Below, piece after piece: positions 1 to 64,000 of a DNA stretch of 64,000 nt; within the stretch, counting starts at the first letter, position 1, and each line of letters opens with the position of its first letter. A program made the translations under genes and the position numbers. Source of the DNA: Lachnospiraceae bacterium (lineage in GTDB: Bacteria > Bacillota > Clostridia > Lachnospirales > Lachnospiraceae); NCBI GenBank assembly GCA_029008875.1, contig JAQXJP010000006.1:1-64000 (forward strand), read 5' to 3'. The notes beneath the pieces were generated by a model. It did no database searches. It saw nothing but the letters and a program-made list of their open reading frames with translations, and was not told the origin of the DNA.

Positions 1-1804
1 ACAGTTAGTTCATGAATTTATCCGAAGAGATGAGGACAATAATGTGGAGTCCATCACAACGGCGCTCAACCATGTGGATTTGGATGTGGAGGAAGGACAG
101 TTTATCGCCATTTTGGGACATAACGGTTCCGGCAAATCCACCCTTGCCAAGCACATCAATGCGCTCCTGGCCCCGTCGGAGGGGACGATTTGGGTGGATG
201 AGATGGATGTGTCCGAGGAGGAGAATATTATTCCGGTCAGGAAGACGGCGGGAATGGTATTTCAGAATCCGGATAACCAGATTGTGGCCAGCGTGGTGGA
301 GGAGGACGTGGGATTCGGACCGGAGAACATCTCGGTGCCCACGGAGGAGATCATCAAGCGTGTCAACCACAGCCTGGAAGCGGTGGGGATGACCAAATAC
401 CGCGCCCATTCCCCCAACAAATTATCCGGGGGACAGAAGCAGCGGGTGGCCATCGCCGGAGTGGTGGCGATGGAACCGAAGTGTATCGTGTTTGACGAGC
501 CCACAGCCATGCTTGACCCAAACGGGCGAAAGGAAATTATCAAGACCGCCCATGAGCTGAACCGGGAAAAGGGCGTGACAGTCCTTTTGATTACACACTA
601 TATGGAAGAGGTTGTGGATGCGGACTATGTCTATGTCATGGAGAAGGGGCAGATTGTCATGCAGGGAAACCCCCGGGAACTTTTCTCCCGTGTGGACGAG
701 CTGAAATCCTACCGCCTGGACGTACCGCAGATGACCTGGCTTGCAGACAACCTGCGCAAGGCGGGACTTCAGATTCCGGCGGGGATTCTCTCCCGAGAGG
801 AATTGGTGGAGAGCCTGATGCAGATTGTGCGCCGGGCCGACATGCATATGATTGCCCAGACGGCCTTGCCGGAATGGGAAAAGGCAGTGCAAAACGAGGA
901 AGCCCAAAAAGTTTTCCCCGGGGAGGAAAATGCCGAGGAGGATTTCGCAAAGTCCGCCACCACGGACATTATTCTGGACCATGTGAGTTACTGTTACAGC
1001 CAGGATACCGCCTACCAGATTCAGGCGTTGAAGGATATTAACCTGACCCTGAAAAAGGGGCAGTTCATCGGAATCATCGGGCATACCGGATCCGGGAAGT
1101 CCACGCTGGTACAGCACCTGAACGGGTTGCTCAAGGCCACGGAGGGACATATCTATGTGGGCGGCGAGGATATCTACGACAACGACTATGATATGCGAAA
1201 ACTCCGGGGAAAAGTAGGACTGGTATTCCAATACCCGGAGTATCAGTTGTTTGAGACCACGGTGTTTGAGGATGTATGTTTCGGACCCAAAAACCAGGGA
1301 TTGGATAAGAAGGAAGTGGAGCTTCGGGCCTTCGAGGCGCTCCGCAATGTTCACTTTCCGGAGGAATTGTTCTTCCAGCCGCCCTTTGATATGTCCGGGG
1401 GACAAAAACGCCGTGCCGCCATTGCTGGAGTGCTGGCCATGAAGCCGGATGTGCTGATTCTGGATGAGCCCACCGCGGGGCTTGACCCGGCGGGGCGGGA
1501 TGAGATTTTGGACCTGATTGCGGGCATGCATCGCGAGCTTGGAATTACCGTTATTCTGGTGTCCCACAGCATGGAAGATGTAGCGCAATATGTGGAGCGC
1601 ATCATTGTGATGAATCAGGGCTCTGTCATGTTTGACGAGGAACCCAAGGAAGTGTTCCGACATTACCGTGAGCTGGAGCAGGTGGGACTTGCCGCACCGC
1701 AGGTAACCTATCTCATGCATGACCTGCAGGAGCGAGGCCTGGATGTGGATTTGGAGGCGACAACGGTGACACAGGCCACGGCCGCTATTTTGAGAGCAAT
1801 TTAG
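1..1804 (+). CDS. ecfA: Energy-coupling factor transporter ATPase, EcfA1-EcfA2 fusion (5' end outside window)
   Basis: This protein powers ECF-type vitamin and metal uptake by hydrolysing ATP next to EcfT at the membrane. Two complete ABC cassettes lie in one chain. The first has Walker A GHNGSGKS (about 116-139), signature LSGGQ (about 421) and Walker B IVFDEPTAMLDP. The second has GHTGSGKS (about 1080-1103), signature MSGGQ (about 1393) and LILDEPTAGLDP. Both are followed by the H-loop histidine. A GTG occurs at 44, but the frame stays open to the left edge and encodes VHEFIRRDEDNN, typical of EcfA N-termini, so the gene begins before the window. In most Firmicutes ecfA1 and ecfA2 are separate genes; here an acidic linker joins them. 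ecfT follows after 17 bases. Confidence 0.93.
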   Translation, partial: QLVHEFIRRDEDNNVESITTALNHVDLDVEEGQFIAILGHNGSGKSTLAKHINALLAPSEGTIWVDEMDVSEEENIIPVRKTAGMVFQNPDNQIVASVVEEDVGFGPENISVPTEEIIKRVNHSLEAVGMTKYRAHSPNKLSGGQKQRVAIAGVVAMEPKCIVFDEPTAMLDPNGRKEIIKTAHELNREKGVTVLLITHYMEEVVDADYVYVMEKGQIVMQGNPRELFSRVDELKSYRLDVPQMTWLADNLRKAGLQIPAGILSREELVESLMQIVRRADMHMIAQTALPEWEKAVQNEEAQKVFPGEENAEEDFAKSATTDIILDHVSYCYSQDTAYQIQALKDINLTLKKGQFIGIIGHTGSGKSTLVQHLNGLLKATEGHIYVGGEDIYDNDYDMRKLRGKVGLVFQYPEYQLFETTVFEDVCFGPKNQGLDKKEVELRAFEALRNVHFPEELFFQPPFDMSGGQKRRAAIAGVLAMKPDVLILDEPTAGLDPAGRDEILDLIAGMHRELGITVILVSHSMEDVAQYVERIIVMNQGSVMFDEEPKEVFRHYRELEQVGLAAPQVTYLMHDLQERGLDVDLEATTVTQATAAILRAI

Positions 1805-1821
1805 AAGTAAAGGATACAATT

Positions 1822-2637
1822 ATGATACGAGATATTACCATCGGCCAGTATTATCCGGCGAACTCCGTCATTCATAAACTGGACCCACGTGTAAAACTTT
1901 TTGCAACAATGATATATATTATCGGGCTTTTCTGCTTCAAGGGGGTATTGTCCCTGGGGTTGATTGCGCTGTTTTTGTTTGCCATGGTCCGCTTGTCGAA
2001 GGTTCCTTTCAAATTTATTGTAAAGGGACTCAAAGCAATCGTGGTATTGCTCATGATTACAGCCACCTTTAACCTGCTGCTGACACCGGGAGAAACGGTG
2101 TTCTGGCACTGGAAATCGCTCCAGATTACCGACACCGGAATTACCAATGCGGTGGTCATGACGGTCCGTTTGATGTTCCTTATCATCGGAACCTCTCTCA
2201 TGACACTTACCACAACCCCCAATCAGTTGACGGACGCCCTGGAGACCTCCCTGAAGCCTCTGACAAAAATTCATGTGCCGGTACATGCCATTGCCATGAT
2301 GATGTCCATAGCCCTCCGTTTTATTCCGATTTTGATTGAGGAAACCGACAAAATCATGAAGGCCCAGATGGCCAGAGGAGCGGATTTCGAGCACGGAAAT
2401 ATCATACAGCGTGCCAAGAATATGGTTCCGCTTCTGGTGCCCCTGTTCGTCTCCGCATTTCGCCGGGCGGATGAGCTGGCCATGGCAATGGAAGCCCGCT
2501 GCTACAACGGGGGAGAGGGCAGAACCAAGATGAAGCCCCTTGTGTATCAGACCAAGGATCGTGTGGCTTACGTGATTGTGCTTCTGTGGCTTGCCCTTGT
2601 GATTGCGGCACGAATTTTGGTTCCATGGCCGCAATAG
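1822..2637 (+). CDS. ecfT: Energy-coupling factor transporter transmembrane protein EcfT
   Basis: EcfT is the membrane scaffold that couples the ATPase pair to interchangeable substrate-binding S components. The 271-residue protein has several hydrophobic stretches in the first half. It carries the two conserved coupling-helix motifs of the family, seen here as MARGADF and MEARCYNGG, with the Ala-Arg dipeptides that contact the ATPases. The ATG lies 17 bases after the ecfA stop, with a weak GTAAAGGA ribosome binding site. No S component is next to it, which fits a general-purpose (group II) ECF module shared by unlinked S proteins. It is co-transcribed with ecfA and truA. Confidence 0.95.
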   Translation: MIRDITIGQYYPANSVIHKLDPRVKLFATMIYIIGLFCFKGVLSLGLIALFLFAMVRLSKVPFKFIVKGLKAIVVLLMITATFNLLLTPGETVFWHWKSLQITDTGITNAVVMTVRLMFLIIGTSLMTLTTTPNQLTDALETSLKPLTKIHVPVHAIAMMMSIALRFIPILIEETDKIMKAQMARGADFEHGNIIQRAKNMVPLLVPLFVSAFRRADELAMAMEARCYNGGEGRTKMKPLVYQTKDRVAYVIVLLWLALVIAARILVPWPQ

Positions 2638-2656
2638 TGTGTGGAAGGGATGACAA

Positions 2657-3424
2657 ATGAAGCGAATTCGATTGACCGTCGCATATGATGGCACCAACTA
2701 TTGCGGTTGGCAGATTCAGCCAAACGGTGTGACGATACAGCAAAAATTGAATGAAGCGCTATCCGATCTGCTGGGGGAGGATATTCAGGTAACCGGCGCA
2801 AGCCGCACGGATTCCGGGGTTCACTCCTTGGGAAATGTGTGTGTGTTTGACACGGAGACAAAAATGCCCGGGGAGAAGATTAGTTACGCCCTGAATCAGC
2901 GGCTCCCGGATGATATCGTGGTGGTGGACTCCAGAGAGACTTCTATGGATTTTCACCCGCGGTTCTCCAAAAGCCGGAAGACCTATGAGTATCGAATCCT
3001 GAACCGGAAATTCCCGGATCCCACAAGACGGTTGGATACCCACTTTTTTCACTATCCCCTGGATGTGGAATTGATGCAGAAGGCTGCGGATGCGCTGGTG
3101 GGAGAGCATGACTTTAAGAGCTTTGCCTCGGTGCATATGCAATCGGAGACATCGGTTCGCACCATCTACCGGTGTCAGGTTACCAGGGACGAGCACGATA
3201 TCGTGACCATTTCCGTCACAGGGAACGGTTTTTTGTACAACATGGTGCGGATCATTGCGGGAACCCTGATTCAGGTCGGAACGGGGATGATTGCCCCGGA
3301 GGAAATTCCGCAGATACTGGAGCGGAAGGACCGGGAAGCGGCAGGCCCCACGGCACCGGCCAAGGGCCTTACCATGATCGGCCTGGAATATGAGGAAGAC
3401 GGGAAAAATATCTTGACAGAGTAA
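2657..3424 (+). CDS. truA: tRNA pseudouridine(38-40) synthase TruA
   Basis: TruA converts uridines 38-40 in the tRNA anticodon arm to pseudouridine. The 255-residue protein starts with RIRLTVAYDGTNYCGWQ, the usual opening of the family. It carries the catalytic aspartate in SRTDSGVHS; most TruA proteins have Gly where the first Ser stands. The FLYNMVRIIAGTL segment near residue 195 is also typical. GGAAGGGA upstream supports the ATG. The gene is the last of the ecf operon, and its 3' end contains the -35 box of the next promoter. Confidence 0.96.
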   Translation: MKRIRLTVAYDGTNYCGWQIQPNGVTIQQKLNEALSDLLGEDIQVTGASRTDSGVHSLGNVCVFDTETKMPGEKISYALNQRLPDDIVVVDSRETSMDFHPRFSKSRKTYEYRILNRKFPDPTRRLDTHFFHYPLDVELMQKAADALVGEHDFKSFASVHMQSETSVRTIYRCQVTRDEHDIVTISVTGNGFLYNMVRIIAGTLIQVGTGMIAPEEIPQILERKDREAAGPTAPAKGLTMIGLEYEEDGKNILTE

Positions 3425-3441
3425 AATCGAGAGATTATAAT
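3413..3441 (+). promoter_or_regulatory. Perfect sigma-A promoter for rplM-rpsI, inside the end of truA
   Basis: TTGACA (3413-3418) and TATAAT (3436-3441) are separated by exactly 17 bases, a full consensus match. The -35 box lies within the last codons of truA. Transcription should begin near 3448, giving a leader of about 150 bases before rplM. Confidence 0.9.
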
Positions 3442-3447
3442 ATGTAA

Positions 3448-3596
3448 GTCTGCGATAGTATAGAGATGCAAGCCAAAGCCCCGGCGAGCATTTAAACTAT
3501 AAAGTAAGATTGAACGATGCGGGATAGCGTCCGGACATACGAGATTCCAAAACGTTCACCGAAATGAATTGTTAACCATATAAGGAGGATAACCTA
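3448..3596 (+). promoter_or_regulatory. Structured 5' leader of rplM, probable ribosomal-protein autoregulatory leader
   Basis: Two paired regions can be drawn by hand. In the first, TATAG (3459-3463) pairs with CTATA (3497-3501), ATGC (3466-3469) with GCAT (3488-3491), and GCC (3472-3474) with GGC (3483-3485). In the second, TGAACG (3511-3516) pairs with CGTTCA (3553-3558). Leaders that bind L13 are known upstream of rplM in Firmicutes. Assignment to that family is inferred from position and structure, not from a model match. Confidence 0.55.
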
Positions 3597-4025
3597 ATGA
3601 AGACATTTATGGCTAGTCCTGCTACCATCGAGAGAAAGTGGTATGTAGTTGACGCTGAAGGCAAGACTTTAGGACGTTTAGCATCAGAAGTTGCTAAGGT
3701 ATTAAGAGGAAAGAATAAAGCAATCTTTACTCCGCACATCGACACAGGCGATTATGTAATCGTTGTGAATGCAGAGAAGATTCAGGTAACCGGTAAGAAG
3801 TTGGATCAGAAGATTTACTACAAGCATTCCGATTATGTTGGCGGAATGAAAGAGACCACCCTCAGAGAAATGCTTGCAAAGCATCCGGAGCGCGTTATCG
3901 AGTTCGCGGTGAAGGGAATGCTTCCAAAGGGACCTTTGGGACGTGAGATGTACAAGAAGTTGTTCGTATATGCCGGACCTGATCACAAGCATGCAGCGCA
4001 GAAGCCGGAAGAGCTTACATTTTAA
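3597..4025 (+). CDS. rplM: 50S ribosomal protein L13
   Basis: L13 is an early-assembling 50S protein that contacts 23S rRNA. The 142-residue length and the segments [30 protein letters not shown] and [17 protein letters not shown] are diagnostic. A strong TAAGGAGGAT sits 9 bases before the ATG. Codon choice differs from the preceding genes, with more AAG, GTT and GCA, as expected for a highly expressed gene. It forms a two-gene unit with rpsI, with its own promoter and terminator. Confidence 0.98.
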
Positions 4026-4041
4026 TAGGAGGTAAAGAACA

Positions 4042-4434
4042 TTGGCTACTACAAAGTATTACGGAACCGGAAGAAGAAAATCATCTGTTGCCAGAGTATA
4101 TTTAGTACCGGGAACAGGCAAGGTTACAATCAATAAAAGAGATATTGATGAGTACTTAGGTCTTGAGACCCTCAAGGTTATCGTTCGTCAGCCGTTGGTA
4201 TTGACCGAGAACGTTGACAAGTTTGACGTGTTGGTTAACGTAAAGGGTGGCGGTTACGCAGGACAGGCAGGAGCTATCCGCCACGGTGTTGCTCGTGCAC
4301 TCCTTCAGGTAGATGAAGATTACAGACCGGCTCTTAAGAAGGCAGGATTCCTGACAAGAGATCCTCGTATGAAAGAGCGTAAGAAATACGGTCTCAAAGC
4401 AGCAAGAAGAGCACCGCAGTTCTCAAAGAGATAA
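4042..4434 (+). CDS. rpsI: 30S ribosomal protein S9
   Basis: S9 is a 30S head protein whose C-terminal tail reaches the P-site tRNA. The 130-residue chain starts [18 protein letters not shown] and ends in the conserved RRAPQFSKR tail. The start codon is TTG at 4042, chosen because AGGAGGT lies 8 bases upstream and homologues begin at this residue. The gene follows rplM after 16 bases and is followed by a strong terminator. Confidence 0.98.
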
Positions 4435-4581
4435 GGATTACTGCGAATGGCAGTATATGGAAAGAGCTTCCGAGTTTACTCGAGAAGCTCTTTTTATATG
4501 CTGTCATTCATTGGAAGACAAGAAATGACCGAGATGGAGCGAAGCGGAATCGAGGTTGTTTCTTGGATTCGCAGTAATCCT
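4434..4581. repeat. 15-bp perfect inverted repeat enclosing the rpsI terminator
   Basis: AGGATTACTGCGAAT (4434-4448, beginning on the last base of the rpsI stop) is the exact reverse complement of 4567-4581. The 118 bases between them hold the rpsI terminator and a smaller GTCATT/AATGAC pair. The function is unknown. It could be the outer stem of a structured 3' UTR or a small inserted element. Confidence 0.6.
4461..4495 (+). terminator. Rho-independent terminator of rplM-rpsI
   Basis: AAAGAGCTTC pairs with GAAGCTCTTT, extended by an inner CGAG/CTCG pair, and is followed by a run of five T. Confidence 0.9.
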
Positions 4582-4652
4582 GTATTCCAATTTTTTGTAT
4601 ATTCCCCCTCCTTTTTTGCATACTATAACAGTATCGAGAAAGGAGGATTTTT

Positions 4653-5897
4653 ATGAATCCATTTTATGAGAAAGCCTGTCGCGCCGAATCGGTATATATG
4701 GATTGGCAGACAATGTATCCCAAGCCGTACTGCAAAGAAGAAGTAGATCCATATACAAAAGTGCGTATTATCCTGATGAACGGTACAGAATTTGAAGCAA
4801 CCTGGTTCAGTCATCAATTTCATCGGCACTGCAGCGATAACTCCTTGAGAAGGCAACTGTCCATTCTCCGCAGGGCGGAGCAACAGCAGCAGAAGAGGCT
4901 TGCCTGCCTGAAACCGGCAAATGAATCCATTTTGGAGCACACCATAGGCTATGAACAGCTGGCGGTTGATTTGACGGCAATTTTGGCCCAGAGAGAACCG
5001 GATCCATATGTAGTAAAAACCATGAATCTTGCGTTACTGGAAGACTTTGATCACCTGTATCGCTACGCAGATCTGATGAATTTTGAGCGTGGAGTACATG
5101 CAGAGCGATTGGTGGGATGTTACACGGAGATTATGCCGGGAAGACCTACCATCAGTGAACACCGCCACCCCAACGACAGTGTGCGCTATTACTGTGACTT
5201 CAAAAAAGCTGCGCCCATCACCAAGCTGAACACCGCAATCATCACCGCTGCGGAACAGCAGACCATGAACTTTTACATGAATCAGTGCGGTTTTTATGAG
5301 AGCGAATTGGGGCGGAGGCTGTATCAGGAAATCGCAATGATTGAGGAGCAGCATGTAACGGAATACGGTTCTTTGCTGGATCCCACCTGTACATGGCTTG
5401 AAAATCTGCTTCTGCACGAATACACAGAGTGTTATCTGTATTATTCCTGCATGCAGGATGAGACGGACTGTTATGTCAGAAAAATCTGGGAGGAGCACTT
5501 TGACATCGAGCTTGCACACCTTCATCGGGCAGCGGAATTGCTCAAAAAGTATGAAGGAAAAGAGTGGCAGCAGGTTATTCCGGACGGAGAATTCCCGGAA
5601 CTGTTGCGTTTCACTCCCCAGAAGGAATACGTGCGCAAGGTGTTGGCGGAAACGGTATTCAACACCGCAGACAGAGAAAATCCGCAAAAACCGGTATGCG
5701 ATCTTCCGAAGGACGCGGATTTCTTCCAGTATCAAAGCATCGTGAACCATGATGTCAATCAGGTGGCCAGCCACCGGGTGATTGTGCGGGAAATCCAGGC
5801 AAAGGGGCATGATTACCGCTTTGAGGAGAGGGCAAATCCAATTCAGGAACTGCAATGTCGAACCTGTGATAATACGACAGTGGGAAGATGTTGCTAG
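4653..5897 (+). CDS. Ferritin-like helical-bundle protein, function unknown
   Basis: The 414-residue protein has no close named family that I recognise. It contains two sets of long helices with E-x(n)-E-x-x-H spacing. The first is around residues 90-145, with LEHTIGYEQLAV and EDFDHLYRYA. The second is around 205-300, with ESELGRRLYQEIAMIEEQH, LLHEYTECYL and WEEHFDIELAHLHRA. That pattern resembles the di-iron four-helix bundles of the ferritin and rubrerythrin group. The C-terminus ends in a cysteine-rich tail, CRTCDNTTVGRCC. There is no signal peptide or membrane segment, so it is probably cytoplasmic. AGAAAGGAGGA sits 7 bases before the ATG. It appears monocistronic. A role in oxygen or iron handling is inference only. 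Confidence 0.6.
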   Translation: MNPFYEKACRAESVYMDWQTMYPKPYCKEEVDPYTKVRIILMNGTEFEATWFSHQFHRHCSDNSLRRQLSILRRAEQQQQKRLACLKPANESILEHTIGYEQLAVDLTAILAQREPDPYVVKTMNLALLEDFDHLYRYADLMNFERGVHAERLVGCYTEIMPGRPTISEHRHPNDSVRYYCDFKKAAPITKLNTAIITAAEQQTMNFYMNQCGFYESELGRRLYQEIAMIEEQHVTEYGSLLDPTCTWLENLLLHEYTECYLYYSCMQDETDCYVRKIWEEHFDIELAHLHRAAELLKKYEGKEWQQVIPDGEFPELLRFTPQKEYVRKVLAETVFNTADRENPQKPVCDLPKDADFFQYQSIVNHDVNQVASHRVIVREIQAKGHDYRFEERANPIQELQCRTCDNTTVGRCC

Positions 5898-5945
5898 ACT
5901 TTTTATCCATGGAAAGATTATAATGTTTCCATGGATAAATTTTTT
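5895..5945 (+). promoter_or_regulatory. Terminator-like palindrome with the pyk promoter nested in it
   Basis: TTTATCCATGGAAA (5902-5915) pairs perfectly with TTTCCATGGATAAA (5926-5939) and is followed by six T, so it should end transcription of the ferritin-like gene. The loop contains TATAAT (5919-5924). TAGACT (5895-5900) lies 18 bases upstream of it, giving a plausible promoter for pyk with a start near 5931. The palindrome brackets the -10 box and might also be an operator. Confidence 0.6.
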
Positions 5946-5964
5946 GTTGGGAAGGATAGGTAAG

Positions 5965-7380
5965 ATGAGAAAAACAAAAATTATCGGAACAATCGGACCG
6001 GCGTGTGAAAATGACGAGGTACTGAAGGAAATGTGTCTGGCGGGAATGAATGTTGCAAGACTGAATTTTTCCCACGGCACATTGGAAGAACAGAAGAAAA
6101 AAGTGGACTTGGTGAAACGGGTAAGAGAGGCGGTGGGCCTTCCAATTGCAATCATGCTGGACACCAAGGGACCTGAATATCGGATAAAGACGTTTGCAGA
6201 TCACAAGATTACACTTGCAGACGGAGATCAATTCATTTTTACCACAGAGGAGGTGCAGGGAGACCAAAACCGCGTATCGGTCACCTACAAGAATCTTGTT
6301 GAGGACCTGGCCGTGGGAGATACCATCCTGGTCAATAACGGCCTTGTCATTTTTGAAGTGACGGAATTGCGCCCCGCGGAGGCAGTGTGCAAAGTGGTGG
6401 TGGGCGGAGTTTTATCCGACCGCAAGAGCATGAATTTCCCCAATAAGGTCATGAACCAGGAATACCTGAGTGAGCAGGACAAGGAGGATTTGCTGTTTGG
6501 AATTGAGAATGACGTGGATTTTGTGGCGGCATCCTTTGTATCCACCGGCGACGATGTGAGAAAACTGCGAAATTTCCTGAATGAGAATGGCGGAAAAAGT
6601 ATCGATATCATCGCAAAAATCGAGAACCGTTCCGGGGTGGAAAACATCGATGAAATCTGTGAAATCGCAGACGGAATTATGATTGCACGAGGGGACTTGG
6701 GCGTGGAGATTCCGGCTATGGAGGTTCCGGCCGTGCAGAAATACCTGATCAACAAGTGCCGTATGAACGGCAGCCGCGTGATCACCGCAACGGAGATGCT
6801 GGAGTCCATGATCAACAATCCTCGGGCAACCCGCGCGGAGATTTCCGACGTGGCAAATGCCGTCTATGACGGAACCTCGGCGGTGATGCTGTCCGGGGAG
6901 ACAGCCGCAGGAAAATATCCGGTGCTGTCGGTGCGCAGTATGGCGGAAACCGTGGAGTATACGGAACGGCAGATTCACTATGCGAAGCGCTTCCGGGCAT
7001 TCCATTTTGAGGGGACAAACAATCTGGACGCAGTGTCCCATTCCACCTGCGCCATGGCCATTGATGTGGGTGCGAAATGCATCGTGGTTAACTCCCTGAG
7101 CGGGAAAACAGCGCGAATGGTCAGCCGTTTCCGCTGTCCGGTGGACGTGATCGGAATGACCACCTCCGTGAAGGGGTGGAGAAAACTTAACCTGAGTTGG
7201 GGAGTGACCCCTGTCATGTGCCCCACCTATGGCACCATGGAGGAAATGTTTGACCACGATATGGACAAGGCCAAGGAAGTATTCGGGCTGCAGAAGGGTG
7301 ACAACGTGGTGCTGACCGGTGGCGATATGAATGGTGAGCACGGCAACACCAACATCATCAAGGTGGAATGTGTGCAGTAG
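5965..7380 (+). CDS. pyk: Pyruvate kinase (short form)
   Basis: Pyruvate kinase makes pyruvate and ATP from phosphoenolpyruvate in the last step of glycolysis. The protein has 471 residues and opens with MRKTKIIGTIGPAC. It has the metal-binding IMIARGDLGVEIP segment and the TRAEISDVANAVYDGTSAVM active-site region. TATEMLESM stands where most homologues have a Gln before MLESM. There is no C-terminal PEP-utiliser-like extension, which many Bacilli enzymes have. The ATG at 5965 was chosen over an earlier in-frame position because it follows GGAAGGATAGG and matches homologue N-termini. Confidence 0.96.
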   Translation: MRKTKIIGTIGPACENDEVLKEMCLAGMNVARLNFSHGTLEEQKKKVDLVKRVREAVGLPIAIMLDTKGPEYRIKTFADHKITLADGDQFIFTTEEVQGDQNRVSVTYKNLVEDLAVGDTILVNNGLVIFEVTELRPAEAVCKVVVGGVLSDRKSMNFPNKVMNQEYLSEQDKEDLLFGIENDVDFVAASFVSTGDDVRKLRNFLNENGGKSIDIIAKIENRSGVENIDEICEIADGIMIARGDLGVEIPAMEVPAVQKYLINKCRMNGSRVITATEMLESMINNPRATRAEISDVANAVYDGTSAVMLSGETAAGKYPVLSVRSMAETVEYTERQIHYAKRFRAFHFEGTNNLDAVSHSTCAMAIDVGAKCIVVNSLSGKTARMVSRFRCPVDVIGMTTSVKGWRKLNLSWGVTPVMCPTYGTMEEMFDHDMDKAKEVFGLQKGDNVVLTGGDMNGEHGNTNIIKVECVQ

Positions 7381-7481
7381 AAAAACCACGGCAAAAGGGT
7401 CAAAATTACTGTAATTTGGTGCAAATATGAGATAAGTTGTGATATAATAATTCCATATTGGCAACGGAGTTTACTTAAGAT

Positions 7482-8465
7482 ATGGATGAGCAACTCACCA
7501 GGGAACAGGAGAAGAAAATAAGACAGCGGCAACGCAGGGTCAGAAAACTAATGGCGACATTCGTTCTGACTCTTGTTGTCGCGTTTTTTTTGGGCGTTGT
7601 GGTGGGGCGGCTCACCGCACTGCACGAGGTGGATCTGGCGGTTCGGGACCAGGGATATGAGAATCCCCAGCTGGGAAAGCTTCTTAGCATTGTGCGGCGG
7701 GCGGAAAGCCAGGAGACCGAGGAAACCGAGACGGAGGAGCCGGAGATTTTGGAGGAGGTGGGAGTGCCACAGAGCTATTCCAAGACCCAGGCCCTCAACA
7801 TCATCAAGGAGCGGGGGGAAGAGGATGCGAGATATCTCGACATTTACGATAATTCCGCCATCTACCCGGAGCGCCTGCTGGTAGATTTGGCAAACAACCC
7901 GGAAATGCTGGAATTTGTGGCAAATTATCCGGACGGCGGGGCGGAGGACGATTCCCTGACGGAGAAGGAACTGAAGGCGAAATGCCCTCTCTTACTGCAG
8001 TGGGACAGCCGTTGGGGATATGATACATATGGGGACAGCAGTTGTATTGCTGTCAGCGGATGCGGGCCCACCGCGCTGGCCATGGCGGTGGTGGCACTCA
8101 CCGATGAGGAGGTGACACCGGCGGAGGTGGCGCAGTATGCCATGGACCATAATTATTATCTGAAGGGAACGGGAACCCTGTGGAAGCTGATGACGGACGG
8201 CGCCGCCCATTATGGACTGAATTCCGAAAAAATCGGAATCAACCAAAAGGAGATGGAGGACGCTCTGGACCATGGGGCCATTTTGGTTTTATCAGTAAAA
8301 AAAGGGGATTTTACCAACATCGGACATTTTATCGTGGTGTATGACTACGACGAAAACGGATTCAAAGTAAACGATCCCTTTTGCAAATATAAAAGCTCCG
8401 TGCAGTGGTCTTATGAGCAATTGTCCAAGCAGACCAAGGCGGTGTGGAGCATGACGGCAAAGTAG
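7482..8465 (+). CDS. Membrane-anchored C39-like cysteine peptidase
   Basis: The 327-residue protein has a basic cytoplasmic start (about residues 5-25) and one membrane helix (about 27-47, LMATFVLTLVVAFFLGVVVG). A Glu/Thr-rich linker follows, then an extracellular peptidase C39-like domain from about residue 170. The papain-fold catalytic set is visible: Cys194 in SGCGPT, His282 in GHFIVV and Asp298 in VNDPF. Such domains cleave at Gly-Gly or act on peptides at the cell surface; the substrate here is unknown. The ribosome binding site (CGGAG) is weak and 12 bases away. A TATAAT at 7443-7448 may be the -10 box. The methyltransferase gene follows after 7 bases. Confidence 0.8.
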   Translation: MDEQLTREQEKKIRQRQRRVRKLMATFVLTLVVAFFLGVVVGRLTALHEVDLAVRDQGYENPQLGKLLSIVRRAESQETEETETEEPEILEEVGVPQSYSKTQALNIIKERGEEDARYLDIYDNSAIYPERLLVDLANNPEMLEFVANYPDGGAEDDSLTEKELKAKCPLLLQWDSRWGYDTYGDSSCIAVSGCGPTALAMAVVALTDEEVTPAEVAQYAMDHNYYLKGTGTLWKLMTDGAAHYGLNSEKIGINQKEMEDALDHGAILVLSVKKGDFTNIGHFIVVYDYDENGFKVNDPFCKYKSSVQWSYEQLSKQTKAVWSMTAK

Positions 8466-8472
8466 GAAAGTT

Positions 8473-9264
8473 ATGACGGAGTTAGAAGAGTACTATAACA
8501 AGTTCAACGAAGAGAAGAGATTGAACAGCAGGCATGGGCAGGTGGAATTCATCACCACCATGAAATATCTGCACAACATACTTACAACATTGGAAAAAGA
8601 AGGACGCGCCCCGGGTGATATCCGCATTCTCGATGTGGGTGCGGGGACCGGCCGATACAGTATTCCGCTGGCGGAGGAGGGATATGATGTCACCGCGGTG
8701 GAACTGGTCAAACACAATCTGGGCAGATTGAAGCAAAAGAGCAGTCTGGTGCACGCGTATCAGGGGAACGCGGTGAAGCTGTCGCGATTTGAGGATGACA
8801 GCTTTGATGTCACCCTGCTCTTTGGCCCCATGTACCACCTCAAAAGCGAGGAGGAGAAGATCCGCGCGCTGACGGAAGCGAAACGGGTGACAAGAAGCGG
8901 CGGACATATCATGGTGGCATATATTATGAATGAGTACAGTTTTATCACCTATGCCATCAAGGAAGGCCACTTGAAGGAGGCCATGGAAAACGACATGTTG
9001 GATGAGGACTTTCACTGCACGGAGAAAGCGAATCCGCTCTATTCCTTTGCCAGGCTGGAGGACATGGATCGATGGAACCGGGCAGCGGGATTGGAGAGGC
9101 TACAGATTATTGCGGCGGATGGCCCGGCCAATTATATCCGCCCCTATCTGAATAAATTGTCAGACGAAGAATTCGGATACTTTTTGCAGTATCATTTAAA
9201 GAATTGTGAGAGACCGGAGCTCCTGGGAGCCAGCGCTCACACAGTTGATATATTGGAGGTATAG
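8473..9264 (+). CDS. Class I SAM-dependent methyltransferase
   Basis: The 263-residue protein has the glycine-rich SAM motif ILDVGAGTGRYSIPLAEEG near residue 53, followed by an acidic residue at the end of strand 2 (VTAVEL). It has the later motif FDVTLLFGPMYHL and the post-motif ALTEAKRVTRSGGHIMVAYI. This is the Methyltransf_25/11 type. The substrate is not evident. It lies 7 bases after the peptidase gene and 2 bases before the debranching enzyme, so all three are probably one transcript, although no shared role is obvious. Confidence 0.85.
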   Translation: MTELEEYYNKFNEEKRLNSRHGQVEFITTMKYLHNILTTLEKEGRAPGDIRILDVGAGTGRYSIPLAEEGYDVTAVELVKHNLGRLKQKSSLVHAYQGNAVKLSRFEDDSFDVTLLFGPMYHLKSEEEKIRALTEAKRVTRSGGHIMVAYIMNEYSFITYAIKEGHLKEAMENDMLDEDFHCTEKANPLYSFARLEDMDRWNRAAGLERLQIIAADGPANYIRPYLNKLSDEEFGYFLQYHLKNCERPELLGASAHTVDILEV

Positions 9265-9266
9265 TT

Positions 9267-11519
9267 ATGGTTCAGTGGAAAGAGCGGAAGAAGAGTAAAA
9301 TCTATATTCCGCCCAAAAAAGATGTATCGAAAATGATTGCGGTTCCCCAGAAACAGTCCCTGGAGGCTGTGGTAGAGGCGCCGGATAAGGCTCCGGGCGT
9401 CCCGGTGACGGCGGCTCCGGACGGAACCATCGGCAACTTACTTCAGCCCTTGGACGAGATTGCGGGATTTAAGGTGAGACCGGGATATTACCGCATGGAA
9501 GGCGCATTTGCAACGGTTGACGGAGTGAGCTTCAGCATCAGCTCCCACGGGGCAACCAGCTGCACGCTGTTGCTTTTTCACCCCTATGAGAGTGAGCCTT
9601 TTGCGGAGTTGCCCTATCCCGAATCCTACCATATCGGGGATACGTATTCCATGCTGGTATACGGATTGAAAATTGATGAGTTTGAGTATGCATATCGCAT
9701 GGATGGCCCCTATGACGAACGAAAAGGATTGCGCTTCGACAAGACGAAGGTACTCTTGGATCCCTTTGCGAAGGCGGTCACAGGGCAGCGCAAATGGGGA
9801 GAAAAGCCGGAGGGCGGCGAGGACTTTGTGTATAAGGCCAGAGTTGTCCGCAACGATTTTGATTGGGGAAATATGCAATTTATCAATTATCCCTTTGAGG
9901 ATTTGGTAATCTATGAGACCCATGTCCGGGGATTTACCAAGGACTCATCCTCCGGGGTCAGGGAGTCGGAGGCGGGAACCTTTGAGGGCCTGCGCAAGAA
10001 AATCCCCTACCTGAAAAATCTGGGAATCAACGCTATCGAATTGATGCCTATTTTCGAGTTCGATGAGATGGAAAGCGCCCGGGTGGTGGACGGAGTGCAG
10101 CTCTATAATTACTGGGGATACAATACGGTGTGCTTTTTCGCACCCAACACCGGATACTCCTCCAGCGTGGAGCATAACCATGAGGGAAATGAGTTAAAGC
10201 GGTTAATCTATGACCTGAAGAAAAACGGAATCGAAGTCATCCTGGACGTGGTATTTAACCACACTGCCGAGGGAAACGAGATGGGACCCAGTTTCTCCTT
10301 CAAGGGGATTGATAACAATATCTATTATATGCTGACTCCCGACGGTTATTACTACAACTTCAGTGGATGTGGCAATGTAATGAACTGTAACCATCCTGTA
10401 GTGCGAAGATTCATATTGGAATGCTTGCGCCACTGGGTAATCGAATACCGGGTGGACGGCTTCCGATTTGACTTGGCGTCAATTCTGGGTCGCGACCAGA
10501 GCGGCGCACCTATGGATAATCCGCCCATATTGGAGGCGTTGGCCTTTGATACGGTGCTCAGCGGTACAAAGCTCATCGCGGAGGCATGGGATGCGGGCGG
10601 ACTCTATCAGGTGGGAAGCTTCCCCTCCTGGAATCGTTGGGCGGAGTGGAACGGCCGCTATCGGGACGATATGAGACGTTTCTTAAAGGGGGACAACGGA
10701 ACCGCAGGAGGGGCATTGGAGCGTATTTTGGGTTCCAGGGACCTGTATAATCCTGAGCAGCGCGGACACAGAGCATCTGTCAATTTCCTGACCTGCCATG
10801 ACGGATTTACCCTGTACGACCTGTACTCTTACAACGGGAAACATAACGAGAAAAACGGATGGGATAACACCGATGGGGACAACAACGGAAACAGCTGGAA
10901 CTGTGGCGTTGAGGGACCTACCGATGACCCGGAAGTGGAGGGAACCAGAAGGAGACTGGTGAAAAATGCGTTTGCAGCACTCTTGTGCAGCCGTGGACCG
11001 GCAATGTTCTATGCGGGAGATGAATTCTGCAACACCCAGTTCGGCAACAATAACGCCTATTGTCAGGATAACATTATCTCGTGGCTGGATTGGAACCGTC
11101 TGGAGGAATACAAGGAGATTCACGATTTTGTCAGGTTTATGATCAATTTCCGCAAGAGACATCCCATTATGCGCAAGCGGACGAAACCTGCTGCATGCGG
11201 ACTTCCGGAAATCAGTGTCCACAACGGATATCCTTACAATTCCAACACCGACCAGGGAACGCATCTCATCGGGGTTATGTATGCGGGGCGCAACGCCTTC
11301 GACACCGGGGATGACATTATCTTCTATGCCATGAATTCCTATTGGGAACCCTTGACATTGCAGCTTCCCGAACTCTCCAACGGAATGGAATGGTATGTTG
11401 AGGTGAATACCAATGTGGAGTATGAGGACGGATTTGATTTTGGAACGAAGACAGAAATTTTCGGACCGAACACAATCCGGGTGCCGGCCCGGACCACAAT
11501 CATACTGAAAGCAAAGTAG
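9267..11519 (+). CDS. glgX: GlgX-type glycogen debranching enzyme / isoamylase (GH13 with CBM48)
   Basis: It hydrolyses alpha-1,6 branches in glycogen or limit dextrins in the cytoplasm. The 750 residues start with a basic and Pro/Ala-rich extension of about 55 residues, which is unusual. A CBM48-like beta domain (about 65-170) and the GH13 barrel follow. The catalytic triad is visible: Asp402 in GFRFDLAS, Glu439 in IAEAWDAGG, and Asp512 in LTCHDGF. VVFNHTAEG is the first conserved GH13 region. The aromatic and NYWGYNT segments match isoamylase/GlgX rather than pullulanase (no YNWGY). Its stop is only 4 bases from the stop of the convergent SDR gene. Confidence 0.9.
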   Translation: MVQWKERKKSKIYIPPKKDVSKMIAVPQKQSLEAVVEAPDKAPGVPVTAAPDGTIGNLLQPLDEIAGFKVRPGYYRMEGAFATVDGVSFSISSHGATSCTLLLFHPYESEPFAELPYPESYHIGDTYSMLVYGLKIDEFEYAYRMDGPYDERKGLRFDKTKVLLDPFAKAVTGQRKWGEKPEGGEDFVYKARVVRNDFDWGNMQFINYPFEDLVIYETHVRGFTKDSSSGVRESEAGTFEGLRKKIPYLKNLGINAIELMPIFEFDEMESARVVDGVQLYNYWGYNTVCFFAPNTGYSSSVEHNHEGNELKRLIYDLKKNGIEVILDVVFNHTAEGNEMGPSFSFKGIDNNIYYMLTPDGYYYNFSGCGNVMNCNHPVVRRFILECLRHWVIEYRVDGFRFDLASILGRDQSGAPMDNPPILEALAFDTVLSGTKLIAEAWDAGGLYQVGSFPSWNRWAEWNGRYRDDMRRFLKGDNGTAGGALERILGSRDLYNPEQRGHRASVNFLTCHDGFTLYDLYSYNGKHNEKNGWDNTDGDNNGNSWNCGVEGPTDDPEVEGTRRRLVKNAFAALLCSRGPAMFYAGDEFCNTQFGNNNAYCQDNIISWLDWNRLEEYKEIHDFVRFMINFRKRHPIMRKRTKPAACGLPEISVHNGYPYNSNTDQGTHLIGVMYAGRNAFDTGDDIIFYAMNSYWEPLTLQLPELSNGMEWYVEVNTNVEYEDGFDFGTKTEIFGPNTIRVPARTTIILKAK

Positions 11520-11523
11520 TGAT

Positions 11524-12255
11524 TTACATCCAGCCACCGTCAAGGGAGATGATCTGGCCGGTCAGATATTCGTTTCCGGTGGCTATCTGCATGGCTAGGT
11601 GTGCCACCTCCTCCGCCTTGCCGAAACGGCAGGAAGGAATCTCCTCGGTCAGAGCGGCACGCGCCTCATCGTCAAAGCAGGCATTCATCGCAGTGTCGAT
11701 GACTCCGCAGGCGATGGCATTTACCTGAATGTTGCTGGGAGCCAGCTCCTTGCCAAGGGCCCGGGTAAAGGAATTGATACCGCCCTTGCATGCGGAATAG
11801 GCCACCTCGCAGGAGGCACCCACGTTCCCCCATACGGAGGAGATGTTGATGATTTTTCCCCTGCGCCTTGACACCATGGCCGGGATTACCTGCTTACAGG
11901 TGGAGAAGGAGGCAGTCAGGTTCACGGACACAATGCGATTCCACTCCTCTATCTCCATATCCGCCAACAGCCCGATGTGTGAGATGCCGGCGTTGTTGAT
12001 TAACACATCGATGGTCTCGAACTCGTCCAGTGCGCTTTGGACAAAGGAAGTGGCGAAGGAATAATCCCCGATGTCTCCCACGAAGGGAAGTACCTGTATT
12101 CCGTATTGCGTGTGCAGTTCGGTGGCCAGATGTTCCAGCTCCTCCTTGGAATTGCTGCAGCATAGGGCCAGATTGTATCCGTTTTTTCCAAATTCCCGTG
12201 CAAGAGCTGCGCCGATACCGCGGGAAGCACCGGTGATAATCGCATTTCGTGCCAT
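11524..12255 (-). CDS. SDR-family oxidoreductase, FabG-like
   Basis: It is an NAD(P)-dependent short-chain dehydrogenase of 243 residues. The Rossmann motif TGASRGIGAALA, the NNAG motif (INNAGIS), the catalytic Ser in INISSVWG and the YxxxK pair (YSACKGG) are all present. It resembles 3-oxoacyl-ACP reductase but sits outside any fatty acid cluster, so the true substrate is uncertain. The ATG at 12255 was chosen over one four codons earlier because GGAGG lies 6 bases before it. On its strand TTGTCT-18-TATATT (12334 to 12305) is a likely promoter, with the palindrome GTGCTAAGCAC (12318-12328) inside the spacer as a possible operator. Confidence 0.88.
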   Translation of the reverse strand: MARNAIITGASRGIGAALAREFGKNGYNLALCCSNSKEELEHLATELHTQYGIQVLPFVGDIGDYSFATSFVQSALDEFETIDVLINNAGISHIGLLADMEIEEWNRIVSVNLTASFSTCKQVIPAMVSRRRGKIINISSVWGNVGASCEVAYSACKGGINSFTRALGKELAPSNIQVNAIACGVIDTAMNACFDDEARAALTEEIPSCRFGKAEEVAHLAMQIATGNEYLTGQIISLDGGWM

Positions 12256-12280
12256 ATTTTCCTCCAATTTAAATTAGTGC

Positions 12281-12334
12281 TAGACAAAGAAAAGGGTTTG
12301 TGCTAATATAATTGAGCGTGCTAAGCACAGACAA
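12281..12334. promoter_or_regulatory. Overlapping divergent promoters for tRNA-Pro and the SDR gene
   Basis: On the + strand TAGACA (12281-12286) and TAATAT (12304-12309) are 17 bases apart and point toward the tRNA. On the - strand TTGTCT (12334-12329) and TATATT (12310-12305) are 18 bases apart and point toward the SDR gene. The two -10 boxes overlap, so the promoters probably compete. Confidence 0.5.
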
Positions 12335-12341
12335 CTGAAAA

Positions 12342-12415
<74 letters not shown>

Positions 12416-12422
12416 CTTATCA

Positions 12423-12454
12423 AGACTTTCGCAGAGATGCGGAAGTCTTTTTTT
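12423..12454 (+). terminator. Terminator after tRNA-Pro
   Basis: AGACTTTCGCA pairs with TGCGGAAGTCT (one G-U pair) around a GAGA tetraloop, followed by a run of T. Confidence 0.88.
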
Positions 12455-12513
12455 ATGCCCTTTTGCCATATAAGTATATCGGCTTTGAAAAAAGATTGCA
12501 ATTTTTTTCTGCC

Positions 12514-12546
12514 TTTAAAGTTCGTTTAAGGTTGCGTTGTTATAGT
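12514..12546 (+). promoter_or_regulatory. Response-regulator-type promoter: two 11-bp-spaced direct repeats plus -10
   Basis: TTTAAAGTT (12514-12522) and TTTAAGGTT (12525-12533) are direct repeats with an 11-bp period, the usual layout for OmpR-family regulators. There is no good -35 box. TATAGT (12541-12546) begins 16 bases after the start of the second repeat. The same repeats, at the same distances, precede the response regulator gene ending at 39797. Confidence 0.7.
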
Positions 12547-12571
12547 AGCATCAGCAAAAGGAGGAAGAGCA

Positions 12572-13291
12572 ATGGGCGAACAGATGGTTTTTAAGCGCTA
12601 TGAGATAAAGTATATGCTTACAAAAGGGCAGAGGGATTTGATTCAAAACCGGATGAGGGACCACATGACCATGGATGTGCATGGAAAGAATACGATACTG
12701 AGTCTCTATTTGGATACCCCGGATTTTTTGCTGGCTCGCAGGTCCATGGAACATCCCATGTACAAAGAAAAACTGCGGATGCGTAGCTACGGCGTTGCCG
12801 GGCCGGACTCCACCGTGTTTCTGGAACTCAAAAAAAAGTACGATTCGGTGGTGTACAAGCGAAGGGAGAGCATGACGGAAAAACAACTGGAGCAATATGT
12901 GAAAAACCATGTTCCGCCAAAGGACACACAGATTATGAGAGAGCTTGCGTTTGCCATGGGACGCTATGAGGGAATAAGCCCAGCCGTGTTACTATCCTAC
13001 GAGAGGGAGGCATTTTACGCGAAGGAGGATTCCGATTTTCGCATCACCTTCGATGAGAATATTCTGTGGCGGGATTACGATGTGAATCTGCACAGCGGAG
13101 TATACGGCTCTTCCATCCTGGCGCCGGGGATGGTGCTGATGGAAGTGAAGACAGCGGGAGCAATCCCTATGTGGCTGGTGAAGCTGTTCAGTGAGCAGCA
13201 TATCTACAAGACCAATTTTTCCAAATACGGAAGAGCTTACGAGAACATTCAAAAACAACAGAGAAACGGAGGAAATTACAAATATGCTTAA
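12572..13291 (+). CDS. VTC-domain polyphosphate polymerase-like protein
   Basis: The 239-residue protein has the tunnel-fold VTC domain known from the yeast polyphosphate polymerase. Charged motifs characteristic of the fold are visible: FKRYEIKYML at the start, LYLDTP, EKLRMRSYG, FLELKKKYDSVVYKRR in the middle, LSYEREAF, ITFDENI and MEVKTAGAIP. In VTC enzymes these Lys/Arg/Glu residues bind nucleotide and phosphate. It has no signal peptide. It overlaps the DUF4956 gene by 8 bases. The VTC/DUF4956 gene pair recurs in Firmicutes, often with CotH or beta-helix surface proteins; the product it makes there is not settled, so polyphosphate synthesis is only one possibility. Confidence 0.85.
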   Translation: MGEQMVFKRYEIKYMLTKGQRDLIQNRMRDHMTMDVHGKNTILSLYLDTPDFLLARRSMEHPMYKEKLRMRSYGVAGPDSTVFLELKKKYDSVVYKRRESMTEKQLEQYVKNHVPPKDTQIMRELAFAMGRYEGISPAVLLSYEREAFYAKEDSDFRITFDENILWRDYDVNLHSGVYGSSILAPGMVLMEVKTAGAIPMWLVKLFSEQHIYKTNFSKYGRAYENIQKQQRNGGNYKYA

Positions 13292-13973
13292 TACAATCTT
13301 TACAGGAATTTTTGAGGGGACAACCGGTGTGGCAGTTCCGCAGTTTTTGGGATGTCTTTTGGTATCCCTTTTGATCGGTCTGTTTTTTGCCTGGGTTTAC
13401 AACCGAAAGAATACGAGCAGTCAGAGTTTTGCGGTGACACTGGCTCTGTTGCCGGCGATTGTGTGTGTGGTGATTATGATGGTGAACGGAAACGTGGGAG
13501 CGGGAGTTGCCGTGGCCGGGGCTTTCAGCCTGGTTCGTTTCCGCTCAGTGCCGGGGACGGCCAAGGAGATTGCCATGCTCTTTTTAGCCATGGGAGCGGG
13601 GCTCATTACAGGCATGGGATACCTGGGATACGGCGTGTTGTTTGCACTGCTCTTAAGCGGCGCTCTGGTTCTCTTTTCCAACATAAAGTTTGAGGGAAAG
13701 AAGAGGCCTGTCACCAAGAAAACAGTGAAAATTACCATTCCTGAGGACTTGAATTACAGTGAGGTGTTCGATGACATCTTTGAAAAGTACACCAGAGAAT
13801 ATGAGGTGCTCTCCGTGAAGACTACCAACATGGGAAGCATGTTTAAGCTCACTTACCATGTGGATATGAGGGATGCGAAGGAGGAGAAGGAAATGATCGA
13901 CGAATTGCGGTGCAGAAACGGAAATTTGGAGATTAGTGTCATGAAACAGGAGGAAAATATCTATGAGCTATAA
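13284..13973 (+). CDS. DUF4956 membrane protein
   Basis: The 229-residue protein starts at the ATG at 13284, chosen because ACGGAGGAAA sits 9 bases upstream. About four membrane helices fill residues 10-135 (FLGCLLVSLLIGLFFAWVY; LALLPAIVCVVIMMV; AGAFSLVRFRSVPGTAKEIAMLF; YGVLFALLLSGALVLF). A cytoplasmic alpha/beta domain of about 85 residues follows. The FSLVRFRSVPGTAKEIA segment is the family hallmark. It is translationally coupled to the VTC gene before it and the lipoprotein after it. It probably forms the membrane part of the same system; the mechanism is unknown. Confidence 0.85.
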   Translation: MLNTIFTGIFEGTTGVAVPQFLGCLLVSLLIGLFFAWVYNRKNTSSQSFAVTLALLPAIVCVVIMMVNGNVGAGVAVAGAFSLVRFRSVPGTAKEIAMLFLAMGAGLITGMGYLGYGVLFALLLSGALVLFSNIKFEGKKRPVTKKTVKITIPEDLNYSEVFDDIFEKYTREYEVLSVKTTNMGSMFKLTYHVDMRDAKEEKEMIDELRCRNGNLEISVMKQEENIYEL

Positions 13974-15441
13974 AATGTCCAAAGCGGTCGCACTACTGTG
14001 CTGTGGAGCCATGGCGCTCTGCCTGGCTGCCTGTGGGGGCGAAGAGGGAAGTGCGCAATCAACCCAGAATGTTTCGGAGAAAATTGCATCTGATGAATTG
14101 TTTACCGACAGGGATTTATCGGGAACCTATGATGAGAGCGAGGCGGTTGCAATTCACCTGACGGACGGAGCGTCCACATGCGAGGGCAACGGGGTGGAGA
14201 TTCAGGAGGATACCATCACCATTACGAAGGAGGGAGTGTATGTTCTGTCCGGGACATTGACGGATGGACAGGTGATTGTGGACGCCGGCGAGGACAAGGT
14301 ACAGTTGGTGCTTCAGAATACAAAAATAGCATGCGAGGGAAGTGCGGCGGTATATGTAAAGTCAGCAGATAAAGTATTTCTGACATTGGCGGACAATTCC
14401 GACAATACACTGGAGAGCAGCGGGGAGTTTGTGGCAATCGATGAGAATGATATCGATGCAACGGTGTTTTCCAAGGATGACTTGACCCTGAACGGAACAG
14501 GAAGTCTCAGGGTAACCTGTGAGAGCGGACACGGAATTGTCTCCAAGGATGATTTGAAACTCACGGGGGGAACCTACGAAATCTCCTGTGTGCAGGACGC
14601 GCTCTCCGGAAATGACAGTGTTCGCATCGCAGATGGGACAATCACCATCGATGCAGGGGATGACGGAATCCATTCGGATGCGGATCTGATTATTGTGGGC
14701 GGAACCATCACCATCAACGACAGCTATGAAGGCCTGGAGGGACAAACCATTACCATTGACGGCGGAAATATCACACTTTCCGCAAGTGACGATGGGTTGA
14801 ATGCCGCCGGAGGAAATGACCAGAGTGGTTTCGGAGGAATGGGCGGAGATCTGTTTGCCGCAGACAGCGACTGCTACATTGAGATCAACGGGGGAACCTT
14901 GCATGTGGACGCCATGGGGGATGGGCTGGATTCCAACGGAAATCTGACCATTACCGGCGGGGAAATCTATGTCGCGGGGCCCTCCGACAACGGAAACGGA
15001 GCATTGGATTACGCCGGAACCGCAACTATTTCCGGAGGAATTGTCGTGGCAACCGGAGCAAGCGGAATGGCGCAGAATTTTGGAGAGGACTCCACCCAGG
15101 GGGCGATTCTGGTTTCCACTCAGACGATGACGGATGGGGAGGTTGTCCTGCTGGATGAAGACGGGGAGGAATTGATACGGTTTTCTCCGGGAAAAAGCTA
15201 TAACAGCGCGGTAATCAGTTGCCCGGAAATCGCGGACGGGAAGAACTATACCATCCTTCTCGGGGAGGAATCTCAGACGATACAGATGGATGGCATGGTC
15301 TACGGTGCCGGAGGCGAAGCGATGGGTGGCTTCGGCGGAGGAATGCGTGGTGGCGACAAAGGAAGGCCGCAGATGCCGGAGGGGGAAGCGCCGGATCAAA
15401 ATGTGCGGTTGCAGGAGGGAATGGAACCGCCACAAAATTAG
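13963..15441 (+). CDS. Beta-helix carbohydrate-binding lipoprotein (Cthe_2159/DUF4353-like)
   Basis: The 492-residue protein has a lipoprotein signal with lipobox LAAC and Cys24, so it is predicted on the outer face of the membrane. From about residue 60 to 400 it is built of degenerate repeats of the type ITIDAGDDGIHSDADLIIVG, with regular GT-I-V/I turns. This matches a right-handed parallel beta-helix as in the polygalacturonate-binding Cthe_2159 family. Asp-rich turns (DDGIH, DDGLN, GDGLD) may bind calcium. The C-terminus is Gly/Met/Pro-rich and low in complexity. It overlaps DUF4956 by 11 bases, with AGGAGG upstream. It probably shows or binds a polysaccharide at the surface; enzymatic activity is not evident. 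Confidence 0.82.
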   Translation: MSYKMSKAVALLCCGAMALCLAACGGEEGSAQSTQNVSEKIASDELFTDRDLSGTYDESEAVAIHLTDGASTCEGNGVEIQEDTITITKEGVYVLSGTLTDGQVIVDAGEDKVQLVLQNTKIACEGSAAVYVKSADKVFLTLADNSDNTLESSGEFVAIDENDIDATVFSKDDLTLNGTGSLRVTCESGHGIVSKDDLKLTGGTYEISCVQDALSGNDSVRIADGTITIDAGDDGIHSDADLIIVGGTITINDSYEGLEGQTITIDGGNITLSASDDGLNAAGGNDQSGFGGMGGDLFAADSDCYIEINGGTLHVDAMGDGLDSNGNLTITGGEIYVAGPSDNGNGALDYAGTATISGGIVVATGASGMAQNFGEDSTQGAILVSTQTMTDGEVVLLDEDGEELIRFSPGKSYNSAVISCPEIADGKNYTILLGEESQTIQMDGMVYGAGGEAMGGFGGGMRGGDKGRPQMPEGEAPDQNVRLQEGMEPPQN

Positions 15442-15470
15442 AGCTTTTGCTATACGATATTCAAACAATA

Positions 15471-15479
15471 TGGTATAAT
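15471..15479 (+). promoter_or_regulatory. Extended -10 promoter of the LacI-like/GGDEF gene
   Basis: TGGTATAAT is an extended -10 box with no good -35. It would give a leader of about 68 bases before the ATG at 15554. Confidence 0.5.
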
Positions 15480-15553
15480 TAACAAATAGAATTGTTGAAA
15501 AGCTTTTACTTTAAGAAAAATTCTTGCATTTTGTATCATTTTTGGGGGTTGTG

Positions 15554-17881
15554 ATGAATCAGGCAAGAAAACCGACGATTGCAATATTTCTTGCAAGCAC
15601 ACAAAATGAATATTCCGATCAAATCATAGAAGGATTTTATGCATGCGCAAGGGAGGAAGACGTTAATTTAGTCTTCCTTCTTCGCGCGACTACACCCTAT
15701 CACAATCGGGACGTCTCTTTTGGGAATACGGAGTTTTTGTACAATATCCAGTTCGGGAGCATCTATGATTATGTCCCGGCGATTAAGCCGGATGCGCTGA
15801 TTATTGCGTATGGTTCCCTCAGCACCCGCAAGGACGTTCCAATCAAGCGTATCTTGGCGGAACGATATGGGGATGTTCCCATTTTGTTTTTGGAGGACAC
15901 CTCCGGGGATTTGGACGTGCCCTATCTCCTCCCGGACAACTATGGGGGAATGTATCAGTGTGTGGAGCATCTGGTTCGGGATCACGGATATAAACGGGTG
16001 GCATTCATGGCGGGTCCCAAGAAAAATTTTGAGTCCAATGAGCGGCTGCGGGCATATAGGGATGTGTGCGCCGCATATGGCCTGGATGTGTTGCCCAGTT
16101 ACGTTGTGCACGGCGACTATTCGGAATACGTGGAGGAGAAAGTGGAACAGCTTTTGGACAAGAATCCGGGGCTGGAGGCTATCGCTTTTGCCAATGATAA
16201 TATGGCCAAGGCTGGCTATCGGGTATGTGCAAAGCGCAACCTCATGGTGGGAAGGGACCTGGCCATTACCGGATTTGATGATGTCAACATCGCCCGCAGC
16301 ATGACACCGCCGCTGACCAGCGTTATGCATAGCAGTTTTGTGTACAGCTATCAGGCATTGCAAAATGCGTTGGCCTTAAGCCGGGGCGAAAAGTGCACCT
16401 ATCAGGATATGCCCACAACTCTTCGCAAGAGGGAATCCTGTGGGTGCGATGTCTGCCGGATTTCCAAGAGAAGCAATCATAAGGATTCCTCCAAGATAAG
16501 AGCGTATATGGATTCCTACATCAACCGGATCATGGAGGAACTTTTTTTGACTCTGCCCTATGAGGAGGAGAAAAAGGAATACGGAGACCATGTGCACGCT
16601 TATTTTGATGTGATCTTTGAGGATGTATTTGTCCGCAGGGCAGAGGAGCTTCACAAGGAACTTTTGATCTTCCACCTGAATGAAATCTGCAAGGTGCAGC
16701 ATATCTCGAGGCAGTTCGCATTGGAGAAAATCCTGGAACTCACGAGAGAATTGATGAGTGATACCAGGGAGGAAAAGATGAGGGCGGTGCTCGCCGAGAG
16801 CATCGAGCTTGCCCAGCGGGTGGTGCATTCCAATGTGATTTTTGAATTGCAGGGGGAAACGGAGCTGGTGCACAGGCAATCTTGGTTTTTATCCTCTTTC
16901 CTGTCGGAGCTTTTGATGCTGAACACCTCCGCAAGCGAGAATATGAAGTACATGCTGCGGCAGATTAAGACGATGAATATTCCCAGTGCATATTTTTTCC
17001 TGTACAGGCAGCCGGTTCGAAATCATGGCTGGTCCTTGCCGGAGAAAATGGAGCATTCGTTGGTGCTGGCGGGATATTACAATGAGGACGGAATGTTTGC
17101 CGCAGAGGATTTGGAGCAGCAGGAAGACCTTGGAAATGGAGGCGTGTGTGCCTGCCTGAAACAGGATGGAAAGCGTTTTTATTTTACTTTTCCCTTGTTC
17201 TCCGGGGAGGAGCAATACGGGATTTTGGTGTGTGAAATTGAGCGCAAGGATATCTATTTTATGTTGTCCTGCAGCATGCAACTGGGGGCTTTGTTCCAGG
17301 TTCTCAGGATTGATGAGGCGGAGAAGGCTGCTCAAAAGGAATTGAAGGAATCTATGGAACTGATCAAGGAGAAGAATGCAATATTGAGCTCCCTCTCCGA
17401 AAATGATGAGCTTACCAGATTACTCAATCGTAGAGGCTTTGTGGAAAAAGCTATCCATGCGATTAAGAATAGCGTCGGCAGGCGGGCTTGTCTGCTGTTT
17501 GCTGATTTAGATCATCTGAAGGAGATTAACGACTGTTTTGGACATGGCGCAGGTGACATGGCGCTGTGCAAGGCGTCGGATTATCTCAGGGAGGCTTTCC
17601 CGGAGGAAGCAATCATCAGCCGATTCGGAGGGGGCGAGTTTGTAGCCCTGGCATTGGAGGACGATGAGTTTGATTCCGGCGGTTATTATGAGCAGGAGAT
17701 AAAGAGGATTGCAGCGGACTACAATGCCGGCAGCGATATCGGCTTTTTCATCGAGATGTCCGTAGGGCTGTGCCGCTTTGTATGTTCGGAGGATACGGAC
17801 CTGCGGGAACTGTTAAAGCAGTCCGATGAACTCCTGTATGAAAAGAAGAAGGGACGCAGGGCTTCCATTAAGAAAATATAG
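15554..17881 (+). CDS. LacI-like ligand receptor fused to a GGDEF domain
   Basis: The 775-residue cytoplasmic protein begins directly with a periplasmic-binding-protein fold of the LacI/GalR type (about 6-290: KPTIAIFLAST, AFANDNMAKAGY, ITGFDDVNIAR). It has no DNA-binding headpiece and no signal peptide. The receptor ends in ESCGCDVC (about 293). A long helical and possibly GAF-like middle follows (about 310-600), then a GGDEF domain (about 612-770) with DELTRLLNRRGF and DLDHLKEIND. The signature is GGGEF instead of GGDEF, and the RxxD inhibitory site is absent. Diguanylate cyclase activity is therefore plausible but not assured. The ATG is preceded by GGGGGTTGTG. A second protein of this build lies at 27117. 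Confidence 0.82.
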   Translation: MNQARKPTIAIFLASTQNEYSDQIIEGFYACAREEDVNLVFLLRATTPYHNRDVSFGNTEFLYNIQFGSIYDYVPAIKPDALIIAYGSLSTRKDVPIKRILAERYGDVPILFLEDTSGDLDVPYLLPDNYGGMYQCVEHLVRDHGYKRVAFMAGPKKNFESNERLRAYRDVCAAYGLDVLPSYVVHGDYSEYVEEKVEQLLDKNPGLEAIAFANDNMAKAGYRVCAKRNLMVGRDLAITGFDDVNIARSMTPPLTSVMHSSFVYSYQALQNALALSRGEKCTYQDMPTTLRKRESCGCDVCRISKRSNHKDSSKIRAYMDSYINRIMEELFLTLPYEEEKKEYGDHVHAYFDVIFEDVFVRRAEELHKELLIFHLNEICKVQHISRQFALEKILELTRELMSDTREEKMRAVLAESIELAQRVVHSNVIFELQGETELVHRQSWFLSSFLSELLMLNTSASENMKYMLRQIKTMNIPSAYFFLYRQPVRNHGWSLPEKMEHSLVLAGYYNEDGMFAAEDLEQQEDLGNGGVCACLKQDGKRFYFTFPLFSGEEQYGILVCEIERKDIYFMLSCSMQLGALFQVLRIDEAEKAAQKELKESMELIKEKNAILSSLSENDELTRLLNRRGFVEKAIHAIKNSVGRRACLLFADLDHLKEINDCFGHGAGDMALCKASDYLREAFPEEAIISRFGGGEFVALALEDDEFDSGGYYEQEIKRIAADYNAGSDIGFFIEMSVGLCRFVCSEDTDLRELLKQSDELLYEKKKGRRASIKKI

Positions 17882-17884
17882 ATA

Positions 17885-17921
17885 AAAGAGAACCGGAGGC
17901 ATCTGCCTCCGGTTCTCTTAT
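17885..17921. terminator. Bidirectional terminator between convergent genes
   Basis: AAGAGAACCGGAGGCA pairs with TGCCTCCGGTTCTCTT around a two-base loop, flanked by A- and T-rich ends. It overlaps the stop codon of the reverse-strand AraC/GH39 gene. Confidence 0.9.
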
Positions 17922-20374
17922 TTTATTATAATCAGACGAACCTCCAACACCTTTAATATCACATCAAGCGATAAGATATTATCCGTTACAGAGGTGGTAT
18001 ACTTGTGGAGCCTTGGAAGACTCCGATTAACGAGATAGGAGATTTCACTTTCGTCCTCAGGATCAATGCAACCGAATTCGACCCAGGTATCGAAGGTACT
18101 TCCATAATTCCGATTTATACTATACTCCTTTACTTGGTAGGACCGGTTTTCAACATCACTAATTTCGAGATTCAGCTTAAGATCATTGGAGGATTCGAAC
18201 ATTGTGTAACGGTCAGTTGCAGTCATATCAAAGCGTTCGCCGGAGGCGTATAAATTAGTAAAGTGTTTGTAGTAATAAACCAAGATACGTATGTCATTAT
18301 CTGTTTGAGTCGCAAACCAGCAATCTCCCTTCGCAAGAAACTTATCTCCAAGTTGTTTTAAAAGGCACATGGCATAGAAACTGGCCTTAGGAATTCCGTT
18401 TTTGGTAAAGAGACCTAGGCCGCCAAAATATAAATTGTCCGGAAGCGCATGTTCAGACATCAAATCGGTAAGAGACCAGTAGGATAATGCGTCAATTCGA
18501 TCGTAATTTTCCAGAATATTTTTGACGATATAGCAGGACTTAAAGCAAGTGTCATTTAGGTAATCCTGCTGACTTGGAGTATTATTCCATTCACATATAT
18601 ATACCGGAAGACTTTCCAAAGAGAGATCACGTTGTATTTTCTTTATATATGTAATTGCCTTTTTTAATCCATCAGAGGACGAATTTAGCGTCATGGAATC
18701 AACAAAGCCAAAAGAATCTTTGGATTTGTTGCGAGAGTGATCTAAAGTAGTGTCATAAAAACTGAAATTAAAAAAATCAGGTATACAGTGCTGTTCCCTA
18801 CACCAAGAAATCATTTCATCAATAAAATGGGTGTCGTATTCTTCTTCCAAAAAATACATACATGGAAGTCCAAAAATCAAATCATCAGAGAAACTTTTCA
18901 CAATTGCTCTTGTCCTCTGATAAAAGACATAAAAATTCTGTTTGTTTGAAAAACCAAATAGTCTTGAAGGTGTATTAGGCTGATGCCAAACGCTGAAGCG
19001 CCATGTTTGTATTTCGTGAATCCCATAACGTGCGCAGATGTGCTCCATGAACTTGTCAATGAGATTACACCACAAATCAAGATTATCGGGTTCGCTCGTC
19101 AAATGTCCAAATACATAATGGTCGGAATTGCTTGCAAGATCCCTTGGCATATAGGAAAAGGAGAGCATGGGTTTAAGGTTGATCGATTTTAAAAAATCGA
19201 AAATTCGATCAACATATGCAAAATTATAAATAGATTCACCGACTACATTTCGCTGATATAAGTACAAGTTATCCGACAAAATCCCGTTAAAGAAAATATA
19301 TTCAAAGTGAAGTCTCTTTTGGGCGGAGGATAACATTTCCTGCACATCTGCAAAAAGCAGATCGCTGGCCTGGCCGATGGAGATCACATTTCTCCAAGTG
19401 TGCAAAAGGTCGTGTGTGGATGATGCTGCCGAAAACTGACCGTTTTTGTAAACCAAGGGTAATGGAGTGGGCGTACTTTCCGCCGCAGTAAGGTATTTGC
19501 GGAGTGAAGTCATATAATCATGATATTCTATAGGGCTTGCGGCAACCGGCTGTGCCTTGGCGGATCTGCGATAAGCACTTGGAAGTGCATTGTATTCTTT
19601 TTTGAAGGCAGAGGTAAATGCATTACTATTTGGAAAACCACAATCTCTTGCAATAGTTTCGATGGTTTTTTCTGTATGTACCAATTCATATTCTGCTCGG
19701 TTGGTGCGAAGCTGTGTAAGGTATGTAAGATAGTTTACACCAAAATGTTCCATAAAAAATTTAGACAAATAGGGAACTGACAGATGCATCATATCGGCCA
19801 GAGAAGAAAGCGTAAGATCCTCTGTATAATGCTCCTTGATTATTTTGGAAATTTCCAATACACGCTCTGCATAGCGGTGATTCTTCTTTTCATATGCGGC
19901 AGATTTCTCAACTCGAAAATTGAGAAAAAGAATATCCATTAGTTCATAAATATAAATCCAATTTTTTAGCTCGTATCCAAAGGGTTTGTCGGCATTGTTT
20001 TTAATGATGAATGCTATTTTTTTGCGAAGCGCATCATATGCGGCTTCTTTTCCGGGAATTTGACTATTACATGAAAATGTCGGATGGATAGGATTTACAA
20101 AATTTTTTTCAAGGAGGGTTCTGTCCAATTGGATGGTAGCGTAAACGCAGTTTTCGGAATGAAGCTCGTGGGGAAGAAAGTCTTCAATAATAAACACATC
20201 GTTTTCCTTCAAGTGATATAAATGATTATCCATAATTAAGCTACATTCTCCGCTTAATACAAACAGAATTTCAAACAATTCATGGGAATGCTTTTTAATA
20301 TGTCCTATATGGTGGATGTAGCATCGAATTGGCATAGAGGACTCGAATTTTGAGATTTCATATGTGGTCGCCAT
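17918..20374 (-). CDS. AraC-family regulator with C-terminal GH39-like domain
   Basis: The 818-residue protein has an N-terminal cupin sensor (about 1-140, CYIHHIGHIKKHSHELFEIL). An AraC double helix-turn-helix follows (about 175-272, LSSLADMMHLSVPYLSKFF and TIARDCGFPNSNAFTSAFKK). The rest, about 290-800, is a GH39 xylosidase-like barrel and beta domain. In active GH39 enzymes the acid/base lies in WNEPN; here the segment reads WHQPN (residues 463-467), so the Glu is Gln465. The nucleophile position is kept as Glu595 in YICEWNN. The domain therefore probably binds a sugar without cleaving it. The gene is divergent from the rhamnose operon and is its likely activator. AAGGAG precedes the ATG. 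Confidence 0.88.
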   Translation of the reverse strand: MATTYEISKFESSMPIRCYIHHIGHIKKHSHELFEILFVLSGECSLIMDNHLYHLKENDVFIIEDFLPHELHSENCVYATIQLDRTLLEKNFVNPIHPTFSCNSQIPGKEAAYDALRKKIAFIIKNNADKPFGYELKNWIYIYELMDILFLNFRVEKSAAYEKKNHRYAERVLEISKIIKEHYTEDLTLSSLADMMHLSVPYLSKFFMEHFGVNYLTYLTQLRTNRAEYELVHTEKTIETIARDCGFPNSNAFTSAFKKEYNALPSAYRRSAKAQPVAASPIEYHDYMTSLRKYLTAAESTPTPLPLVYKNGQFSAASSTHDLLHTWRNVISIGQASDLLFADVQEMLSSAQKRLHFEYIFFNGILSDNLYLYQRNVVGESIYNFAYVDRIFDFLKSINLKPMLSFSYMPRDLASNSDHYVFGHLTSEPDNLDLWCNLIDKFMEHICARYGIHEIQTWRFSVWHQPNTPSRLFGFSNKQNFYVFYQRTRAIVKSFSDDLIFGLPCMYFLEEEYDTHFIDEMISWCREQHCIPDFFNFSFYDTTLDHSRNKSKDSFGFVDSMTLNSSSDGLKKAITYIKKIQRDLSLESLPVYICEWNNTPSQQDYLNDTCFKSCYIVKNILENYDRIDALSYWSLTDLMSEHALPDNLYFGGLGLFTKNGIPKASFYAMCLLKQLGDKFLAKGDCWFATQTDNDIRILVYYYKHFTNLYASGERFDMTATDRYTMFESSNDLKLNLEISDVENRSYQVKEYSINRNYGSTFDTWVEFGCIDPEDESEISYLVNRSLPRLHKYTTSVTDNILSLDVILKVLEVRLIIIK

Positions 20375-20718
20375 ATATTACTCCTTAAAACAGATTAAAA
20401 ATTAATGTTTTTCGAGAAAAAAATTCATCTATTTACTTTTTTAATATATAGCAAACTCATAAAAAAGAAAATACAAAATGTAAAAAGCGAGAAAAGAATT
20501 TTAATTATATGGTCAAAATGCATAAAAAAAGGAAAGTGAGAAAGTGAATATCACACAAAATTCAATGATTTTTGCTTCGAAAAAAAGAAAATGCAAGAAA
20601 ATATTTTTTCGAAAAATGATGATTTTGGAAAAAAATAAAAAATAATGATTTTTAAAAAAAATATCAAATGGTCACGATATGCAAGCAGAGATAGAATGAC
20701 TACAGTGAGGTGAAGGAC
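20375..20718. promoter_or_regulatory. A-rich divergent control region of the rhamnose operon
   Basis: No gene fits here. The + strand is extremely A-rich. TGGTCA (20669-20674) and TAGAAT (20692-20697) are 17 bases apart and would be a weak, activator-dependent promoter for the transporter operon. The heptamer ATGGTCA occurs twice, at 20509-20515 and 20668-20674, the second overlapping the -35 box. Several TTCGA-centred A/T tracts (near 20414, 20576 and 20608) are further candidate sites. Confidence 0.5.
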
Positions 20719-22221
20719 ATGAGTGAACCAATATTACAACTGAAAAACATTACAAAAAAATTTGGAAGTGTTGTGGCGCTAAAAGGGGTCTCGATTGATA
20801 TCTATCCTGGAGAGATCCGGGGGTTAATTGGAGAAAACGGATCAGGAAAGTCAACGATTTCATCTATTGCATCCGGAATGCAGAAAGCAAATGAGGGCCA
20901 GATGATTTTTAAGGGAAAGACCTGGAACCCGAGTAGCATGATCGAAGCACTGCAAAACGGTATTGGAATGATTGTCCAGGAAAGCGGAACAATCGGCGGG
21001 GTAACAGTTGCGGAGAATATTTTCCTCGGCGAAATCGAACAATTCAAAAACAAGTTTGGCTTCATAAATCGTAAGGTGATGAACCGGCGGGCTGATGAAG
21101 TTATGAAAAATATTGGTGTTCCGGATGTGAAGGGAAACACGCTTATGGGAATGCTGGATTTTCAGACAAGAAAGCTAGTGGAAATCGCCAAGGTCGCGAT
21201 GAAGGAACCGGATGTTTTGGTTGTTGATGAAACAAGCACAGCCCTTTCTCATGATGGAAGAGACATCATGTATAAGTTAATTCGACGCTTTCGAGATGAA
21301 GGAAAAGCGGTGATTTTTATTTCACACGATTTAGAGGAAATTATGGAAGTTTGCGATGCACTGACAGTTCTTAGGGATGGCGTTTTGATTCGCACTTTCC
21401 AAAAGGAAGAATTCGATGCGGACCAGATAAGAACAAGCATGATTGGTAGAGAACTGGAGGGCGACTACTACAGAAGTGATTATGTAGCGTCAAAGATGCC
21501 GGAAATTGCTTTAGAAGCCAAAGAAGTTTGCGTAGAAGGAAAACTGAAAAATATCAATATTACACTTCATAGAGGTGAGATAGTTGGTATTGGAGGCTTG
21601 GCTTCCTGCGGAATGCATACGCTTGGAAAGGCGCTGTTTGGCGCAACTCCACTGGAAAGCGGAAGCGTTGTGCTGGGTGATGGAACGCTGATTAAAAACC
21701 CTAGTACGGCAATCAAGAAGAAAGTGGGTTACGTATCAAAGGATAGAGATATGGAATCGCTGTGCTTGAATGCCAGCATTCGAGATAATATAGCGATTGC
21801 GGGAATGGATAAGTATCGAGGCTTTGCGGGCCTTATTACAAATCGCAGAGAGAAAGCGTACGTAAACAAACAGGTGGAGGACCTTTCCATTAAATGTTAT
21901 AACCCCAGCCAATTGACCAGTCAATTGTCAGGAGGAAATAAACAGAAGGTTGTATTCGGAAAATGGATTGGTTGCGGAAGTGAAATATTAATATTGGATT
22001 GCCCTACAAGAGGAGTAGATATCGGTGTAAAGCAGGCAATGTACCAATTAATGATTAAACTGAAAAAAGAAGGAAAATCTATTCTGATGATAAGTGAAGA
22101 ACTTCCGGAGCTAATGGGAATGAGCGATCGCATCTTAATTATGAAAGATGGCGAGATTACGATGGAGTTTGAAAGATCAGAAGAATTGACAGATGCGCAG
22201 ATCATCAAATACATGATCTAA
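20719..22221 (+). CDS. Sugar ABC transporter ATP-binding protein (RbsA type), probably for L-rhamnose
   Basis: It energises import of a monosaccharide by two cassettes in one 500-residue chain. The first cassette has Walker A GENGSGKS (38-45) and Walker B VLVVDETSTAL. The second has a degenerate Walker A region (GLASCGMHTLGKALFG), an intact LSGGNKQK signature and LDCPTRGVD, where Cys replaces the usual catalytic Glu. Asymmetry of this kind is normal in the RbsA/MglA family, but the Cys is notable. The ATG at 20719 was preferred over an upstream GTG because GAGGTG sits 7 bases before it. Rhamnose as substrate is inferred from the downstream catabolic genes. Confidence 0.9.
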   Translation: MSEPILQLKNITKKFGSVVALKGVSIDIYPGEIRGLIGENGSGKSTISSIASGMQKANEGQMIFKGKTWNPSSMIEALQNGIGMIVQESGTIGGVTVAENIFLGEIEQFKNKFGFINRKVMNRRADEVMKNIGVPDVKGNTLMGMLDFQTRKLVEIAKVAMKEPDVLVVDETSTALSHDGRDIMYKLIRRFRDEGKAVIFISHDLEEIMEVCDALTVLRDGVLIRTFQKEEFDADQIRTSMIGRELEGDYYRSDYVASKMPEIALEAKEVCVEGKLKNINITLHRGEIVGIGGLASCGMHTLGKALFGATPLESGSVVLGDGTLIKNPSTAIKKKVGYVSKDRDMESLCLNASIRDNIAIAGMDKYRGFAGLITNRREKAYVNKQVEDLSIKCYNPSQLTSQLSGGNKQKVVFGKWIGCGSEILILDCPTRGVDIGVKQAMYQLMIKLKKEGKSILMISEELPELMGMSDRILIMKDGEITMEFERSEELTDAQIIKYMI

Positions 22222-22231
22222 GGAGGCAGTA

Positions 22232-23233
22232 ATGGGAGCAAAAAAGTATGAAGGAAAAAAACTAAGTAAACATAGTGTAGGGCAGTTCTTGATTTCGGCC
22301 CTTCCGTTTTTTGCACTTGTAGTACTGTTTATCGTCTTTTGCGTGGTGGTTCAGGCAAAAGGGTACCGGCTGGATCGCTATTTAGAAATTGTATTTGATG
22401 AAGGAGTTGTACTTGCAGTTGTGGCAACAGGTGCAATATTTATTTACACACTGGGAACCTTTGATATCAGTTTGGGGGCATCAACCCTGTTTTCAGCAAC
22501 CATGGGCGTAATGGTTTACAACGCCACAGAAAATTTCCTGTTGATGATTTTGGTGATTTTTGCAAGCGGAATAATGTGTTCCTTGTTTAATTCGGTGTTG
22601 GCTTCGGTGTTTCATATTCCGGCCTTTGTCACGACGGTTGCTATGATGTCGGTTCTTTCCGCAATCGCGGGGCAGATTATTACAACGAACGGAGGTGCAT
22701 TGGGAGGTATTTCAATACCAAGTGCTATTGTAAAACCATTAGACGTACCAAGTGTAAAAATTATTCTTTTAGCAGTATTCTTTTTGCTTTGCTTGTTTGT
22801 ATTTAACTATACAAAGGTTGGTCGTAGACAGAAATTTATAGGAGGAAATCCCCTGTGCGCAACATTAACAGGAATTAAATATAACAAGTATGCAATTATT
22901 GCATTTGTGATGGCTGGGCTTGGGGTAGGACTTGGAGCACTTCTCACCTTGATTTATACCCCGTCTGTTACAACAACAACCGCTTCCAGTATTGGAATGA
23001 ACATCTTCATTGCAATTGTTTTTGGTGGAATGCCGATTTCTGGAGGTGCAAGATCAAGAATTTACGCAGCGTTAGTTGGAGGATTCTCCTATATGCTTCT
23101 TAATGATGTATTGGAGTTAGTAATCGACAGTTCTGCGGCTTACGGATTAACGCAAGTGATAAGTGCAGTATTCTTTTTGGCGGTTGTCTATATTACAGGA
23201 ATGAATTACCGAACAAAAATGCTGCCTAGATAA
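22232..23233 (+). CDS. Sugar ABC transporter permease (RbsC type), first of two
   Basis: It is the integral membrane half of the importer, 333 residues with about eight to ten hydrophobic segments. The family hallmark region is TLGTFDISLGASTLFSATMG near residue 80, and the later GMPISGGARSRIYAALVGG loop contacts the ATPase. It starts 10 bases after the ATPase gene, with AAGGAGGC upstream. The second permease at 24507 is related but not identical, so the channel is probably a heterodimer. Confidence 0.9.
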   Translation: MGAKKYEGKKLSKHSVGQFLISALPFFALVVLFIVFCVVVQAKGYRLDRYLEIVFDEGVVLAVVATGAIFIYTLGTFDISLGASTLFSATMGVMVYNATENFLLMILVIFASGIMCSLFNSVLASVFHIPAFVTTVAMMSVLSAIAGQIITTNGGALGGISIPSAIVKPLDVPSVKIILLAVFFLLCLFVFNYTKVGRRQKFIGGNPLCATLTGIKYNKYAIIAFVMAGLGVGLGALLTLIYTPSVTTTTASSIGMNIFIAIVFGGMPISGGARSRIYAALVGGFSYMLLNDVLELVIDSSAAYGLTQVISAVFFLAVVYITGMNYRTKMLPR

Positions 23234-23290
23234 TGAATTATGAATTCGATGCAATAACGCATTGAAGATAGATGAAAAGGAGGAAACAAA

Positions 23291-24478
23291 ATGAAAAAGA
23301 AGGTTACAAAGTTGTTTGGCATCGTTGCAGCATGTGTGCTGTCAATGAGTATGCTGATGGGGTGTGGTACTGGAGCTGCGACAGATGCTCCGGCAAGTAC
23401 AGAAGCTGGTAGTGAGACCACAGATGCCGGTAAAACCGTAAAAATTGGTGTGTTGGTAGCAGATGTCAGTGGTGAAGAGGCACAGGGCTTTCGCTCATAC
23501 TATGAGAACTATGTAGCAGCAAATTACAATGTGGAGTTTGATTATACAGATGCACTTCAGAGTGCTGAAGAAGAAAAATCAGCAATTGAGAAATTTGCAT
23601 CTCAGGGATGCGATGCGATTATTTCTCTTTCAAGTAGTGATCGTGCAATGCAGATTGAGACATGCGAGGATTATGGCGTGTATTATGCGATTGCATCCGG
23701 CGTTCTTGATGATGAGCAGTATGAGACATACAAAGGCTATGAGTATTTTGTAGGTCAGGTTGGACCAAGCAACGAAACAGAGTTTATGGCTGGAAAGGCT
23801 ATGGGAGAGTACTTTAAGAATCAGGGTGTTTCTTCTGTAGCTATGTATGGAGCCTTTATTCCGAACCCGATGCATGTTTACAGGGCTGCAGGTGTAATTG
23901 CCGGATTAGGCGATACCTATGGCGGAACCGATGATATGGGAGCAATTGTTGGACAGATTTTTGAAGACCAGGGCGTTGATATTTCTAAGGTTGAGGGTGA
24001 TGTTAATCTTGTTGCATATCTGCAGGGATATGGGGATACCACAACTGATGAGTTAAACGCAGCAATTCAGAAGAATCCGGAAGCATTCATTTCTGTCGGA
24101 ATGGCAACAACATTCTTTACACAGCCATTGAACGAAGCAGGAATTCCTTTCTCCGATATTGACTCTTTCACATCAATGAACGGAAGCGCAATTAAAGAAG
24201 GAAAGCTTTGCTACCTCGCTGGAAAATATTCATCATCAATTGGACCAACCTTTGCACTTGTAATGAATGCGGTAAATGGCAATGTTATTCGTGATTCAGA
24301 AGGAAATGCAGTTTCTTTCAGCCAGAATTATCTGGTAGCAACAGATGGTGATACCTTTGACACATACTTTGTTTCAGATAACGGGGATGCACCGATTTAC
24401 GATAAGGAAACACTTGATTCAATTATTGGAGAAGATGTTACATATGATGATTTAGCCGCACTTATTTCATCAAAGTAA
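23291..24478 (+). CDS. Sugar ABC transporter substrate-binding lipoprotein
   Basis: This is the extracellular receptor that delivers sugar to the permease pair. The 395 residues start with a lipoprotein signal ending in LMGC, with Cys25 as the lipidated residue. A Thr/Ser/Ala linker and a type I periplasmic-binding fold follow (VKIGVLVADVSGEEAQGFRSYYE, CDAIISLSSSD, AMGEYFKNQG). The gene sits between the two permeases, an unusual order, with AAAGGAGGAAAC upstream. Its codon use is more regular than the neighbours', suggesting strong expression. The rhamnose ligand is inferred from context. Confidence 0.9.
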   Translation: MKKKVTKLFGIVAACVLSMSMLMGCGTGAATDAPASTEAGSETTDAGKTVKIGVLVADVSGEEAQGFRSYYENYVAANYNVEFDYTDALQSAEEEKSAIEKFASQGCDAIISLSSSDRAMQIETCEDYGVYYAIASGVLDDEQYETYKGYEYFVGQVGPSNETEFMAGKAMGEYFKNQGVSSVAMYGAFIPNPMHVYRAAGVIAGLGDTYGGTDDMGAIVGQIFEDQGVDISKVEGDVNLVAYLQGYGDTTTDELNAAIQKNPEAFISVGMATTFFTQPLNEAGIPFSDIDSFTSMNGSAIKEGKLCYLAGKYSSSIGPTFALVMNAVNGNVIRDSEGNAVSFSQNYLVATDGDTFDTYFVSDNGDAPIYDKETLDSIIGEDVTYDDLAALISSK

Positions 24479-24506
24479 AAAAGTTATTGGAAAAATGGAG
24501 GCTATT

Positions 24507-25496
24507 ATGAGCACTTCGAAACGCATTATAGGAACATTGGCAATCCCTGTGATTGCAATTGTAATCATGGAAATACTATGTCTTGGTCATGGTCAGCATA
24601 TAATTGCAAATAGTAAAAGCTTTGACAATTTTGTGGTCTACACAGCCATAGTGATGATTACAACGATTGCATTATCCATCAATCTAAACAGCGGCAGATT
24701 CGATTTTTCGCTGGGCTCCATGGCAGCTTTATCTGCTGTTATCGGAGCGAAAATAACCTATGCTCTCTTACAGGGAGGAACAGGAAGTGCACCGCTTATG
24801 CTTTTACTCACGGTATTAGCAGGGATTATCCTTGGTTTAATTTCAGGAGGATTGTATGTTATTCTTCGAATCCCTCCTATCATTACATCCCTGGGTGTCG
24901 CCCTGATTTATGAGGGGATTTTGTACACCATAACGAGTGGAAAATATGTGATGGCTGAAGTGCAAAACGCATCGCTTTCCAAATTCGTTGGAACATGGGT
25001 ATATGCAGCAATTGTCATTGTAGTGGTACTGGCATTTGTAATCATTGTGTTTGATCATACGAGATTTGGGTTTGAATACAATGCACTTCGCAACGGGCAA
25101 AAGGTTGCCGTGAATACCGGAATTGAGGAAGTTGGGAATGCGGTAATTTGCTATGCCATATGTGGGGGACTGATGGGACTTGTTGGATTTTTTAATGCAG
25201 CAAGGAATACCAATATTAATGGCGGCCTGCTTAATTTTGGTAGCATCGCAATTATGTTTACTGCGTTCTTGCCTATGTTTATCGGATCCTACATTGGAAG
25301 ATTTTGTAATGAAAAGATTGGCTTTTTATTGGCAGCAATCACAATGAGCGCATTGAACTCCACCTTTGCAGTGTTCTCCAATGAGGTGACAGCTTCGGTG
25401 CAGTCCATTATTAACGCGGTGCTTTTAGTAGCATTCTTAATCTATCTAAATAACGAAAAATTACTTGTGAAAATTCTTTCTCCAAAGAATAAGTAA
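24507..25496 (+). CDS. Sugar ABC transporter permease (RbsC type), second of two
   Basis: The 329-residue integral membrane protein pairs with the permease at 22232. LNSGRFDFSLGSMAALSAVIG near residue 65 is the equivalent hallmark region, and the ATPase-contact loop is around FIGSYIGRFCNEKIG. The ATG at 24507 was chosen over one four codons upstream because the GGAGG at 24497-24501 would overlap the earlier start. The gene is followed directly by a strong terminator, so it closes the transporter part of the operon. Confidence 0.88.
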   Translation: MSTSKRIIGTLAIPVIAIVIMEILCLGHGQHIIANSKSFDNFVVYTAIVMITTIALSINLNSGRFDFSLGSMAALSAVIGAKITYALLQGGTGSAPLMLLLTVLAGIILGLISGGLYVILRIPPIITSLGVALIYEGILYTITSGKYVMAEVQNASLSKFVGTWVYAAIVIVVVLAFVIIVFDHTRFGFEYNALRNGQKVAVNTGIEEVGNAVICYAICGGLMGLVGFFNAARNTNINGGLLNFGSIAIMFTAFLPMFIGSYIGRFCNEKIGFLLAAITMSALNSTFAVFSNEVTASVQSIINAVLLVAFLIYLNNEKLLVKILSPKNK

Positions 25497-25498
25497 AC

Positions 25499-25534
25499 AA
25501 AAGCCCCTTTGGAGAATTTCCAAAGGGGCTTTTT
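25499..25534 (+). terminator. Strong intra-operon terminator after the transporter genes
   Basis: AAAAGCCCCTTTGGA pairs perfectly with TCCAAAGGGGCTTTT around a GAATT-type loop, followed by T. No clear promoter lies between it and the next ATG at 25560. The catabolic genes therefore probably depend on read-through, giving more transporter than enzyme mRNA. Confidence 0.9.
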
Positions 25535-25559
25535 CTAATCAAAGCTGTGGAGTATAGAC

Positions 25560-27083
25560 ATGAAAAACAACGAACTGCTAAAAAAGGCATTAAAGAATTT
25601 GCCAAGACTAAATGAAATTGAAGTAGAGGTAACACAAACGGTTTCTTTTTCTTTGGACAGGGAACGGAACACGCTAAAGAAAGTGGAACCTAGTTATAAA
25701 GAGAAATTATTAAATAAGGGCGATGAGGTTATTCTTGATTTTGGAAACCATCAAGTGGGCTATCTTGAGTTGAATCTGGACTATAGAGGAAGCCATCCGG
25801 ATGCCCCTGTTTGGTTACGAATTCAATTTGCAGAACAACCAATTGAGCTTTTTGAAAACGCAAAAGAGTATCAGGGCTGGATATCGTCTTCATGGATTGA
25901 AGAGGAACAAATTCATATAGATTTAGTACCTTCTGTTCTGAAACTTGAACGAAGATATGCATTCAGATATGTAAAAATTCAGGTCATTGATATTAGCAGC
26001 AAGTTTTCACTTTTAATAAAGGATGCTACTTGTACTGCGGTTTCATCAGCAGATGACACCTGCCTAAAGGCATATAAAACCACCAATGATTTACATAGGA
26101 AGATGGATCAGGTCGCATGTAGAACCCTCCACAACTGTATGCAGACAGTGTTCGAAGACGGACCAAAACGAGATCGGAGACTATGGCTTGGAGATCTTAG
26201 AATACAGGCATTGACCAATTATGAAACTTATGAAAACAGCGAGATGGTAAAATCGTGTCTTTATCTTTTTGCAGCTCTTCCGTTTGGAAATGGGCAAATG
26301 GGTGCCTGCCTGTTTTTGGAACCGGAACCGGAAGTAGATGATACCGTCATGTTTGACTATTCGTTATTCTTTGTTGCAGCGCTTCGGGATTACTACAAGA
26401 AAACAAAAGATATGGAAACACTTGTAGATTTATGGCCTACTGCGTTAAGCCAGATTTATATTGCAGAAGAAAAAATCGGTGATCAAGGGGTTGTACTCGA
26501 TTCTGACGCTATGGGCTGGTGCTTTGTGGACTGGAATCTTGTATTAAATAAACAGGCATCTGCACAAGGAATCTTTCTATATGCATTGAATGCTGCAATT
26601 GAACTTGCAGACGAATTGAATGAAATAGAAGAGCAGAAGAATCTGAAAAAAATCTATAACAACGCAAAGAGTGATGCGTTAAAAGCATTTTGGGATGATT
26701 CGCAAGAGTGCTTTGTAAGCGGAAATCAACAACAGATTTCAATGGCTTCTCAAGTATGGATGATTCTCGGCGGAGCAATTGAAGGGGAGGAAGCCAGACA
26801 CTTGTTGGAACGGATGGAGAACCGAAAAGACAAAATCGATATGGTAACTCCATATATGTACCATAATTACGTTGAGGCATTAATTTCTCTGGGTGAGAAA
26901 GAAAAAGCATTAACAAAAATCGAGGAGTATTGGGGAGGAATGGTTTCTCGCGGTGCGGATACCTTTTGGGAACTGTTCAATCCGGACAATCCGAATGAGT
27001 CGCCGTATGGGGGAACTATTGTGAATAGTTACTGCCATGCATGGAGCTGCGGACCGGCATATTTTCTACGCAAATATTATTAA
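25560..27083 (+). CDS. Alpha-L-rhamnosidase-like six-hairpin glycosidase (GH78-related)
   Basis: The 507-residue protein has an N-terminal beta domain (about 1-165) and an (alpha/alpha)6 barrel (about 175-500). The signature EDGPKRDRRLWLGDLR (about 198-213) corresponds to the GH78 acid-containing motif, and TFWELFNPD (about 470) to the base motif. The general-acid Glu of described GH78 enzymes appears here as Asp or Arg, depending on alignment. It is much shorter than the usual 900 residues, and there is no signal peptide, so it acts on imported oligosaccharides or glycosides. The rhamnose operon context fits release of L-rhamnose. GTGGAG precedes the ATG. Confidence 0.78.
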   Translation: MKNNELLKKALKNLPRLNEIEVEVTQTVSFSLDRERNTLKKVEPSYKEKLLNKGDEVILDFGNHQVGYLELNLDYRGSHPDAPVWLRIQFAEQPIELFENAKEYQGWISSSWIEEEQIHIDLVPSVLKLERRYAFRYVKIQVIDISSKFSLLIKDATCTAVSSADDTCLKAYKTTNDLHRKMDQVACRTLHNCMQTVFEDGPKRDRRLWLGDLRIQALTNYETYENSEMVKSCLYLFAALPFGNGQMGACLFLEPEPEVDDTVMFDYSLFFVAALRDYYKKTKDMETLVDLWPTALSQIYIAEEKIGDQGVVLDSDAMGWCFVDWNLVLNKQASAQGIFLYALNAAIELADELNEIEEQKNLKKIYNNAKSDALKAFWDDSQECFVSGNQQQISMASQVWMILGGAIEGEEARHLLERMENRKDKIDMVTPYMYHNYVEALISLGEKEKALTKIEEYWGGMVSRGADTFWELFNPDNPNESPYGGTIVNSYCHAWSCGPAYFLRKYY

Positions 27084-27116
27084 TAATCGCAGAAATATAA
27101 AATTGGGGTGCGTTTA

Positions 27117-28958
27117 ATGAGAAAAAAAATAGCTGTGTTTATCTGCGCAATTAGTTTTAGCAATCAGAAGCGCATTTTAGAGGGAATATTACAGGAAGCC
27201 CAAAAACGTGATGTGGATGTTTTTATCTTTACCTGCCACGTGAATCACTCTGCCAGCTATATGAAAATCAAAGGAGCATATTCCGTAATGCTTTTGCCCA
27301 ATTTCTCTGAATTTGACGGCATTATTATAATGAAAAATTCGATTCAGCAGATGGACATTGTGGAAGAACTGGAGAGTAAAATACGCGCAAGTAATATTCC
27401 TGCAGTGAGCATTGATGAAGAAATAAATGGAATGCATTATGTTGGAATATCCAATTATGATGCACAAAAACAGATGGTTGAGCATCTGATTTTCAAACAT
27501 CAATGCAAACGGATATGTTATGTAACCGGTCTGGTTGATAACAGAGAGGGGAAAGAACGATTTCAGGCATTTATAGATGCTTGCCGGGAGAATGGGATTG
27601 CGTGCTCAAAGGAGAATATTTTTTACGGAGATTATGTGTTTTCCTGCGGGGAAGCGGCTGTGGCGAAATTCTTTTCCGGGGAACAGAAACCGGATGCTAT
27701 TGTGTGTGCAAATGACGGCATGGCAATGGGAGCGATTGGAGCGCTGACCAAAATGGGGTACAAGGTGCCTCAAGATGTATTGGTTACGGGATTTGATAAT
27801 GATACGTTCTCAAAATACTGTATTCCAATGCTTTCTACGGTAGATCAGAGACAGGAGGAATTAGGTCAATCAGCAATAGAGATTTTGTTGACAAATTCTT
27901 TAAAGACTCAGGTAAAAAAGTGCGTGGAGCCACAGGTTATAATCGGAGAAAGCTGTGGCTGCCTAAAAAAGGCGAAATTTTCTGTTGATGAGGTGAGAAA
28001 CACGTACAGTCGGGAAATTGGAACTATCAGTCAGGCAGTTGATTGCATGAAAAATATGTCCATTGAACTGGCGGGCCTGGAGAGCATGGAAGAATTATAT
28101 GAGCGGTTGCAAAAATATATTATTGCTTCCGATATGAAAGCGTTTTTCTTATGTATAGAAAAAGAAGATGATTTGCTGGAAATACCGTTGGCATATATAA
28201 ACAATGAATTTAAAAAAATAGCTCCTTATAAAAAGGGAAGCGTATTGCCGAATTCTGTACGCAATACATCGAAACCGGCATTTTACATTGTTACTTCTCT
28301 TTTCTGTAATGATATAAATTTTGGATACATTGTGCAAAGGGACAGTAGGTTTGCGCTGGAATCGGAGCTGGCATATTCCTGGGTTGTGAATGTCGGGATT
28401 GCAATTGAAAATATTCGAAAAATAGGATTAATGCAGGAAATGGTTAATCGGTTGAATTCGATGTGGATGTACGATACCTTGACCAATTTATACAATCGAG
28501 GCGGATTTTACTATTTCGCCCAAAAAATGTTGACTCGAATGCAGGAGGTTCATGGAAAATGCTTCTTAATTTTTTTTGATTTGGATGGCTTAAAGGCTGT
28601 TAATGACACGAAGGGCCATGAAATGGGAGACCAGTATATTGTGGCTATGGCCAAAGTGATACAGGAAGTATTAGAGAAAACAAAACAGACCACCTCAATA
28701 GGAATGCGCTACGGAGGTGATGAATTTGTAGTATTTGGGGAGTGTATTACCGAACAGGAACCGATTGTTTTTATTGAATCGGTTCATGAGGAAATATGTG
28801 AAGTAAATAAGAACAGGAATGATTTTAATCTATCGTGCAGTATGGGGTATTCTTTGCATAATGCTGTTGAAATTGAAGACTTAAATGGTCTGATTGAGGA
28901 AGCGGACAAGAAAATGTACGAGGAAAAAAAGGCAAAAAGGGGGAGAAATACAAGATGA
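27117..28958 (+). CDS. LacI-like ligand receptor fused to a GGDEF diguanylate cyclase
   Basis: The 613-residue protein has the same build as the one at 15554. A LacI/GalR-type receptor without a DNA-binding headpiece (about 3-275: KKIAVFICAI, VCANDGMAMGAIGAL, VTGFDNDTF) ends in ESCGC (about 278). A middle region of about 170 residues and a GGDEF domain (about 447-610) with DTLTNLYNRGGF, DLDGLKAVND and an intact GGDEF near 533 follow. No RxxD inhibitory site precedes the signature. It is predicted to make c-di-GMP in response to a cytoplasmic ligand, probably rhamnose or a derivative. GGGGTG precedes the ATG at 27117. Its last bases overlap the GH3 start as ATGA. Confidence 0.85.
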   Translation: MRKKIAVFICAISFSNQKRILEGILQEAQKRDVDVFIFTCHVNHSASYMKIKGAYSVMLLPNFSEFDGIIIMKNSIQQMDIVEELESKIRASNIPAVSIDEEINGMHYVGISNYDAQKQMVEHLIFKHQCKRICYVTGLVDNREGKERFQAFIDACRENGIACSKENIFYGDYVFSCGEAAVAKFFSGEQKPDAIVCANDGMAMGAIGALTKMGYKVPQDVLVTGFDNDTFSKYCIPMLSTVDQRQEELGQSAIEILLTNSLKTQVKKCVEPQVIIGESCGCLKKAKFSVDEVRNTYSREIGTISQAVDCMKNMSIELAGLESMEELYERLQKYIIASDMKAFFLCIEKEDDLLEIPLAYINNEFKKIAPYKKGSVLPNSVRNTSKPAFYIVTSLFCNDINFGYIVQRDSRFALESELAYSWVVNVGIAIENIRKIGLMQEMVNRLNSMWMYDTLTNLYNRGGFYYFAQKMLTRMQEVHGKCFLIFFDLDGLKAVNDTKGHEMGDQYIVAMAKVIQEVLEKTKQTTSIGMRYGGDEFVVFGECITEQEPIVFIESVHEEICEVNKNRNDFNLSCSMGYSLHNAVEIEDLNGLIEEADKKMYEEKKAKRGRNTR

Positions 28959-30709
28959 ATTTAAAAGGAAATCCGTTTTATCTATCAGACTGTGATATTG
29001 CTTGGATTGAAAATACGTTGGCTGGTATGTCAGAGGAAGAAAAGGTTGGGCAGTTGTTCGTACCACTGGGGCTATCGGATGATGAACACCTATTACACCA
29101 TCTGATAGATGAATGCCATATTGGAGGAATCATGTATCGTACAGGCCCCATGGAGAATGCTCGGCGAACCCATGAAACCATTCAGCAAATGGCAAAAATA
29201 CCGCTTTTAATTGCAGCAAATACAGAGGCCGGTGGAGATGGAATCTGTCTGGAAGGAACAACCTTTGGAAAGCCAATGAATGTAGCGGCAACAAGTGATG
29301 CAAACAATGCTTATAGGATGGGATATGTAGCCTGTAAAGAAGGGGCTGCTGTGGGAATGAATTGGTCCCTTGCACCAATTATTGATATTGACTATGAATT
29401 CCACAATCCAATTACAAATGTCCGCACATTTGGTTCTAATCCCGAAACCGTTCGAGCAATGGGAAGCGCATATTTAAAAGGCGCAAAAGAGAATCAGGTT
29501 GCCGTTGCGATTAAGCATTTCCCGGGCGATGGCTGCGATGAGCGCGACCAGCATATAGTGACCTCTGTAAACCCCATGAGTGTAGAAGAATGGGAGAAGA
29601 CATACGGATATGTATACAGAAGCTTGATTGCAGAAGGTGCACAGACGGTTATGGTTGGTCATATTGCATTACCTGCTTATGTCGAGGAACTAAAGCCAAA
29701 TGCTGAAGAAACGGAAAAATATTGTCCGGCATCTATTTCGAAGGAATTGCTGACAGGTCTACTGCGAGAAAAAATAGGCTTCAATGGTGTTATTTCAACG
29801 GATTCCACATGCATGGTCGGTTATACGACTGCCATGAAACGAAAGGATGCAGTTGTTAGTTCCATAGCGAACGGCTGTGACATTATTTTGTTTAATCGCG
29901 ATTTGGACGAAGACATTTCTTTTGTAAAAGAAGGAATTGCGGATGGAAGAATTACGAAAGAGAGATTGGATGAAGCGGTTACACGTATTTTGGCATTGAA
30001 GGCTTCGCTAGGACTTCCTGCAAAAAAGATAGAAAACAGACTGGTTCCGGATGCATCCGCTTTGAAGACGATTGGATGTAAGGAGCATAACGCTTGGGCA
30101 AAGGAAGTGTCGGAGCAATCGGTGACATTGGTAAAGGATACGCAGAAGCTGCTCCCTATTTCGGTGGAAAAGTATCCGAGGGTATATTTGAATGTAATTC
30201 AAAGAAAACTTACAAGTGCAGAGGATCCAGTCGTATTGGCATGGAAAGAACTTTTTGAACAAGAGGGCTTCCAGGTGACCGTGCGAGACCGTTCCACAAC
30301 GATAGAAATAGAGAACTTTTTGGGACACAATATGACTCCAAAGAAAAAGGAACTTATGGATGAACTTTACCGGAGCGTCGGCGAATTTACTAAAACAAGA
30401 GACTTATATGTATACATCCTGAACATTGAGAATGGTTCAAACAATACCACAGCTAGGCTGGATTGGAATGTTGTTTTTGGATTGGGCGATGATGCACCTT
30501 GGTTTTCCCAGGAAATCCCGGTACTTTTTATCAGCACCGCAAATCCTTATCACTTATTTGATGCCCCGATGGCAAAAACTTTGATTAATTCATATAACAG
30601 TAATCCGACGCAAAATAAGGCTGTTATGGACAAAATTATGGGAAGAAGCCCATTTATGGGAACAAGTCCGGTTGACCCGTTTTGCGGGAAAGATTACTTA
30701 AAAATGTAG
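28955..30709 (+). CDS. Glycoside hydrolase family 3 protein, N-acetylglucosaminidase-like
   Basis: The 584-residue cytoplasmic enzyme has a GH3 N-domain (about 20-345) with MSEEEKVGQLF, HIGGIMYR and IKHFPGDGCDERDQH. The last segment corresponds to the KHFPGHGxxxxDSH loop of NagZ-type enzymes, whose His is the acid/base. GVISTDSTCM carries the nucleophile Asp. A GH3 C-domain follows. The motif is modified (Asp after KHFPG instead of His), so the specificity may differ from NagZ. It is translationally coupled to the GGDEF gene. In this operon it could cleave a glycoside attached to rhamnose. Confidence 0.8.
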   Translation: MNLKGNPFYLSDCDIAWIENTLAGMSEEEKVGQLFVPLGLSDDEHLLHHLIDECHIGGIMYRTGPMENARRTHETIQQMAKIPLLIAANTEAGGDGICLEGTTFGKPMNVAATSDANNAYRMGYVACKEGAAVGMNWSLAPIIDIDYEFHNPITNVRTFGSNPETVRAMGSAYLKGAKENQVAVAIKHFPGDGCDERDQHIVTSVNPMSVEEWEKTYGYVYRSLIAEGAQTVMVGHIALPAYVEELKPNAEETEKYCPASISKELLTGLLREKIGFNGVISTDSTCMVGYTTAMKRKDAVVSSIANGCDIILFNRDLDEDISFVKEGIADGRITKERLDEAVTRILALKASLGLPAKKIENRLVPDASALKTIGCKEHNAWAKEVSEQSVTLVKDTQKLLPISVEKYPRVYLNVIQRKLTSAEDPVVLAWKELFEQEGFQVTVRDRSTTIEIENFLGHNMTPKKKELMDELYRSVGEFTKTRDLYVYILNIENGSNNTTARLDWNVVFGLGDDAPWFSQEIPVLFISTANPYHLFDAPMAKTLINSYNSNPTQNKAVMDKIMGRSPFMGTSPVDPFCGKDYLKM

Positions 30710-30726
30710 TAGATAGGAGGGCGCAT

Positions 30727-31371
30727 ATGAAGGCACTTATTTTTGATCTGGATGGGGTAATTGTTTTTACAGACAAATTTCATTATCAGGCATGGAAGCA
30801 AATGGCTGACGAAATGGGAATCTACTTTGACGAGCAGATTAACAATCGGCTTAGAGGTGTAAGTCGTATGGATAGCCTGGAAATTATTCTCGAACGATAT
30901 GAGGGAGCCCCTTTATCGCAACAGCAGAAGGAAAATCTGGCAGAAAAGAAAAATGAAATTTATCGGAATCTGCTGCAAACGATGACACCAAGTGATGTTT
31001 CCGACGAAGTGAGAGAGACAATGAAGGAACTTCGGATGCGGGGATATAAGCTGGCGCTTGGTTCTTCCAGCAAAAATGCAAAATTTATTTTGGAAAAGGT
31101 GGCATTATCGGATGCATTCGATGCAATCTCGGACGGAACGAATATCACCAAATCAAAACCGGATCCGGAGGTATTCTTAAAGGCCGCTGAATATTTGAAT
31201 CTCCCGGCTGGCGAGTGTCTGGTCGTTGAAGATGCATATGCTGGAATTGATGCTGCGAAAGCAGGAATGATGCTTGCTGCCGGAATTGGAGAGGCAGAAA
31301 ATTATGATAAAACGGACTACCCGATACATTCTTTTGGGGACTTGTTGAAAATTGCCAAGCCATTGAGATAA
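30727..31371 (+). CDS. pgmB: Beta-phosphoglucomutase-like HAD phosphatase/mutase
   Basis: The 214-residue HAD protein has the nucleophile motif [19 protein letters not shown] (Asp8 and Asp10), a helical cap ([12 protein letters not shown]), the [10 protein letters not shown] motif [11 protein letters not shown] motif III and [12 protein letters not shown] motif IV. The Asp-Leu-Asp and the cap His/Arg pattern match beta-phosphoglucomutase, which converts beta-glucose-1-phosphate to glucose-6-phosphate. TAGGAGGG before the ATG at 30727 decides the start. In this operon it would handle the non-rhamnose sugar released from an imported oligosaccharide; that role is inferred. Confidence 0.85.
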
Positions 31372-31384
31372 GGAGGAAGAGCAA

Positions 31385-33136
31385 ATGAAAAAAATAGGTG
31401 CAAAAGTATTTGTCATGATTATGATACTATTCGCAATTGTTTTAGTGAATACGGGTGTTACATATTCTTCCTTACAGGTTATTCAGAGAGAGGGAGCGAG
31501 AGTAAGCAATATTTATTTACCGTTGGAGATTGCCACTTCCAATATGGAAAAATCGGTAGAACGTTCTCAAAAATACATTAATATCATCACTGCATATACA
31601 CCGGATACATTTACCGGTGACTATAAGGCCACCATAACCGGAATTGAAAACGGATTAAAGGCGGACAAGGAAAACGCTGCAGCTGAAAAGGAAAAAATTG
31701 TCGCGTTTGTGGAGCAAAGCAATGATACGCAATTGATGCAGGCTTGGGAGGCATACAGTGCGTATTTGGATGAAGTGTGGACGGCGATGGATAAGATTCA
31801 TGGGTTGGTTCGAGCCGGTGATTATGCCGGAGCCGCAATGGAACTTGGGATGAACTTTACTGCACTTGTCACCAGTGGGGAGGAGATCGAAAATGCATAT
31901 GTGGATGCACTTTTAAGTGCTTCTTCTGAAGCAAGTGATAAATACAATGCGGCAATTATGCGCACAATGGTATTGAATCTTGTGGGAATAGGCGTATTTA
32001 TCATCGTCATCGCGATTATCATTTTAATGGTAAATAGAAGAATAAGTAAACCTGCAAGTGTTGCCGGAAAGCAATTATCGGAAATTATAACCTCAATTGA
32101 AAATAATGATGGAGATTTGACGAAACGAATTGCCGTACAGTCAAAGGATGAAATCGGAACATTGGCAGGCGGCATCAATAGCTTTCTACATACCCTGCAG
32201 GAGCTCATGAGGGAGATAAAGGAGGAATCACATCGTTTGCAGGATTCGGTTACAATCATGAATACAGGTGTGAGTAGCTCTAATGACAATGCAAGCAGTG
32301 TCTCTGCTGTTATGGAACAGCTTTCAGCAAGCATGGAAGAAGTCGCTGCGGTTGTAGAACAACTAAACGGAAATACACAATCCGTACTTGAAAGTATCGC
32401 AACCGTACGGGAAAAGGCAGATGAGGGGGATACATTATCAGAAAACATTAAAGCCAGGGCAGTAGGCATCAAGGAATTAACGGAAGAAAAGAAAGCCGGA
32501 ATAGTTGATGTAATGAATGAGAAGCAAACTACATTAATGGATGCAATTGAAGAGAGTAAGAAGGTAGAACAGATTAATCATCTGACAGATGATATTTTGG
32601 AAATTGCCAGCCAGACAAATCTACTGGCACTGAATGCATCTATCGAAGCGGCGCGGGCAGGTGAGGCAGGAAAAGGCTTTGCCGTTGTGGCAGATGAAAT
32701 AAGACAATTAGCAGATAATAGCCGGCAGACGGCCAACGACATACAGAATATCAGTACAAGCGTTGTAGCTGCAGTTGAGCAGTTAATGGAGAATGCAAAT
32801 GGATTGATTTCCTTTTTACAGGGAACGGTAATCCAGGACTACCAAGGATTTGAAGACGCTGCAGATTTATATTATGAGGATGCAGAAAAGATGGAGACAA
32901 TTGTGAAGGAATTCCAGAACAATGTGCTATTTTTACAGGGAATCATGGCAGATATGGCAGAGGGAATTTCTAATATTTCGACAGCAATGTGCGAAAGTGC
33001 CACCGGCGTGACGGAAGCTGCAGAAAATGTGGGAGATCTTGTAAGCGCAATTTCCGAAATCCGGGATGAAGCGCAAAACAATATGAATATTTCAAAAAAA
33101 CTGCAGAGCGAAGTTGATAAGTTTAGGAAGATTTGA
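31385..33136 (+). CDS. Methyl-accepting chemotaxis protein in the rhamnose operon
   Basis: The 583-residue chemoreceptor has one N-terminal membrane helix (about 8-28), an extracellular helical sensor (about 30-195), a second membrane helix (about 198-220), a HAMP domain (about 220-275) and the cytoplasmic signalling hairpin with [20 protein letters not shown] (about 411). It signals through CheA/CheW to the flagellar motor. It lies 13 bases after pgmB and 12 before rhaB with AAGGAGGAAG, so it is co-transcribed with rhamnose catabolism. It probably senses rhamnose or the loaded binding protein. It shares its unusual long C-terminal part with the chemoreceptor at 43048. Confidence 0.92.
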
Positions 33137-33148
33137 AAGGGCAAAATT

Positions 33149-34546
33149 ATGCAGGAATATTTTCTGGCAATTGATATTGGAGCATCCAGTGGGCGACATA
33201 TTTTAGGCTGTTTGAAAAACGGTAGGATAGAATTGGAAGAGGTTCATAGATTTCCAAATCGGATGGAAGAAAAAGACGGACATCTTGTTTGGAACGTGGA
33301 TGCTCTTTTTGCAGAAATCATTCTTGGAATGAAAAAATGCAAGGAGATTGGAAAAGTACCATGTAGTGTGGGAATTGATACATGGGGCGTGGATTTTGTA
33401 CTTTTGGATAAAGAGGATAAGCGCATAGGGGATGCAATTGCATATCGGGATTCGCGAACCGTGGGCATGGATAAGCTGGTTTATCAAGCTATATCAGAAG
33501 ATACTTTGTATATCAGAACCGGAATCCAGAAGCAAATTTTTAATACGATTTATCAATTGATGGCGGTGAAGGAACAAAATCCCAATCAATTGCAGGAAGC
33601 AAAAACTATGCTTATGATTCCAGACTACTTCCATTTCCGTTTGACCGGAAAGAAAGTACAGGAATATACCAATGCAACCACAACACAACTTGTAAACCCG
33701 GAGAGAAAGAACTGGGATTATGAATTAATTGAAAGATTAGGATATCCAAGTGAAATTTTCGGGGAAATTACAAAGCCGGGAACGTATATCGGAAATCTGG
33801 CAAAAGATATTCAAATGAAAGTGGGATATGATTGCAGAGTGGTATTGCCGGCAACCCATGACACGGCATCGGCAGTTATGGCAGTCCCAAGCAATAAAAA
33901 AAATACCTTATATATAAGCTCCGGCACCTGGTCATTAATCGGAACAGAAAGGATGGAGGCAGATTGCAGAAGAGGCAGTATGCGTCATAACTTTACCAAT
34001 GAAGGGGGATACGATTATCGCTTCCGTTATTTGAAAAACATTATGGGGCTTTGGATGATTCAATCCGTGAAAAAGGAACTTGCGCCGGAAATGAACTTTG
34101 GAGAAATTTGCAAGCTCGCAGCTTCCTGTAAGATGTCGTCTTTGGTGGACGTAAACGATCAACGCTTTTTGGCACCTGCAAGTATGGTAAAAGAGATTCA
34201 ACTTGCTTGCAAAGAAACTGGCGAGGAAGTCCCACAAACTATAGAAGAAATTGCTGCTGTGGTCTATAACAGTTTGGCGGTTTGCTATTCGCAGGCGGTG
34301 AAAGAAATAGAGACACTGACCGGCAATATATACAATAGCATTCATATTGTTGGAGGCGGAGCAAACGCGAAGTATCTTAATGAGCAAACAGCAAAAAAAG
34401 CAGAGCGAACAGTATATGCAGGGCCAACAGAAGCAACGGCAATCGGAAATTTGCTGGCGCAAATGATTGCTGCCGGAAAAATAAAAAATTTACAGGATGC
34501 CAGAGATTGTGTATTCGATTCATTTGAAATTCAAGTTTATAAATAA
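33149..34546 (+). CDS. rhaB: Rhamnulokinase
   Basis: It phosphorylates L-rhamnulose to L-rhamnulose-1-phosphate with ATP. The 465-residue FGGY-family kinase opens with FLAIDIGASSGRHILG, the phosphate loop. It has SVGIDTWGVDFVLLD, the catalytic region PATHDTASAV and the ATP-binding YISSGTWSLIGTE. The combination of DIGASSGR, DTWGVDF and HDTASAV distinguishes RhaB from xylulokinase and fuculokinase. It is followed by rhaA after 11 bases, with AAGGAGGAG. Confidence 0.96.
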   Translation: MQEYFLAIDIGASSGRHILGCLKNGRIELEEVHRFPNRMEEKDGHLVWNVDALFAEIILGMKKCKEIGKVPCSVGIDTWGVDFVLLDKEDKRIGDAIAYRDSRTVGMDKLVYQAISEDTLYIRTGIQKQIFNTIYQLMAVKEQNPNQLQEAKTMLMIPDYFHFRLTGKKVQEYTNATTTQLVNPERKNWDYELIERLGYPSEIFGEITKPGTYIGNLAKDIQMKVGYDCRVVLPATHDTASAVMAVPSNKKNTLYISSGTWSLIGTERMEADCRRGSMRHNFTNEGGYDYRFRYLKNIMGLWMIQSVKKELAPEMNFGEICKLAASCKMSSLVDVNDQRFLAPASMVKEIQLACKETGEEVPQTIEEIAAVVYNSLAVCYSQAVKEIETLTGNIYNSIHIVGGGANAKYLNEQTAKKAERTVYAGPTEATAIGNLLAQMIAAGKIKNLQDARDCVFDSFEIQVYK

Positions 34547-34557
34547 GGAGGAGAACA

Positions 34558-35817
34558 ATGACACAGCGTGAAAGATATGAAGACGCAAAAGATAGATATG
34601 CGCAGGTAGGGATTGATACCGAAGCAATCCTTTCACAAATAGGAAAAATTCCGATTTCTTTGCATTGTTGGCAGGGGGATGACGTGATTGGATTCGATAA
34701 TGACGGAGGATTAACTGGAGGAATACAAACAACCGGAAATTATCCTGGGAAAGCAAGAACTCCCGAGGAATTATTTGCGGATATGGAGAAGGTGCTGTCC
34801 CTAATTCCGGGGACCGCCAAAATTAATGTGCATGCCAATTACGCCATCTTTGAAGAGGATGGATTTGTAGACAGAGATAAATTGGAACCCAGACATTTCA
34901 GAAAATGGGTGGAGTTGGCGAAAAAGTATAACATGGGATTGGATTTTAACCCTACCTTTTTTTCTCACGAAAATGCCGCAAGTGGTCTGACGTTGTCCTC
35001 TCCGGATGAGGAAATACGACAGTTTTGGATTGCACATGGAAAGGCTTGCATCCGTATTTCTCAGTATTTTGCACAGGAGACAGGAATGCCATGCGTTATG
35101 AATATTTGGACCGGGGATGGCTTTAAGGACATTCCGGCAGACCGCATGGGACCCCGTATGAGGTATAAGGACTCCATAGAGCAGATCTTGTCAGAGCCAT
35201 ACGACAGGTCTATGGTTAAGCCGTGTATAGAGTCAAAGGTATTCGGAATCGGAGTAGAATCTTACACTGTTGGCTCTGCGGAATTTGCATTAAGCTTTGC
35301 AGCAACACATGAAGGTTGTATGCCACTTATGGACAATGGACATTATCACCCTACTGAGGTGGTTTCCGATAAAATCCCTGCTTTGCTCTGCTTTTATCCG
35401 GAATTTGCATTACATATTACAAGACCTGTGAGATGGGATTCGGATCATGTGGTGTTGTTTGATGACGAGACAAAAGAAATGGCAAAAGAAATTGTGCGCA
35501 ACGATGCTTTGGAGCGTGTATATATGGCGTTAGATTATTTTGATGCCGGTATAAATCGTGTATCCGCATGGGCAACGGGATTCCGCTCTTGGGAAAAAGC
35601 CCTTTTATATGCAATGTGCACACCAAACAAAATGCTTAAAGAACTTCAGGATACCAATCAGTTTTCCAAGCTTATGGTAATGCAGGAAGCTGCCAAGATG
35701 CTACCGCTGGAGGCTGTTTGGGATGAATATCTTGCACGGGAAGGTGTTGTTGGAGATTGGGAATTTTACAACGAGATAGAGGCGTATGAAAAGAACGTTC
35801 TGCTAAAACGAAGCTAG
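34558..35817 (+). CDS. rhaA: L-rhamnose isomerase
   Basis: It converts L-rhamnose to L-rhamnulose with a metal cofactor. The 419-residue length matches the family. Recognisable segments include ISLHCWQGDDVIGFD near residue 35, GGIQTTGNYPG, INVHANYAIF, LDFNPTFFSH and NIWTGDGFKDIPADR, with metal ligands further on in MDNGHYHPTE. AAGGAGGAGAAC precedes the ATG. It sits between rhaB and rhaD, a common order in Firmicutes. Confidence 0.97.
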   Translation: MTQRERYEDAKDRYAQVGIDTEAILSQIGKIPISLHCWQGDDVIGFDNDGGLTGGIQTTGNYPGKARTPEELFADMEKVLSLIPGTAKINVHANYAIFEEDGFVDRDKLEPRHFRKWVELAKKYNMGLDFNPTFFSHENAASGLTLSSPDEEIRQFWIAHGKACIRISQYFAQETGMPCVMNIWTGDGFKDIPADRMGPRMRYKDSIEQILSEPYDRSMVKPCIESKVFGIGVESYTVGSAEFALSFAATHEGCMPLMDNGHYHPTEVVSDKIPALLCFYPEFALHITRPVRWDSDHVVLFDDETKEMAKEIVRNDALERVYMALDYFDAGINRVSAWATGFRSWEKALLYAMCTPNKMLKELQDTNQFSKLMVMQEAAKMLPLEAVWDEYLAREGVVGDWEFYNEIEAYEKNVLLKRS

Positions 35818-35839
35818 AAAGGTAACGGAGGAAAAGAAA

Positions 35840-36661
35840 ATGAGTTTTTTGGATGCAAAATTTGTTCAGGGCTTTATCCGTATGGCCAATGACGGTTGGG
35901 AACAGGGCTGGCACGAGAGAAACGGCGGAAATTTGTCTTATCGAGTAAAGCCCAAGGAAGTAGAAGAAGTTAAAGACTGTATGCAGGCAGGTGAATGGGA
36001 ACCAATTGGTGCGAATGTCCCGGGACTGGCAAAGGAATACTTTTTGGTGACTGGAAGTGGTAAATATTTTCGAAATGTGATCATTAATCCGGAAGATTCT
36101 ATTTGTATGATTGAATTAGACGATAAAGGAGAAAATTATCGCATTGCCTGGGGCCTTGTAAATGGAGGGAGACCTACGTCGGAATTGCCAAGTCACCTCA
36201 TGAACCATGAAGTGAAAAAAAATCAAAATGAAAAGTATCGCGTTATTTATCATGCGCATACGACAAACATTATTGCGCTTACATTTGTTTTGCCGCTTAA
36301 GGATGAGGTATTTACCAGAGAACTATGGGAAATGGCAACAGAATGTCCGGTGGTTTTCCCGGATGGAATTGGGGTTGTTCCGTGGATGGTTCCGGGGGGA
36401 AAAGAAATTGCTGTGGCAACCTCAGAATTGATGAAAAAGTATGACTTGGCAGTATGGGCGCATCATGGGATGTTTGCTGCCGGAGAAGATTTTGATTTAA
36501 CATTCGGACTTATGCATACCGCGGAAAAATCCGCAGAAATTTTGGTAAAAATGCTTTCCATGCAATCAAATAAGTTACAAACTATCACACCAGATAATTT
36601 TAGAGACTTGGCGCGTGATTTTCATGTAACGTTGCCGGAAAGATTTTTATATAAAAAGTAG
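35840..36661 (+). CDS. rhaD: Rhamnulose-1-phosphate aldolase
   Basis: It splits L-rhamnulose-1-phosphate into dihydroxyacetone phosphate and L-lactaldehyde. The 273-residue class II aldolase has the zinc-binding HAHTTNIIAL motif near residue 138, and a third His in WAHHGMFAAG. RPTSELPSHLMNH holds the catalytic Glu. GNLSYRV near the N-terminus is the phosphate-binding loop of the aldolase II family. GTAACGGAGG is upstream. Confidence 0.96.
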   Translation: MSFLDAKFVQGFIRMANDGWEQGWHERNGGNLSYRVKPKEVEEVKDCMQAGEWEPIGANVPGLAKEYFLVTGSGKYFRNVIINPEDSICMIELDDKGENYRIAWGLVNGGRPTSELPSHLMNHEVKKNQNEKYRVIYHAHTTNIIALTFVLPLKDEVFTRELWEMATECPVVFPDGIGVVPWMVPGGKEIAVATSELMKKYDLAVWAHHGMFAAGEDFDLTFGLMHTAEKSAEILVKMLSMQSNKLQTITPDNFRDLARDFHVTLPERFLYKK

Positions 36662-36676
36662 AAGGAGAAGTGAATT

Positions 36677-37825
36677 ATGGCAAACAGATTTGTATTGAAT
36701 GAGACATCTTATCATGGAGTAGGAGCAATTCAGGAAATTGCAGCAGAAACAAAAGGACGCGGATTCAAAAAAGCATTTGTGTGTTCGGATCCTGATTTGG
36801 TTAAGTTTGGCGTTACAAAGAAGGTTTTAGACGTATTGGAGGGCGCGGAAATCGAATATGAATTGTATTCTAACATTAAGCCCAACCCAACCGTTGAGAA
36901 TGTTCAGACAGGGGTAACAGCATTTAAGAAGTCTGGTGCAGATTTCCTGATTGCAATTGGTGGAGGCTCCTCTATGGACACTTCAAAGGCAATCGGAATC
37001 ATCATTGCAAACCCGGAATTTGAGGACGTGGTTAGTTTGGAGGGCGTTGCGCCTACAAAGAATAAGTCGGTTCCGATTTTTGCAGTGCCCACGACGGCCG
37101 GAACAGCTGCTGAAGTAACCATCAATTATGTGATTACAGATGCAAGCCATAACCGTAAAATGGTATGTGTAGATCCCAAAGATATTCCGGTAGTTGCATT
37201 TGTGGATCCGGAAATGATGTACAGCATGCCAAAGGGGCTGACCGCAGCAACAGGAATGGACGCACTCACGCACGCAATTGAGGGGTACATTACTGCGGGA
37301 GCTTGGGAACTTTCCGACATGCTCCATTTGAAGGCAATTGAGATCATCGCAAGATCACTCCGGGCTGCAGTCAACAATGAGCCTAAAGGACGTGAGGATA
37401 TGGCACTGGGACAATATGTGGCAGGAATGGGATTTTCGAACGTGGGACTTGGAATCGTGCATTCTATGGCCCATCCTCTGGGAGCGTTATATGACACTCC
37501 GCATGGAGTTGCAAATGCAATTATTTTGCCAACCGTGATGGAATATAATGCACCGGAAACCGGCGAAAAATATAGAGAAATCGCACGTGCTATGGGTGTA
37601 AAGGGCGTAGATGATATGTCACAAGAGGAATATCGTAAGGCAGCAATTGACGCCGTAAAGAAGTTGTCAAGTGATGTGGGAATTCCGGAGAATCTGAAGG
37701 AAATTGTGAAGGAGGAGGATATTCCATTTCTTGCGCAATCCGCATATGATGATGCATGCAGACCGGGAAATCCTCGTGAGACAAGTGTCGAAGAAATAAC
37801 AAAATTATATCAGTCCTTAATTTAG
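36677..37825 (+). CDS. fucO: Lactaldehyde reductase / iron-containing alcohol dehydrogenase
   Basis: It reduces L-lactaldehyde to L-1,2-propanediol with NADH, closing the redox balance of anaerobic rhamnose use. The 382-residue group III alcohol dehydrogenase has the NAD-binding IGGGSSMDTSKAIG near residue 96, and the iron-site segments GMDALTHAIEGY and SMAHPLGALYDTPHG. The start resembles FucO (ANRFVLNETSYHG). It is the last gene of the operon and is followed by a terminator. No microcompartment genes for further propanediol use are seen in the window. Confidence 0.95.
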   Translation: MANRFVLNETSYHGVGAIQEIAAETKGRGFKKAFVCSDPDLVKFGVTKKVLDVLEGAEIEYELYSNIKPNPTVENVQTGVTAFKKSGADFLIAIGGGSSMDTSKAIGIIIANPEFEDVVSLEGVAPTKNKSVPIFAVPTTAGTAAEVTINYVITDASHNRKMVCVDPKDIPVVAFVDPEMMYSMPKGLTAATGMDALTHAIEGYITAGAWELSDMLHLKAIEIIARSLRAAVNNEPKGREDMALGQYVAGMGFSNVGLGIVHSMAHPLGALYDTPHGVANAIILPTVMEYNAPETGEKYREIARAMGVKGVDDMSQEEYRKAAIDAVKKLSSDVGIPENLKEIVKEEDIPFLAQSAYDDACRPGNPRETSVEEITKLYQSLI

Positions 37826-37851
37826 TTTGGACTTTCCCCTCCTATTAAGTG

Positions 37852-37884
37852 AAGCCATGGAACTTTGTTCCATGGCTTTTTATA
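37852..37884. terminator. Terminator of the rhamnose operon, shared with the convergent kinase gene
   Basis: AAGCCATGGAAC pairs with GTTCCATGGCTT around TTT, followed by TTTTAT. It overlaps the stop of the reverse-strand histidine kinase gene. Confidence 0.88.
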
Positions 37885-39127
37885 AGCTAACGGTAAACAG
37901 AATCGACGCTCCATCCTCACTGTAGGCAGTGATTTTTCCCTTGTGGGCAAGGACAATTGCCTGTGCCACGGAAAGCCCAATGCCATGTCCACCTGTCTTG
38001 GTGCTGCGGGAGGAATCCGGCCTATAGAATCGCTCAAAGAGGGCATCCTGCCTACCAGGGGTTATAAGATTTGTCGTGTTCCAGAGGGTGATAATCTTGT
38101 TTTTCCCATCCTGCTTTAAGGCCAAGTGGATTTTTCCGCCAGGATTGGAATATTTCATGGCGTTATCTAAAAGCAGGGATAACATCTGGCGAAGGGCGGC
38201 TTCGTCGCCGCAGGTCGCGACATTGGGGGCAATATTGTAAGAAAATTCCTTTTGCTTCGTCAACGCTAGGGCCACATAGGGAGAAGTAACTTCATCGACC
38301 ATATCAGAAAGGCTAAAATCAAGCATTGTCAGATGATTTTGTTCCTCCTCCATGCGGGAGAGAAACACTAATTGGTTTGTGAGATCTGTCAGGCGCTTGA
38401 TTTGATTGCGGATGCTTAGGCTCCATTCGTTTTCACCATTTTCCATTTCCATAACCTCAATATTGGCATCAATAATGGTAAGAGGTGTCTTGATTTCGTG
38501 GCTGGCATCCGTAATGAACCGCTTTTGCTTGGAATAGCTTTCCTCCACTGGGCGAAGAATAAGCCTTGAGAAGAAAAGCACCAGCAAAAATACCATGACA
38601 AGCCCCAGAAGGCTAATGCCAACGCTGGCAAACAGGAAGGAACGGAAGGTCTCAAGCTCTCTCGTGCAATCAAGAAAAATGTAAAGGCATCCGGCAGATG
38701 CTGCGCTGTCTGACTTGGTGCGGATATATTTATAATTCCCCCAGAAACCGCCTTCTTTGTTGTGGTCGTAAAGCTCCTTGGCGCAGACCTTGGCCTCATC
38801 TTGGGATATAGCAGCAATTTTGTCTGTATTTATCGTTGTAACATCTCCGTCGATATCAATGGCGACGGAAAAATAACGCGTGTCAAAGGCGGTCTCCGGC
38901 GATATGCTGCCGTAACCCTTGCCGCCCGGGCGCTTCTGGGGCCCGGGTGAATACATTTCTTTTGGAAAGCTTCCCATATTATCAGCCAGCATGGAAAGCT
39001 TTTCATCTGCGGTTCGATTGATGTTGACATAGTTGATGATATTGATGCTCCCCAGAATCAACAGGAGCACTAGGGTGATAGAAATCATTGCAATGGCAAC
39101 AAAGCGAATTCTCAATTTCTTAATCAT
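37880..39127 (-). CDS. Membrane sensor histidine kinase
   Basis: The 415-residue kinase has membrane helices at about 8-32 and 164-190, which bracket an extracellular sensor of about 130 residues of no recognised family. A HisKA domain with phospho-acceptor His210 (FITDASHEIKTP) follows, then an HATPase domain with the N box LLLDNAMKYS and the G box GGHGIGLS. It phosphorylates the response regulator encoded just upstream, with which it overlaps by 8 bases. The target genes are not stated by homology, but promoter repeats suggest control of its own operon and the VTC/DUF4956 operon at 12572. Confidence 0.93.
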   Translation of the reverse strand: MIKKLRIRFVAIAMISITLVLLLILGSINIINYVNINRTADEKLSMLADNMGSFPKEMYSPGPQKRPGGKGYGSISPETAFDTRYFSVAIDIDGDVTTINTDKIAAISQDEAKVCAKELYDHNKEGGFWGNYKYIRTKSDSAASAGCLYIFLDCTRELETFRSFLFASVGISLLGLVMVFLLVLFFSRLILRPVEESYSKQKRFITDASHEIKTPLTIIDANIEVMEMENGENEWSLSIRNQIKRLTDLTNQLVFLSRMEEEQNHLTMLDFSLSDMVDEVTSPYVALALTKQKEFSYNIAPNVATCGDEAALRQMLSLLLDNAMKYSNPGGKIHLALKQDGKNKIITLWNTTNLITPGRQDALFERFYRPDSSRSTKTGGHGIGLSVAQAIVLAHKGKITAYSEDGASILFTVSL

Positions 39128-39797
39128 GATTTTTCTCCAATGAATAACCCAATCCCCGGGTCGCTTTGATGGAAATATCAGCCCCCAGAGCCACTAATTT
39201 TTTCCGTAAAAATGAGATATATACCCAGACTACGTTCTGATCCGTTTCGCTGTCATATCCCCATATTTTGTCCATGAACTGTTCCGCGGAGATGACCTGA
39301 TAGGGATGAATCATCAGCATTTCCAGCATTTGATACTCCTTGTTGGCAAGACGGAAGGCCTCACTTGAGGTGGAGACCGTGTAGGTGCTTCGATTCAGGG
39401 ACACATTGCCCAGTGTCAGCACTGTGCCCGTAGAGGATTCCTGCCGCCTGGTCATGGCGCGGATGCGCGCCAGTAGTTCCTTCATGGAAAATGGCTTGGT
39501 GAGATAGTCATCGGCACCGTTGTCCAGCCCCAGCACCCGGTCATCCACCTCGGCCTTTGCGGTTAGCATAAGAATCGGGACATGGTTTCCGGCGGCCCGC
39601 ACGTTTTTCAAAACCGTGATGCCGTCCATCCGAGGCATCATGATATCCAAGATTGCCCCGTCATAATTTCCGGCCATGAGATAGTCCAAGGCATCCCTGC
39701 CATTGTCCACGGCGTCAACGGAGTAATTGTTGCGGGTGAGTATGGTCAACAGCGCGTGAGATAATTCCTGTTCATCTTCTGCCAGCAGTAAACGCAT
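39120..39797 (-). CDS. OmpR-family response regulator
   Basis: The 225-residue regulator has a receiver domain (about 1-118) with the acidic pocket AEDEQE, phospho-acceptor Asp in AILDIMMPRMDG near residue 52 and the Lys of YLTKPFSM. A winged-helix DNA-binding domain (about 128-222) ends in ISIKATRGLGYSLE. AGGAGCG lies before the ATG. Its promoter carries two TTTAAGGT(T/C) repeats that this type of regulator could bind, so autoregulation is likely. Confidence 0.94.
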   Translation of the reverse strand: MRLLLAEDEQELSHALLTILTRNNYSVDAVDNGRDALDYLMAGNYDGAILDIMMPRMDGITVLKNVRAAGNHVPILMLTAKAEVDDRVLGLDNGADDYLTKPFSMKELLARIRAMTRRQESSTGTVLTLGNVSLNRSTYTVSTSSEAFRLANKEYQMLEMLMIHPYQVISAEQFMDKIWGYDSETDQNVVWVYISFLRKKLVALGADISIKATRGLGYSLEKNHD

Positions 39798-39839
39798 AGA
39801 AACGCTCCTTTTGATCCTTGTGATTGCTTACCTGTTTTC

Positions 39840-39872
39840 AGGATAGCAATCAGACCTTAAACCAACCTTAAA
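39840..39872 (-). promoter_or_regulatory. Promoter of the two-component operon with 11-bp direct repeats
   Basis: On the - strand TTTAAGGTT (39872-39864) is followed by TTTAAGGTC (39861-39853), an 11-bp period. The -10-like TATCCT (39845-39840) begins 16 bases after the start of the second repeat. This is the same layout as at 12514-12546. Confidence 0.68.
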
Positions 39873-39912
39873 AACTTCATTTCCACATAAATGTAGCATT
39901 TTTGGAATAAAC

Positions 39913-39971
39913 TTGCAATTTCATAGGAACGTGTTAAAATATATCAATAGAAATGATTAAATTTAATCATT
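39913..39971 (+). promoter_or_regulatory. leuA promoter with a 20-bp palindrome at the transcription start
   Basis: TTGCAA (39913-39918) and TAAAAT (39935-39940) are 16 bases apart, so transcription should begin near 39947. AATGATTAAATTTAATCATT (39952-39971) is a perfect palindrome a few bases downstream, well placed for a repressor. No T-box or peptide-attenuator structure fits the roughly 90-base leader. Confidence 0.6.
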
Positions 39972-40035
39972 CCATGATGAAAGGATATGTGCTAATATCG
40001 TTGGCATATATAGAAGAATACGAGAGGAATTGTGT

Positions 40036-42027
40036 ATGAAAGGCTTTGAGAAATACGAGCGCGCATATTTTATGCCGCCGGAATGTACTTATGATTGGGT
40101 GAAGAAGGACTATGTGGACAAGGCGCCATACTGGGTGTCCGTGGATTTGAGAGACGGAAACCAGGCCTTGATTGAGCCCATGAGCTTGGAGGAGAAACTG
40201 GAATTTTTCCAGATGTTGGTGGATATCGGATTTAAGAAGATTGAGGTGGGATTTCCGGCAGCATCGGAGACAGAATATAATTTTACCCGGGCGTTGATTG
40301 AGCGGAATATGATTCCGGATGATGTGACCATTCATGTGCTGACCCAGGCGAGAGAGCATATTATTCGCAGAACCTTTGAGGCTCTGCAGGGAGCACCGCG
40401 AGCTGTTGTACATCTGTACAATTCCACTTCCGTTGCCCAGAGGGAGCAGGTGTTCCGCAAGAGCAAAGAGGAAGTGAAACAGATTGCAATCGACGGAGCC
40501 AAACTGTTGAAGGATCTTGCGGCGGAGACCGAGGGTAACTTCACATTCCAGTACAGCCCGGAGAGTTTCCCGGGAACCGAGGTGGATTATGCGGTGGAGG
40601 TGTGCAATGCGGTTCTTGACGTATGGCAGCCCACGGCGGAACATCAGGTAATTATCAATATCCCCACCACGGTGGAAAATGCCATGCCCCATGTTTTTGC
40701 CACCCAGGTGGAATACATCAACAAGCATTTGAAATATCGAGAGGGCGTGATTCTCTGCCTGCACCCGCACAACGACAGGGGCTGCGGTGTCAGCGACGCG
40801 GAGCTGGGCCTTTTGGCGGGAGCGGACCAGATAGAGGGAACCCTGTTTGGAAACGGTGAGAGAACCGGAAATGTGGACATCGTCACCCTGGCAATGAATA
40901 TGTTCTCCCACGGGGTGGATCCCCAACTTGATTTTTCCAATATGCCGAAGATTCGGGAGACCTATGAGCGCCTGACCAGAATGCATGTGCATGAGCGCTC
41001 TCCGTATGCAGGAGATTTGGTGTTCTCTGCATTTTCCGGATCCCACCAGGATGCCATTGCAAAAGGAATGGCATGGCGGGAGGAGAAAAAATCCGATATG
41101 TGGACCGTGCCCTATCTTCCCATTGATCCCAAGGATGTGGGCAGAACCTACGAGGCGGATGTCATCCGAATCAACAGTCAGTCCGGCAAGGGCGGTGTGG
41201 CATATATCCTCAAGCAGAATTTCGGCGTTGTAGTGCCGGATAAGATGCGGGAGCAGGTGGGCTATATGATCAAGCAGGTGTCCGACGAGGAGCACAAGGA
41301 GTTGTCTCCTCAGTGGATTTATGAGATTTTCGAGGACAATTATGTGAATCATAATCCATACTTCCAGATTCCGGAATGTCACTTCAAGCAGGTGGAGGGA
41401 ATCTTTGCGGAGGTGACCATTGCCCAGGGAGAGCAGGAGCGCGTGGTAAATTCCAACGGTAACGGACGTCTGGATGCGGTGAGCAACGCCATCAAGCAGT
41501 ACTTCGATGTGAGCTACGAACTGTCTGTATACGAGGAGCATGCCCTGTCCCACGGCTCATCCTCCAAGGCTATGGCATATGTGGGATTGACCTATCAGGA
41601 CAAGATGTATTGGGGCGTGGGAATGAACGAGGATATCATTCTGGCATCCGTCCATGCGCTGGTGGTCGCAGTCAACAGATTGTTGGATGTGCGCAAGAGC
41701 GAGACAGTTCAGGATGAAAAACTGATTGCCATGCAGAATTACATTCAGGCGAATTATCAGACGGTTACCTTGGCTGACATGGCGAGAGAATTCCATCTGT
41801 CAGAGCCGTATATCTCCAAATATATCAAAGAGAAATCCGGCAAGAACTTCGGGGAATTGGTGGAGAATGCTAAGATGAAAAAGGCGAGAACATTGCTTCG
41901 CAACAGCAACATGACCGTGGAGAGTATCGCCTATGTGGCGGGGTATCAGAATGTGGAGCACTTTACCCGCCAATTTAAGAAGAAATATGAGATGACTCCT
42001 ACGGAATATCGGAATCAACAGAAATAA
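40036..42027 (+). CDS. leuA: 2-isopropylmalate synthase fused to a C-terminal AraC-type DNA-binding domain
   Basis: The first 555 residues are a complete LeuA of the long (actinobacterial-like) class. They have the DRE-TIM barrel with [30 protein letters not shown] and GNGERTGN, then the leucine-binding regulatory domain (about 430-550) with [15 protein letters not shown]. The enzyme joins acetyl-CoA and 2-oxoisovalerate, the committed step to leucine. Residues about 558-660 are a typical AraC double helix-turn-helix ([46 protein letters not shown]). The reading frame is continuous, with no stop or frameshift at the junction. The ATG at 40036, with GAGAGGA upstream, was preferred over the TTG at 40030. 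No other leu genes adjoin. Confidence 0.93.
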
Positions 42028-42046
42028 TGAACATTTTGCTATGTTT

Positions 42047-42085
42047 AGGGGCTACCTACTTTCAACCAGTAGGTAGCCCCTTTTG
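42047..42085 (+). terminator. Terminator after leuA
   Basis: AGGGGCTACCTACT pairs with AGTAGGTAGCCCCT, followed by TTTTG. Confidence 0.9.
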
Positions 42086-42120
42086 TTTGAGCCTCTTCTT
42101 TGGATAAGGTGTAAAGGTAT

Positions 42121-43032
42121 TTAGTAATTATTGTTGACACGCCCGGTGATAATCCATGGTGCCGGCTGTTGTTTGAATGCATGGTTGGTGCCCAGCCGGG
42201 ATACGGAAACCTGAATGGTGTCAACGGAGGTCATGCCCAGGTCTTCCAGCATCTTTTGCGCATTTGCGGCCACCAGAAAATCCAAGGTGTAGATAACCAC
42301 ATTGAGGTTGGGGTTCAGCTTCTTAAGGCACTGCAGCTCTTGATCCATGCTGGCGGAAGCAACCAGAAATACGGTGTCCGGAACGGCACATTCCCTCATA
42401 GTCTCTTCGCTCACGTGATCAATGATAGTGACATTCTGCAGTCCGAAATGGGACACATTGTCCTCCATGGACGCCCGGTCGGATGCACTGTACTCCACGG
42501 CAATTACGGAGCCCTCCGCCGCGATGAGAGCCGTCTCTATGGCGATGCTCTCACCGCCGATGACGCAGACATTATCCTGGGAATCTACCAACATCTTATT
42601 GAGCAGGATGGCGCGGATTTCACTCCCCACATAGTGGATGGAACTCTTTTGGAACATATCATTATCCAATCCGATTTTGGCAGTGTTGCGGGCGTTGGGG
42701 TTTAGTATCAGCATCCCTGCGGAAGCATTGATTCCCCGGTTGATCATTTCCTTGACAAAATTGTGAAGGATGGGGCCATCCGGGTCGGACCCTTCGTTGT
42801 ACCATACTTCGCATTCCCCCAGACCTGCATTCCAGAGACGGTAGAAGATGTCATCCACACCGGCGTTTGTAAATACCATGGTAGTCTTGTGGGCTTCCAC
42901 GGTGGGGATGATATTCTTATTCTTTTTGGTGATGTCGATGATTTTTACATGCTCCAGATCCAAGGTGGTGTTTTTCGCATAGTACTGGAGCCAGGATAGA
43001 ATGACCTCATTGGTAAAAAGTTGTTTATCCAT
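42121..43032 (-). CDS. CbiE/CbiT (CobL)-like protein outside a cobalamin cluster
   Basis: The 303-residue protein has a C-terminal half resembling CbiT precorrin methyltransferase: VGSEIRAILLNKMLVD followed by the SAM-site strand VCVIGGESIAIETALIAA and a strand-2 acidic residue in VIAVEYS. The glycine-rich loop is changed (GGESIA where CbiT has GAGTG). The N-terminal half vaguely resembles CbiE. There is no cobalamin pathway gene nearby. It is the last gene of an operon with a chemoreceptor and a binding protein, 15 bases from the former. A role in modifying or tuning the receptor is speculation; loss of methyltransferase activity is also possible. Confidence 0.6.
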   Translation of the reverse strand: MDKQLFTNEVILSWLQYYAKNTTLDLEHVKIIDITKKNKNIIPTVEAHKTTMVFTNAGVDDIFYRLWNAGLGECEVWYNEGSDPDGPILHNFVKEMINRGINASAGMLILNPNARNTAKIGLDNDMFQKSSIHYVGSEIRAILLNKMLVDSQDNVCVIGGESIAIETALIAAEGSVIAVEYSASDRASMEDNVSHFGLQNVTIIDHVSEETMRECAVPDTVFLVASASMDQELQCLKKLNPNLNVVIYTLDFLVAANAQKMLEDLGMTSVDTIQVSVSRLGTNHAFKQQPAPWIITGRVNNNY

Positions 43033-43047
43033 ATCAAATACCCTCTC

Positions 43048-44814
43048 TTATAGATTCTTGAAGATTGCGGTTTCCTGCTGGAGATCGCCGGCGATGCGCT
43101 GATTTTCATCCATGCGCTGACTGATGTTGTCCATGTCAAACACAAGAGCCTGCGTGCTTTCCGCAGCTCCGGAAACTCCTTCCACACCGTCTGCAATCGC
43201 CGATGTGATGGCGTCGATGGCTGCTACAATCTCACTGACAGCGTCTTTCAGAATATCTGTCTTGTGGGAGAATTCATCCATGGTCTGCTCAATGTAGGTG
43301 GCATTTTCCTTATATTGATTACCCTCCTTAACGAAACCTTCAAATTCCGGGAGGATGGATTCCTGCATGAATGTGACTAACCCGCTTGCCTGAACGGAGA
43401 GGTTGCGAACCGCAGAAGTGACAATCTGGTTAATCTGTTGGATGTTGTTGGCGGCATCCCGGCTGGAGTCTGCCAGCTGGCTGATTTCACTGGCAACCAC
43501 CGCAAATCCCCGGCCGGCCTCCCCGGCGCGAGCCGCTTCGATGGAAGCGTTGAGTGCGAGCAGGTTTGTCTGGCTGGAGATGCTCAAGATGTCGTTGGTG
43601 AGGGAATTCACCTGATCCACGCTCTTGGCATCCTCGATAGCCTGATTGAGTACCGCGAGAATCTCGTTGACCTTGGCACCGGTTTCCTCCATGTTGGAGC
43701 GAGCAGCGCTCTCCATGTGATCCGCATGCTGTTTCATATTTTTGGAGTAAGCATTCAGCTCGTTGGAACTCTCTGCAATTCGGCTTACCTCCTCGTTTAC
43801 GGAAGCTGCATTTTCATTGATGGCGTTGGCACTGTTGGACACTTCCTGCATGGTGGCGGACAGCTCCTCGGTAACCGCAGATAAGTCTGTTGCACTCTCG
43901 TTGGAAGTGCGGACACTTCCCAGCACTTCGCTGACCACCTGCTCCATCTTGCCGGAATTGTCCACAATCATGGTAAAGATGTGTTGCAGTTTTTCCATGA
44001 AGGTATTGATTCCTTTTCCAAGTGCGGCAATCTCATCGTTGGATGTGATGGTGATTCGCTTGGTGAGATCTCCCTGTCCGTTGTCGATGTCGCGGATGAT
44101 ATTGTTGATCTCCTTTTCAGCCCGGAGAATCGGATGTACCACAAATCGCATAACGATGAACACTGCGGTGAGCATGGATACAACACTGATAATGATGGTC
44201 ACCACGCTGCTCATCAGGGAAGCGGCATATACGGAAGCCAGGGAACCACGGGCTTGTGCGGATTGCTCCTGAATCTCCAGACTCAGGGCTTCAATGTTGT
44301 CCTCCATTGCCTTCGCATAGGTGGAGACATCTCCGTTTGCAATTGCGTAAGCTTCCGCGGTTTTTTGATTGGCACTGAACGCCATCAACTGCTTGATGGA
44401 AGCTTTGAAGGCTTTATAGTTGGACTGCAGAGCCACATAATTTTCATCCTCCGGGGAGATGAATGCGGAACAAGTTTGTATTTTTTGCTCTATTTCCGCC
44501 TCAGAGGATTTGATGGTAGAGACAAGACCTACCATGGTGTTGAAATCAGTTGCGATAATGTGTGAGAGGGCAGTGGTATGAATGCTCTGGGTCTGATTCT
44601 CCAGCGACGCCAGCTCCTCAATAGCCGTCATGTACTCGTCTGCAATGACGGCTGCGTTTTTGTTTACTTTACGGATATTGTTGACTCCCAAAAGGCTTGT
44701 GAAGACCGATACCATTCCAAGAATCACTACAGGAATCAAAATCATCAAACGGATACTGCGCTTGGGTTGAGCATTTCCTTTTGCAGGAGCTTTTTTCTTT
44801 GTCGTAGAACTCAT
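43048..44814 (-). CDS. Methyl-accepting chemotaxis protein linked to a binding protein
   Basis: The 588-residue chemoreceptor has a Lys/Ala-rich cytoplasmic start, a membrane helix at about 21-44, an extracellular helical sensor (about 45-200), a second helix at about 202-226, a HAMP domain and the signalling hairpin with [20 protein letters not shown] (about 418). It lies between an orphan solute-binding lipoprotein (17 bases upstream) and the CbiT-like gene. The most likely job is to sense the ligand-loaded lipoprotein. Its C-terminal region after the hairpin (about 470-588) resembles that of the chemoreceptor at 31385. Confidence 0.93.
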
Positions 44815-44831
44815 GATTTTCCTCCTTTACA

Positions 44832-46088
44832 TTAGGTGTTGGACGCGGTGATTTTTTCCACCAGGCTGTCCATAATATCCTGCAATTCCTGACCACCGGT
44901 GGAACCGGAGGACATGGTCGCTCCAAAATCGGCAACCGGGCTCCAATAGGCGGCACCAATACGCTGAAGACTCGCATAGGAGGATTGGGAAATCAATGCC
45001 TGGATTGCGGGGGATTCGGCGACAGCGCCGGATGCAGCAGCGTTTTTGTTGGCCGGACCCTGAGCTCTCTGCTCAAATCGCAATGTCTGGTTGGCTTCGT
45101 TGGACATAAAGTCGGCGAACAGGGAAGCCCACTCTGCATATGGAGAGTAAGCATTTGCTCCCACCATTTTGTATCCTGCGTAGGAGGACATCTGAACCTG
45201 CTGGCCTGCGCAGGTGTATGTCGGAAGCTTCACGGCACCGTAATTGTCGCCCCACGCTTCCTCAATAGCGGTGGCGTTCCATACACCGCTGATGCCGGCG
45301 ATAACACTTCCGTTTTTGGCTCCCTCCACAAGAGCACTGTCGTTTCCGTTTAAGAATCCCGGGTTGTTGGCAATTGCGAGCATTGCCTCCGCAACATCGG
45401 TACCCTTGATGTTTCCGGAGGTGGAGTTCCAATCACAGTGGTTGGAGATTCCATCCTCGTTGAGGCCGACAGATAGTCCTGTGTTGCCGAAGAAGGAATA
45501 CAGATACCAGCCGGAACTCCAATCCATGGTGATCTTTTTCCCGTTTGCAGAGGCCACGGCAAGCATGCCGTCCAGGGTCTGCAAATCGGCATCCGTAAAA
45601 TATTCTTTGTTGTAGAACATGAAGTATCCGTTATCGGCGGTCAGCGGATAAGCGTATAATTTGTCGTTGATGCTGGCAGCCGCCACGGAGCCTTCGGAAT
45701 TGCGGGAGATGATGTCGTCTGCGTTCGCAACAGGCTCCAACACACCGGAAGCAGCCAGTGCAGATAACTGGTCATCCGCGAAAGTAAATACATCCGGAGC
45801 ATTGTTGATATCTGCAAGCAACTGATCCTTGCAATCGGATTCCGACATCGCCTCGATGGTGATATCGAATTGTGTGTCCGGATACTGGGCCTGAAATTGG
45901 GAAGAAATCTGCGCCAACAATGCGGCATCCTCCTCCGCACCCCAGACGCGCAGGGAAACTGTTCCGCCCATGTCTGTTGGCTGTGCGCCTTGCTGTGTGG
46001 AATCCGGGGAACCGGATGCACCGCAACCACTGATGAACAAGGCAAAAGCAGCCAACAGGCAACTCAACTTTTTGGAAAACCTATTCAT
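44832..46088 (-). CDS. Extracellular solute-binding lipoprotein (family 1, sugar type) without transporter genes
   Basis: The 418-residue protein has a lipoprotein signal ending in ISGC, with Cys22 lipidated. The mature part is a type II binding fold of the maltose-binding kind (VSLRVWGAEEDAALLAQIS, FAQ-like early strand, NAPDVFTFADDQLSALAASG, YPLTADNGYFMFYNKEYF). Such proteins normally feed MalF/MalG permeases, but none lie nearby. A chemoreceptor follows directly, so it probably serves as a receptor for chemotaxis or works with permeases elsewhere. A good promoter, TTGTAT-17-TATGAT, lies upstream. Confidence 0.88.
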   Translation of the reverse strand: MNRFSKKLSCLLAAFALFISGCGASGSPDSTQQGAQPTDMGGTVSLRVWGAEEDAALLAQISSQFQAQYPDTQFDITIEAMSESDCKDQLLADINNAPDVFTFADDQLSALAASGVLEPVANADDIISRNSEGSVAAASINDKLYAYPLTADNGYFMFYNKEYFTDADLQTLDGMLAVASANGKKITMDWSSGWYLYSFFGNTGLSVGLNEDGISNHCDWNSTSGNIKGTDVAEAMLAIANNPGFLNGNDSALVEGAKNGSVIAGISGVWNATAIEEAWGDNYGAVKLPTYTCAGQQVQMSSYAGYKMVGANAYSPYAEWASLFADFMSNEANQTLRFEQRAQGPANKNAAASGAVAESPAIQALISQSSYASLQRIGAAYWSPVADFGATMSSGSTGGQELQDIMDSLVEKITASNT

Positions 46089-46118
46089 ACGTATACACCT
46101 CTTTTTATGTTATGTTTG

Positions 46119-46180
46119 TACTACGAAAATAGTACTATGGTCATCTAAATAATCATACAACATTTTGAGGGGGTATACAA
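46119..46180 (-). promoter_or_regulatory. Promoter and palindrome upstream of the binding-protein/chemoreceptor operon
   Basis: On the - strand TTGTAT (46180-46175) and TATGAT (46157-46152) are 17 bases apart. GTACTACGAAAATAGTAC (46119-46136), with 6-bp inverted arms, lies just past the expected start and could be an operator. Confidence 0.55.
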
Positions 46181-46188
46181 GTATTTCA

Positions 46189-46270
46189 TTGCCAGAAAAC
46201 GCTTTCATGATATAATGAGCGCAAGCGAGTCAACATGCGTGCATGATTGACGAGCGGCGAATGTTGATTC
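46189..46270 (+). promoter_or_regulatory. Promoter and leader hairpin of the DUF4422 operon
   Basis: TTGCCA (46189-46194) and TATAAT (46211-46216) are 16 bases apart, with an upstream TG giving an extended -10. The leader holds GAGTCAACAT (46227-46236), which pairs with ATGTTGATTC (46261-46270) with one G-U. This stem ends 16 bases before the ATG and could influence translation. Confidence 0.65.
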
Positions 46271-46286
46271 AGGATATGGAGAGAGT

Positions 46287-47402
46287 ATGTCAATCACTGT
46301 TTTTACCATGACACACAAAAAGTTTGAGGTGCCCCCGGACCCGTTGTATTGCCCCCTGCAGGTGGGGAGTGCGGTGAGTGAAGATCTGGGATATCTGCGG
46401 GATGATACGGGGGAGAATATCTCGGACCGGAATTGTTATTACAGCGAGTTGACCGGGCTGTACTGGATTTGGAAAAATGTGAAGAATTTGGATTATGTGG
46501 GAACCTGTCATTATCGGAGATATCTGATCAATGACCGGGGATATATCTTCTCCCGAAGGGAGTATGAGGAATTGCTGAAACAGTATGATCTCATCACCAC
46601 ACGGAAGGTTCTTCTCAACAATTCCTACCACTATGGCTTCGCGGCGAACCACAATATTGTGGCGCTGGATGTCACGGGCGAAGTGATCCGGGAAATATAT
46701 CCGGAATATTACGACACTTTTATTCAACTGGTGAACGGGCCACAGACTTACTTCGGCAATATTTTTGTCACGTCAAAGAAACATTTTGACGCCTACTGCG
46801 AGTGGCTGTTTACCATCTTTGCGGAGGTGCAAAAGCGCATCGACATGGAGACGGATCACGACGCATATCACAGGCGGGTGTTTGGATTTATCTCCGAGTT
46901 TATGCTGTATGTCTGGGTGAGCGTGCAGGGGCTGTCGGTGTATGAGTGTAAGGTGGGAATGCTGGGCGAGAAGGCGGAGACAAGGGAAATCAAAGAGCAG
47001 CTTTTCCGATATCTGAAAAATCATCAGATAGCAGAGGCCAAGGAGTATTTTATGGCACAGCACAAAATGCGTCCGGACATCTTGATGGAGGCGTCGGATA
47101 TTACCGGGGAACTGCACCTTGCCATGCAGATGATTGCAACCGCGGATGCGGAAGAAAAACGCGGGGAAGAATGTATCTTGAGTCGGGAAGATGATTTCGC
47201 CCGGCTGGTGGAGATTTTTGCCGCATTAAACCGGGCGGTGACCAATTTCTCCATGGGGCAGGAAACCGCCATTGACCGAGATGTCGTGGGTGGGAACCTC
47301 ATCTCCTCCACCGCCATTGAGATCGCGGTAACCATTTTGCCCAACTGCAAGATGGGCAAGACAGAACTTTTGACGAGAATTATGGAAGGACGGGAAACAT
47401 GA
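46287..47402 (+). CDS. DUF4422 glycosyltransferase-like protein
   Basis: The 371-residue protein starts with SITVFTMTHKKFEVPPDPLY and has the NYY/YWIWKNV-type segment (YSELTGLYWIWKN) and GTCHYRRYL, which are hallmarks of DUF4422. The domain occurs in capsular and exopolysaccharide loci and is regarded as glycosyltransferase-like. The DUF4422 part spans about 1-250. A helical C-terminal extension of about 110 residues is not recognised. It overlaps the carbonic anhydrase gene as ATGA. No other polysaccharide genes are adjacent. Confidence 0.82.
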   Translation: MSITVFTMTHKKFEVPPDPLYCPLQVGSAVSEDLGYLRDDTGENISDRNCYYSELTGLYWIWKNVKNLDYVGTCHYRRYLINDRGYIFSRREYEELLKQYDLITTRKVLLNNSYHYGFAANHNIVALDVTGEVIREIYPEYYDTFIQLVNGPQTYFGNIFVTSKKHFDAYCEWLFTIFAEVQKRIDMETDHDAYHRRVFGFISEFMLYVWVSVQGLSVYECKVGMLGEKAETREIKEQLFRYLKNHQIAEAKEYFMAQHKMRPDILMEASDITGELHLAMQMIATADAEEKRGEECILSREDDFARLVEIFAALNRAVTNFSMGQETAIDRDVVGGNLISSTAIEIAVTILPNCKMGKTELLTRIMEGRET

Positions 47403-47899
47403 AGATGGAAAAACCTTCGTTGGGAAAAAATGTATGGATTGCGGAGGGCGCTGCGGTAAAAGGAAATGTTATCCTTGGAGAAAATGTGAATATTTGGTAC
47501 AATGCTGTAATTAGGGCAGAGATCAATCAGATTGTCATCGGGAAAAATTCCAACATCCAGGACAACGCCGTATTGCATGTGGAGATGGAGCAGGATGTGA
47601 TTGTGGGTGAGAATGTGACCATCGGCCACGGCGCCATTGTGCACGGGTGCAGAGTGGGGGACAACACCCTCATCGGGATGGGAGCTATCATCCTAAACCG
47701 GGCAGTCATCGGGAAAAACTGTATCATCGGAGCCGGGGCACTTGTTACCGAGGACAAGGTGATTCCGGACAATTCGGTGGTGATCGGAAGCCCGGCCAAA
47801 ATTGTGAGAAACGTAACGGAAGAGGAAATCGCACATAATCTGGAGAACGCCGGACACTATGTGGAGGCGGCTGCAGTCTATCGTGCGGCGAAAGAATAG
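47399..47899 (+). CDS. Gamma-carbonic anhydrase family protein
   Basis: The 166-residue protein is a left-handed beta-helix of hexapeptide repeats. The zinc-binding histidines of the gamma class are visible in VLHVEMEQ, IGHGAIVHG and nearby. Homologues include PaaY/YrdA, many of which have weak or unproven carbonic anhydrase activity. It is translationally coupled to the DUF4422 gene. An alternative ATG two codons downstream (47405) is also possible. Confidence 0.88.
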   Translation: MKMEKPSLGKNVWIAEGAAVKGNVILGENVNIWYNAVIRAEINQIVIGKNSNIQDNAVLHVEMEQDVIVGENVTIGHGAIVHGCRVGDNTLIGMGAIILNRAVIGKNCIIGAGALVTEDKVIPDNSVVIGSPAKIVRNVTEEEIAHNLENAGHYVEAAAVYRAAKE

Positions 47900-47908
47900 G
47901 AGGATAAG

Positions 47909-48145
47909 ATGGTTAATCCCGGAGCAATTATGAAGTTGATGAGTGCGAAAAATCAGTTTGTAAATACGCACCCAAAATTCGCGTCCTTTTTTAAGACTGT
48001 GGTACAGCAGGGAATCCAGGAGGGAAGCGTAATCGAAATTACCGTGACAGGGCCGGACGGCACACCTGTGACAGGGAATATGAGAGTGCAGGCATCGGAT
48101 CTGCAATTGTTTGAAGAACTGAAAAATCTGGCGGGCAACCAGTAG
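47909..48145 (+). CDS. Small conserved-looking protein of unknown function
   Basis: The 78-residue soluble protein (MVNPGAIMKLMSAKNQF...) has a helical N-terminal half, with TVVQQGIQEG, and a short beta hairpin, EITVTGPDGTPVTGNMRV. The C-terminus is a helix, LQLFEELKNLAG. TAGGAGGATAAG gives a strong start, and it is tightly spaced between the carbonic anhydrase and DUF815 genes, which supports it as real. No family is recognised. Confidence 0.75.
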   Translation: MVNPGAIMKLMSAKNQFVNTHPKFASFFKTVVQQGIQEGSVIEITVTGPDGTPVTGNMRVQASDLQLFEELKNLAGNQ

Positions 48146-48157
48146 AAGAGGAAAATT

Positions 48158-49483
48158 ATGTATCAGGAAGTTGCACAATTGTTGATGTATGGGGATTTGG
48201 ACGAAGATGAAATTCTGTATCGGTTGGCGGAACTGTTCGGAGAATACGAGAGCGGAGAATACAACCGGACGGACTTGGTGCGCAGAATCAATGTTCAGGT
48301 GAAGCGCCTTCTGAAGGTGGCCACGGATTTTGGGTTTGATTGTAATTTGTGGCACAACTATCTCACATTTTTTATCATGATGAGCGAGAACCCTTTCAGC
48401 ATGACCTGCGAGAAGGTGGGCGCCAGCGATGGGACCGTCAATGAGCTGGTGCGCAATGATTTTTGCATCATCAAAAAACTGTTTGACTATGATTTTTCGC
48501 CGATAGAACGGGATCTTGGGATTGATTGCTTCTCCAAACTGTCCGACTATCATGCCATACAGAAGAAAGAGTTGATGTACAACAAAAATGTGAGTGAAAA
48601 GGTGCAGGCTCTCAGCAGGAAATTGGAGGAGGCAAAAGATGCGGATGAGTTCTTTGTGGCGGTCACCGACTTTTACCGGGACTACGGTGTGGGCATGTTC
48701 GGACTCAACAAGGCCTTCCGCATCGAGGAGAACCCTCAGGGCGGAATTGTCTTCCGGCCCATCAACAATATGGATGCGGTTACGCTGGATGATCTGATCG
48801 GATATGAGATTCAAAAGCGGAAGCTGGTAGATAACACGGAGGCCTTTGTGCAGGGGCGTCGGGCCAACAATGTACTACTGTTTGGCGACAGCGGAACCGG
48901 AAAGTCCACCAGCATCAAAGCCATCGTCAACCAATACTATGACCGCGGGCTCCGCATGATTGAGATATACAAGCACCAGTTCAAATACCTGTCAGCAATC
49001 ATCTCCGAGATCAAAAACCGCAATTATCGCTTTATCATCTATATGGATGATCTGTCCTTCGAGGAGCATGAGATCGAGTACAAGTTCCTGAAGGCGGTGA
49101 TCGAGGGTGGCGTGGAGACAAGGCCGGACAACATCCTGATCTATGCCACATCCAACCGGCGTCACCTGATTAAGGAAACTTGGAACGACCGCAATGATCA
49201 GGACAATCAGGGGGACAAGCATCATTCGGATACGGTGGAGGAAAAATTGTCCCTGGTGAACCGCTTTGGTGTCACCATCAGCTACTCAAAGCCCAGCCAG
49301 CGGGAATACTTTGACATTGTAATCAATCTGGCGAGACGGGAGGGAATCACCCTGTCGGATGAGGAACTCTGCGCCAAGGCCAACGCGTGGGAACTGGCCC
49401 ACGGAGGTATCTCCGGACGGACTGCGCAGCAGTTTGTGAATTATATTCTGGGCAGCAGTAGCCCCAAAAAAGAAGAGGAATAG
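48158..49483 (+). CDS. DUF815-family AAA+ ATPase
   Basis: The 441-residue protein has an N-terminal helical region (about 1-220) and a P-loop ATPase domain with Walker [11 protein letters not shown] (about 245-254), a Walker B-like [11 protein letters not shown] and sensor ATSNRRHL. These match DUF815 predicted ATPases, related to ORC/DnaA-like AAA+ proteins. The function is not established. It lies 2 bases from the ABC-F gene and 12 bases from the small upstream gene. Confidence 0.85.
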
Positions 49484-49485
49484 AG

Positions 49486-51444
49486 ATGTTATATCAAATT
49501 TGTAACGGAGCCGTTGCTTTCGCGGACGACGTGATTCTCCACGACGTGAATTTTGAAATTCGGGGAACGGAAAAAATCGCTGTTGTGGGGCGGAACGGTT
49601 GCGGCAAGACCACCCTCCTGAAGTTGATTAACGGTGAGGTGGATTTGGAAAAGAGGGACAGCGATGAAGATATCTTTATCGCCAAGGCGGGAAACCCGGA
49701 AATCGGCTACTTAAAGCAGATTGCATTTGAGAATCCGGACGTAACGTTGGAGCAGGAAATCCGAAAAGTATTTGAGCCCATGATTCGAAGGAAAGCGGAG
49801 CTGGAGACTGCCGCCGCCGAGCTGGAGCACGACCACTCCGAGGAGAAGGTGGCACGCTACACCGCTATGGAGGAATCCTTCCGGGAAGATGGGGGATACT
49901 ATTTTGAAAAAGAATACGATGTGCTGATCCGCAAATTCGGATTCTCGGAGGAGGAGAGGAAGAAGCCTCTCTCTGACTTTTCCGGCGGACAGCAGACGAA
50001 AATTGCGTTCATCAAGCTGTTGTTGTCCAAGCCGGACATCCTGCTGTTGGATGAGCCCACCAACCATCTGGATGTAACCACCATCGAGTGGCTGGAAGGA
50101 TACCTGAAGAATTATCCCAAAGCGGTTGTGGTGGTATCCCATGACCGAATGTTTTTGGACAATGTGGTGGACGTGGTGTATGAAATCGAATACGGAACCA
50201 CCACAAGATATCCGGGAAACTATACATACTTCATGCAGCGCAAAAAGGAAAATTACGAGAAGCTGATGAAGGACTATACCCTTCAGCAGAAGGAGATTGC
50301 CCGGCTGCAGCGCATGGTGGATCGCTTCAAGAATAAGCCTACGAAGGTTTCCATGGCCCACTCCAAGGAAAAAGCCATCGAACACATGGTGAAAATTGAG
50401 GCACCGGACCGGTTTGACACCAAAACCTTCCATGCAAATTTTCAACCGGAAAAAGAGACCGGGAACGATGTGCTGTTTGTGAAGGACCTGGCCATCGGCT
50501 ACGACCGCGTGCTGTCCACGGTGAATCTGGACCTGAAAAAAGGGGAAAAGCTGGGAATACTGGGCGGAAACGGCCTGGGGAAGTCCACCCTTCTCAAAAC
50601 CCTGGTGGATCAGATTCCGGCGCTGGGGGGCGAGTACCATTACGGCGTCAACGTGCAGATTGGATATTTTGACCAGCAGATGGCCATGTACCAGAGCGAC
50701 AAGACCGTGCTGCAGGACTATTGGGATGAGTTCCCGAATCTGACCGAGACGGAGGTGCGGAGCGCGCTGGGGGCATTTATGTTTTCCGGGGATGATGTGT
50801 TCAAGAACATCCAAATGCTGTCCGGGGGCGAGAAGGTAAGGCTGGCCCTCTGTAAGATTCTGAAGAGGAGGCCCAATGTCCTGATTCTGGATGAGCCCAC
50901 CAACCATATGGATATCGTGGGGAAGGAGACCCTGGAATCCATGCTGGCGGATTATAAGGGCACTTTGATTTTTGTATCCCATGACCGTTACTTCGTGAAA
51001 AAGGTGGCGGATCGCTTGCTGGTTTTCGAGGATGGAACCACACACCTGTACCAGTTCGGATACGAGGAATACCAGGAGAAGCTGGACAGAGAAGCCGCGG
51101 AGGGAGCGGACTACGGTAGGAATGCGGTGTTCGGCGGAGCAATCAGCCAAAACGGTGCGGTGGAATCCGGGGCACAGCCTCAGACATCCGGAAAAAAGCC
51201 ATACTACAATCCGGGGAAGGAACGTTCCAAACTGGAGAAAAAGGTTCGCCGTGCGGAGGAGGAGCTGATGGCGAAGGAGGAGGAGATGGAGCAGCTGAAA
51301 AAGGAACTGCTTCGCCCGGAATACCAGTCAAGCTACTCCAAACTGACGGAAATTCAACAGCAGATTGACGCGCTGGATGAGGAGATTCTGGCCGCCATGG
51401 AGCAGTGGGAGGAACTCTCCTCACAGCTGGAGGAAATGAATTAA
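49486..51444 (+). CDS. ABC-F family ribosome-associated ATPase
   Basis: The 652-residue soluble protein has two cassettes. The first has GRNGCGKTT, FSGGQQTKIA and LLLDEPTNHLD. The second has GGNGLGKST, LSGGEKVRLA and LILDEPTNHMD. They are joined by the Arg/Lys-rich ABC-F linker (about 240-310). The C-terminus (about 575-652) is a charged coiled coil, EEELMAKEEEMEQLKKELL. ABC-F proteins act in the ribosomal E-site on stalled translation; some protect against antibiotics. The coiled-coil end resembles Uup/YfmM-like housekeeping members, so resistance is not claimed. Confidence 0.92.
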   Translation: MLYQICNGAVAFADDVILHDVNFEIRGTEKIAVVGRNGCGKTTLLKLINGEVDLEKRDSDEDIFIAKAGNPEIGYLKQIAFENPDVTLEQEIRKVFEPMIRRKAELETAAAELEHDHSEEKVARYTAMEESFREDGGYYFEKEYDVLIRKFGFSEEERKKPLSDFSGGQQTKIAFIKLLLSKPDILLLDEPTNHLDVTTIEWLEGYLKNYPKAVVVVSHDRMFLDNVVDVVYEIEYGTTTRYPGNYTYFMQRKKENYEKLMKDYTLQQKEIARLQRMVDRFKNKPTKVSMAHSKEKAIEHMVKIEAPDRFDTKTFHANFQPEKETGNDVLFVKDLAIGYDRVLSTVNLDLKKGEKLGILGGNGLGKSTLLKTLVDQIPALGGEYHYGVNVQIGYFDQQMAMYQSDKTVLQDYWDEFPNLTETEVRSALGAFMFSGDDVFKNIQMLSGGEKVRLALCKILKRRPNVLILDEPTNHMDIVGKETLESMLADYKGTLIFVSHDRYFVKKVADRLLVFEDGTTHLYQFGYEEYQEKLDREAAEGADYGRNAVFGGAISQNGAVESGAQPQTSGKKPYYNPGKERSKLEKKVRRAEEELMAKEEEMEQLKKELLRPEYQSSYSKLTEIQQQIDALDEEILAAMEQWEELSSQLEEMN

Positions 51445-51511
51445 AATTGTGCAAATTTGACAATAAATTCAGAAAATTTATAAAGAAAACATAAAATTGC
51501 ACAAAAACCGA

Positions 51512-51539
51512 TTGCCTTTTGGCTTTGTTATGGTATAAT
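51512..51539 (+). promoter_or_regulatory. Promoter of the hibernation factor gene
   Basis: TTGCCT (51512-51517) and TATAAT (51534-51539) are 16 bases apart, and a TGG before the -10 box makes it extended. Confidence 0.7.
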
Positions 51540-51588
51540 AAATCCATGATATATCTGTATCAAATAAAGCGCAAAGGGGTTGGGCATC

Positions 51589-52125
51589 ATGAGAATTAAA
51601 ATTACAGGTAGAAACATCGAACTCACACCGGGAATCAAGGCCGCGGTAGAGGACAAGCTCTCCAAATTGGAGAAGTACTTCACACCGGATACAGATGTGT
51701 TTGTAACACTGAGTGTGGAGAAGGAACGTCAGAAAATTGAGGTAACCATCCCGATTAAGGGCCATATTATCCGGTCAGAGCAGGTGAGCAATGACATGTA
51801 TGTGTCCATCGATTTGGTGGAGGAAGTGATTGAGCGCCAGTTAAAGAAATACCGGACCAAGCTGGTCACCAAGAAACAGGAGGGCGCAGGCAACTTCCAA
51901 CCGGAGTTTTTGGATTCCGATGTTGATGAAGATGAGGAGGATACCGTCAAGATTGTTCGTACCAAGAGATTTGGAGTGAAGCCCATGTATCCGGAGGATG
52001 CCTGTGTGCAGATGGAGCTTTTGGGACACGACTTCTTTGTATTCCGCAATGCGGAGACCGATGAGGTGAATGTGGTGTACAAGAGAAAGGGTAACACCTT
52101 TGGATTGATTGAGCCAGACTGCTAA
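51589..52125 (+). CDS. hpf: Long-form ribosome hibernation promoting factor
   Basis: HPF dimerises 70S ribosomes into inactive 100S particles under starvation. The 178-residue protein has the ribosome-binding N-domain (about 1-100: IKITGRNIELTPGIKAAVEDKLSKL). A linker follows, then the dimerisation domain (about 120-178) with IVRTKRFGVKPMYPEDA and VVYKRKGNTFGLIEP, diagnostic of the long form. The ATG at 51589 follows AAAGGGG by 9 bases and was preferred over a TTG three codons earlier. It is monocistronic, with its own promoter and terminator. Confidence 0.96.
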   Translation: MRIKITGRNIELTPGIKAAVEDKLSKLEKYFTPDTDVFVTLSVEKERQKIEVTIPIKGHIIRSEQVSNDMYVSIDLVEEVIERQLKKYRTKLVTKKQEGAGNFQPEFLDSDVDEDEEDTVKIVRTKRFGVKPMYPEDACVQMELLGHDFFVFRNAETDEVNVVYKRKGNTFGLIEPDC

Positions 52126-52161
52126 AAATCGGGGTTCATTTTTAAGCATATTGCCAATTTT

Positions 52162-52195
52162 AAGTCAAGTCGCCAAGTGCGACTTGACTTTTTTT
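52162..52195 (+). terminator. Terminator after hpf
   Basis: AAGTCAAGTCGC pairs with GCGACTTGACTT, followed by a run of T. Confidence 0.92.
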
Positions 52196-52271
52196 GCGGA
52201 AAGAGAGTAATTTGAATAGGAGTGAACGAGAGCGTATTGGCGTTGGGGTTTTCCTCCCGGAGGAGGAGATC

Positions 52272-52553
52272 ATGGGGTTAATAGAAGATGATTTGTTTTC
52301 TCCCGCGGAGGCGGGAGGTAACCCGGAGTGGGAAGTCTTGAATTTTCTGAAGGGAAAGACAGAACCGACGGAATACCGTAGGGTGAAATTGCTGATTCAG
52401 ATATCCCTGATGGTAGATCTTGGGGATTTGAACAAACTGGAACAATGTATTTTTGAATATGGCAGTCTGTTGCAGGACAGAGATTATCTGGGGCGCACAT
52501 TGTTTGTGCGGATGACAGATGTATTAAGGTGCTTAAAAGAGGGGAAACAATAA
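52272..52553 (+). CDS. Small hypothetical protein
   Basis: The 93-residue acidic, helix-rich protein begins MGLIEDDLFSPAEAGG. The ATG at 52272 was chosen over a TTG at 52194 because GGAGGAGGAG lies immediately upstream at the right distance. The C-terminal half has amphipathic helices (VKLLIQISLMVDLGDLNKL, LFVRMTDVLRCLKEG). No family is recognised. It stands alone between the hpf terminator and ddl. Confidence 0.6.
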   Translation: MGLIEDDLFSPAEAGGNPEWEVLNFLKGKTEPTEYRRVKLLIQISLMVDLGDLNKLEQCIFEYGSLLQDRDYLGRTLFVRMTDVLRCLKEGKQ

Positions 52554-52630
52554 TTTTGAACACAGGCAAATAATGTATTGGCTGATTATGTAACTTATCA
52601 ATGGTATACGATGCGGAGGAGAACCTCAGG

Positions 52631-52661
52631 ATGAGTCGGGAAAATTTCCCGGCTCATTTTT
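52631..52661 (+). terminator. Probable terminator before ddl
   Basis: ATGAGTCGGGAAA pairs with TTTCCCGGCTCAT (one G-U), followed by five T. It probably ends the small hypothetical gene; an attenuator for ddl cannot be excluded. Confidence 0.7.
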
Positions 52662-52708
52662 GTGGAGATTATTCGTGCGGGGTTGGTCGCCGGTGGAGAA
52701 AAATATTG

Positions 52709-52737
52709 TTTTGTAATGAGAAAGAGTTTATTATAAT
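52709..52737 (+). promoter_or_regulatory. Probable ddl promoter
   Basis: TATAAT (52732-52737) is clear. TTTTGT (52709-52714), 17 bases upstream, is a poor -35 box. The start would be near 52744, about 38 bases before ddl. Confidence 0.5.
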
Positions 52738-52781
52738 ATCTATGTTTATAGTAGTTTATATCAAGAAAAGAGGATAAAGGG

Positions 52782-53837
52782 ATGAATATCGTAGTACTGG
52801 CAGGAGGCTTAAGCACGGAGAGAGATGTCTCCTTCAAGACGGGGAGCATGGTGTCAAAGGCCCTAAAGGAAAACGGACATAAGGTGATACTCCTGGATGT
52901 GTTCATGGGATACCACGATGAGGAGGAAGATATCACCGGAATTTTTGACCGCGCAGATGAGATCAGCATAAAGGTGGATAGTATTCCGGAGGTCGCGCCG
53001 GATTTGGAAAAAGTAAAGGCATCCCGGAAGGATCAGTCCGATTGTTTCTTCGGGCCCAATGTCATCGGTATGTGCCGGATGGCGGACATTGTGTTTATGG
53101 CATTGCACGGGGAGAACGGGGAAAACGGAAAAATTCAGGCAGCCTTCGATCTGCTGGGCGTGCGCTATACGGGAAGTGATTACTTAAGCAGCGCCATCGC
53201 CATGAACAAGGGAATGGCAAAGCAATTTTTCCTCGCCAACGGGATTCCGACTCCCCGGGGAATTTCCATGAAAAAGGAGGCTCGCAATGACGATGTGTCC
53301 ACACTGGGACTTTGCTTCCCATGTATCGTGAAGCCCTGTTGCGGAGGCTCCAGTATCGGTGTGACCATCGCCCACGACAAGGCAGAGTTCACGGAAGCTC
53401 TGGATGAGGCCTTTCGCTGGGAGGACGAACTGATTATCGAAGAATTCGTGGAGGGAAGAGAGTTTTCCGTGGGCGTCATGGATGGAAAAGCCCTTCCGGT
53501 TATTGAGATTGCTCCGATTCAGGGATTTTATGATTACAAGAACAAATACAAGGCGGGAAGCGCTGTGGAAACCTGCCCGGCAAATCTCCCGGAGGAGACC
53601 ACGAAGCAGATGCAGCATTACGCGGAGGGAGTGGCGAGGGTAATCGGATTGGATACCTACTCCCGGACGGATTTCCTTATGAACGGGGACGGGGAACTCT
53701 TTTGCCTGGAAGCAAACACCCTTCCGGGAATGACCCCCACCAGCTTGCTCCCCCAGGAGGCCAAGGCGGTTGGAATGGATTTCAACCGGCTCTGTGAGAA
53801 AATTATAGAAATTTCTTTGAAAAAATATCGAGGATAG
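52782..53837 (+). CDS. ddl: D-alanine--D-alanine ligase family protein
   Basis: It joins two D-alanines for the peptidoglycan stem peptide. The 351-residue ATP-grasp protein has NIVVLAGGLSTERDVS (the GG-xSxE dipeptide-binding start), VFMALHGENGENG, FPCIVKPCCGGSSIGV, ELIIEEFVEGREFSVG and CLEANTLPGMTPTSLLPQE. The active-site FYDYKNKY tyrosine region fits a D-Ala rather than a D-lactate ligase. An insertion of about 40 residues after residue 40 is longer than in E. coli Ddl. murF follows after 5 bases, a common cell-wall pairing. Confidence 0.92.
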   Translation: MNIVVLAGGLSTERDVSFKTGSMVSKALKENGHKVILLDVFMGYHDEEEDITGIFDRADEISIKVDSIPEVAPDLEKVKASRKDQSDCFFGPNVIGMCRMADIVFMALHGENGENGKIQAAFDLLGVRYTGSDYLSSAIAMNKGMAKQFFLANGIPTPRGISMKKEARNDDVSTLGLCFPCIVKPCCGGSSIGVTIAHDKAEFTEALDEAFRWEDELIIEEFVEGREFSVGVMDGKALPVIEIAPIQGFYDYKNKYKAGSAVETCPANLPEETTKQMQHYAEGVARVIGLDTYSRTDFLMNGDGELFCLEANTLPGMTPTSLLPQEAKAVGMDFNRLCEKIIEISLKKYRG

Positions 53838-53842
53838 GAACT

Positions 53843-55255
53843 ATGATCGTGGAGAAGATGAAAGGTTTAACGCTGGAAAAAATTGCACAGTCATGCGGCG
53901 GAACTTACATCGGAGATGAGACGCTGTTGGGGGAGGAAATATCCGGGGCTGTCATCGACAGCCGGCAGGTGGAAGAAGGCTTTCTGTTCATCCCCATCAA
54001 GGGTGAGAAAGTGGACGGCCATGATTTTATCGGGGCAGTGTTTGAGAAGGGTGCCCTTGCGGTTCTGTCGGAAAAGCCGCTGGACAATCCACCGGGACCT
54101 TACATCCTCGTGGAATCCTCCACGGAAGCCATGAAGGAGATTGCCGCATACTATCGGCGGACACTTGACATCAAAGTGGTGGGAATCAGCGGCAGCGTGG
54201 GCAAGACAAGCACCAAGGAGATGATTGCCTCCGTGTTGGAACAAAAATACAGTGTGTTGAAGACCGCGGGTAATTTCAATAACGAAATAGGACTTCCCCT
54301 GACCATTTTCCGGATTCGGCCCTCCCATCAGGTTGCAGTTTTGGAGATGGGAATCTCCGATTTTGGGGAGATGGACCGGCTGTCCGCCATGGCGTACCCG
54401 GATGTGGAAGTCATTACCAATATCGGACAATGTCACCTGGAAAACCTGGGAACCAGGGATGGCGTGCTGGCGGCAAAGACTGAGATGTTCGCCCACATGA
54501 AAGAGGGCGGTGTGGCGGTCCTAAACGGGGACGACGACAAGCTCATCACCGTGGGATTGGTGAACGACAAAGCTCCCCTGTTCTACGGAATGGAGCAGGA
54601 ATGTGAGGTGGAGGGAATCCAAAAGAGCGTCTACGCCACAGATGTGGAGGATTTGGGTTTCGATGGGATGAAGGCCAAGATTCACACGCCGGCGGGATGC
54701 TTTGAAGCGGACATCTCCATCCCCGGGGAACACAATGTATATAACGCTCTGGCCGCCACGACGGTGGGGCTGGAATTGGGTCTGTCCACAGAGGAAATCG
54801 GAGCGGGAATTGCAACTGCAAAGACCATTGCCGGGCGCACCAATTTTATCAAGGCCAACGGGATGACGGTAATCGACGACTGTTACAATGCAAATCCCAT
54901 GTCCATGAAGACCTCCATCGCCACCCTGTCCCATGCCAAGGGGCGGAGCATCGCTGTGCTCGGTGACATGGGGGAATTGGGAGAAGGCGAGAGAGCGCTT
55001 CACCGGGAGGTGGGTACGGCAGTGGGGGAATACAAGATTCATACCCTCTACTGTGCGGGAGAACTGGCCCGGGAGTATGCCGAGGGAGCGAGAAGCGAGA
55101 ACCCGTCCTGCAGGGTGTTTTATTTCGAGGATGTTCCGGAGATGACAAAATCCCTGTTGAACTATGTGGAGCCGGGGGACAGCATCCTTGTGAAGGCATC
55201 CCATTTTATGAATTTTTCAGCAGTGGTACAGGCATTGACGGAAGAGGCAAAATAG
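53843..55255 (+). CDS. murF: UDP-N-acetylmuramoyl-tripeptide--D-alanyl-D-alanine ligase
   Basis: MurF adds the D-Ala-D-Ala made by Ddl to the UDP-muramoyl tripeptide. The 470-residue Mur ligase has the P-loop GISGSVGKTSTKEMI (about 114-128), the central EMGISDFGEMDRL and NIGQCHLENLG segments, and the C-terminal DDCYNANPMSM and LGDMGELG motifs typical of MurF. Its place directly behind ddl matches sequential steps. Confidence 0.95.
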   Translation: MIVEKMKGLTLEKIAQSCGGTYIGDETLLGEEISGAVIDSRQVEEGFLFIPIKGEKVDGHDFIGAVFEKGALAVLSEKPLDNPPGPYILVESSTEAMKEIAAYYRRTLDIKVVGISGSVGKTSTKEMIASVLEQKYSVLKTAGNFNNEIGLPLTIFRIRPSHQVAVLEMGISDFGEMDRLSAMAYPDVEVITNIGQCHLENLGTRDGVLAAKTEMFAHMKEGGVAVLNGDDDKLITVGLVNDKAPLFYGMEQECEVEGIQKSVYATDVEDLGFDGMKAKIHTPAGCFEADISIPGEHNVYNALAATTVGLELGLSTEEIGAGIATAKTIAGRTNFIKANGMTVIDDCYNANPMSMKTSIATLSHAKGRSIAVLGDMGELGEGERALHREVGTAVGEYKIHTLYCAGELAREYAEGARSENPSCRVFYFEDVPEMTKSLLNYVEPGDSILVKASHFMNFSAVVQALTEEAK

Positions 55256-55303
55256 ATTAAACTCCAAGCAGTGAATAAAATGAAAAATGAAAGAGGTAAG
55301 GAA

Positions 55304-55822
55304 ATGGCAAATCCAATCGTTACAATTACAATGGCAAGCGGGGACGTGATGAAGGCGGAATTATATCCGGAAATCGCTCCCAACACAGTCAACAATTTTA
55401 TCAGCTTAATCAACAAAAAATACTACGACGGAATCATTTTCCACAGAGTCATCAAAGGATTCATGATTCAGGGAGGCGACCCGGAGGGAACAGGTGCCGG
55501 CGGCCCGGGATACTCCATCAAGGGCGAGTTCTCACAGAACGGATTCAAGAATGACTTGAAGCATGAGCCGGGCGTATTGTCCATGGCTCGCACCATGTTC
55601 CCGGACTCTGCGGGAAGCCAGTTCTTCATCATGCACAAGAACTCTCCCCATCTGGATGGGGCATATGCCGCATTCGGCAAGGTAATCGAAGGCCTTGATG
55701 TGGTTGACAAGATTGCAGAAACCGCAACCGACTGGAACGACCGTCCGCTGGAGGACCAGGTAATGGCATCCGTAACCGTGGATACCTTTGGCGTGGACTA
55801 TCCGGAACCGGAAACTGTATAA
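55304..55822 (+). CDS. Cyclophilin-type peptidyl-prolyl isomerase
   Basis: The 172-residue protein catalyses cis-trans isomerisation of proline bonds. [19 protein letters not shown], the catalytic Arg/Gln core, and [16 protein letters not shown] are diagnostic; the usual Trp in the later loop is Leu. It has no signal peptide and is cytoplasmic. The ATG at 55304 follows AGAGGTAAGG and matches homologues. An in-frame ATG 33 bases earlier lacks a site. Confidence 0.93.
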
Positions 55823-55827
55823 CAACG

Positions 55828-55856
55828 AGGGCTATCGCTGTGCGATGGCCCTTTTT
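55828..55856 (+). terminator. Terminator after the cyclophilin gene
   Basis: AGGGCTATCGC pairs with GCGATGGCCCT (one G-U) around TGT, followed by five T. Confidence 0.88.
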
Positions 55857-55858
55857 CA

Positions 55859-55967
55859 CTGAGGGGACGTATCTTTTTCGCTGAGGGGACGTATCTTTTT
55901 CGCTGAGGGGACGTATCTTTTTCGCGAGGGGACGTATCTTTTTCGCTGAGGGGACGTATCTTTTTCA
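55859..55967 (+). repeat. Five tandem copies of a 22-bp repeat
   Basis: The unit reads CTGAGGGGACGTATCTTTTT followed by CG. Copies lie at 55859-55880, 55881-55902, 55903-55924, 55925-55945 (one base shorter at its start) and 55946-55967 (last base changed). There is no spacer between copies, so it is not a CRISPR array. It fills most of the space between the cyclophilin terminator and the GNAT gene. Confidence 0.95.
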
Positions 55968-56023
55968 CAAAAAGGACACATTTTCCCGACAAAACGCACA
56001 TCATATAAGGGGATATATCATAA

Positions 56024-56947
56024 TTGAATTGGACAACATTAATTTGCCGGGAGCCGGTGTGGGAAAAAGAACCCTCCCTGGCGAGTTGGGCAAGCTCATG
56101 TGAAAAAATACATACCCTGGTTCTGCCGGAGAAAACCCCAGTGGAGGAGGCTCTGAATGCAGCCCAAATCCTGCCGGAGGAGGTGCTCCTTGTGACGGAG
56201 TCACGGGAGGACTGGGAAAAAGCATCCCGTCGGCAAATTGCGGTTCTTCCCTACCGGGATCCAAATAATCAACCGCCTGCCACCCTCCCTGCCGCTTTCC
56301 CTGGCACCGCTACTCCCAAGGCCGCAACACCCGAAGCCACCTTCCCCGGCGCATGGATGGTGGCGGAAGGCTTGGACGACGTGGACGAAGAATTCTTTTT
56401 GCAGGTCTACCTGCGGGAACACGGACTGCCATGGACTCCAATCACCACGGAGCGGTGCTACCTGCGGGAACTCACCCTGGAGGACATGGATGCACTGTTC
56501 GCGCTGTATGAGGGCGAGGGAATCACAGATTATCTGGAACCCCTGTATCCCCGAGAAGAGGAGGAAGCATACCAGCGCGCCTACATTGACAACATATACC
56601 GCTACTATGGGTACGGTATGTGGCTGGTCTGCAATAAAGCCACAGATGAGATAATCGGGAGGGCCGGATTGGAGCACCGGGACTACGGGAATGGCACGGA
56701 ACTGGAAATGGGGTACCTCATCGCGGCGGGAGAGCAGAGAAAAGGCTATGCCACGGAGGTGTGCAGGGCTTTGATTGCCTTCGCAGAGGAGATGCCGGAG
56801 TTTGAGAGAATCAACTGCCTCATCCACAGGGACAACGAGGTATCCCTGCACCTGATGGATAAACTCGGCTTCACTTTTTGGGAGGAGAGGATAGAGGGAG
56901 AAAAACCTATGCTCCGATACGTGAGGAATCTGCGTACAGCCATATAA
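56024..56947 (+). CDS. GNAT acetyltransferase with a degenerate HAD-like N-terminal domain
   Basis: The 307-residue protein has a C-terminal GNAT domain (about 140-305) with TTERCYLRELTLEDMDAL and the acetyl-CoA loop AAGEQRKGYATEVCRALI. The N-terminal part (about 1-130) has remnants of a HAD fold (LLVTESREDWEKASRRQIAVL; WMVAEGLDDVDEEFFLQVYL). It is interrupted by a Pro/Ala/Thr-rich insert near residues 85-112 (PATLPAAFPGTATPKAATPE). The start is taken as TTG at 56024, after AAGGGG; this is uncertain because no in-frame ATG is near. The substrate is unknown. Confidence 0.78.
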   Translation: MNWTTLICREPVWEKEPSLASWASSCEKIHTLVLPEKTPVEEALNAAQILPEEVLLVTESREDWEKASRRQIAVLPYRDPNNQPPATLPAAFPGTATPKAATPEATFPGAWMVAEGLDDVDEEFFLQVYLREHGLPWTPITTERCYLRELTLEDMDALFALYEGEGITDYLEPLYPREEEEAYQRAYIDNIYRYYGYGMWLVCNKATDEIIGRAGLEHRDYGNGTELEMGYLIAAGEQRKGYATEVCRALIAFAEEMPEFERINCLIHRDNEVSLHLMDKLGFTFWEERIEGEKPMLRYVRNLRTAI

Positions 56948-57062
56948 AAAGCCACACAAAAAGCCTACGCATTGCCACATAAATGATTGATTTTTACATA
57001 ATAATAAAATATAATATTTGATTATATTACAATAAGATAATTCGAGTGTAAAAGGTGCGCTT

Positions 57063-59402
57063 ATGACAGACATTTCACCGGAAGTCCTCGCACAGATGGA
57101 GGCAGAAGTACAATCGAATAGTGTCGGAATAAAAAAAGCCAAAGATTTTACCAGCCCGGAGGATTTGTATACAGAGCTGATTGCCAGCATCCGCAAATAC
57201 CATCCTTCCGCGGACATCTCTTTGGTGGAAAAAGCATATAAGGTGGCGTATGAGGCCCACGACGGACAGGTACGCAAGTCCGGTGAAGCCTATATTATTC
57301 ACCCTCTTTGTGTTGCCACAATCCTGGCGGAATTGGAACTGGACAAGGAGACAATCGCCGCAGGACTCCTGCACGACGTGTTGGAAGACACCATCATGGG
57401 GGAGGAGGAGATGCGGAGAGAATTCGGGGATGAAGTCTACCTGCTGGTGGATGGTGTCACCAAATTGGAGCATCTGCATCTCACCGACAACACGGTGGAC
57501 TTGAAGGAAAAAAATGCCGCCAGACTGGAAATGCAGGCGGAGAACCTCCGGAAGATGTTCCTGGCCATGGCCAAGGATATCCGGGTTATCCTCATCAAAT
57601 TGGCGGACCGTCTGCACAATATGCGCACGTTAAAATATCAGTCCAGGGAAGCACAGATTCGCATCGCCCGGGAGACCCAGGAAATCTATTGTCCCATCGC
57701 ACAGCGATTGGGTATCAGCAAACTCAAAATCGAGCTGGATGATTTATCCTTAAAATATCTGCAGCCGGAAGCCTACTATGACCTGGTGGAAAAAGTCGCA
57801 GAGCGCAAATCCGTGCGCGATGAATATGTACAGAGCCTTGTGGACGATGTGCGAAGCTACATCGAGGAGGCAGGAATCCATGCGGAAATCTCCGGCCGTG
57901 CCAAGCATTTCTTCAGCATCTATAAGAAGATGGTCAATCAGAACAAGACTCTGGATCAGATCTATGATCTGTTTGCAATCCGCATTATCGTGGACAACGT
58001 GAAGGATTGTTATGCGGCTCTTGGAATCATGCATGAGAAATATAAGCCCATACCGGGACGTTTCAAGGACTACATCGCCATGCCCAAGCCCAACATGTAC
58101 CAGTCCCTCCACACCACATTGATCGGGCCCACCGGACAGCCCTTTGAGATTCAGATTCGGACGGCAGAGATGCACCGCACCGCAGAATACGGTATCGCGG
58201 CGCACTGGAAATACAAGGAAGCCAACAACGGAAGTGCCACCTCCACCACGGTGACCGAGGAGGAAAAGCTGAGCTGGCTTCGTCAGATATTGGAATGGCA
58301 GCAGGATACGTCGGACAATACGGAGTTCATGAGCTTGCTCAAGAGCGACCTGGATCTGTTCTCCGACACCGTATTTTGCTTTACCCCTACCGGAGAAGTG
58401 AAGAACCTTCCCAACGGGTCCACGCCCATCGATTTCGCATACAGTGTGCACTCCGCGGTGGGCAACAAGATGGTGGGAGCCAAGGTCAACGGAAAACTTG
58501 TTCCCATTGACTACGTGATTCAAAACGGTGACCGTATTGAGATTATCACCTCCCAGAATTCCAAGGGACCCAGCCGTGACTGGCTCAGCGTGGTCAAGAG
58601 CACCCAGGCCAAGAACAAGATCAATCAGTGGTTCCGGAGTGAACTTAAGGAGGAGAACGTCACCCACGGCAAGGATTTGATTGTGGCCTACTGCAAGACC
58701 AAGGGAATCAACCTTACCGAGATTATGAAGCCGGAATATCAGGAAAAAATCATGCGCAAGTATGGTTTCCGGGATTGGACCTCCGTCCTTGCAGCCATCG
58801 GGCACGGCGGCCTGAAGGAGAGCCAGATTGTCAACCGCATGCAGGAGGAATATCAGAAGGATCATGTGGTTCCTCTCACCGATGCGGATGTGCTGGGAGC
58901 CATCGGCGACAGCAAGACCGCGGAGCAGCCCAAGCGCTCCAAGAGTGGAATTGTGGTCAAGGGATTGTATGACGTGGCGGTGCATTTTTCCAAATGCTGC
59001 AGCCCGGTTCCGGGGGATGAAATCGTCGGTTTTGTCACAAGAGGACGAGGGGTCTCCATACACCGTACCGACTGTATCAACATCATCAATCTGTCCGATA
59101 TGGAAAAACATCGTCTCATTGAGGCGGAATGGCAGGCGGATGAAGCGGGAGAGTCTCTTGGAGAATATCTTGGGGAGATCAAGATCTTCTGTCAGGATCG
59201 ACAGGGACTTCTGGTGGACATTACCCGGGTATTTACGGAGCGGGAGGTCAACATCATCGGGATCCATTCCCGCACCAGCAAGCAGGGCGTTGCCACCATC
59301 GACGTGTCCTTCAACACCAAGGGACGGGAAGAGATTAAGAGTCTGGTGGAGAGAATCCGTCAGATTGACAATGTTATCGATATCGAGAGAACAACCGGTT
59401 AA
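57063..59402 (+). CDS. relA: Bifunctional (p)ppGpp synthetase/hydrolase
   Basis: The 779-residue protein makes and degrades the stringent-response alarmone. The hydrolase domain has an intact HD pair (His104-Asp105 in GLLHDVLEDT). The synthetase domain follows (about 230-340: YKPIPGRFKDYIAMPKPNMYQSLH, IQIRTAEMH). A TGS domain (about 435-495: VFCFTPTGEVKNLPNGSTPIDFAY), a zinc-finger region with HFSKCCSPVPGDEI and a C-terminal ACT domain (FCQDRQGLLVDITRVF) complete it. It is the Rel type of Firmicutes. A terminator-like hairpin follows. Confidence 0.97.
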   Translation: MTDISPEVLAQMEAEVQSNSVGIKKAKDFTSPEDLYTELIASIRKYHPSADISLVEKAYKVAYEAHDGQVRKSGEAYIIHPLCVATILAELELDKETIAAGLLHDVLEDTIMGEEEMRREFGDEVYLLVDGVTKLEHLHLTDNTVDLKEKNAARLEMQAENLRKMFLAMAKDIRVILIKLADRLHNMRTLKYQSREAQIRIARETQEIYCPIAQRLGISKLKIELDDLSLKYLQPEAYYDLVEKVAERKSVRDEYVQSLVDDVRSYIEEAGIHAEISGRAKHFFSIYKKMVNQNKTLDQIYDLFAIRIIVDNVKDCYAALGIMHEKYKPIPGRFKDYIAMPKPNMYQSLHTTLIGPTGQPFEIQIRTAEMHRTAEYGIAAHWKYKEANNGSATSTTVTEEEKLSWLRQILEWQQDTSDNTEFMSLLKSDLDLFSDTVFCFTPTGEVKNLPNGSTPIDFAYSVHSAVGNKMVGAKVNGKLVPIDYVIQNGDRIEIITSQNSKGPSRDWLSVVKSTQAKNKINQWFRSELKEENVTHGKDLIVAYCKTKGINLTEIMKPEYQEKIMRKYGFRDWTSVLAAIGHGGLKESQIVNRMQEEYQKDHVVPLTDADVLGAIGDSKTAEQPKRSKSGIVVKGLYDVAVHFSKCCSPVPGDEIVGFVTRGRGVSIHRTDCINIINLSDMEKHRLIEAEWQADEAGESLGEYLGEIKIFCQDRQGLLVDITRVFTEREVNIIGIHSRTSKQGVATIDVSFNTKGREEIKSLVERIRQIDNVIDIERTTG

Positions 59403-59409
59403 ACACGCA

Positions 59410-59436
59410 AGAGCCGCATTTGCGGCTCTTCGTTTA
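59410..59436 (+). terminator. Hairpin after relA
   Basis: AAGAGCCGCA pairs with TGCGGCTCTT around a very short loop, followed by a T-rich but interrupted tract (TCGTTTATTATTTT). It is a moderate terminator. Confidence 0.65.
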
Positions 59437-59459
59437 TTATTTTAGAGGGAGTATTATTT

Positions 59460-60089
59460 ATGGGCAAATTAAGTGTGGATCAGTATGTGGTTGGTCCGGT
59501 GCAGACGAATTGTTACTTTGTGATAAACAAGGAGACAGGGGAGCTGCTCATTGTGGATCCGGGAGCCAGCGCCACAAAGCTGGCGGAAAAAATCGAGCAG
59601 GGGAATCTGACTCCCAAGGGAATCTTGCTCACCCACGGCCATTTTGATCACGCGGGTGCGGCGCGGGAGCTGGCGGAACAATTTGGAATCTCCATCTACG
59701 CTCATGAGGCGGAGAAAGAGGTGCTGGAGGATTCCGAGAAAAATGCAAGCTGGATGCTGGGAAAACGGGAAACGTTTTCCGGGGATATCTTTTTAAAGGA
59801 TGAGCAGGAATTGGACCTGGCCGGATTTCATATTCGGGTGCTCCACACACCGGGACACACCGTGGGCGGTTGCTGCTATTATTTCTCCTATGAGAACGCT
59901 GTGTTTGTGGGGGATACCCTGTTTGCATCATCGGTGGGGAGGACGGATCTTCCCACGGGCAGCATGTCCGATTTGATACGGGCAATCAAGGAAAAACTCA
60001 TGCCACTGCCGGATAACACCCTGGTGTACACCGGACACGGAGAGGTGACCAGTATTGAGGAAGAGAGGATGTATAACCCTTACCTATGA
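59460..60089 (+). CDS. MBL-fold metallo-hydrolase (glyoxalase II-like)
   Basis: The 209-residue metallo-beta-lactamase-fold enzyme has the metal motif THGHFDHAG (about 58-66), later metal ligands in LHTPGHTVGG and FVGDTLFASSVGRTD, and the final YTGHGEVTSI His. The size and motif order match the YcbL/glyoxalase II-like group that hydrolyses thioesters; the true substrate is unproven. Its end overlaps hemZ as ATGA, and the relA-MBL-hemZ order is common in Clostridia. Confidence 0.9.
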   Translation: MGKLSVDQYVVGPVQTNCYFVINKETGELLIVDPGASATKLAEKIEQGNLTPKGILLTHGHFDHAGAARELAEQFGISIYAHEAEKEVLEDSEKNASWMLGKRETFSGDIFLKDEQELDLAGFHIRVLHTPGHTVGGCCYYFSYENAVFVGDTLFASSVGRTDLPTGSMSDLIRAIKEKLMPLPDNTLVYTGHGEVTSIEEERMYNPYL

Positions 60090-61672
60090 TAGTTGTATTG
60101 TTTAGCAGACCGGAATTTGAATACGATGTGCATTCCCTGGTGAAGGCATTTTATCCGAAGGAAGAAGTGGAGATGTACTACACCTGCCCGGAGGCGGAGG
60201 TGGGGGAACACAACCTGGCCTGTGCCCACCATGAGGCGGGGGCACAGCTTGAGGCAATATTGGACGACGCCAACCGGGTGTTGAGCGTTACTTACCACGG
60301 ACTTACAGCGAAAATGGACGAGGTGGAGGGAAATGCCCCGGCGGAGGGGAGAATCGAAATCAGCTGGCAGACCAAGGAGCCGCCGGCCGTGAATGCACGC
60401 CAGTTTGCTGTGGATTACAGCAAGCGTACTCAGGTGAAGAACCTGTTGAAGCAGAATCTCTACGACATGTTGACCGAGTGCTCCGGGAAGAAGCTCCCCT
60501 GGGGAACCCTGACCGGAATCCGTCCCACCAAGATTCCCATGAAGCTCCTGGAAGAAGGGAAGAGCGAGGAGGAAATCGCCTCCTACATGAAGGAAACCTA
60601 CCTTGCTTCTGACGAAAAAATCAAGCTCAGTATCGACATTGCCAAGCGGGAGCGCAAGCTTCTGGAAAAAATCGATTATGAGAACGGGTACAGTCTGTAT
60701 ATCGGAATCCCCTTCTGCCCGAGCACCTGCGCCTACTGTTCCTTCACCTCCTATCCCCTTTTCACATGGAGAAACCGGGTGGATGAATACCTGGATGCGC
60801 TGGAGCGGGAAATCGATTACACAGCCCGGAAGTTCTATCACAAGAAACTGAACAGTATCTATATCGGGGGAGGAACCCCCACCACACTGGAACCCCACCA
60901 GCTGGACCGGTTGATTCGGAAAATCAAATGCAGTTTTGATCTGAAGGACTGTGTGGAGTTTACGGTGGAAGCCGGGAGACCGGATTCCATCACCAGGGAG
61001 AAGCTGGAGGTCCTGCACAAAAACGGAATCGACCGCATCTCGGTGAACCCACAGACCATGAAGCAGGAGACTTTGGATATCATCGGAAGGCACCACACGG
61101 TGGAGCAGACCATCGCAAGCTACAAGATGGCCCGGGAGATCGGATTTGACAACATTAACATGGATTTGATTATCGGCCTGCCGGAGGAGAATCTGGAGGA
61201 TGTGCGCCATACCATGGAGATCATCGAGGAATTGAAGCCGGACAACGTGACCGTTCATTCCCTCGCCGTGAAGCGTGCTGCAAGAATGACGATTTTCAAG
61301 GATCGTTTTCAGGATATGCAGATGGTCAATACCCAGGAGCACATGGACCTGTGCCAGGAGTATTGTGATAAAATCGGACTGCAACCCTACTACCTCTACC
61401 GCCAGAAGGGAATGGCGGGGAACATGGAGAATGTGGGATACGCTGCAGAGGGAAAGGCAGGGGTCTACAACATTCTGATCATGGAGGAGAAACAGACCAT
61501 CGTGGCCCTGGGTGCCGGCGCCACTACGAAGCGTGTGTGGACGACTCCGAACCCGGATGGGACACATCGGATCGAAAGGTGCGAGAACGTGAAGGATGTG
61601 GGGCTGTATATTGAGAAAATTGACGAGATGATTGAGCGTAAACGTATACTTTTTTTACCGACTCAAGATTAA
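60086..61672 (+). CDS. hemZ: Coproporphyrinogen dehydrogenase HemZ (radical SAM)
   Basis: It is an oxygen-independent coproporphyrinogen III oxidase homologue. The 528-residue protein has an N-terminal domain of about 190 residues typical of HemZ, with GTLTGIRPTKIPMKLLEEG. The radical SAM cluster motif CPSTCAYC follows, with Cys211, Cys215 and Cys218, then the IGGGTPTTL and GLPEENLEDVRHTM segments. Whether HemZ enzymes truly act on coproporphyrinogen in anaerobes is not settled. It is coupled to the MBL gene and followed by a terminator. Confidence 0.93.
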   Translation: MIVVLFSRPEFEYDVHSLVKAFYPKEEVEMYYTCPEAEVGEHNLACAHHEAGAQLEAILDDANRVLSVTYHGLTAKMDEVEGNAPAEGRIEISWQTKEPPAVNARQFAVDYSKRTQVKNLLKQNLYDMLTECSGKKLPWGTLTGIRPTKIPMKLLEEGKSEEEIASYMKETYLASDEKIKLSIDIAKRERKLLEKIDYENGYSLYIGIPFCPSTCAYCSFTSYPLFTWRNRVDEYLDALEREIDYTARKFYHKKLNSIYIGGGTPTTLEPHQLDRLIRKIKCSFDLKDCVEFTVEAGRPDSITREKLEVLHKNGIDRISVNPQTMKQETLDIIGRHHTVEQTIASYKMAREIGFDNINMDLIIGLPEENLEDVRHTMEIIEELKPDNVTVHSLAVKRAARMTIFKDRFQDMQMVNTQEHMDLCQEYCDKIGLQPYYLYRQKGMAGNMENVGYAAEGKAGVYNILIMEEKQTIVALGAGATTKRVWTTPNPDGTHRIERCENVKDVGLYIEKIDEMIERKRILFLPTQD

Positions 61673-61694
61673 CAGATAGTGTGGAAATTGCATT

Positions 61695-61733
61695 AGGGCA
61701 GTTATAAACAGAAATGTTTGTAACTGCCCTTTT
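61695..61733 (+). terminator. Terminator after hemZ
   Basis: AGGGCAGTTATAAACA pairs with TGTTTGTAACTGCCCT (one G-U) around GAAA, followed by TTTTG. Confidence 0.92.
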
Positions 61734-61775
61734 GTTCATTCGGTCTTTTTTGTGTTCATAGATAGCAACCGATTT

Positions 61776-61803
61776 TTGGCAAGATAGAATGTGAGAATAT
61801 AAT
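61776..61803 (+). promoter_or_regulatory. Promoter of the GH94-like gene
   Basis: TTGGCA (61776-61781) and TATAAT (61798-61803) are 16 bases apart. Transcription should begin near 61810, leaving a leader of about 73 bases. Confidence 0.7.
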
Positions 61804-61882
61804 TTATGACAGATTTTTGATATTGGAAGAGTGCGTTAACAAGTAAAATGAGGGTGCGAAAAATAGATAATTGGAGGTAAAC

Positions 61883-64000
61883 ATGCAGTTTATTGATAGA
61901 AAAGGTATATTCTCTGTTTCAAAACCGGAAAATTATAGCTATCTGTATTTTCCGATTGCAGGCGAGAAGGGCTTAAAAAGTGTGGTAACACCGAATCTTG
62001 GGGGGGATAGCAAACTAAATCAGAATGCATTTTTGCTGGAGCCGGTGAGTGTGGAGAATTTGCATAACAATCGGTCCGGAAGAAATTTCTGGTGCCAGGT
62101 CAGAGGCGTAGGCAATTGGTCGGCCGTTGGGCAGTCAGCGGAAACGGAGGCGGAGCGATTCACCTCTAGTCAGGAAGAAAGTGAGGTTACTGCGGGGTTC
62201 ATGTGGCATCTGCTCACAAGAAAATCCCACAAGTATGGACTGGCTTCAAAGACGGTTTCTTTTGTGCCGGTGGAAGGTAACGTGGAAGTTTTGCATGTTG
62301 AGATTACCAACATCGGGGATCAAGCTAGAGAGATTGCAGCTGTTGCAGCTGTGCCGATATACGGCAGAAGCGCGGATAATATCCGGGACCACAGACATGT
62401 AACATCATTGTTACATCGGATCCGCACTACGGAGTATGGAGTATATGTCAGACCTACATTATCCTTTGATGAGAGAGGTCATCAGAAAAACAAATTGACC
62501 TACTATGTGTGCGGCGTTGGTGGCATGGGAGAAAAACCGGAGTCCTTTTATCCGGTGGCAGAGAATTTCATCGGAGAGGGGGGAACCTATACTCATCCGA
62601 GAAAGCTTCTTGAGAATGGGAAAGGTGTTCCTGCCGGCGTGCAATTTGAGGGAAAAGAGGCACTGGGAGGAATTCGCTTCCCAGAGGTTACCCTGCATCC
62701 GGGACAGAGTATCAGCTATACTGTTTTGATTGGTGCGACGGAAAAGGAAGATGAAATCCTGGAAATAATTCGTCTGTTCGACAGTAGCGATAAGGTTGAG
62801 TCACAGCGCAAGATGGTCGAGGATTATTGGCAGAAACAGGTCAATGTCGAATTTTATACCAGAAACAGGGCATTTGATAACTTTATGTACTGGGTAAGTT
62901 TTCAACCATTTTTGCGCCGCATATATGGCTGTTCTTTCCTCCCCTATCATGATTACGGAAAAGGCGGAAGAGGATGGAGAGATTTGTGGCAAGATTGTCT
63001 TGCCCTGTTGATGATGAATCCGGATGGAGTACGCCAAATGATTATTGAGAATTACGGCGGGGTTCGTGTGGATGGAACAAACGCTACCATCATTGGAGAG
63101 AGACAGGGAGAATTCATTGCTGATCGCAACAATATCACGCGGGTGTGGATGGATCATGGTGTTTGGCCATTTCTTACCACGAAGTTGTATATGGATCAGA
63201 CCGGTGATGTTGACATATTAAATCAGCAGGTAACTTATTTCAAAGATAAACAGGTTGAGCGCGGAACATCCAGTGATGATGCGTGGGATGAAGAGTATGG
63301 AAATCTCCAAAAGACAGTTCGTGGAGAAACGTATCGGGGAACCATTTTGGAACATCTATTGCTGCAACATTTGTGCGCATTCTATGAGGTGGGTGAGCAC
63401 AATCATATCCGGCTTCGCGGGGCAGATTGGAACGACGCCATTGATATGGCAGAACAACGGGGAGAAAGCGTCGCATTTACTTGCGCCTATGCAGGGAATT
63501 TAATGCAGTTGGCACACTATGTTCGTCTTTTGATGAAAAGATATGGGCAACAGCGAGTGGAACTGATGGAAGAGATGAGCATTCTCCTTGGGAATAATGT
63601 GTACGATGATATAGGGAAAAAAGTTTCGATTTTACGACTCTATGAAAAACAGTGCAGACATGAGATAAGTGGCGCGAAAGTGCAGATGAAGGTGGAGGTC
63701 CTTGCCCAAATTCTCGAGAAAATGGCACAGTGGATGATGCAGCACATCCGTAAGACAGAATGGGTTACGGACGGAGAAGGAAACGGATGGTTTAACAGTT
63801 ATTACGATAACAGTGGCAACCAGGTAGAGGGTGCATTTGAGAAGGGTGTTCGCATGATGCTGACGGGACAGGTGTTTGCCTTGATGAGCAAAACTGCGGA
63901 TCCGGAGCAGATGAAAGCAATTATTCGGAGCGCTGACAAGTATCTCTATGAAAAAGAGGTCGGCGGATATCGCATTAACACCAATTTCCATGAAGAAAAA
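61883..64000 (+). CDS. GH94-like disaccharide/oligosaccharide phosphorylase (3' end outside window)
   Basis: The frame is open for 706 codons to the right edge. It starts at an ATG five bases after GGAGG. The N-terminal beta-sandwich (about 1-290) leads into an (alpha/alpha)6 barrel with GGRGWRDLWQDCLALL (about 366), which resembles the GMGFRDSNQD segment of GH94. GADWNDAIDMA (about 516) resembles the GH94 catalytic-acid motif DWND. GH94 enzymes phosphorolyse beta-glucosides to glucose-1-phosphate; the linkage used here cannot be told. It is cytoplasmic, with no signal peptide. Its codon use is a little more AT-rich than hemZ. Confidence 0.75.
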   Translation, partial: MQFIDRKGIFSVSKPENYSYLYFPIAGEKGLKSVVTPNLGGDSKLNQNAFLLEPVSVENLHNNRSGRNFWCQVRGVGNWSAVGQSAETEAERFTSSQEESEVTAGFMWHLLTRKSHKYGLASKTVSFVPVEGNVEVLHVEITNIGDQAREIAAVAAVPIYGRSADNIRDHRHVTSLLHRIRTTEYGVYVRPTLSFDERGHQKNKLTYYVCGVGGMGEKPESFYPVAENFIGEGGTYTHPRKLLENGKGVPAGVQFEGKEALGGIRFPEVTLHPGQSISYTVLIGATEKEDEILEIIRLFDSSDKVESQRKMVEDYWQKQVNVEFYTRNRAFDNFMYWVSFQPFLRRIYGCSFLPYHDYGKGGRGWRDLWQDCLALLMMNPDGVRQMIIENYGGVRVDGTNATIIGERQGEFIADRNNITRVWMDHGVWPFLTTKLYMDQTGDVDILNQQVTYFKDKQVERGTSSDDAWDEEYGNLQKTVRGETYRGTILEHLLLQHLCAFYEVGEHNHIRLRGADWNDAIDMAEQRGESVAFTCAYAGNLMQLAHYVRLLMKRYGQQRVELMEEMSILLGNNVYDDIGKKVSILRLYEKQCRHEISGAKVQMKVEVLAQILEKMAQWMMQHIRKTEWVTDGEGNGWFNSYYDNSGNQVEGAFEKGVRMMLTGQVFALMSKTADPEQMKAIIRSADKYLYEKEVGGYRINTNFHEEK

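Follow-up and report, generated by a model that had tools for sequence, protein, structure and literature searches.

Few enzymes double as transcription factors, and the best known of them are repressors. PutA and BirA, for example, are described as enzymes that repress genes of their own pathways (PMC6978683), and in the MocR/GabR regulators an N-terminal winged helix-turn-helix (HTH) is joined to an aminotransferase-like sensor (PMC4944035, PMC6917764). Class II activators of the AraC family bind sites that overlap core promoter elements, with RamA contacting sigma and alpha-CTD (PMC8811837), and AraC-family proteins are noted for direct-repeat sites (PMC9723621). As for LeuA itself, the M. 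tuberculosis enzyme is a homodimer whose leucine pockets lie at the regulatory dimer interface (PMC11057210).

Here we analyse a 64-kb stretch of Lachnospiraceae DNA (the window) in which leuA encodes an enzyme joined to an AraC-type double HTH. We consider it likely, from sequence comparison, that this fused protein, LeuA-HTH, is a 2-isopropylmalate synthase and, at the same time, a transcription factor that regulates its own gene and leucine synthesis, probably as an activator.

A complete LeuA that continues into a double HTH

The first-pass annotation saw a complete LeuA, regulatory domain included, running on in the same frame into a full AraC double HTH, and both the open reading frame and Pfam confirm this anatomy:

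40036..42027, + strand: leuA-HTH coding sequence, 663 aa plus stop; frame open throughout, no break
40126..40959, + strand: catalytic domain (HMGL-like, Pfam), residues 31-308; R39, N42 and E176 invariant in 73 rows
41014..41214, + strand: IPMS_D2 domain (Pfam), residues 327-393; H337 and Y360 invariant in 73 rows
41302..41685, + strand: leucine-binding regulatory/dimerisation domain LeuA_dimer (Pfam), residues 423-550; G475, N476, G477 and R478 invariant in 73 rows
41686..41745, + strand: variable linker, residues 551-570; mean pairwise identity 0.43 (n=62 fused proteins)
41746..42024, + strand: AraC-type double HTH, residues 571-663 (HTH_18 at 582-661), from Pfam and pN/pS

The Pfam match to HTH_18 is complete (profile positions 1-80 of 80, E 9.3e-21) and that to LeuA_dimer spans positions 2-131 of 131 (E 6.1e-24). 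LeuA-HTH scores 805.8 bits against the LeuA subfamily model NF002991, above its cut-off of 455, and at 674.9 just misses the equivalog TIGR00970 (leuA_yeast; cut-off 697.4). By alignment, R39, N42, E176 and Y360 equal R80, N83, E218 and Y410 of M. tuberculosis LeuA, and H337 presumably matches its H379. Together with the other catalytic residues compared and the regulatory G-N-G-R motif, H337 is invariant throughout the 73-row alignment. The four M. tuberculosis residues R80, N83, E218 and Y410 are those named in PMC10464499. On these grounds LeuA-HTH is predicted to be a complete and active LeuA that keeps the residues of both its catalytic and its leucine site. The window's assembly has no other full LeuA match; one further match (27% over 105 residues of the LeuA catalytic domain) was found elsewhere in it.

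Conservation and constraint of the fusion

That an assembly or annotation artefact had merged two genes might be suspected from the draft state of the window's assembly (43 contigs). The fusion is, however, conserved across Lachnospiraceae, the family in which the first-pass annotation proposed to look for it. Full-length fusions (from residue 1-5 to 660 or beyond) occur in 47/60 same-genus genomes, the window's own included, and two further genomes reach the HTH on partial contigs. As to the remainder, partial matches stop ahead of the HTH in two genomes, one has a LeuA without HTH, six have solely an unfused LeuA of ~49% identity and two are without any LeuA among the matches listed. Fused and unfused LeuA occur together in three same-genus genomes (G012, G050, G054). 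In the family, at least 89 of 397 genomes carry the full-length fusion, named carriers including Roseburia porci (Roseburia belongs to Lachnospiraceae), Extibacter muris, Dorea and Faecalicatena, and when 391 genomes of the class were searched, the fusion was found in three that belong to two other families. These genus and family counts, like several others below, are hand counts from listed rows.

Mean pairwise identity among 62 distinct fused proteins is 0.84 for the catalytic domain, 0.69 for LeuA_dimer and 0.68 for the HTH, with the linker at 0.43. Pooled over 12 close pairs, pN/pS is 0.040 for the HTH, 0.041 for the catalytic domain and 0.059 for LeuA_dimer, which is the reverse of the unconstrained HTH residues that had been named as evidence against a functional fusion. 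By this low pN/pS and the domain identities, the HTH is maintained by selection, with a constraint equal to that on the catalytic domain. With full-length fusions in scores of genomes, single-contig ones among them (G015, G034, G052), and with an HTH so strongly constrained, the artefact explanation is refuted to our minds and its residual probability negligible.

Genomic surroundings

In the window the fused leuA lies among sugar genes, a two-component system and leucine-unrelated ORFs, and no leucine genes were found adjoining it; the gene is thus unlinked to other leucine genes, as had been claimed. A sugar cluster (33149-37825: FGGY kinase, L-rhamnose isomerase, an aldolase-like ORF and an iron alcohol dehydrogenase) ends ~2.2 kb ahead of leuA. 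Just after the gene lies a 303-aa ORF (42121-43032, - strand) with no Pfam match at E 0.001, and in between there is:

42047..42081, + strand: intrinsic terminator with a 14-pair stem, the longest stem among three sites in the terminator scan

Three terminator-like sites were found against 2.0 expected in shuffles. Given this terminator, leuA-HTH is probably monocistronic.

As for the rest of the pathway, a leuB-ilvD-ilvB cluster is present besides leuA in the window's assembly, and LeuC was not found there (aconitase only); LeuC is present in 7/7 relatives searched. A candidate second regulator of the leucine pathway is a LysR-type protein whose gene diverges from leuC in four relatives of the genus (L174 3785-4774; L175 12820-13725; L176 10735-11676; L177 3824-4771; identified by NCBIfam in L175 only).

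A palindromic candidate operator upstream of leuA-HTH

Within 300 bases upstream of fused genes the motif ATCA-n7-TGAT occurs in 46/61 regions, compared to 1.7 expected from shuffles. The weight matrix built from these 61 upstreams covers 36 bp and is palindromic with the dyad at position 17; the operator consensus (~36 bp) reads ATTAAAATAAATCAATAAAATTGATTAAATTTAATC. Scoring was confined to the last 700 bases upstream, and among 2420 shuffled upstreams the best scores have their 99.9% point at 11.6 and their maximum at 19.4. All 61 training loci lie above threshold (as expected of training data) and so do 28/33 fused loci fetched after training; the training set includes relatives of these later loci. 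The five below it are L123 (10.9), L125 (6.4), L133 (2.2), L138 (-6.1) and L198 (-26.6); partial sites can be seen by eye in L123, L125 and L133. The window contains:

39933..39968, no strand: palindromic operator, weight-matrix score 42.9, the sole place scoring above 5 in the 64-kb window
39952..39971, no strand: perfect 20-bp inverted repeat that pairs the right arm of the operator with an extra arm

The region 39890-40035, singled out by the first-pass annotation for DNA binding, thus contains a conserved candidate operator. The extra arm of the 20-bp repeat, a possible third half-site, reaches the -35; by eye it is common in loci of this genus and was not seen in the Dorea/Faecalicatena group. 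Searched as a pattern with up to three mismatches, the operator has one match in the window's whole genome, namely before leuA. In 15 relatives of the genus there are 17 pattern matches (hand count), 14 of them leuA-proximal and three strays, with four in the control; three of the 15 have no pattern match.

Operator and HTH occur together

Among all distinct loci with enough upstream sequence the operator is found in 93/98 that bear the HTH and in 0/23 that do not (Fisher p 3e-20 from the plain table, which ignores relatedness of the loci). Counted as HTH-bearing were L077 and L104, whose ORFs are cut by a contig end, and L103 and L114, where the HTH is in another frame. To allow for relatedness, a tree was built on the LeuA part (122 rows, quick method), on which the HTH label needs nine changes; this would fit one gain and several losses. 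Of seven independent pairs taken on branches with good support, a mean of 6.8 show the operator changing in the same direction as the HTH, and none show the opposite (median p 0.0156, range 0.0156-0.0625). From this we infer that the HTH of LeuA binds the candidate operator.

In L103 and L114 the LeuA frame ends ahead of the HTH and the HTH-coding stretch, intact over its length, follows directly in another frame. Both loci retain the operator despite the frame change, which may be a natural break, an assembly break or a sign of two separate proteins.

Could the operator belong to a different AraC-type regulator, with the HTH on LeuA serving, e.g., localisation or oligomerisation? Stand-alone AraC proteins are certainly many in these genomes. 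A separate regulator would not, however, explain the pattern because the operator vanishes together with the HTH: it is missing wherever the HTH is missing, including several apparent losses within the fused group. We therefore regard this option as highly improbable. Binding by LeuA-HTH itself would also suit the symmetry of the site, since a LeuA-like dimer would present its two HTH domains with dyad symmetry, matching the palindrome. Taken together, anatomy and operator fit a bifunctional enzyme/transcription factor, i.e. a trigger enzyme.

Promoter geometry argues for activation

Between operator and start codon the following elements were assigned:

39970..39975, + strand: weak -35 position (TTCCAT), 17 bp before the -10
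39990..39998, + strand: extended -10 (TGCTAATAT), its TG 57 bp from the operator start
40022..40027, + strand: likely ribosome binding site (GAGAGG), by eye

Measured from the operator start over 88 operator-aligned loci, the TG of the extended -10 is at 57 bp in 75, at 56 bp in nine and at 55 bp in two; in the other two it lies elsewhere or was not found. Shuffles place 0.5 loci on average, and at most 2, at 56/57 bp, compared with the 84 observed. The bases separating operator and -10 are poorly conserved in the same 88 loci and the -35 is weak past its first two T. In the window the operator centre sits ~55 bp ahead of the expected transcription start, with the end of the strong operator immediately ahead of the -35. 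That the distance is kept to within 1 bp although the intervening sequence drifts speaks for contact with RNA polymerase and hence for activation, so the geometry of operator and promoter argues for an activator.

A second, weaker operator follows 58-77 bp after the first in 51/73 loci, mostly at offsets of 73/74 (24 loci) or 58/59 (14 loci), with a score reached by 0.14% of shuffles; a matrix scan did not find it in the window. From its place over the -10 or the start region, it could repress.

This bears on the option that the same protein acts through the same operator mainly as an autorepressor, with leucine as co-repressor and leucine-bound LeuA-HTH silencing leuA. Biosynthetic genes are usually repressed by their end product, and the second operator, which in many relatives overlies the -10 or the start region, agrees with this option, as does a promoter-like site at 39913-39940 in the window, whose -10 lies inside the operator. 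Such a promoter would fit repression, yet the number of sites in the consensus scan is within chance (three found, 4.1 expected), and the 88 loci show no conservation of the -35 belonging to this promoter. Moreover, the second operator is absent from the window, the weak -35 is as seen at activated promoters, and an operator placed just upstream of it with its spacing kept to 1 bp would be needless for a repressor. Mainly repressive action therefore seems unlikely to us, and activation remains our preferred reading.

Leucine as the likely signal

Because the leucine-binding domain is intact and adjacent to the HTH, it is plausible that leucine sets DNA binding. Alternatively, the HTH may bind the operator in response to a substrate (2-ketoisovalerate or acetyl-CoA), or constitutively so as to gauge LeuA amount; the weaker second operator would suit the latter, protein-amount control. 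Against such a non-leucine signal stand the intact state and the conservation of the leucine-binding domain directly beside the HTH, as well as the report that, in M. tuberculosis LeuA, a loop at the interface of the regulatory dimer closes when leucine binds (PMC11057210). We rate this alternative as improbable, on a par with mainly repressive action.

With leucine as the signal, we envisage that the LeuA dimer would place its two C-terminal AraC double-HTH domains symmetrically on the ~36 bp palindrome and, once bound, most likely activate its own weak -35/extended -10 promoter via RNA polymerase contact. Leucine in the regulatory domain would most likely inhibit catalysis and weaken activation as well, such that activation occurs at low leucine and is lost on leucine binding. 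In the many relatives with a second operator (not in the window), this site may limit expression when LeuA-HTH is abundant. Finally, in some relatives the protein may control leuCD, leuCDB, leuB-ilvD-ilvB, ilvBN-ilvE or ilvNC in trans.

Operators before other genes

In the window's own genome a regulon was considered and rejected: the only operator at up to three mismatches is that of leuA, and none was found before leuB-ilvD-ilvB (no score above 10, and none above 3 in a later scan). The family scan (397 genomes, up to two mismatches) gave 71 matches in 66 genomes. Sixty of these, in 59 genomes, lie up to 830 bases upstream of an HTH-bearing leuA (as judged from the list of at least 89 carriers), leaving 11 non-leuA matches versus seven control matches. 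Six of the 11 sit in genomes with the fusion, and a looser scan of 16 fused genomes (up to three mismatches) yielded 20 matches, 15 leuA-proximal and five others, with five in the control. The genes at these sites were identified by NCBIfam and Pfam, except for leuB of L212, truncated at a contig end and assigned from its first residues:

L202: operator before ilvB-ilvN-ilvE (fused genome, family scan)
L201: operator before leuB-ilvD-ilvB (fused genome, family scan)
L208: operator before ilvN-ilvC (fused genome, family scan)
L212: operator before leuC-leuD-leuB (fused genome, family scan)
L213, 4369-4404: operator before a nitroreductase-family gene, score 28 (fused genome, family scan)
L214: pattern match inside an ORF, no matrix match (fused genome, family scan)
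L203: operator before leuC-leuD (scan of 16 fused genomes, up to three mismatches)

Four of the six non-leuA matches in fused genomes thus lie before BCAA operons, as does one more from the looser scan. The five matches in genomes without the fusion include none before leucine genes, and their scores are 18.5 (L211), 14.1 (L207), 11.6 (L209) and under 5 (L210 and L215). A -10 hexamer is found at offset 60-61 in the leuB (L201), ilvB (L202) and both leuC promoters, where shuffles give a -10 at such an offset in 1.5-5.7% for each promoter; at ilvN (L208) and the nitroreductase gene (L213) no -10 at the right distance was found. The case for control in trans hence rests on where the non-leuA matches fall, these being hardly more numerous than the control, and chance seems an inadequate account because chance matches would not be expected on four BCAA promoters out of six. 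The nitroreductase site is either an unexpected target or a chance match.

The self-contained circuit considered plausible in the first-pass annotation is strongly supported in one respect: the operator stands at the gene's own promoter when the HTH is present and is absent when it is not. In five relatives, however, it also precedes other leucine/BCAA operons, and there the circuit would not be confined to leuA.

T-box versus protein control

The absence of a T-box leader had likewise been asserted, and an Rfam search of window and contig found none: a tRNA is the sole match over cut-off in the 64 kb, and the ten T-box matches of the window's genome are all on other contigs. Across relatives the T-box motif occurs in 18/23 loci without HTH versus 11/98 with it, and Rfam T-boxes over cut-off in 14/19 loci without HTH (L103 left out) versus 4/20 with it. 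Where a locus has both, the operator precedes the T-box motif (10/10). RNA control thus tends to give way to protein control, or is at times combined with it, a trend that is not significant in independent pairs (T-box loss with HTH gain: 2.3/7 the expected way, 0.4 the other way, median p 0.5).

T-boxes near leuCD in L174 and L177 were considered as leuCD leaders and rejected, as they precede another gene, presumably for a leucyl-tRNA synthetase to judge by its opening residues, and leuCD is divergent from the LysR-type gene. In L109 (2458-2616) and L120 (2645-2808) a Clostridiales-1 RNA (RF01699) lies between the T-box and unfused leuA.

Comparison with known systems

In its widest form, which we advance tentatively and with clearly less confidence than the bifunctional protein itself, our proposal is that throughout a large Clostridia group the committed leucine enzyme may be a leucine-gated transcription factor of its own pathway. 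One dimer would serve catalysis, leucine sensing and activation from an upstream palindrome, with self-limiting repression from a weaker downstream palindrome in many species; it would have replaced, or been stacked on, the T-box, and would have recruited leuCDB and ilv operons in several genera. If true, a single leucine-binding event sets both flux and gene expression, and RNA leader and protein switch appear to replace each other at one gene. It would also give Lachnospiraceae, a family common in the gut in which many members carry a DNA-binding domain on the first leucine enzyme, a concrete predicted leucine-synthesis regulon. Operator, spacing and targets being predicted, a single purified protein and a single fragment of DNA would suffice to test the idea.

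No LeuA-AraC fusion was recognised in searches of full-text literature with little coverage of subscription journals and none of bioRxiv. Like PutA and BirA as they are portrayed, LeuA-HTH would combine in one polypeptide a metabolic enzyme and DNA binding on genes of the same pathway. It differs in being an allosteric, committed-step biosynthetic enzyme of another family and in that its AraC-type domain is predicted to occupy an activator position, whereas PutA and BirA are repressors. With MocR/GabR, as described, it shares an enzyme fold joined to a DNA-binding domain; in LeuA-HTH, however, that domain follows at the C-terminus, and the enzyme retains its catalytic residues in full. The double HTH and a site beside the core promoter are reminiscent of RamA-type class II activators, for which contact with RNA polymerase is known for RamA and, from the similar position, suggested for LeuA-HTH, yet here the sensor is a whole enzyme. 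The palindromic site of LeuA-HTH also departs from the direct repeats given as typical of the AraC family (PMC9723621). A further comparison is with the T-box leuA of relatives without HTH, an orthologous gene controlled by an RNA leader rather than by a protein switch.
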